DNA from: a virus
Strand: one strand, 5' to 3'
Virus record (IMG/VR): IMGVR_UViG_3300036835_000385
Span: 1 to 21,260 of that record
Length of the DNA stretch: 21,260 nucleotides
Part shown: positions 1-21,260 of the stretch, piece by piece
How the letters are laid out: every line of letters starts with the position of its first letter
How positions within the stretch are numbered: the stretch's first letter is position 1
The notes under the pieces: generated by a model
Told to the model about the DNA's origin: nothing
Databases searched by the model: none
Seen by the model: only the letters and a program-made list of their open reading frames with translations
Position numbers and translations under genes: made by a program

Positions 1-84
1 GGTAGTCGCGGACGGCGGACTCGGGGAAGCGGCGCAGCCTGCCGACTCTCACCGACGCGATCTCACCCGTCTGGGCTTTGTGGA
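1..84. repeat. Terminal direct repeat, left copy (circular overlap)
   Basis: These 84 bases are identical to 21177-21260. The excisionase-like reading frame continues without interruption when the two copies are merged, so the repeat is best read as assembly overlap of a circular or circularly permuted molecule of 21,176 bp. A true short terminal repeat is less likely because it would lie inside a gene. Confidence 0.95.
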
Positions 85-163
85 GCACGGTCTCGTAGTC
101 GATGCCGAGCAGCTCCGCCAGCTCGGCGCCCGTGTAGTGACGTTCGATCGGCACCTTGCGCAA
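1..163 (-). CDS. xis: Excisionase-like HTH protein, 5' part (continues across the circular join)
   Basis: Small MerR/excisionase-type DNA-binding protein, here the N-terminal part. The 3' part is at 21100-21176. Joined, the gene is 240 bp and encodes 79 residues. The N-terminal half has the typical pattern of these proteins: YTGAELAELLGI (first helices), a tyrosine-containing turn, then a basic wing VRVGRLRRFPESAVRDYL. The start is TTG at 163 or GTG at 154, both placed behind a purine-rich AAGGGGGGG ribosome-binding site. The stop codon overlaps the integrase ATG by one base (TGATG), so the pair is almost certainly co-translated. That position directly before an integrase supports a directionality factor (Xis), which favours excision by bending attachment-site DNA. 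A transcriptional regulator is the alternative. No enzymatic domain is present. Confidence 0.8.
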   Translation of the reverse strand, partial: MRKVPIERHYTGAELAELLGIDYETVLHKAQTGEIASVRVGRLRRFPESAVRDY

Positions 164-205
164 TCCCCCCCTTGCCGCAGACGAATGCCAGACCGCGTGC
201 CCTCG

Positions 206-412
206 TCATACCGTTGCCTCGAAGAACCAGACGATTGGTTTCCCCGTGGCCTCGGCGATCCTCGACAGCCTCACCGTCGAGATGTTCTGCGTCCGCCCTG
301 TCTCGTACCGGACGACCGTGGCGAGCGACACGTCGATCTTGCCCGCCAGATGTTCGCGCGTCAGACCCGCTTCCTTACGTGCCGTTCTGATCCGCGCTGC
401 CAGCTCGTCCAT
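206..412 (-). CDS. Cro-like XRE-family HTH regulator
   Basis: A 68-residue protein that is essentially one Cro/C1-type helix-turn-helix domain. The core GLTREHLAGKIDVSLATVVRYE spans about residues 16-37. It ends in an aromatic tail (VWFFEATV) that could help dimerisation. It diverges from a larger HTH protein across 46 bp, the classic arrangement of a lysogeny switch, and it is the first gene of the leftward operon holding xis and int, so a Cro-like role is inferred. The ATG at 412 is preceded immediately by an in-frame GTG at 415. No good ribosome-binding site is seen and the predicted transcription start is only about 9 bases upstream, so translation may be near-leaderless, as is common in actinobacteria. 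Which of the two divergent HTH proteins is the lysogenic repressor cannot be settled from sequence alone. Confidence 0.75.
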   Translation of the reverse strand: MDELAARIRTARKEAGLTREHLAGKIDVSLATVVRYETGRTQNISTVRLSRIAEATGKPIVWFFEATV

Positions 413-427
413 CACTTGAAGACTGAC

Positions 428-456
428 AATCTACTAGGCATCTTTCGCGTAGGCAA
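428..456 (-). promoter_or_regulatory. Leftward early promoter candidate
   Basis: On the minus strand, TTGCCT (456-451) and TAGATT (433-428) are separated by exactly 17 bp, each matching the sigma-70 consensus at 4 of 6 positions. Transcription would begin near 421, just before the Cro-like start at 412, and would run through xis and int. The -35 box is covered by one copy of a TAGGCA repeat. Confidence 0.5.
435..455. promoter_or_regulatory. Candidate repressor operator: TAGGCA direct repeat
   Basis: TAGGCA occurs at 435-440 and again at 450-455, 15 bp apart in the same orientation, in the 46-bp gap between the divergent HTH genes. One copy overlaps the -35 and the other the spacer of the leftward promoter. 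A protein bound here would block the leftward operon. Assignment as an operator is inference from position. Confidence 0.4.
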
Positions 457-458
457 AG

Positions 459-887
459 ATGGCCCAAACGATTAGTACGCAATTTCCGGAGAGTGTGGGC
501 AGGCTCCACCTCCTGATGAGCTTCGACCCGAAGGACGTCGGGCGCAGGATGCGCTGGGCGCGCGAGGCGAGAGGATGGACGCAACTGGAGTTCTCCCGCC
601 ACGCGAATGTGAGCCCGGGCACAGTCAGCCGGTGGGAACGCGGGATGGTGCCACCGGTGCGGGAGCTGATCCGGCTCGCCGGCGTGCTCGGCATCGACAC
701 GGTCGACCTCGTCGAACCTGCACCCGCCCCGGAGGCGGGGCTGCTCGAGGAGTCCCGTGTGCGGGAGATCATCCGGGAGGAGCTCGCCCCGCTCGCCGAG
801 AGGCTCGACCTGATCCTCCAGCTCGTCGCCGGCGACACCCGAGAAGCGGCGTGGGCCCGCCACCGGATGGGCGGCCCCCAAGGCTAA
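459..887 (+). CDS. XRE-family HTH repressor-like protein
   Basis: A 142-residue protein with a Cro/C1-type DNA-binding domain: RMRWAREARGWTQLEFSRHA followed by a recognition helix VSPGTVSRWERG, about residues 30-62. A linker rich in Pro and Ala follows, then a predicted amphipathic helix at about residues 96-123 that could mediate dimerisation. There is no LexA-type Ser/Lys peptidase domain, so a self-cleaving CI mechanism is not supported. It is transcribed away from the Cro-like gene and is the best candidate for the lysogenic repressor. The N-terminus is uncertain: ATG 459 lies only 3 bases after a TAGGCA repeat, and an internal ATG at 516 would begin just before the HTH domain. Neither has a strong ribosome-binding site. 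The stop is followed directly by the ATG of the next gene. Confidence 0.8.
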   Translation: MAQTISTQFPESVGRLHLLMSFDPKDVGRRMRWAREARGWTQLEFSRHANVSPGTVSRWERGMVPPVRELIRLAGVLGIDTVDLVEPAPAPEAGLLEESRVREIIREELAPLAERLDLILQLVAGDTREAAWARHRMGGPQG

Positions 888-1079
888 ATGGCGCAGCGGG
901 ACCTCAGACGCGTCCGGAGGCGGGCGGAGACGGTCGAGCGAGCCCGCCTCGAGCTCCGCGACGCCATCGTGGTCGCGCACCGGTCCGGCGAGTCTTTCCG
1001 GGACATCGCCCCCTTCGCGGGAATGTCACACAGCCGCGTGTACGAACTGCTGCGGGAGGCGCAGCGGCTCGAAGGGTGA
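888..1079 (+). CDS. Small helix-turn-helix protein (sigma region 4-like)
   Basis: A 63-residue basic protein starting on the base after the repressor stop, so the two are co-transcribed. The N-terminus is a long Arg/Glu-rich helix (about residues 5-30). The C-terminal half, ESFRDIAPFAGMSHSRVYELLR, has the spacing of a helix-turn-helix like those of sigma-70 region 4 or resolvase-type proteins. It most likely binds DNA or accompanies the repressor; a specific target cannot be named. It ends 23 bp before the convergent stop of the collagen-like gene, and no strong hairpin terminator is visible in that gap. Confidence 0.65.
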   Translation: MAQRDLRRVRRRAETVERARLELRDAIVVAHRSGESFRDIAPFAGMSHSRVYELLREAQRLEG

Positions 1080-1102
1080 GCGCAGGCCGACCCCGGCTAG
1101 GG

Positions 1103-1513
1103 CTATTCGTCTTTCAGGCAGGTGTAGATGGTCGCGTGCCCTTGCGGCGCGTTGATGACGAGCGTGCCGGGGCTGAACCCGTTGGGGCAGGTGAAGCCGC
1201 CGCTACCGGCTGGCCCCGGCGGGCCGATGGGGCCGACCTCACCCTTCGCGCCAGCGGGACCAGCGGGGCCAGCAGGCCCGGCGGGGCCGGCGTCACCTTT
1301 CGCGCCCGCGGGTCCGGCTGGGCCGGCGGGACCGGCGGGGCCGCGTTCGCCGCTGCCGACGTTGATGGTGACGGTGCGCCCCGGCCCGGCCTGGCCGCTC
1401 GACAAGGCGGTCGAGGTGAGGTAGCCGCTGGCGCCCGCCAACGCGACGGCGCCCACCGCCAGGGCGCCCGCTTTACCGGTGCTCCTGATCGCCTTCAGCG
1501 CCTGGGTGATCAT
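1103..1513 (-). CDS. Membrane-anchored collagen-like protein
   Basis: A 136-residue protein in three parts. Residues 1-45 are a short basic N-terminus and one hydrophobic segment ([17 protein letters not shown]), a signal anchor or uncleaved signal peptide. Residues about 57-103 are uninterrupted Gly-X-Y triplets, mostly GPA. They form two copies of a (GPA)4-GAKG unit, followed by [10 protein letters not shown]. The last 30 residues carry two cysteines (FTCPNG and YTCLKDE) that could pair. Gly-X-Y runs form collagen triple helices in bacterial and phage proteins, usually as surface or fibre stalks. The gene is last in the lysis cassette, starts inside the upstream gene (41-bp overlap) and has its own AGGAG 7 bases before the ATG. 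Possible roles are a lysis accessory, a surface protein on the lysogen, or a virion decoration. The sequence does not decide. Confidence 0.8.
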
Positions 1514-1661
1514 CGTGATGCTCCTGCCATTCCTCGTGGATCTCGTGGCTGGCCTTCGCGGCCGCCACGACCAGCGACTGCAACGCCAGGATGAGGCTGC
1601 CGAGCCCGGTCACGAACGCCGCGGCCGCCGCGAGCCCCTCCCCGGCCGTGAACGCGAGCAT
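1473..1661 (-). CDS. Small membrane protein of the lysis cassette (second holin or antiholin candidate)
   Basis: A 62-residue protein with one long hydrophobic helix (about residues 8-36, [20 protein letters not shown] within it) and a charged tail rich in His, Glu and Asp ([15 protein letters not shown]). Its ATG directly follows the TGA of the two-helix holin, and its 3' end overlaps the collagen-like gene. Actinophages often encode a pair of small membrane proteins after the endolysin, where one is the holin and the other modulates it. That role is inferred from position and topology; no family was recognised. Confidence 0.65.
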
Positions 1662-1898
1662 TCACGCCTCGGGCGGCGCCGCCGCCTGTTCGCCCTGGTC
1701 GCCGGGGGGCAGGTTCGCGATCCCGTACACGCCCCCGAACGCGATCAGGGCGCTGCTGGCGATCGTGACCCACTGGGCGGCGGTGACCTGGCTGATCGAC
1801 TCGCCGCCGACCAGGGTGACCTGCAAGGCGCCGAGCCCGGCGACGAGCCCGGCGAACACCGCTTTCAGCGCCTGCTTCACGAACTGGGCGACCTTCAC
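1662..1898 (-). CDS. Holin (two transmembrane helices)
   Basis: A 78-residue protein with two predicted membrane helices, about residues 8-30 (ALKAVFAGLVAGLGALQVTL) and 42-63 (WVTIASSALIAFGGVYGIANL), and a short hydrophilic tail. This matches small holins of actinophages, which open the membrane at a set time so that the endolysin reaches the wall. It is immediately downstream of the endolysin gene. The GTG start at 1898 is chosen because a perfect AAAGGAGGTGA ribosome-binding site lies 7 bases upstream, the strongest in the window, which suggests high or precisely timed expression. Its stop abuts the next ATG. Confidence 0.82.
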   Translation of the reverse strand: MKVAQFVKQALKAVFAGLVAGLGALQVTLVGGESISQVTAAQWVTIASSALIAFGGVYGIANLPPGDQGEQAAAPPEA

Positions 1899-1913
1899 CC
1901 CGTCACCTCCTTT

Positions 1914-2816
1914 CTAGGCCTCCTTCACGCGCACGAACACCGTCCCCTGCGCGCTCCTGGTCCTGGAGCGGCGCATGACCTCGCCGCCGTTCGAGTCGTT
2001 GTTGATCGACGTGTTCCCCTCGATCGCGTTGAACGTCGACGGGGACGACCAGTTCTCGAACAGGCCGACGTGGTCGTAGGTGCCGTCGAACTGCCAGTCG
2101 TAGCAGACGAGGTCACCGGGCTCCGGGTCGTCCGTGGTCGTCAATCCGTTCTTGCCGGCGCGCGCGTCACTGACGATGTACGGCACGTAGCTGTACCTCG
2201 AGCCCTGCACGAACGCGGGGCTATCCCCGCTGGTCTCGTAGCACCACGTAGTGAACATCGCGCACCAGGGGCCGGTCATCCCGTACCAGGTGCAGTACTT
2301 CACCTTGTTCGTGTCGGGCGGTGACTCCTTGACGCCGAGCTGGGTGACCGCCTTCTGCAGCGCGGCGTCGCGGATCGACCCTTTGGGGCTGGCGGGCTCG
2401 TGCCCCTCGAACATCCCGTACGCGGTGTTGATGAGGTTGACGGCGGTGGCGTCCATCGCCATCTCCCCGGCGTGCGACCCGGTAGGCACCCGGGCGCTGC
2501 GGAGGAGGTTGAAGGTGGACTGGCCGACCCAGCCGGTGTCGTCCAGGTCCTGCTGGCGTTGCACGCCGGCGAGCCCGGACTCACCGACGTTCCCTGAGAT
2601 CCCGTGCGCGAACCCGTTGCTGTAGGCGCCGTCGAAGTCCTGCCACGGCCACCGGCCCAACCTCGAGACTGTCCGCTTGTACGCCTCCACGTCGGGGCCG
2701 TCCATGCTCGCCTTCTTCCCCTGCGCGGCCGCGTCCGGCGGGTACAGCGGCCTGGGGAACCCGGCCACCTTCACCATGGGGCCGCCCTTGTACGGGGTCT
2801 CCCACCACTCGCTCAT
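1914..2816 (-). CDS. Endolysin: peptidoglycan-binding domain plus CHAP amidase/peptidase
   Basis: A 300-residue lytic enzyme that degrades host peptidoglycan at the end of infection. Residues about 40-110 resemble a PG_binding_1-type wall-binding domain (VEAYKRTVSRLGRWPW, then VQRQQDLDDTGWVGQSTFNLL). A linker follows, then a CHAP domain at about residues 150-300: catalytic Cys185 in GPWCAMFTTWC, His249 in YDHVGLF, and an acidic/polar residue in AIEGNTS (Glu266 or Asn268). Whether it cuts as an amidase or an endopeptidase cannot be told. No signal peptide is present, consistent with holin-dependent release. The ATG at 2816 overlaps the stop of the upstream gene (TGATG). The binding domain lies N-terminal to the catalytic one, the reverse of many actinophage lysins. 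Confidence 0.9.
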   Translation of the reverse strand: MSEWWETPYKGGPMVKVAGFPRPLYPPDAAAQGKKASMDGPDVEAYKRTVSRLGRWPWQDFDGAYSNGFAHGISGNVGESGLAGVQRQQDLDDTGWVGQSTFNLLRSARVPTGSHAGEMAMDATAVNLINTAYGMFEGHEPASPKGSIRDAALQKAVTQLGVKESPPDTNKVKYCTWYGMTGPWCAMFTTWCYETSGDSPAFVQGSRYSYVPYIVSDARAGKNGLTTTDDPEPGDLVCYDWQFDGTYDHVGLFENWSSPSTFNAIEGNTSINNDSNGGEVMRRSRTRSAQGTVFVRVKEA

Positions 2817-3706
2817 CAGCAGAGCTCCTCGTGTTGCATCGTCTCGGCCAGGTACCCGTAATAGACCTCGCCGGGCTGCACCTGGTACTGCGCGACCGTC
2901 CACCCCCAGTACACGCCGAGGCAGGGGACGATCATCTCGCGCGCGTAGCCGCGCGTGAGGCACTCGTTGACCATGGCGTCCCAGAAGCCGCGCGGGTTGC
3001 TCGCCCACTCCTGGTTCTCGCAGCTGTACACCTCGGGCTGGACGCACACCTGGCAGTCCTGCATGAGGTTGTCGAACTCCTCCCCGATCGTCCTCGACGG
3101 CTCCATGTTCGTGACGATGAACAGCGGCACCGTGCTGATCTCGTTCGCCTTCGAGATCGCCTCCATGCACGCCTGCCCCTGCCCGGTCTCGGCCTGCGCG
3201 CAGTACATGTCCGGGCCGAACGACAATGCGAGCTCGGCGCGCTCCGCACTCGGCCATGCGTCCCACAACCCGACTTTCATGCCGCGGGCGCGGCCGGCAC
3301 TCATGTAGTCGGCGCCGCGGTCGCGGTACAGCTGCACGAGGCACGCCTGGTAGCCGGAGCGCACCATGGCGTCGCACGCCTGTTCCGGGGACCAGGGGCG
3401 GCCGTTGAAGTCCTGCCCTTTGTCGCCGTTGCCGGTCGGGTCGCCCATGTTCGAGCCGGCGCCGCCGGCGACGAACACTCCCGTGTCGAACTTGGTGGGG
3501 TGGATCTCTTCGGGGGGTAGAGGCTCCTCGTCGTCGTCGGCCTGGTCGTGGTCGTCGGCGAGGATCTGCAGGGTCCGCTCGAGCTTGTCGTACGCCCCCC
3601 ACGTTGCGAGGTCATCGGTGCGGTTCGGCTTGGTGCCACCCGGGTCGAGCTTGCGCAAGCGTTCGATCGACGCGTGGATCCCGTCCTGGCCGCCGATCAG
3701 GGTCAT
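2816..3706 (-). CDS. Unassigned protein with a TIM-barrel-like (glycosidase-like) body
   Basis: A 296-residue protein. Residues 1-70 are a charged, probably helical leader with an acidic stretch (DDHDQADDDEEPLPPEE). From about residue 75 the sequence alternates hydrophobic strands and amphipathic helices: FVAGGAGSNMG, ACLVQLYRDRG, KVGLWDAWPS, DMYCAQAETG, VPLFIVTNMEP, MIVPCLGVYWGW. This is the pattern of beta/alpha-barrel glycoside hydrolases and DUF1906-like proteins. Six cysteines between about residues 165 and 260, and one at the very C-terminus, are unusual for a cytoplasmic phage protein. It overlaps the small tail gene upstream (ATGA) and the endolysin downstream (TGATG), so it could be a virion-associated glycan-degrading tail protein or a second lysin component. 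I did not recognise a specific family and no catalytic pair is assigned. Confidence 0.6.
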   Translation of the reverse strand: MTLIGGQDGIHASIERLRKLDPGGTKPNRTDDLATWGAYDKLERTLQILADDHDQADDDEEPLPPEEIHPTKFDTGVFVAGGAGSNMGDPTGNGDKGQDFNGRPWSPEQACDAMVRSGYQACLVQLYRDRGADYMSAGRARGMKVGLWDAWPSAERAELALSFGPDMYCAQAETGQGQACMEAISKANEISTVPLFIVTNMEPSRTIGEEFDNLMQDCQVCVQPEVYSCENQEWASNPRGFWDAMVNECLTRGYAREMIVPCLGVYWGWTVAQYQVQPGEVYYGYLAETMQHEELC

Positions 3707-3909
3707 GCGAGGAGGTCTCGGAGCTGGGCGACGGTGACCGGCTGGTCGTCGGGGAGCCCCTCGAGCCGCTCCTGGAGCGTCTGGGGGGTCACCGGGTCGG
3801 GTGTCTCCTTCTGCGCCTTCTGGTGGGCTTTCTGCTCGCCGGCTTTCATGGGCCGGTGCTCGGTTTCGCCGGTCTCACAGTTGATGACGAGAACGGTGGG
3901 GTCGGCCAT
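3703..3909 (-). CDS. Small tail-region protein (XkdW-like layout)
   Basis: A 68-residue hydrophilic protein. It starts MADPTVLVINCETGETEHRP, followed by a Lys/Gln-rich helix and a C-terminal segment ending QPVTVAQLRDLLA. Short proteins with this 'value, CETGE, then charged helix' layout commonly follow tail-fibre genes in siphoviruses and related defective phages (the XkdW type). Their role is not established. The ATG at 3909 has a GGAGG sited 6 bases upstream, right after the fibre stop. The stop overlaps the next start by 4 bases. Confidence 0.65.
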   Translation of the reverse strand: MADPTVLVINCETGETEHRPMKAGEQKAHQKAQKETPDPVTPQTLQERLEGLPDDQPVTVAQLRDLLA

Positions 3910-3919
3910 CGGTGCCTCC

Positions 3920-4705
3920 TTAGGCGAGCCCGTACAGGGTTGCGCGGCTTCCGGCGGCGTAGTTGCCGCTGGAGAGGAGCAGGGTGATCCGGTTGATCGC
4001 CGTCAGGCTCCCCCAGATCCCGCCGTGATTCTTCGTGGTGGTTGTCCCCGTCGAGGCGCCGGTGCTGTACCCGCTGATCCCGTTGATCAGCTTCAGAAAC
4101 GACGTGCCCGCATAGTTGGGGATGTCGATCACGGCGGTGCCGCAGGATCCGGCGGGTGCGCTGGCGGCGGGGATGGTGGCGGCGGTGAGGCTGGTGGCTG
4201 ACGCCTGCTCCTGCGCGGAGGCTGTGGTAGGGGCGCTGTTCAGCACCTGGATCGACGAGTACACCGCGGTCGAGTCGCTGTTGAACCGCATGGTCGCGTT
4301 CACCAGAGTTGTCGCCGCGTCCGAGCGGGCGGCGAGCACCAGGCGGAGGTGCAGGTAGGTGGCGGGGATGCTGACGAAGTCGATGCTCGCCGCCGCGGCA
4401 CCGAGCAGCGAGTCCTGGATGCGGGTGATCCCGCCCAACCCGGCGGGCAACTGGGCGACCGGAACTTTCCCCGACGAGTCCAACCCGGCGACACCGTTCG
4501 CGGCCCCGATGAACGAGAGGTCGGCGGCGGCGATCGGCTGCCACGACATCGCCCCCGACGCGCCCCCCTTCAACCAGCGGCCGGACACGCTGACCGGGGG
4601 GAGTGCGTTGTCGACGTCGGTGGCGAGCTCGTTCATGTCGGTGGGGACGTCGGCCGGATCCGTCGGCTCCGGGTAGCGCAGACTGTGGATCGTGGTGGTT
4701 CCCAT
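3920..4705 (-). CDS. Tail fibre / receptor-binding protein candidate
   Basis: A 261-residue protein. The N-terminal 45 residues (SLRYPEPTDPADVPTDMNELATDVDNAL) are of a type found at the start of many phage fibre or appendage proteins. The middle carries GVAGLDSSGKVPVAQLPAG, a phage tail-collar/fibre repeat motif. The C-terminal 150 residues are rich in Ser, Thr, Ala and Gly with strand-forming stretches, as in trimeric beta-structured receptor-binding tips. No cysteine-rich or enzymatic domain is seen. The start at 4705 has AGGAGG inside the preceding stop region. Host specificity is probably set by the C-terminal half; this is inferred. Confidence 0.72.
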   Translation of the reverse strand: MGTTTIHSLRYPEPTDPADVPTDMNELATDVDNALPPVSVSGRWLKGGASGAMSWQPIAAADLSFIGAANGVAGLDSSGKVPVAQLPAGLGGITRIQDSLLGAAAASIDFVSIPATYLHLRLVLAARSDAATTLVNATMRFNSDSTAVYSSIQVLNSAPTTASAQEQASATSLTAATIPAASAPAGSCGTAVIDIPNYAGTSFLKLINGISGYSTGASTGTTTTKNHGGIWGSLTAINRITLLLSSGNYAAGSRATLYGLA

Positions 4706-4714
4706 GCGGGCCTC

Positions 4715-5167
4715 CTATCCGGCCTTGATTTGCGCGTAGGTGGGGTTGAGCGGCACCAAGCGTCCGAACGGGGTGCCGGGCCACGCCCCTGATGCTTTCG
4801 GCCCCCAGAACCTGAGCGACGCCCTGTCGAGGTAGACGGCGCCGTCCGCGCCCACCGCCCCGGTGGGCGGGCCTGTCCCCGACACGAACGTGACCGGGGT
4901 GCTGGTGCCGCCGCCGCCGGCGACGCCACCGACCGCCCCGATCGCCAGGATCATCGAGTCCCCGGCCAGGCACACCACCGGCTCCCCCACCGTCGGCACA
5001 TAGCTCGAGATGCGGGGGATGGTGGTGAGGACGCCCGCCTGGTCGATCGTCACCCGTTTGCCGTCCGGGATCGACGAGACCTTCGCGATGAGCGCGCTGA
5101 TCCCCGTCCGGTCGAGCTTCTCCCGGAGCACGTAGCTGAGGGTGCGGGTGAACGGGACACTGCTCAC
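4715..5167 (-). CDS. Minor tail protein with OB-fold-like N-terminus
   Basis: A 150-residue protein. Residues about 20-80 (VTIDQAGVLTTIPRISSYVPTVGEPVVCLAGDSMILAIGAVG) alternate strands in the manner of OB-fold tail-tip proteins that sit on the hub. A Gly-rich linker (GGVAGGGGTSTP) follows, then GPPTGAVGADGAVYLDRASLRFWGP, a motif common in tail-fibre-associated proteins. GTG at 5167 overlaps the stop of the upstream hub-like gene by 4 bases. It is likely part of the tail tip between hub and fibre. Confidence 0.6.
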   Translation of the reverse strand: MSSVPFTRTLSYVLREKLDRTGISALIAKVSSIPDGKRVTIDQAGVLTTIPRISSYVPTVGEPVVCLAGDSMILAIGAVGGVAGGGGTSTPVTFVSGTGPPTGAVGADGAVYLDRASLRFWGPKASGAWPGTPFGRLVPLNPTYAQIKAG

Positions 5168-6264
5168 GACGACACCTGGCTGGTGGTGGTGAGCTCCAAT
5201 GCGCCGGTGACGTCGAGGCCCAATCGGATCGCGTTCACGGTCTGCTGCTCGACGCGGCCGTCCGGGTAGCGGATCTCGATCAGGTCACCGGGCTCGAGTG
5301 CGGGGTTCGGGATCCCCTGCAGCACCAGGGTGCGCGACAACCCCAGGCGGAGGTTCAACAGGCTGCGGGCGGTGCTGTCGGCCTGCGCCTGCGACGCCAC
5401 CGCCGTCGAGCTCGAGATGAGCGGCACTTTCCCGAACGGGCCTCCCCACCGGGTCGCCGCCAGCGGGTCGTCGTAGGTCGCGAGCGCGTAAATTGGGGGC
5501 TGGTCGACGTCCGGCTGCCCCCTCACCGAGACACCGTTGCGGACGCTCGAGCGGTCGACGGTCTCGGCGACCTGGATGAGGCTGCCGTTGTCGCCGGCGT
5601 CGAACACCCACGCCACCGTGGTCGACGGGGTGCGCGGCCGGATGACGAAGTCCCCTTGGTTGTCGAACAGCGCCTCCGCCCCCACACTCGAGGCGAGATC
5701 CGAGAGGGCGGCCGCCCGATCCTCCTCGTACACGGTCGCCCCGCTGAGGATCGGCTCCGACGGCGGGTCGGTGAGGATGTGGTAGGCGATCGTGCTCCCG
5801 AACACGTCCTGGACGATCTGGACGGCGGCGGTCGACACCCGCACCCCGGTGGGCGCGTACGGGGTGACGAACCGCTCGTCGATGATCTGCGCCATCCGGT
5901 CGTTCAGGGTGAGCGCCGCGGTCTTCTGCTGCTCGTCCCACACCACCGAGTCCACCCGGAAGCGGCCCAGCTGCACACGCTCGGCGACCCCGTCCGCGTA
6001 CGTGATGCCGCGCTCGACGACGCAGTAGCCGCCGTAGGGGAGCTCCGCGACCGCCTCCCGCACCTGGTCGTCGACGAGGGTGAACGCGATCTCGAGGGTG
6101 GCCTGCCGCGTGATCTGGGCGTCCTGGTCGACCGTCAGATCCCCGCTGACGACGCGCACGTCGATGGGGGTGGCGAGATCCGAGGGGGCGTAGATGCTGG
6201 CGGCCACCGAGATCGCGTGCGACTGCCGGAGCGCGGTCAGGAACCGCTGCGACACGGTGAGCAT
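5164..6264 (-). CDS. Tail hub / DUF5047-like tail protein
   Basis: A 366-residue protein. The N-terminal region (RFLTALRQSHAISVAASIYAP, then VVSGDLTVDQDAQITRQATLEIA) matches the layout of DUF5047-type tail proteins of actinophages. The C-terminal half, with LFDNQGDFVIRP, an SVRNGVSVRG-like strand and LEPGDLIEIRYPDG, has the look of the tail-associated hub (gp27/ORF16-like) fold. It follows the distal-tail-like protein, the usual position of a baseplate hub, and the ATG overlaps the previous stop (TGATG). It is expected to be a trimer below the tail tube. Confidence 0.75.
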   Translation of the reverse strand: MLTVSQRFLTALRQSHAISVAASIYAPSDLATPIDVRVVSGDLTVDQDAQITRQATLEIAFTLVDDQVREAVAELPYGGYCVVERGITYADGVAERVQLGRFRVDSVVWDEQQKTAALTLNDRMAQIIDERFVTPYAPTGVRVSTAAVQIVQDVFGSTIAYHILTDPPSEPILSGATVYEEDRAAALSDLASSVGAEALFDNQGDFVIRPRTPSTTVAWVFDAGDNGSLIQVAETVDRSSVRNGVSVRGQPDVDQPPIYALATYDDPLAATRWGGPFGKVPLISSSTAVASQAQADSTARSLLNLRLGLSRTLVLQGIPNPALEPGDLIEIRYPDGRVEQQTVNAIRLGLDVTGALELTTTSQVSS

Positions 6265-7097
6265 CAGACGTCGTCGGGGAGCCAGGGGATCACCGGTGAC
6301 GCGTCACCGCCGGCGAACGTGTACAGCAGCGCGTCATAGGTGCCGACCGCGGCGAGCAGCGCCGCATAGGTGGCGTAGGTCGCCTTGACCAGCGCGTACG
6401 TCATGGGCGGGGTCGGCACGAAGATCGCCGGGTCAGGGCGTTCCACCTGGATCACCGACACCTTGAAACGGCGCTGGGGGGCGTCGCCGAGGGTGAGGAA
6501 CCGCTCCTCCACGAACTGGGTGACACCGAGGTACATGTTCCCGATCCCCATGTCGGGGCTGGTGCGGAGCAGGAACGGGTAGCCGCTGCCGAGGAGCGCC
6601 CTGACCTCGTCGCGTTCCGTCAAGGTGTCGGTGAGGACGATCAGCTCGCTCGACGGCGTCCACGCCGGCAGCGACGTGAGCACGGGGGCACGCCTGTTGA
6701 GGATCCGGTGGACGCCGACGGCCGCCTCGAAGTCCAAGTCCACCATGCTCTCGATCGTCAACGGGAGGCTGTTGGTGGGGCGGGCCAAATCGACGAGCCA
6801 CGCCGGGCACTGGTTCCAGGCGGCGGTGAACACCGCGGTGGCGGTGCCGACCACCGTCGCCCCGTCATAGACGGTGACCTGGTAGGTGACCGGGACGTCC
6901 AACGGGAGCTCCCAGTCGCGGACGATCTCGGTGGGGATCGCGACCGGCGCGTTCACCGCCCCCCTGACCCCCGTCACCGCGCCGGAGGGGCTGGTGCGGT
7001 TGATGGTGTACGTGTCGGCGCCGGCGGGGACACCGTCCACCTCGAGCCGCGCCGCCGCCTTCGCCGGCTCCGGGCTGACGGTCAGGGTGACAGCCAT
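6264..7097 (-). CDS. Distal tail protein-like minor tail protein
   Basis: A 277-residue protein right after the tape measure, the normal place of the distal tail protein that caps the tube and joins it to the hub. Residues 1-95 look like an Ig/fibronectin-type beta domain (TYTINRTSPSGAVTGVRG, then VTYQVTVYDGATVVGTATAVFT). Residues 100-240 form a second domain (SLPLTIESMVDLDFEAAVGVHRIL, and a DTLTERDEVRALLGSGYPFLLR stretch). Both match the two-part layout of such proteins in actinophages. Its ATG directly follows the TAG of the tape measure gene. Confidence 0.65.
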   Translation of the reverse strand: MAVTLTVSPEPAKAAARLEVDGVPAGADTYTINRTSPSGAVTGVRGAVNAPVAIPTEIVRDWELPLDVPVTYQVTVYDGATVVGTATAVFTAAWNQCPAWLVDLARPTNSLPLTIESMVDLDFEAAVGVHRILNRRAPVLTSLPAWTPSSELIVLTDTLTERDEVRALLGSGYPFLLRTSPDMGIGNMYLGVTQFVEERFLTLGDAPQRRFKVSVIQVERPDPAIFVPTPPMTYALVKATYATYAALLAAVGTYDALLYTFAGGDASPVIPWLPDDV

Positions 7098-9113
7098 CTA
7101 CGTCAACCCCGCGAGGAGCGTCTGGGCGACCCGGTTGTTCTGCTGGTGCACCTCCGCGCGCACGAGGCCGCGGAGCTCCTGGTCGCCGATGAACACCCTG
7201 ACCTCGACGGGGCCGCCTCCGGTGACTGGCGGCGGCGTGTCCGTGGCGCCGCCGGCGCGGGCGGCCCTGATGAGCGCGTTGAACTGGGCTAGCGGGACGA
7301 CCGCCTCCGGGCCGGCCTCGGCGATCATGGCCAGGTGGGGCGTGGTGAAGATGCCGCCCTCGGCGTGGCCGGGGATGAGCTTGCCGATTAGCCCGCCGCC
7401 GGGGATCGAGGGGAGGCTGATGTGATCCGGGATCGACCGGATCGCGTCCGTCAACGCTCTGGCTGCGCCGGCGGCGGCGTTGAACGCCCCGGCGATCGCG
7501 CTCGCGATCCCCGACAGGGGGCCGAGCGCCGAGCTCGCTGCTTTCCCGGCCGCCTCCAACGGGCCGGTGAACACGCTGGCGGCGGCCTTGGCTGCGTTCA
7601 TGGCGGCGTTCAGGCCGCCCTGCAACGCGGACAGGATGCCGCGGAGGCTGCCTGCTGCGCCGCCGGCGGCGTTGAACGCTGCGCGGAGCGCGTTGACGGC
7701 GCTCGAGGCGGCGCTCGACGCTGCGGACACGGCGCTGCGGATCGCGTTCCAGGCGGCCGACACGGCGGCCTGTGTGGCCTGGGCTGCGGTGGCGACGGCG
7801 GCGCGGATCGCGTTCCACGCGGCGGCGGCCGCGGCCCGGGTGGCGTTCGCTGCTGTGGTGACCGCGCCGGTGATCGCCTGCCACACGCTCAGGACGAGGG
7901 CGCGGATCTGGTTGTTCACCGAGGTGACCAGGCTGAGGATCCCGTTCCAGGCTGCGGCGGCGGCCGCCCGGATCCCCGCCCACAGCACGGTGAGCAGCAT
8001 CTGCAGGGGGAGCAGCGTCTTCTTGATGTTGTCGACCATCAACGTGACGAGGTCACGGACGAGCTGCGTGAACGCCCGCCACGCACCCGACCAGTCGCCG
8101 CGGAGCAGGGCGGCGATCACCTTGAAGATGTCGGTGATCACCTTGAACGCGTCCTGCATCACCCGGACGTTCGCCATGATGATCGGCCCGATCAGGTTCC
8201 AGTTGTCGGCGAACACCTTCACGACGGCGATGACGACCTGGCCCAGTGCGAGCAGCGCCTGCCCGAACGCGTCGATCATCGGTTTCACCTGCTGGAACCC
8301 CTGCTGGATCGCCGCGCTGATCTGCGGCCAGTTCTTCTGCAGGTACGAGATGACCTGTTCGATGTAGGGAATCGTCTTGCCGACCAGGTCGCCGGCGAAG
8401 TTGTTGAACGACTCCCGGACGATCGCCAGCTGCCCCGGCAAGGTTTTCCCGATCGCCTCCGCCGACCCGCCGAACTCCTTGTTTAGCTCGCGCAGGATCA
8501 GCTTCTGCGCCTCCATCTGGTGCCCGGACTCGACGAGCGCTTTCACCTGATCCTGCTGCGCCTGCGTGAAGCTGACCCCCACCCGGCGGAGGGCCGACAT
8601 GCCTTTCACGGGGTCGTTGAGGGCTTTCCCGAGCTGGATCGCGCTCGTCTTCATGTCCTGCCCCAATGCGACGGACATGTCGGCCATGATCTTCGTGGAC
8701 TGGGTGAAGATGTCGTTGTTCTTGCCGGCCTCGTTCCGGATGTTCGTGAACGTCAACAGGAGGTTCTCGCCGGACTGGATCGCCTCGTCGTCGATCCCGG
8801 TCTTCTTCATGATCGACCCGGCCAGCTCCTGGACCTGCTTCGTCGTCACCCCCGCCGACTTGCCCGTCGACTTGATGACCGCCTCGGTCTGCGCGGTCAC
8901 CTTCTGCGACTGCTCCCACTCCCCGATCCCCGTCTTCACCGTGTAGATCAGCGCGCCGACGCCGGCGGCGCCGGCCGCCAACGCCCCCGCCTTCCCGACA
9001 CTCTTCAGGCTCGACGCGAACTTGCTGCTGCCGCTCTCCGCCTTCGCGAACCCGGACGACAGTCCGCTGGTGTCGGAAACGAAGTCGACGACGATCCGCG
9101 GATTCCCCGCCAC
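7098..9113 (-). CDS. Tape measure protein
   Basis: A 671-residue protein that sets siphovirus tail length and spans the tail lumen. The N-terminus (about residues 1-60) is amphipathic, with SGLSSGFAKAESGSSKFASSLKSV. Residues about 75-270 form the conserved helical region (KTGIDDEAIQSGENLLLTF, ALGKALNDP-like helix, MSALRRVGVSFTQAQQDQV). A long Ala-rich repeat section (about residues 370-560) has WNAIR, WQAI and WNGI motifs every few tens of residues. The C-terminus has the typical GHAEGGIFTTPHLAMIAEAG and AVVPL end. By the usual rule of about 1.5 angstrom per residue the tail would be near 100 nm. GTG at 9113 directly follows the TAG of the chaperone frame, with GGAGG 6 bases upstream. Confidence 0.92.
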   Translation of the reverse strand: MAGNPRIVVDFVSDTSGLSSGFAKAESGSSKFASSLKSVGKAGALAAGAAGVGALIYTVKTGIGEWEQSQKVTAQTEAVIKSTGKSAGVTTKQVQELAGSIMKKTGIDDEAIQSGENLLLTFTNIRNEAGKNNDIFTQSTKIMADMSVALGQDMKTSAIQLGKALNDPVKGMSALRRVGVSFTQAQQDQVKALVESGHQMEAQKLILRELNKEFGGSAEAIGKTLPGQLAIVRESFNNFAGDLVGKTIPYIEQVISYLQKNWPQISAAIQQGFQQVKPMIDAFGQALLALGQVVIAVVKVFADNWNLIGPIIMANVRVMQDAFKVITDIFKVIAALLRGDWSGAWRAFTQLVRDLVTLMVDNIKKTLLPLQMLLTVLWAGIRAAAAAAWNGILSLVTSVNNQIRALVLSVWQAITGAVTTAANATRAAAAAAWNAIRAAVATAAQATQAAVSAAWNAIRSAVSAASSAASSAVNALRAAFNAAGGAAGSLRGILSALQGGLNAAMNAAKAAASVFTGPLEAAGKAASSALGPLSGIASAIAGAFNAAAGAARALTDAIRSIPDHISLPSIPGGGLIGKLIPGHAEGGIFTTPHLAMIAEAGPEAVVPLAQFNALIRAARAGGATDTPPPVTGGGPVEVRVFIGDQELRGLVRAEVHQQNNRVAQTLLAGLT

Positions 9114-9284
9114 CTACCGCCTCCGGATCCGCCTGGCTTCGCGCTGCCTGGCCCGGGCCTCGTTCTCGGCGTACCGCCAGAACGCCGCGTACTCCTCGGC
9201 GGTCATCTCGTCGACCTGGCGGGGGGTCATGCGCCAGTACCGGCAGAAGGCGGCGAGCCCGTCGAGCTGCCGCCGCTCGAAGGG
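9114..9284 (-). CDS. Tail assembly chaperone T domain, probably made by -1 frameshift from the upstream gene
   Basis: A reading frame of 56 codons in the -1 frame relative to the chaperone gene at 9227-9565, overlapping its 3' end. It encodes FERRQLDGLAAFCRYWRM then TPRQVDEMTAEEYAAFWRYA and an Arg/Glu-rich tail, typical of the downstream part of lambda G-T-like fusions (aromatic helix, then 'TPRQVDEM..EEY..F'). The conserved aromatic part lies upstream of the only in-frame ATG (9230, overlapping the G stop as ATGA), so fusion by ribosomal slippage explains it better than independent initiation. One possible slip site is G-GAC-CCT at 9287-9281, which is not a canonical heptamer. The fusion would be about 150 residues. 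The exact slip point is not determined. Confidence 0.65.
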   Translation of the reverse strand, partial: PFERRQLDGLAAFCRYWRMTPRQVDEMTAEEYAAFWRYAENEARARQREARRIRRR

Positions 9285-9565
9285 TCCACCTTCTCCACCT
9301 CGGACGGCCGGATCGTGATCACCACGTCGTCGAGCGCCTCGAGCTCCACCTCGAACCCCTGCCGGCGGAGCTTAATCCAGGCGAGCGCCGCGAACTTGTC
9401 GTCGCTCTCGTCGTCCGAGAGGATCTGGCCGAGCGACCTGCCGAACTGCTCTTTCAGGGTGCGGAGTTCCCGGGGGGTGAACCTAGGTTGCGCCATGTCG
9501 TCCCGGAGCAGCTCCACCTCGGCGGGGAGCTGCGGGGCGGGGATGGGTCTCAGGGGCTCGGCCAT
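9227..9565 (-). CDS. Tail assembly chaperone (G-like)
   Basis: A 112-residue protein directly upstream of the tape measure, the usual site of chaperones that hold the tape measure during tail assembly. It is helical and acidic: FTPRELRTLKEQFGRSLGQI, then DDKFAALAWIKLRRQGFEVE, as in the G-type protein of actinophages. The last 20 residues (DPSSGGSSTGSPPSAGTGA) are low complexity, consistent with the region after a frameshift site. ATG 9565 has AGGAG six to eight bases upstream and lies 16 bases inside the 3' end of the gp10-like gene. Confidence 0.78.
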   Translation of the reverse strand: MAEPLRPIPAPQLPAEVELLRDDMAQPRFTPRELRTLKEQFGRSLGQILSDDESDDKFAALAWIKLRRQGFEVELEALDDVVITIRPSEVEKVDPSSGGSSTGSPPSAGTGA

Positions 9566-9936
9566 GACATGCTCCTGATCTCGGACTGCGCGGCCTCCTG
9601 GCCCGCCTCTTCCAGTTGGGGGCCGGCGTCCATGGCGGCCGGGTACAGGTAGTTCCCCTGCGAGCTGTGCGGGTGGCCGCGGCCCCCGTATTCGACGTAC
9701 TGCGCGTATGGGACGCCGGCGCCCATGCTCACGCTCGCGCCGTCCCCTGTCGACTGCGCCATCACGCTCCCGGCGAGCCTGCCTGTCCTGCGTGGCACCG
9801 CACCTTGCACCTGGGAGGCGACGTCGTTGGCGACCCGTTCGAAGTCGTCGCGGCTGCCGCGGTCGATCTTCCCGGCGAGCTTCCGGATCCCCGCGGCCAG
9901 CTCGCTGACGCCGCGGATCTTCACGTTCTGGGCCAT
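9550..9936 (-). CDS. HK97 gp10-like neck/tail-completion protein
   Basis: A 128-residue protein. MAQNVKIRGVSELAAGIRKL, the helix DDFERVANDVASQVQGAVPRRTGRLAGS, and PYAQYVEYGGRGHP match the HK97 gp10-like family of head-tail joining or tail-completion proteins. The 'PRRTGRLAGS' and 'YAQYVEYGG' signatures are characteristic. I chose ATG 9936, six bases after the stop of the major tail gene, over longer in-frame starts because the longer version would overlap that gene and adds residues unlike the family. Its place after, rather than before, the major tail gene is unusual. Confidence 0.75.
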   Translation of the reverse strand: MAQNVKIRGVSELAAGIRKLAGKIDRGSRDDFERVANDVASQVQGAVPRRTGRLAGSVMAQSTGDGASVSMGAGVPYAQYVEYGGRGHPHSSQGNYLYPAAMDAGPQLEEAGQEAAQSEIRSMSWPSP

Positions 9937-9941
9937 CCCGT

Positions 9942-10379
9942 CTAGGCGGGCGGGGTGGTGATCTTCGTGGGCGGCCCCGTCAGCGACCATTCCAGGCTCA
10001 CCTCGGACCCGTCGCCGGCGTCGCCGTTCAGCGGCGAGTAGGGCTGCGGGATCACCTCACCGGTCCAGCCGGGGTTCTGCGCGCTGATCGGCTGGTCCTT
10101 GTCCGCGGACACGAGGAACGCGCACGCATCCCCTGCCGTGACGAGCGGCTCGAGGACGGCCTCGGTGCCGTCCGCGTCCCACGACTGGTACAGCGTCGCG
10201 ATCAGCGACCATTTCACGGCGCCCGGGTAGTCCACGCTCCCGCACATCGTGTCCAACGTCGTCACCGACACGTCCGGGGAGAGCTCGAGGTGGTTGGTGT
10301 AGCAGGCCAGCTCCTTCAGCGTGGCGCTGTCGGCGCCGAGCTGGAGACTGGCGTTGTCGAGGATCACATGCGTCGGCAT
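9942..10379 (-). CDS. Major tail (tube) protein
   Basis: A 145-residue protein that would polymerise into the tail tube. Features typical of small siphovirus tube proteins are an N-terminal beta strand segment (HVILDNASLQLG), a VTTLDTM.GSVDYPGAVKWSLIATLYQSWD core, and a C-terminal strand pair ending GSEVSLEWSLTGPPTKIT. ATG 10379 follows AGGAG at about nine bases, one base past the stop of the tail terminator region, so the gene is expressed as part of the late operon. The 'LTGPPTKI' end resembles actinophage tube proteins (established pattern, not a search result). Confidence 0.72.
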   Translation of the reverse strand: MPTHVILDNASLQLGADSATLKELACYTNHLELSPDVSVTTLDTMCGSVDYPGAVKWSLIATLYQSWDADGTEAVLEPLVTAGDACAFLVSADKDQPISAQNPGWTGEVIPQPYSPLNGDAGDGSEVSLEWSLTGPPTKITTPPA

Positions 10380-10383
10380 CGCT

Positions 10384-10794
10384 TCACGCTCCTGTTCCGT
10401 TGAGGCTGACGGGCACCCGGTAGCCGAGCCGGGCGCCCAGGTAATGCACGTTCGAGATGATCCACTCGCGCGGCGACTGCGCACTCGCGACCGGCCACGG
10501 GTACGTGTCCGCGCGGAGCCGGCCGATCGTGTACAGCACCAGCGACTCCACCTGGTCGATCCCCGCCCCGGCCTCGATCCTCGAGCCCACGCACAGGACG
10601 ACGACGTTCGCGATGGTCATGCACGGCCCCATCACCCTCGGCTGCTCCAGCCACGGGTCATCCCACACCACCACCAGCGCCGGGGGGATGACCGCGTCGG
10701 GGTAGTCGACGTGGACGTCGGGATCCGTGTCCTGGGCGGGTGCGAGCACGACCTGGAGCCGTGCCCGCACCTCCTCGAGCGCGAGCTCGCTCAC
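10384..10794 (-). CDS. Tail terminator / head-tail joining protein candidate
   Basis: A 136-residue protein between the connector and major tail genes. Residues 1-20 (SELALEEVRARLQVVLAP) form an N-terminal helix. This is followed by a strand-rich core (PPALVVVWDDPWLEQPRVM, then MTIANVVVLCVGSRIEAGAGIDQVESLVLYTIGRL) like the lambda gpU / HK97 gp10-adjacent terminator proteins, which stop tube growth and bind the head. GTG 10794 overlaps the connector stop by 4 bases. Function is assigned mainly by position and fold-like pattern. Confidence 0.62.
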   Translation of the reverse strand: MSELALEEVRARLQVVLAPAQDTDPDVHVDYPDAVIPPALVVVWDDPWLEQPRVMGPCMTIANVVVLCVGSRIEAGAGIDQVESLVLYTIGRLRADTYPWPVASAQSPREWIISNVHYLGARLGYRVPVSLNGTGA

Positions 10795-11120
10795 GCGACC
10801 GCCCAGTGCTGCTTCAGCGGGGTGAGCGAGTTGGAGTACCGCCTGAACCCGTCCGCGGGGGCGGTCAGGCTGCCGGTCTGGTCGAACCCGATCACCCCGA
10901 ACGCGGCGTCCTGCGCTTTGAACCACTCCACGGCCCGGGCGACGTTCACCCGGTTCGCCAGCGGATCATCGGCTGGGATCGGGTTCTCGGGGTCGCGGGC
11001 GGTGTCGTGGTCGATCTCGCCGGCGGCCGCGTCCAGGCACACCTGGAGACCTGGGGTGTTCTCGGTGGTGACCCGGACGCGGAGCGCGGCGGCGAGCTCG
11101 TCGACGGTCGCGTAAGCCAT
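10791..11120 (-). CDS. Head-tail connector (gp6-like adaptor) candidate
   Basis: A 109-residue, mostly helical protein: ATVDELAAALRVRVT, LQVCLDAAAGEIDHDTAR, ANRVNVARAVEWFKAQDAAFGVIG, and a C-terminal DGFRRYSNSLTPLKQHWAVA. This is the size, helix order and end pattern ('..FRRYS..L.P.K..WA..') of connector proteins that bind the portal ring and form the upper neck. It sits between the head genes and the tail terminator, the expected slot. ATG 11120 follows the previous gene by 6 bases. Confidence 0.72.
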   Translation of the reverse strand: MAYATVDELAAALRVRVTTENTPGLQVCLDAAAGEIDHDTARDPENPIPADDPLANRVNVARAVEWFKAQDAAFGVIGFDQTGSLTAPADGFRRYSNSLTPLKQHWAVA

Positions 11121-11126
11121 GGCCCC

Positions 11127-11303
11127 TCAGCCGGCTTTCTTGACCGCCGCGAGGATGTCCGCCTTGCTCATCGACGCCTGAACGTCGAGGCCGTGGGCGG
11201 CGGCGTAGTCGAGCAGCTCGGCTTTCGTCATCCCGTCGACACCGTTGCCGTCGCCGGGTGGCGCGTAGTCGCCTGCTTCACGTCTGTCCCTGTACGCGGT
11301 CAT
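11127..11303 (-). CDS. Small head-region protein with a SAP/Rho-N-like helix pair
   Basis: A 58-residue protein whose ATG overlaps the capsid stop (TGATG). The N-terminal 23 residues are charged and probably disordered. The C-terminal 34 residues, GMTKAELLDYAAAHGLDVQAS followed by MSKADILAAVKKAG, form the helix-extended loop-helix of SAP/HeH/Rho N-terminal-type domains. Such domains are often found in small phage proteins between the capsid and connector genes. They bind nucleic acid or act in head completion; the exact role is unknown. Confidence 0.7.
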   Translation of the reverse strand: MTAYRDRREAGDYAPPGDGNGVDGMTKAELLDYAAAHGLDVQASMSKADILAAVKKAG

Positions 11304-12535
11304 CACGGGCCGGCGGGCGCGGCGAGCTGCTTGAACCCGGCGGGGTCCATCGCCTCGGCGAGGAACGCGCCGACCACGCCCACCTCGAAGCCAGCGATCG
11401 ACGGCTCCACGGCGCGGAGCTCGACGGGGGCGCCGCTGTTCTCGGCGGTGAGCAGCGCGCTGCTGTCGAACACGACAGCCGCCTTCGCTGCGAACCCGCC
11501 CGAGATGACGAGGCGGAGCCCGGCGACGGTGCCCGTCCCGGCCTGGAGGTTCCCGCTGCCGGCGGCGATGAACACGGGCGCGTCGGCGGCGACCATGCCG
11601 AGCAGCCCGTACCCGGTGGCGACGTCGGTGGCGAGCGTGTCGGGCCTGCGGCCGCTGGCGGTGTAGATGGCGCCGGCGGCCTCCGCGATCGCGGCCATCC
11701 ACCCGGCGAGATCATCGGTGGCGACGGTGATGGCGGGGGCGCCCTGCGCGGCCACCTCGGCGCACGCGACGCTCTCCGTCTGTTTCGCCCACTGCTCCGC
11801 CATCAGGTCGAACCAGAGCTGCATCGCGTCCGGGTTCGACCAAACCACGCTCTGCCACGACAGGTCCCCCGAGCCGCCGTACACCTTGGCGGGGACGGTG
11901 TTCAGCGCGACCGTCATCTTCTGGGACGGCAGCTCCGTCTTCTCGGCGGTCTGCTCCCCGATGATCGGCCGCTGCGTGATCTTCGGGTAGGTGACCTGGC
12001 CGGCGGTAAGCGCGATCGACCGGCTCACCTGGACGACCGGCCTGGCCCGGTTGATCACGTCGATGATCTGGGCGAGGTGCTGCACCGGCAGCAGCCCCGG
12101 GATGTCCGTCGTAATGGTGTTGGCGACCGCCCTCGTCAACCGCTCCTCGGCGCGTTCGCGGGCGCCCGGGCCGGCGCGGCTCGCGATCATCGGGTAGCGC
12201 GCGAGGATCTGGTCCTGCGCGAACTGCCCGAACGACCGGTACACCGGCTGCTCACCGGCGGCCGCGGCCGCCGTCGCGGGGGCGGGCGTCCCGCTCGTGG
12301 GGCGGCCGAGCAGCTTCTGCGCATCCCTTGCGCTGCTGCGGGTTTCCTCGAAGTCGGCGATCTCCCCGATCTGCGGCTCGAGCTCGCCGAGCCGCGTCTT
12401 GAGGCTGCGGATCAGCTCGCGCTCCGCGTCGGACGGGTCGCGTTCCTCCTCCTCGGCGCGGTGGAGGATCTGGTCGATGTTCTCGTGGATCTGTCCGCGC
12501 TCGTCCACCAAGCGCTGCAAAACGGCGTTCCCCAT
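11303..12535 (-). CDS. Major capsid protein, HK97 fold
   Basis: A 410-residue protein. The first about 80 residues are a charged coiled coil (GQIHENIDQILHRAEEEERD, LKTRLGELEPQIGEIADFEE), the delta/scaffold domain that the prohead protease removes in HK97-like phages. An Ala/Pro linker (APATAAAAAGEQP) follows. The capsid domain starts near residue 105 with VYRSFGQFAQDQI, then TITTDIPGLLPVQHLAQIIDVIN, SGDLSWQSVVWSNPDAMQLWFD and a C-terminal PVELRAVEPSIAGFEVGVVGAF strand set. All fit the family. The protease gene is just upstream. Two adjacent ATG codons (12538 and 12535) are possible. I chose the second because AGGAGG then lies five bases upstream. Confidence 0.93.
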   Translation of the reverse strand: MGNAVLQRLVDERGQIHENIDQILHRAEEEERDPSDAERELIRSLKTRLGELEPQIGEIADFEETRSSARDAQKLLGRPTSGTPAPATAAAAAGEQPVYRSFGQFAQDQILARYPMIASRAGPGARERAEERLTRAVANTITTDIPGLLPVQHLAQIIDVINRARPVVQVSRSIALTAGQVTYPKITQRPIIGEQTAEKTELPSQKMTVALNTVPAKVYGGSGDLSWQSVVWSNPDAMQLWFDLMAEQWAKQTESVACAEVAAQGAPAITVATDDLAGWMAAIAEAAGAIYTASGRRPDTLATDVATGYGLLGMVAADAPVFIAAGSGNLQAGTGTVAGLRLVISGGFAAKAAVVFDSSALLTAENSGAPVELRAVEPSIAGFEVGVVGAFLAEAMDPAGFKQLAAPAGP

Positions 12536-12560
12536 CATGGCCTCCTGGTCGATGTTCGAC

Positions 12561-12620
12561 GGGGTGCCGCGGTGACCGGGTGCCGCCCTGGTGCGCGGGG
12601 TGCGGCGGTGCGGGGTGCCG
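12561..12620. repeat. GCACC-rich repeat cluster in the leader between protease and capsid genes
   Basis: In the 100-bp gap between protease stop and capsid start, the minus strand carries at least six copies of GCACC, spaced 7 to 16 bases apart and mostly within the longer form CGGCACCCCG. The gap is the only sizeable untranslated stretch within the late operon. Its role (mRNA structure, binding site, or simple GC drift) is unknown. Confidence 0.6.
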
Positions 12621-12635
12621 TTCTCGGTGAGAAGC

Positions 12636-13208
12636 CTAGACGCGGATGCCGACGGCGCGCAACGTCTCGAGCTGCTGGTCGCTCACCGGCTGGTATCTGA
12701 GCTCGTCGATGTCGAACGCGCTGCGTTGCGCGGTGATCACCGCTCCCTTGTAGGCGGGCGTCCGGACGAGCGAGATCTCGTGGAGCTGGCAGGAGCGCCT
12801 GACGACGGTGCCCTCGGGGGTGCGTTTCCAGTGGGTGTACCGATCGGTGAACCCGATCGAGAAGCCGGGGAGGATCCCCTCGCGGACGAGCTCCAGCGCC
12901 TGGTCGCCGAACGCGCCCCGGTGAACCGCGAACACCCCGTACAGTCCGGAGCTTTCTTCGTGGAGCTCACGGCACACGCCCACCGAGTCGGGGAGCCCGT
13001 CGCGGTGCTCGTACCGGAGCTCCAGCCGGGCGGCCGCGTTGATCTGCCGTTTGAACGCGCCCGGCTCGAACACCTCGAAGTAGGCGGGCCCGTCCGGGTT
13101 GTCCCTGACCTGGGCGGCTTCCCCGTAGGGGACGCAGCACCCCTCCAGGGTGCGCCCTTCCCCCGCCTCGAGTTGGGCGCGGAACGTGCGGTGCATGATC
13201 ATGCTCAT
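12636..13208 (-). CDS. HK97-family prohead protease
   Basis: A 190-residue serine protease that cleaves the capsid delta domain during head maturation. Family features: N-terminal RTLEGCCVPYGEAAQVRDN strand pair, FEPGAFKR, a catalytic His in LRYEHRDGLPDSVG, and the catalytic Ser in PGFSIGF, followed by the strand RRSCQLHEISLVRTPAYKGA. Length and order are standard. ATG 13208 overlaps the portal stop by 4 bases and has GGAGGTGA just upstream. Two further Met codons follow at codons 3 and 5. The C-terminal 25 residues (DELRYQPVSDQQLETLRAVGIRV) are a short extension. Confidence 0.9.
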   Translation of the reverse strand: MSMIMHRTFRAQLEAGEGRTLEGCCVPYGEAAQVRDNPDGPAYFEVFEPGAFKRQINAAARLELRYEHRDGLPDSVGVCRELHEESSGLYGVFAVHRGAFGDQALELVREGILPGFSIGFTDRYTHWKRTPEGTVVRRSCQLHEISLVRTPAYKGAVITAQRSAFDIDELRYQPVSDQQLETLRAVGIRV

Positions 13209-14398
13209 CCTTGGATCACCTCCAGTGCGGGCGGGGCAGGCGCCGTGTCGGCGAGCGAGGGTTTCGCGCCCGGTGGCTCGTAGATCTGGGCGAGCGCCTC
13301 CCCCTCGTCGAGCGGCGGCAGGTTCGGGACTTTGGCGCGCACCTCGCTGACGGTGACGACGCCGGCGGCGAGCAGCTTCAGCCACACGTCGGTGAGGGTG
13401 GCGAGATCCGGGCGGAGCAGCTCCGACGCGTCGAACTGGACGCCGCTGCCGCGGGGCAGCCAGGTCGAGAGGTGCGCCTCGATCCGGTGGGCGGCGTGCA
13501 CGAGCTCGGTGTGCCACCAGTTCTCGAACAGCATCTGCGGGTTCGAATAGTTCAGGCCGCCCGCCTGGTCCATGTTGAGCATGAACGCGGGGACACCGAA
13601 CGCGGCGGCGATCTGTTTCGCGTCCCACTCCCGTGATTCCAGCAGGGCGAGGTCTTTCGGGTTGAACGCGAACTGGGTGAGCGCGACGTCCTGGGGGAGC
13701 ACCGCCGGCGCCCCCCTCGAGTCGGCGCGCGCCGTGAGCCAGTCCTCTTTCAGCTGTTTCGCCTGGTCTGGGTTGAACGAGCGGCGGTCGACCTGGAGGA
13801 TCGCCCACGGCACCCCGCTCGTGTACATGTCCGCGGCCAGGCGTTCCGCGGCGGCGGCAGACGCGACGTTCCCGGCGTACCCCTGCAGCGCCGACGTTCC
13901 GCGCAACGCGCCGCGGGGGTCGCGGCTGATCTGGAGCACGTCGTCGCTATCGAGGGGGAGCTGGTCAACGCGGTAGGCGCGGCCGCCGGCCGGGTCGACG
14001 TCGACGGTGACCCGCAGCGGGTCGAGGACCGTGAACGTCTGCGGGTACCCGGTCTGATAGCGGCTGGTGACCCAGAGGAACGCGTCCCCGTGCGCGTAGA
14101 TGCTGAACATCATCGAGAAGACGACGTCGCCGATCCCGCCCGGGTACCACACCGGGTCGGGGTTCGACACCCACATCGGCTCATAGCCGCCCTGGAACCT
14201 GAGCGGCAGCGTCGAGATCTGCTGACAGGTCAACTGGAGGCAGCGGGCGACGGTGCCGACGCGGCCGGCCATCCACGGGTTCGCCCACGCCCCGGTGTCG
14301 AGGTACCAGTCGATCGAGGACGGGAACAGGCCGGCGAGATCAGGGTCAAGGCCGGCGGGGGGGAACGACGAGCGCTCACCGCGGCGCCACAGGCGCAT
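13205..14398 (-). CDS. Portal protein (HK97 gp3-like)
   Basis: A 397-residue protein forming the dodecameric DNA-entry ring. Landmarks are NPWMAGRVGTVARCLQLTCQQISTLPLRF near the N-terminus, a MMFSIYAHGDAFLWV stem segment, QISRDPRGALRGTSAL, the clip/wing part ALLESREWDAKQIAAAFGVPAFML, and YSNPQMLFENWWHTELVHAAHRIE. This is the standard order for the phage_portal family, and the length is normal for small actinophages. The start at 14398 (MRLWRRGERSS) was chosen because longer in-frame starts would run into the divergent terminase gene. No ribosome-binding site is visible; TATGAT lies six bases before the ATG, so the message may be leaderless. It heads the leftward late operon. Confidence 0.9.
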   Translation of the reverse strand: MRLWRRGERSSFPPAGLDPDLAGLFPSSIDWYLDTGAWANPWMAGRVGTVARCLQLTCQQISTLPLRFQGGYEPMWVSNPDPVWYPGGIGDVVFSMMFSIYAHGDAFLWVTSRYQTGYPQTFTVLDPLRVTVDVDPAGGRAYRVDQLPLDSDDVLQISRDPRGALRGTSALQGYAGNVASAAAAERLAADMYTSGVPWAILQVDRRSFNPDQAKQLKEDWLTARADSRGAPAVLPQDVALTQFAFNPKDLALLESREWDAKQIAAAFGVPAFMLNMDQAGGLNYSNPQMLFENWWHTELVHAAHRIEAHLSTWLPRGSGVQFDASELLRPDLATLTDVWLKLLAAGVVTVSEVRAKVPNLPPLDEGEALAQIYEPPGAKPSLADTAPAPPALEVIQG

Positions 14399-14420
14399 AA
14401 GCGCATCATATGCTTCGCAT
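14396..14420. promoter_or_regulatory. Divergent promoter candidates between portal and terminase
   Basis: The portal (minus, 14398) and terminase (plus, 14410) start codons are separated by 11 bp. On the minus strand TATGAT (5 of 6 match to a -10) ends 6 bases before the portal ATG. On the plus strand CATAAG (4 of 6) ends 8 bases before the terminase ATG. Both would give leaderless transcripts. No convincing -35 boxes are seen. The inverted repeat GCATCATATGC lies between them. Confidence 0.35.
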
Positions 14421-15882
14421 CCGGGTGGCACGCGAGAAGTTATGGGCGCCGGTCGAGGACAACCTCTCGTCGCGCGGCCCCAAACGCGCCCTCCAGCTCG
14501 TCGAGATGCCACCCTGGATCACCTGGCGGACGAGCTCGGAGTCCGCCCGGGCGATCCGGTGGATCGAGAAGTACCTTCCCGTCCCGGTCGGGTACGGCGC
14601 CGGCGAGCCGATGAAGCTCGCCGGGTTTCAGAAGCGGATCATCAAGACGATGTACGACCACCTAGCCGCGTTCGTCAGCATCCCCGCCGCCAACGGGAAG
14701 TCGACGCTCCTCGCGGCGGTCGCGGTCGAACGCCTCTGCCGCGGTGACGCGTACACGGAGGTGATCGTGCTCGCCACGAAGCGGGAGCAGGCGGCGATCA
14801 TGGTCGAGGCCGCCAAACGCTTCGTGAAAAGCGTCCCGGAGCTCGCATCACGGTGCGTCTGGTACGCGGACGCCGGCATCCTCGAGTTCAAGCCCACCGG
14901 CAGCCGCCTCCAAGCCCATCCGGCCAAGCTCTCGTCGCTGCAAGGGTTGAACTTCTCGCTCGCTGTTGTCGACGAGGTCGGGTTCGCCGACGATCCGCTG
15001 ATCGAAGCTCTCATCGCGAGGCTCGCCAAGAGACCCGACGCGCGGCTGATCGGGATCGGGACCCCCGGGTTCGAGCCGAACATGCTCCACCGGCTCCGCG
15101 AAGCCCACCACGACGGCAGCCTCCCCCGCGGTGTCGCCTACCTGGAATGGGCCGCCCCCGAGGGCGCCGACCTCCACGACCAGCGGGCGTGGCGGCAAGC
15201 GAACCCCGCGCTCGCCGCGGGGTTCATGGGACCCGACGCGCTCGCGATCCAGGCCGACCTCCTCCCCGAGCGTGCGTTCCGCGTCTACCACCTGGGCCAG
15301 TGGGTCGACCAGGCCGCCGGCTGGCTCCCCCCCGGCGCCTGGCAATCCAACCCCATCGCGGAACCACCCCCGCCCGACACCGACGTTGTCCTCGCGGTGG
15401 AAGGCACCTACCGGCGCACCCTCGCCGTCGTCGGGTGCGCACTCGACGGCACCCTGTTCTTCTGCTGGGCCGCCGAAGCAGCCACCGACGACGAGCTCCG
15501 CCAGGTCCTCGACCAGGCTTGCGCCCAGTGGAACGTCCTCGAGGTCACCTACCCGAAACGGATCCGCACCCGCCTGTTCGACCAGCTCCGCCACGCCGGG
15601 CTCCCCGTCGAACCCTGGGACTCGAAGCCCGACAACGAGGCCGCCTCGGCGAACGAGCTGTACCGGGCCATCATCGACGCCCGCGTCCCCCACGACCACC
15701 ACCCCCTCCTCGAGGAACACGTCGCCCAGCTCGCCGTCCGCACCAACGTCGACGGCTCGCTCCGGCTGACACGTCCCGATACCGGCCAGCACGTCGACGC
15801 AGCCCTCGCCGCCAGGGCCGCATGGTGGCGAGCCTTCCAGCTCGCCGACCACAACCCAGCCGAACCGATCCGCATCTACTGA
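14410..15882 (+). CDS. terL: Terminase large subunit (ATPase and nuclease)
   Basis: A 490-residue DNA-packaging motor. The ATPase half has a Walker A variant IPAANGKS (Lys97), Walker B LAVVDE (Asp188-Glu189) and a coupling motif LIGIGTPG (about 213-220). The C-terminal half is the RNase H-like nuclease: VVLAVEG near residue 327, an LEVTYPKRI strand, and HVDAALAARAAWW near the end. The first acidic residue is Glu331 where Asp is usual. It is the only head/packaging gene on the plus strand. The starts ATG 14410 and GTG 14425 have no ribosome-binding site, and an in-frame TAA at 14398-14400 excludes earlier starts. No separate small terminase gene was recognised. The HNH gene across the convergent terminator may assist, as in HK97-type packaging. 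Confidence 0.92.
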   Translation: MLRIRVAREKLWAPVEDNLSSRGPKRALQLVEMPPWITWRTSSESARAIRWIEKYLPVPVGYGAGEPMKLAGFQKRIIKTMYDHLAAFVSIPAANGKSTLLAAVAVERLCRGDAYTEVIVLATKREQAAIMVEAAKRFVKSVPELASRCVWYADAGILEFKPTGSRLQAHPAKLSSLQGLNFSLAVVDEVGFADDPLIEALIARLAKRPDARLIGIGTPGFEPNMLHRLREAHHDGSLPRGVAYLEWAAPEGADLHDQRAWRQANPALAAGFMGPDALAIQADLLPERAFRVYHLGQWVDQAAGWLPPGAWQSNPIAEPPPPDTDVVLAVEGTYRRTLAVVGCALDGTLFFCWAAEAATDDELRQVLDQACAQWNVLEVTYPKRIRTRLFDQLRHAGLPVEPWDSKPDNEAASANELYRAIIDARVPHDHHPLLEEHVAQLAVRTNVDGSLRLTRPDTGQHVDAALAARAAWWRAFQLADHNPAEPIRIY

Positions 15883-15979
15883 CCGCGACCGGATCCGGCC
15901 GTTGCCAGGCTGGGCACCAGCGCCCTGGGCTGTCCATCGCCAAATCGGACAGTGGGGACTCGCGGGGCGGCGGCGCGCT
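15883..15979. other. Convergent gap after terminase
   Basis: About 100 non-coding bases. An imperfect hairpin CCAGG...CCTGG encloses an inner GGGC...GCCC near 15905-15930 and may slow plus-strand transcription leaving the terminase. There is no T-run on the plus strand. No other feature is seen. Confidence 0.4.
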
Positions 15980-16000
15980 AAAAAACCGGGCTGCTAGCCC
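15980..16000 (-). terminator. Rho-independent terminator of the HNH operon
   Basis: On the minus strand GGGCT-AGC-AGCCC forms a short GC stem and is followed by GG and six T (16000 down to 15980). It overlaps the stop codon of the 29-residue gene. This is the cleanest intrinsic terminator in the window. Confidence 0.8.
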
Positions 16001-16083
16001 CAGCCGTTGAAGTACGCGATGACGACGAAGATCGCGATGACAACGAGTGCGACCTCTCCGATGGTGGGCGTGGTGAGTCTCAC
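15994..16083 (-). CDS. 29-residue single-pass membrane peptide
   Basis: GTG 16083 overlaps the stop of the 84-residue gene as GTGA, and the frame ends in TAG at 15994 just inside the terminator. The product begins MRLTTPTIGE and continues with VALVVIAIFVVIAYFNGWG, almost entirely one membrane helix. The stop/start coupling, the hydrophobic bias and the terminator placed at its end make chance unlikely. It is too short for family assignment; membrane peptides of this size can modulate lysis or superinfection. Confidence 0.6.
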   Translation of the reverse strand: MRLTTPTIGEVALVVIAIFVVIAYFNGWG

Positions 16084-16334
16084 CGCTTCCGTCCTCGGAC
16101 AGCGGAGCGTTTGCCTACCGCCCTGACTGCTGGGTTCCTGCTCCGCTTGATCCGCTTGAGCACGTGGCTGTAGCTGCCGCTCGTCGTCTTCCTCGCCGAG
16201 TAGGAGAGCGCGGCTCGTGCTCGCTTCGCCGTGTTGATCGGGTACTCCCTGGTTCTGGGGTAGGCGAACGCTGAGGAGGGGAGGCTCTTCACTCCATTCG
16301 CGGTCGACGCTTTGCCGGGTCTCGGTCTGGCCAT
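16080..16334 (-). CDS. Small basic phage protein (DUF6582-like motif)
   Basis: An 84-residue, very basic protein. The central segment SAFAYPRTREYPINTAKRAR and the following AALSYSARKTTSGSYSHVLKRIKR resemble a motif widespread in phages ('FAYP..R.YPI....RARAAL'), found next to head and terminase genes and of unknown function. The ATG at 16334 has GAGGAG seven bases upstream, within the end of the HNH gene. Its charge suggests nucleic-acid contact. A small-terminase role is possible by position but unsupported by motif. Confidence 0.72.
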   Translation of the reverse strand: MARPRPGKASTANGVKSLPSSAFAYPRTREYPINTAKRARAALSYSARKTTSGSYSHVLKRIKRSRNPAVRAVGKRSAVRGRKR

Positions 16335-16338
16335 CGCT

Positions 16339-16614
16339 TCACTCCTCGAGGTTGATGGCGCCCGCCCAGACTCTACGGCCGCGGGGTGACGCTGGCCGCT
16401 GGGCGAGCTGGCGTTGCCGGCCGAGCCGTCCGCCGAGGGTGCAGTTGCAGCGGCGGCATAGGACGCGGAGGTTCGCGGGGTCGTAGCGTCGGCCGCCCAA
16501 CACGAGGGGGACGACGTGGTCGACGGTGTCACCCCAGCCGCCGCACACAGCGCACGTGTGGCCGTCCCGCGCGAACACCATGGCCCTGACCTGGCGCCAC
16601 CGTCTGGTGCTCAT
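16339..16614 (-). CDS. HNH endonuclease
   Basis: A 91-residue HNH nuclease: Cys21-x-x-Cys24 (CAVC), the catalytic DH pair at Asp32-His33 (DTVDHVVPLVLGG), Asn48 (YDPANLRVLC) and Cys53-x-x-Cys56 (CRRC). This is the zinc-bound ββα-metal form. Free-standing HNH proteins next to terminase are needed for cohesive-end cleavage in HK97-like phages (established for HK97 gp74), so the gene probably takes part in packaging, here from a separate, convergent operon. I chose ATG 16614; a GTG at 16629 is an alternative. A weak promoter (CTGACG, 17 bp, TATCGG at 16660-16632, minus strand) lies upstream. Confidence 0.88.
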   Translation of the reverse strand: MSTRRWRQVRAMVFARDGHTCAVCGGWGDTVDHVVPLVLGGRRYDPANLRVLCRRCNCTLGGRLGRQRQLAQRPASPRGRRVWAGAINLEE

Positions 16615-16674
16615 GCCGCCGTGGTTCACTGCCGATAGATCAGGGTGGGGTTCACGTCAGGGAAAGGGAACACC

Positions 16675-17046
16675 ATGAAGTTCGCAGCACTCATCGCCAC
16701 CGTAGTCGTCGTGCTCACCGCCGCGGCCGCTGCGACAGCGGGCACGTCCAGTCTCCGTGTGATCGGGTCGAGTTCGTCGAGCGGGGACTTCGCGACGACG
16801 GCGCCGACCGCCCACGCCCGGGGTGTGCACGCCCTGTATCTGCGTGGCACCGGCCGGCACCTCGAGAACGGGATGGCCTGGGTGGCGTGCACGCGCGGCT
16901 CATCGCTGGGGTCGAAGCAGACGACGATCGGCAGGATGGTGTCCGGCCGGCTGTACCGGCTGCGGATGGCGTTCCCCGGCGACTGCCAGGTCACAGCGTC
17001 GGTGACGGGGTCGGGACCGATCAAGCTTCAGATCCTCGCCAGGTAG
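16675..17046 (+). CDS. Secreted protein of unknown function (moron candidate)
   Basis: A 123-residue protein with a clear signal peptide: MKFAALIATVVVVLTAAAAATAG, cleavage likely near residue 21-23. The mature part has two cysteines, in WVACTRG and GDCQVTAS, that could form a disulfide outside the cell, and a strand-rich pattern ending SGPIKLQILAR. It lies alone on the plus strand, diverges from the HNH operon and ends just before a large hairpin. An isolated transcription unit for an exported protein in a temperate phage fits a lysogenic-conversion gene. The start at 16675 follows a GGGAAAGGGAA purine run. No known family was recognised. Confidence 0.72.
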   Translation: MKFAALIATVVVVLTAAAAATAGTSSLRVIGSSSSSGDFATTAPTAHARGVHALYLRGTGRHLENGMAWVACTRGSSLGSKQTTIGRMVSGRLYRLRMAFPGDCQVTASVTGSGPIKLQILAR

Positions 17047-17048
17047 GT

Positions 17049-17116
17049 AGCGCTCTCCGCCGGCCCGCCCCGCTCCACCCCTGAAGGGGCGGGCGGGCCG
17101 GCGCCCCAAGCGCTCT
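17049..17116. terminator. Large nested GC hairpin (bidirectional terminator candidate) with flanking repeats
   Basis: CGCCGGCCCGCCC at 17058-17070 pairs perfectly with 17091-17103 (13 bp). Inside its loop CCCC-TGAA-GGGG (17078-17089) forms a second hairpin. AGCGCTCT occurs directly at 17049-17056 and 17109-17116 just outside. It begins a few bases after the stop of the secreted-protein gene. No T-run follows, so termination would rely on the very stable stem. Confidence 0.6.
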
Positions 17117-17234
17117 GAGGGAGTAGTAGTAGGCGGATCGGGGCGCACCTCCATTACCCCTCCCTCCCCCTCACCGTATTTCCACAGCCCTTGCACAGGG
17201 TTGTTCACAGGCCGGTGATTGCCTGCTGTCGCGC
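17117..17234. other. Non-coding block with DnaA-box-like cluster (candidate origin)
   Basis: The convergent intergenic region holds three CACAG elements starting at 17183, 17194 and 17206, 11 and 12 bp apart, all in one orientation. Two fall in DnaA-box-like nonamers: ATTTCCACA (17178-17186) and TTGTTCACA (17201-17209), the latter one mismatch from the actinobacterial TTGTCCACA. A pyrimidine tract (17141-17172) precedes them. The strand marker is undetermined. Origin function is inferred. Confidence 0.35.
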
Positions 17235-17271
17235 GGTCGGTAGCTCGGTCCGACCTCACCCACGTGTGGGC
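17235..17271 (-). terminator. Hairpins at the end of the leftward early operon
   Basis: GGTCGG (17235-17240) pairs with CCGACC (17250-17255) across a nine-base loop, and a second small stem CCCA-CGTG-TGGG lies near 17260-17271. Both sit just downstream of the annealing-protein stop at 17283 on the minus strand. No T-run is present, so this is a weak terminator assignment. Confidence 0.4.
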
Positions 17272-17282
17272 ACCACTACGGT

Positions 17283-18359
17283 TCACGGTGGCGTGTGGAG
17301 CGGGAGCTTCCCGCCGAGGATCGAGACGACGAGGTCCGCCTCGTCGCTGGTGAGGTTGTCGACCGCGTGGACGGGGTGGCCGACCAGCTCGCTGAGCAGG
17401 TCGAGGCGGGCCATCCCGTCGAGGTTCTTCTGCTCGAGAAGCTGGTACAGGTGCGTGCGCTGCGCTGGGCTGGCGAGCTCGGGGCCCGGCTCCGGTTCGA
17501 CCGGGTCGGCGAGCTGCTCGAGGATCGCCACCGTCCTGGCTTCGCTGCTATCGAGGGCAACCAGGAGCTGGCTGACCTCCCGGCCCGTTAGCTCCTTGCT
17601 CGACGTGATCTTCCGGCCGATCACCTCGCGGGCGAACTCCAGCCTCGACTGGCGGTCGGTGACACGGTGATCCCGGAACGTGGCGTTCAGCTTGCGGAGC
17701 TGGCCCGCCGTCGCCGGCGGCCCAGCGACGGCGGGCACGGGCAGCCCAGCTGGGAGCTGCTCGTCGATCGGATCAGGGTCAGGCGTGGGTTCCCACCATT
17801 CGCCCTCTTCCGGCTCCGGGTCGGGCACCGGATCCACCCGCCCGGCGGGCTGCGGACCATGGGCTGGGCGGGCTTCACCGGTGTACTCAGGCATCTCGTC
17901 GGCCGGGGTGGGCTCGAACCCGGCGAGCTGCATCACGAACCCCAGCGGCTGCCTCAGCGCTTTGCTGGTGGCCCTGGTCTGCGCCATCGATAGGACGGCG
18001 TAGTCGTCCCTGGTGCGCCACTTCGCCTCGCTCCGAAGGCAGACCGCTTCGGCGGCGCCTACCAGGCCGCCCGCCCTGTCCCGCGCTTCGACGCGGGCTA
18101 GGTAGCCGCCCTCGACGGGGCGCGTCCACTGGGTCGCCGGGAACACACCCACCAGCGACCCCAGCAGCGTCCACCCCTCGACACGGACGTACTCGCGGCC
18201 GCCGATCGGGTTGGACAGGCCGCGCTCGCGGATCACCCTGGCGAGCAGGTTCGACACGCCGACATAGCGTTCGAACGTGACGGCTGGGTCGACGCTGACG
18301 AGCGCGGCGGGGAGCTCGCCCTCCACCATCCCGATCTGTTCCAACGCAGGGTCGCTCAC
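17283..18359 (-). CDS. Probable single-strand annealing / ERF- or Rad52-like recombination protein
   Basis: A 358-residue protein. Residues about 25-155 contain YVRVEGWTLLGSLVGVFP, a VEARDRAGGLVGAAEAVC strand pair, and SMAQTRATSKALRQPLGFV then LAGFEPTPADEMP. The 'AQTRA...R....' helix and 'TPADEMP' end are shared with phage ERF/Rad52-type annealing proteins. An acidic Pro-rich linker (about 165-210) follows, then two related C-terminal helical domains (about 217-270 and 297-350), each ending with a 'LT..E...L...L' helix. Such proteins anneal single strands during phage recombination and replication. GTG 18359 overlaps the upstream stop by 4 bases. It is last in the leftward early operon and the only recombination/replication protein seen besides integrase. 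Confidence 0.6.
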   Translation of the reverse strand: MSDPALEQIGMVEGELPAALVSVDPAVTFERYVGVSNLLARVIRERGLSNPIGGREYVRVEGWTLLGSLVGVFPATQWTRPVEGGYLARVEARDRAGGLVGAAEAVCLRSEAKWRTRDDYAVLSMAQTRATSKALRQPLGFVMQLAGFEPTPADEMPEYTGEARPAHGPQPAGRVDPVPDPEPEEGEWWEPTPDPDPIDEQLPAGLPVPAVAGPPATAGQLRKLNATFRDHRVTDRQSRLEFAREVIGRKITSSKELTGREVSQLLVALDSSEARTVAILEQLADPVEPEPGPELASPAQRTHLYQLLEQKNLDGMARLDLLSELVGHPVHAVDNLTSDEADLVVSILGGKLPLHTPP

Positions 18360-18556
18360 TTCGGCAGCACCTCGATCTGGTCGAGCCACGCTTTCACCGT
18401 GAGCCCGTTGTCCATCGAGATGTCGCAATGCCACCTGTCCGGGGAACGCCGCAGCTCCAGGTTGTTCCAGGAGCCCGGGATCAACCTGGCGGCCTCGATG
18501 CGGCCCAAGGCTTTGCCGATCCGGACGCGCCTGTACACCAGCCCGCTGTCAGTCAC
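18356..18556 (-). CDS. Hypothetical 66-residue protein
   Basis: The product carries VYRRVRIGKALGRIEAARL, a NNLELRRSPDRWHCDISM segment and AWLDQIEVLPK. It is probably a small alpha/beta protein and no family was recognised. GTG 18556 is chosen because it overlaps the transglycosylase stop as GTGA and its own stop overlaps the next start the same way, matching the whole operon. A longer version from GTG 18589 would overlap the upstream gene by 37 bases. Confidence 0.65.
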   Translation of the reverse strand: MTDSGLVYRRVRIGKALGRIEAARLIPGSWNNLELRRSPDRWHCDISMDNGLTVKAWLDQIEVLPK

Positions 18557-19041
18557 CGGAGCCCGCACATTCGGCTGGTGTTCGGCCACGGCCCGAACCC
18601 GCGGGTCGCATACGCGGTGATCGCGACCGCCAATTGCTGCGCTGGTGTCCAGTGGTTCGCGGTGCCGCGTGATTGCAATAGCCGGCCGCCATAGGCGCGC
18701 ATGAACGACCAGTCCATTTGCAGGCCGCCGTAATAGGGGGCGCCACTGTCAGTCCAGCTCCCCTCATGGGAGTGGATGCATTGGAACGCGCCGATCAGCC
18801 CGACCAGGTGGTCAAGCTTGCGTGTGAGCAGCTCGCGGAGCCGCTGCGTGGTGCGCTGCTGCTGCCGGTAGCGCTGCGCCCACTTCTCAGGCCCGAGTCC
18901 GTTGAAGCGCACCTGGCCGTACCCGATTGTCCGATTCGCCTCGAGGTGGGGTGGGCGGGCGCCCCATGCTGCCACCGCCGCTGCGAGGCAGACGATCAGG
19001 CAGAGGAGCGCCGCCCACCGGCGAGAGCAGGTGGTGGTCAT
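18553..19041 (-). CDS. Secreted Rpf-like transglycosylase (lysozyme-fold muralytic enzyme)
   Basis: A 162-residue protein with an N-terminal signal peptide or anchor (about residues 8-27, RRWAALLCLIVCLAAAVAAW). A helical linker (about 52-78) follows, then a compact lysozyme-fold domain: FQCIHSHEGSWTD with the putative catalytic Glu93, YYGGLQMDWSFM, WTPAQQLAVAITAYATRGFGPWP, and a closing Cys near the end that may pair with Cys88. This order matches the transglycosylase-like domain of actinobacterial resuscitation-promoting factors, which cut the glycan between MurNAc and GlcNAc. It is not in the lysis cassette but in the leftward early/integration operon, and unlike the endolysin it should be exported. 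Entry, wall remodelling in the lysogen, or superinfection effects are possible. ATG 19041 overlaps the upstream stop (ATGA). Confidence 0.75.
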   Translation of the reverse strand: MTTTCSRRWAALLCLIVCLAAAVAAWGARPPHLEANRTIGYGQVRFNGLGPEKWAQRYRQQQRTTQRLRELLTRKLDHLVGLIGAFQCIHSHEGSWTDSGAPYYGGLQMDWSFMRAYGGRLLQSRGTANHWTPAQQLAVAITAYATRGFGPWPNTSRMCGLR

Positions 19042-19346
19042 GACCTGCCTCGCGTTTTGCGCCCGCGGCCCACGGGTTCAGGAGCGAATGGCACGTGACC
19101 TTCACCTTCGTGATTCCCAGAGCCCGTTACGGCCGGATCGCCCAGGCCGCGGACAGCCTGTTCCTCGAAATCCTTCAGAGCCCAGTACAGGTGGTTCTCG
19201 AGCGGCTGGGCTAGCTGGGCGATCCGCTCAGCCAGCTCGTCGCCGATCGTGTCGTCGAGGTCGGCGAGCGCATCGCCCATCCTGAGGACCGCTTGCTGCA
19301 GTTCACGGGAGCGGCGGAGCGCGATCTCGTGCGCGACCTGGCTCAC
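19038..19346 (-). CDS. Hypothetical coiled-coil-like protein, 102 residues
   Basis: The first 70 residues are highly helical with heptad-like hydrophobics (ALRRSRELQQAVLRMGDALADLDDTIG, then LAERIAQLAQPLENHLYWALKDFEEQA). The C-terminal 30 residues are Gly/Pro/Arg-rich and probably disordered. No family was recognised. GTG 19346 overlaps the upstream stop as GTGA and the stop overlaps the transglycosylase start as ATGA, so it is part of the coupled operon. Confidence 0.65.
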   Translation of the reverse strand: MSQVAHEIALRRSRELQQAVLRMGDALADLDDTIGDELAERIAQLAQPLENHLYWALKDFEEQAVRGLGDPAVTGSGNHEGEGHVPFAPEPVGRGRKTRGRS

Positions 19347-19528
19347 GGGCGCCCCCGGTTCAACTGGTCGCAGCGGGCCATGGCCATGGCGGCGTTCCGG
19401 ACTGGGTCGTAGTGGCCGGGCGGCCCGAACCGGGCGACCTCACGGTGGTTGTTCAGTCGGTCGAGGATCCAGAACGTCTGCCCCTCACGGGTGCCCTGGC
19501 TGAACACGTAGAAGCGCGGCCGCCTCAC
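19343..19528 (-). CDS. Hypothetical 61-residue protein
   Basis: The product reads RRPRFYVFSQGTREGQTFWILDRLN, then HREVARFGPPGHYDPVRNAAMAMARCDQLN, a small alpha/beta protein typical of short early phage genes. No family was recognised. GTG 19528 overlaps the stop of the 101-residue frame as GTGA, in keeping with the operon. An ATG at 19576 in the same frame would add 16 residues and start inside the left 25-bp repeat, but it has no ribosome-binding site. Confidence 0.62.
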   Translation of the reverse strand: MRRPRFYVFSQGTREGQTFWILDRLNNHREVARFGPPGHYDPVRNAAMAMARCDQLNRGRP

Positions 19529-19830
19529 CGCTGTTGCCCCCGGTGGCGACAGGCGTTGTCCATTTCTCGTCCACATGAGAACCCGGCCGGGGCGTATTCC
19601 AGCGTGTACCGGCTTACGATGGTTCCACGTGAAACCCCTGCAAAACCGGCTGAACCCGGTTCGGGAGTGTTACGGCGTGTAAGTGGTGGAACGGTTTTGA
19701 AGACTCGCTGGGCCACCGGGCCCGTGCCGCTCCGAGCAGGGATTTTGCATGAACCCCTCTGATCCTTGTCCATTCCTCGTCCACATGAGATGGACAAGGG
19801 CACCGCGAAACCCGCGATTTCGGCGCTCAT
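19525..19830 (-). CDS. 101-residue ORF spanning the attP/parS-like region
   Basis: An uninterrupted frame that starts at an ATG overlapping the membrane-peptide stop (ATGA) and ends in a TGA overlapping the next GTG (GTGA), so it is linked on both sides like a real operon gene. The product is basic and low in recognisable structure. It carries two related motifs 70 residues apart, SCGRGMDK and SCGREMDN, because the two 25-bp DNA repeats lie in the same frame. No domain was recognised. It could be a true small protein, or a frame kept open mainly so that translation passes through the attachment site to the downstream genes. Confidence 0.5.
   Translation of the reverse strand: MSAEIAGFAVPLSISCGRGMDKDQRGSCKIPARSGTGPVAQRVFKTVPPLTRRNTPEPGSAGFAGVSRGTIVSRYTLEYAPAGFSCGREMDNACRHRGQQR
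19556..19580. repeat. Direct repeat, left copy (arm-site candidate)
   Basis: These 25 bases match 19766-19790 with one difference (T versus C at the tenth base). The copies are 210 bp apart in the same orientation and lie on either side of the tRNA-Sec-like core. Paired arm-type repeats around a core are expected for an integrase with an N-terminal arm-binding domain. Duplication of the segment is the alternative. Confidence 0.75.
19621..19636. promoter_or_regulatory. parS-like ParB-binding site
   Basis: The sequence GGTTCCACGTGAAACC matches the central 14 bases of the widely conserved bacterial parS (GTTNCACGTGAAAC) exactly. It differs only at the two outermost bases of the 16-base consensus. 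The element is a near-palindrome. The phage encodes no ParA or ParB, so any binding would be by host ParB. Confidence 0.55.
19644..19661. repeat. Inverted repeat AACCGG / CCGGTT
   Basis: AACCGG (19644-19649) and CCGGTT (19656-19661) are perfect complements around a six-base loop, between the parS-like site and the tRNA-Sec-like core. It may be an integrase or accessory-protein site, or simply a hairpin in the transcript. Confidence 0.45.
19690..19733 (-). other. attP core candidate: 5'-half of a tRNA-Sec (selC)-like sequence
   Basis: Reading the minus strand from 19733: an eight-base acceptor-like segment GGAGCGGC, two linking bases, then a D-arm GGGCC / loop CGGT / GGCCC, seven bases, and the loop CTTCAAA at 19702-19696 containing the UCA anticodon. 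Bacterial tRNA-Sec has the same order: an 8-base acceptor strand, a CGGT D-loop and CTTCAAA at position 33. Here 31 bases precede the loop, against 32 in E. coli. The 3' strand of the anticodon stem does not pair, and no 3' half follows, so it is a fragment. Adjacency to int makes it the likely attP core. Confidence 0.5.
19764..19799. repeat. Hairpin around the right 25-bp repeat
   Basis: CCTTGTCCAT (19764-19773) and ATGGACAAGG (19790-19799) are perfect ten-base complements around a sixteen-base loop. The stem begins in the right copy of the direct repeat; the left copy lacks the second arm. It could be an integrase or Xis site, or slow transcription leaving int. Confidence 0.6.
19766..19790. 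repeat. Direct repeat, right copy (arm-site candidate)
   Basis: This is the second copy of the 25-bp repeat at 19556-19580, one base different. It forms part of a longer perfect inverted repeat with the bases that follow. Confidence 0.75.
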
Positions 19831-19967
19831 CGATGCGACTCCAGACGCTCGATCTCGATCACCTCGCCGCGGCGGCGGCGCGGGAAGATCAGCCAGAGCA
19901 GGAACAGCACGGTCGCCGTGAGCCAGCCCGCGACCACGGCGAGCACGATGAGCACCCACCCGTTCAC
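19827..19967 (-). CDS. 46-residue membrane protein following integrase
   Basis: GTG 19967 overlaps the integrase stop as GTGA, and the stop overlaps the next ATG as ATGA. The product is NGWVLIVLAVVAGWLTATVL followed by FLLWLIFPRRRRGEVIEIER, one long hydrophobic helix (about residues 4-29) and a short Arg-rich cytoplasmic-type tail (inside-positive). The coupling on both sides and the clear membrane pattern make it a real gene. Its position right after int recalls small membrane proteins expressed from prophages, such as superinfection-exclusion factors, but no family was recognised. Confidence 0.7.
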   Translation of the reverse strand: MNGWVLIVLAVVAGWLTATVLFLLWLIFPRRRRGEVIEIERLESHR

Positions 19968-21100
19968 CGGGCCGCCTCACCGGCGTCCTGCTGCTTCGCG
20001 TCGCGCCGGTCACGCAGGAACGTCTCGTACCGGTCGAGGTGCACGGTGAGCTCGTCGGGGAACAGGTGCCGGTATCGCTCGAGGATGAGGCGGCCGCCGT
20101 CCTTGTGGCCGACGCGGGCGGCGATCGTCTCGGGTCGCATCCCGCTCGCGGCCATCAGGCTGATCGCCGTGTGGCGGAGGTCGTGGGGGACGACCGTGTC
20201 GAACCGGGTCTCGTACCAGTCTGAGAATCCGTGCTCCTGGCGCCACTCGCGGGCGGCCGCCTCCCGTGCGGGGTGCCAGACGCGCGCGTAGAAGTCGGCC
20301 TTCCCCCAGCGGCCGGGCTGGTGGCGGCGGCCGCCGCGGCTGGTGGGTTGGCCGCCGGCGCGCGGGAACACGATCGGGGTTCCGGGGCTGCGCGCGACGA
20401 GCTGCTCGGCGAGCAAGGTCCGCTCGAACGGGGCGAGCTGGATCAGCTTGTCCCTGCGCTCCTTGCACATGGGGCCGGGGATCAGCACGAGCCCGCGCTT
20501 CAGGTCGACGCGGTCGTCTGTGAGCCCCAATGCTTCGCTGAGGCGAAGGCCGAGCGACCCGACGATCTCCGGGAGCAGCGCGATCTGCTCAGGGAAGAAC
20601 GACGCGAGCCGCTCGAGCTCGTGGAGGTCGAGCGCGATCCCTTCCCGGCTCGTCGCCTGGATCGGGTCGATCTGCAGGAGCGCCAGGTCGAACCGCTGCC
20701 GGCGGCGGCGCGCGTCACGCAAGCCGCGTTTCAGCCACTCGAGGTTCTTCTTGGCGGCGTTCGGGTGCTCGACCGCCCTGGCGATGATCGCGTCCTCGAC
20801 CTCGACCAATGACAGGTCGCAGACGAGTCGCCGGCCGAACTCCCTGTCCCAGAACCCGCAGATCTCGCGGGCCCGGTCGGCTGTCCCCCTGGCGGGCTGC
20901 GTGGTTACCTCCCAGCGGCGCCGGTACCCGTCGAGCATCTCGGTGACGGTGATCGGCGGCTCCTCATGCAGGTCGCCGAGCGAACGCGCGAGCTTGCGGT
21001 TCAGCTCGTACCTCTCGGCCGCCGCATGGGTCGGGAAGCTTCTCGCGCGTTCTCCTGGGAGCCGCACCTGGAACCCGTGTCCGTGCCGGCGGATCGACAT
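19964..21100 (-). CDS. int: Tyrosine integrase (site-specific recombinase)
   Basis: A 378-residue phage integrase. The N-terminus (RHGHGFQVRLPGERARSFPTH) is an arm-binding type domain. Residues about 50-140 form the core-binding SAM-like domain. The catalytic domain has Arg186 in SLGLRLSEALGL, His306 and Arg309 in HDLRHTAISLMAASG, His332 in RVGHKD and the nucleophile Tyr343 in ERYRHLFP, so all expected active-site residues are present. ATG 21100 overlaps the Xis-like stop (TGATG); a GTG at 21118 would give six extra residues and overlap further. It recombines attP with a chromosomal attB. The predicted attP lies 230-410 bp downstream of its stop codon. The gene is transcribed from the repressor-controlled leftward promoter, together with xis. 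Confidence 0.95.
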   Translation of the reverse strand: MSIRRHGHGFQVRLPGERARSFPTHAAAERYELNRKLARSLGDLHEEPPITVTEMLDGYRRRWEVTTQPARGTADRAREICGFWDREFGRRLVCDLSLVEVEDAIIARAVEHPNAAKKNLEWLKRGLRDARRRRQRFDLALLQIDPIQATSREGIALDLHELERLASFFPEQIALLPEIVGSLGLRLSEALGLTDDRVDLKRGLVLIPGPMCKERRDKLIQLAPFERTLLAEQLVARSPGTPIVFPRAGGQPTSRGGRRHQPGRWGKADFYARVWHPAREAAAREWRQEHGFSDWYETRFDTVVPHDLRHTAISLMAASGMRPETIAARVGHKDGGRLILERYRHLFPDELTVHLDRYETFLRDRRDAKQQDAGEAAR

Positions 21101-21260
21101 CAGCGCGCCTCGCGGCACCGTGTCTCGGGTTCGCGGGGGCGGAGCGGAATCACGTTCGAATCGGTGTGCCGGTCGAGGTAGTCGCGGACGGCGGACTCGG
21201 GGAAGCGGCGCAGCCTGCCGACTCTCACCGACGCGATCTCACCCGTCTGGGCTTTGTGGA
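21100..21260 (-). CDS. xis: Excisionase-like HTH protein, 3' part (continues at position 1)
   Basis: This is the C-terminal part of the protein whose start is at 163. Bases 21177-21260 duplicate 1-84. The unique stretch 21100-21176 encodes the last residues, DRHTDSNVIPLRPREPETRC followed by REAR, a polar tail after the wing of the HTH. The TGA at 21102-21100 shares its A with the ATG of the integrase, which ties translation of both. Confidence 0.8.
   Translation of the reverse strand, partial: HKAQTGEIASVRVGRLRRFPESAVRDYLDRHTDSNVIPLRPREPETRCREAR
21177..21260. repeat. Terminal direct repeat, right copy (circular overlap)
   Basis: Identical to 1-84. It should be counted once when the molecule is drawn as a circle. 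Confidence 0.95.

Follow-up and report, generated by a model that had tools for sequence, protein, structure and literature searches.

A small collagen-like phage protein with a predicted membrane helix, encoded in a conserved two-gene module, as a possible LysZ-like lysis accessory

Introduction

Holin and endolysin apart, it is an open question how phages finish the lysis of thick-walled bacteria, and LysZ and LysF1b are recent leads. LysZ of the Corynebacterium phages CL31 and Cog is described as a one-helix protein of N-in-C-out orientation, for which contact with lipid-anchored glycans on the outer side of the membrane and a lysis-promoting role have been proposed (PMC13056207). The same paper describes LysF1a of the F1 mycobacteriophages, a two-helix N-in-C-in protein, followed by LysF1b, a charged holin with one helix and N-out-C-in orientation; antiholins from separate genes are also discussed there for Gram-positive phages (PMC13056207).

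In our study, the window, an IMG/VR contig taken in its full length of 21,260 bases, was found to contain two overlapping genes, here called A and B, that can be set beside these systems. The B protein may be like LysZ, compared by description only, in having one helix, a putative N-in-C-out orientation and an outward domain, whereas LysZ has 177 aa, and a collagen stalk is not mentioned in the description consulted. The A protein is like LysF1b (DUF2746), as described there, in its one N-terminal helix, its charged tail and its place after a two-helix gene in a lysis cassette. However, A is shorter (62 aa in the window, where LysF1b has 92-150 aa), shows no DUF2746 match and is followed by B; since A has the LysF1b layout and no DUF2746 match, it is proposed here to work like LysF1b, not to be one.

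The A-B pair is also like the spanins of the Rz/Rz1 type, as an overlapping gene pair near lysis genes, but no lipoprotein partner and no coiled coil were seen in it, the soluble tail of A is predicted to be cytoplasmic, and the stalk is variable in length. The phage collagen-like tail fibres share the Gly-X-Y repeat with B, which is unlike them in its membrane-type N-terminus, its small size, its own head and its pairing with A. The bacterial collagen-like adhesins (Scl1/Scl2, Lcl) are similar in their surface collagen stalk, whereas B has an N-terminal anchor, is phage-encoded and carries a different head. No earlier description of the B family in print was found in the literature searched.

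Results

Gene B in the window

Gene B was found to be the final gene of the minus strand, on which the order is CHAP endolysin, two-helix holin-like ORF, A and B; convergent plus-strand HTH genes, ending at 1079, lie beyond it. The start codon of B is ATG, with AGGAG at 1525-1521 and a spacing of 7 nucleotides, and it sits 41 nucleotides within the 62-aa ORF 1473-1661 (gene A). The features of this region are the following.

1914..2816, minus strand: CHAP endolysin, 300 aa (Pfam, PHROG)
1662..1898, minus strand: holin-like ORF, 78 aa, with two hydrophobic stretches (called by size, helices and place)
1473..1661, minus strand: gene A, one-helix membrane protein with a charged tail, 62 aa, the 3' end overlapping B by 41 nucleotides
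1103..1513, minus strand: gene B, 136 aa, with membrane helix, TVTINV strand, collagen stalk and two-Cys head
1400..1477, minus strand: B residues 13-38, helix by prediction with many small residues, either a membrane anchor or a signal sequence (AlphaFold2, conserved small-residue positions)
1358..1375, minus strand: B residues 47-52, conserved TVTINV linker strand (alignment, AlphaFold2)
1199..1351, minus strand: B residues 55-105, Gly-X-Y stalk, including a 54-nucleotide near-duplication (repeat reading, Pfam)
1106..1198, minus strand: B residues 106-136, head with C109 and C132, predicted beta-hairpin (aligned heads, AlphaFold2)

The 78-aa holin-like ORF had no Pfam or PHROG match. For B, the Pfam Collagen model (PF01391) scored 33.1 bits against a gathering cut-off of 27.2. 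Pairwise comparison of the window, L002, L003 and L083 gave a higher pS (0.27-0.58) than pN (0.02-0.14) in each of the six pairs, and this was found in the N-terminal part as well as in the head. Since pS exceeded pN in every pair and the family is widespread, B is more than a chance ORF, and it is confirmed as a real protein-coding gene. The collagen-looking antisense ORF at 1128-1424 (plus strand) scored 16.7 bits, under the Pfam cut-off; it was read as a complementarity artefact and dropped as a gene.

Spread of the B family

The B family was found in 101 IMG/VR contigs besides the window, among them L159, a head fragment at a contig edge. An initial scan of viral contigs found 288 relatives, and 80 of them were kept; among 20 that were translated, L002, L003 and L004 contained the full layout, with 79, 75 and 54% identity to window B over the alignment, and the other 17 were larger collagen-repeat proteins. 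The four aligned heads, used as query, found 23 viral loci, and the 23-head alignment found 100 relatives among 109 pattern matches (80 kept). A search with A added 16 contigs, and some heads from the A-search loci deviate from the N-x-P-x-G motif described below; the family is therefore broader than the head searches show.

Among 50,697 phage records, tblastn of B and the heads (with the low-complexity filter on), of an A and of the holin-like protein matched none, and tblastn of one head against plasmids gave a single chance match only. When 84,980 prokaryote genomes were scanned, there were 10 pattern matches, with one spurious 20-residue match in a Treponema MAG. This absence is only suggestive because the scan pattern contained an added I and so was stricter than that used for the viral contigs; with nothing more than the spurious match, B as a host gene is graded doubtful.

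Helix, linker, stalk and head

The alignment of B contained 69 of the 72 distinct sequences, leaving out L159 (fragment), L165 and L183, and the aligned proteins ranged from 80 to 144 aa. Both Cys of the head and the N, P and G of the N-x-P-x-G motif were invariant in the 69, and the two T of the linker T-V-T-I-N-V and one Gly of the helix were almost invariant. The first-pass annotation had described an N-terminal hydrophobic helix, which is present in the window and holds in most or all of the 69 loci, and a small Cys-containing head, which bears C109 and C132 in window B. The C-x(21-24)-C head was found in 72/72 distinct open frames, window included, a count that is partly circular because the head served as query; two Cys in total were present in 74 of 82 B sequences. 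No LPXTG sorting signal was seen in the B sequences read, and the proteins end in the two-Cys head.

Small residues were conserved along the helix: position -8 was A, S or G in 65/69, position -4 was A in 56/69, position 0 was G in 67/69, position +5 was A or S in 67/69 and position +7 was A in 50/69. These fixed residues suggest a packing face; the small-x-Ala pattern, with the A at +7, would also suit signal-peptide cleavage and could mean release. By charge counts, the N flank of the helix was more positive in 53 of the 69, equal in 13 and less positive in 3.

The pure Gly-X-Y stalk of the first-pass annotation is present in window B, though the last two (GSG and GFT) of its 18 triplets are marginal, so that 16-18 triplets can be counted. 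The rise of collagen is 0.286 nm per residue, and 18 triplets would be about 15 nm long. In the 81 of 82 sequences measured (L171 was dropped, its linker having missed the pattern), the stalk ranged from 0 triplets in L134 to 22 in L096, with a median of 9. The stalkless L134 keeps helix, linker and head, and across the family the stalk is dispensable, the helix, linker and head being the constant parts. It had been suggested that the protein could span the cell wall, and collapse of the repeats in a relative had been named as counter-evidence. Such a collapse does occur, in L134; it takes away the idea of wall-spanning, whereas a role in lysis is left standing by the persistence of helix, linker and head. 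With about 15 nm for the 18 triplets of the window and a family range of 0 to 22, the stalk as a wall-spanning rod was dropped. In L177, L204 and L211 the stalk is broken or followed by an insert of non-collagen type, GDTYIV..DGS..VWDG.KWV, to which Pfam gave no match when tested in L211.

AlphaFold2, in models that are not of a trimer, predicted for window B a helix at 13-38 and strands at 47-51, 113-122 and 125-134 (mean pLDDT 75.8, pTM 0.28), and for L134 a helix at 5-29 and a hairpin at 57-66/69-78, both blocks of L134 having a pLDDT of about 88-94 (pTM 0.36). Foldseek against PDB and BFVD gave no fold match for B at E <= 0.001, and the PDB sequence search with the head profile gave five weak partial matches only, with E of 0.068 or more.

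The pairing of A and B

The start of B within the upstream membrane-protein gene, already noted for the window, was found throughout the family: in 69/69 loci the chosen B start is overlapped by an ORF that is small and hydrophobic and has a charged tail. As the best in-frame start of B was chosen, the lengths of overlap are estimated. The same overlap rule was applied to controls from 45 of the 69 loci, and it held for 13/187 other long-ORF starts and 25/385 random positions vs 45/45 B starts. The reverse search with four A proteins found 22 loci (L198-L201 being copies of one sequence), and A was followed by B in 22/22. Thus A and B are tightly linked in both directions.

The A proteins were of several sequence types; the Cys and Arg common to 15 aligned A proteins are missing in the A of the window. 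The charged fraction of the tail averaged 0.50, where the rule itself required 0.25. The charge was higher after the helix than before it (C-in) in 49/69 only, and in the A of the window itself the stretch past the helix is net negative. In 20 A proteins, hmmscan with PF10874 (DUF2746) gave no match at E <= 0.05, and PHROG and Pfam gave a few weak matches, the best (E 0.00022) to PHROGs without function.

Two loci were found to differ in this region. In L003, gene A (5849-6043) is open and contains no ATG, GTG or TTG where its start would be expected; it may begin with ACG or CTG, or there may be an error in the sequence. In L148 (5680-5800), A and B are separated by an additional small ORF, which is the one overlapping B, with A lying one further up.

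Lysis genes near A and B

B had been placed in a lysis cassette, and its position beside an endolysin and a holin-like ORF in the window is borne out by the family, where an endolysin homologue near B had phmmer or Pfam support in 45/69 loci (38 by phmmer and 7 more by Pfam Amidase_2; the phmmer queries were taken from the endolysin of the window or from the NlpC-like gene of L098). By BLAST clustering, an endolysin-type gene was near B in 47/69 loci, being upstream in 34, downstream in 12 and on the other strand in one (L148); the clustered genes of L142 and L185 had no Pfam match. Clustering found no endolysin near B in 22/69 loci, several of which are short on one side. The A-B pair sits among tail genes in L114, L152 and L153. 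In L002, L003 and L083 a tail gene is directly followed by the holin-like gene, and B thus stays with A and the holin-like gene, not with the endolysin.

In the window, 2816-3909 (minus strand) contains two ORFs, one of 68 aa and one of 296 aa (the latter matched by neither Pfam nor PHROG), which lie with the endolysin between the tail gene and the holin-like gene; no block like this was present at that place in L002, L003 and L083. The endolysins of the window, L126 and L102 contained a common N-terminal segment, PLYPP or PLYYP followed by YKRTVSRL.RW.WQ. It is joined to CHAP or Amidase_2, and Pfam barely detects it (PG_binding_1 in the window, E 0.016).

Other genes of the window and the host

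The terminase large subunit (14410-15882, plus strand; PHROG 9, E 3.1e-60) is on the strand opposite to the adjoining portal-, capsid- and tail-looking long ORFs. At 18553-19041 (minus strand) a 162-aa ORF was hydrophobic near its N-terminus and gave a transglycosylase-like domain (PF06737) with 25.9 of 27 bits, just under the cut-off, and a similar ORF was present in L003. An integrase-like ORF (19964-21118, by reading) and HTH regulators were also found, and the tRNA scan found none.

Among the best 15 of 444 terminase records, coverage and likeness were best in phiC31-type Streptomyces phages (27.5-29.3%); the largest group among the 444 was that of the Microbacterium phages. The CHAP matches of the endolysin were in Actinomyces, Bifidobacterium and Streptomyces phages, and also in Acinetobacter and Enterococcus phages. 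Together these weakly suggest Actinomycetota as the host.

Discussion

From the observed protein, its family, its pairing with A and its usual neighbourhood, we infer a function of B in lysis. Our tentative reading, to which we give nearly an even chance, is that B is a membrane-anchored, LysZ-like lysis accessory and the extracytoplasmic partner of A in a conserved two-gene membrane module. This role next to A is favoured because the layout of A resembles LysF1b and the flank charges of B fit the LysZ orientation. B would insert N-in/C-out and, given its Gly-X-Y repeat, may trimerise, whereas A would insert N-out/C-in as a holin-like protein, and the small-residue faces of the two helices may pack together. 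Beyond the membrane, the head would then act on an envelope component that is widely shared, e.g., a lipid-anchored glycan, and may help to complete lysis after the membrane breach, as is proposed for LysZ. The stalk would be an adjustable spacer rather than a device of fixed length. Against this reading we count the 22 of 69 loci without a clustered endolysin, the three loci among tail genes, the C-in charge of A in only 49 of 69, the net negative stretch in the A of the window, the lack of a DUF2746 match in A and the small-x-Ala pattern of B, which could stand for cleavage and release.

The first-pass annotation had also suggested a spanin-like device. In the strict sense this is not borne out, no lipobox-type Cys being found by reading (window A contains no Cys, window B has Cys in the head only) and no coiled coil being seen, while a looser role of the kind has a precedent in LysZ, as described in PMC13056207. 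It is possible, with a slightly smaller chance than our main reading, that A-B is an undescribed two-protein lysis system of uncultivated phages. In it, a LysF1b-like one-helix holin would be coupled to a collagen-stalked trimer of opposite orientation, the head of which binds some conserved component of the envelope; it would be a Gram-positive counterpart of the spanins with a spacer of tunable length.

The overlapping obligate pair, the opposite predicted orientations and the small-residue helices would also suit a regulator, B being an antiholin with an outward sensor domain whose helix keeps A inactive until a trigger, and separate-gene antiholins are discussed for Gram-positive phages (PMC13056207). 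We consider this unlikely: no known antiholin relative was found with Pfam, PHROG or NCBIfam, though the evidence here does not separate inhibition from help. Decoration of the lysogen surface had been offered earlier as a use of B, and an outward head on a spacer, in a phage with an integrase-like ORF and HTH regulators, would be consistent with a protein on the surface of infected or lysogenic cells, where it would prevent superinfection or re-adsorption. This proposal is weakened by the endolysin and holin-like neighbours, which together with the overlap with A point to late expression, and the head pattern is common to very different phages, whereas a receptor blocker would be expected to vary; we regard it as distinctly improbable.

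A virion protein, in the form of a short collagen-like tail spike with the N-terminal helix as a packing element, has a still smaller chance in our estimate. PHROG tail-fibre families match B, mostly over the Gly-X-Y part, A-B sits among tail genes in the three loci named above, and the stalk insert of L177, L204 and L211 resembles by eye modules of collagen-rich tail fibres, on which Pfam is silent. However, the 80-144 aa of B are few for such a protein, its conserved hydrophobic helix has a positive N flank, and no tail-fibre or tail-attachment domain was recognised outside the repeat by Pfam or PHROG. In window B the best PHROG matches span residues 40-112 and a weaker one 13-134; as the best ones centre on the repeat, the tail-fibre annotation was dropped. 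The NCBIfam adhesin models (Scl1/Scl2, Lcl) similarly match up to 46/69 members, presumably over the repeat.

These results are a caution against tail-fibre annotation for B-like genes. The A-B pair of about a hundred uncultivated phages gives a concrete family to test, in which the head is kept while the spacer comes and goes. If the LysZ-like reading is true, the collagen fold would be used here in a role other than that of a virion fibre or a bacterial adhesin.
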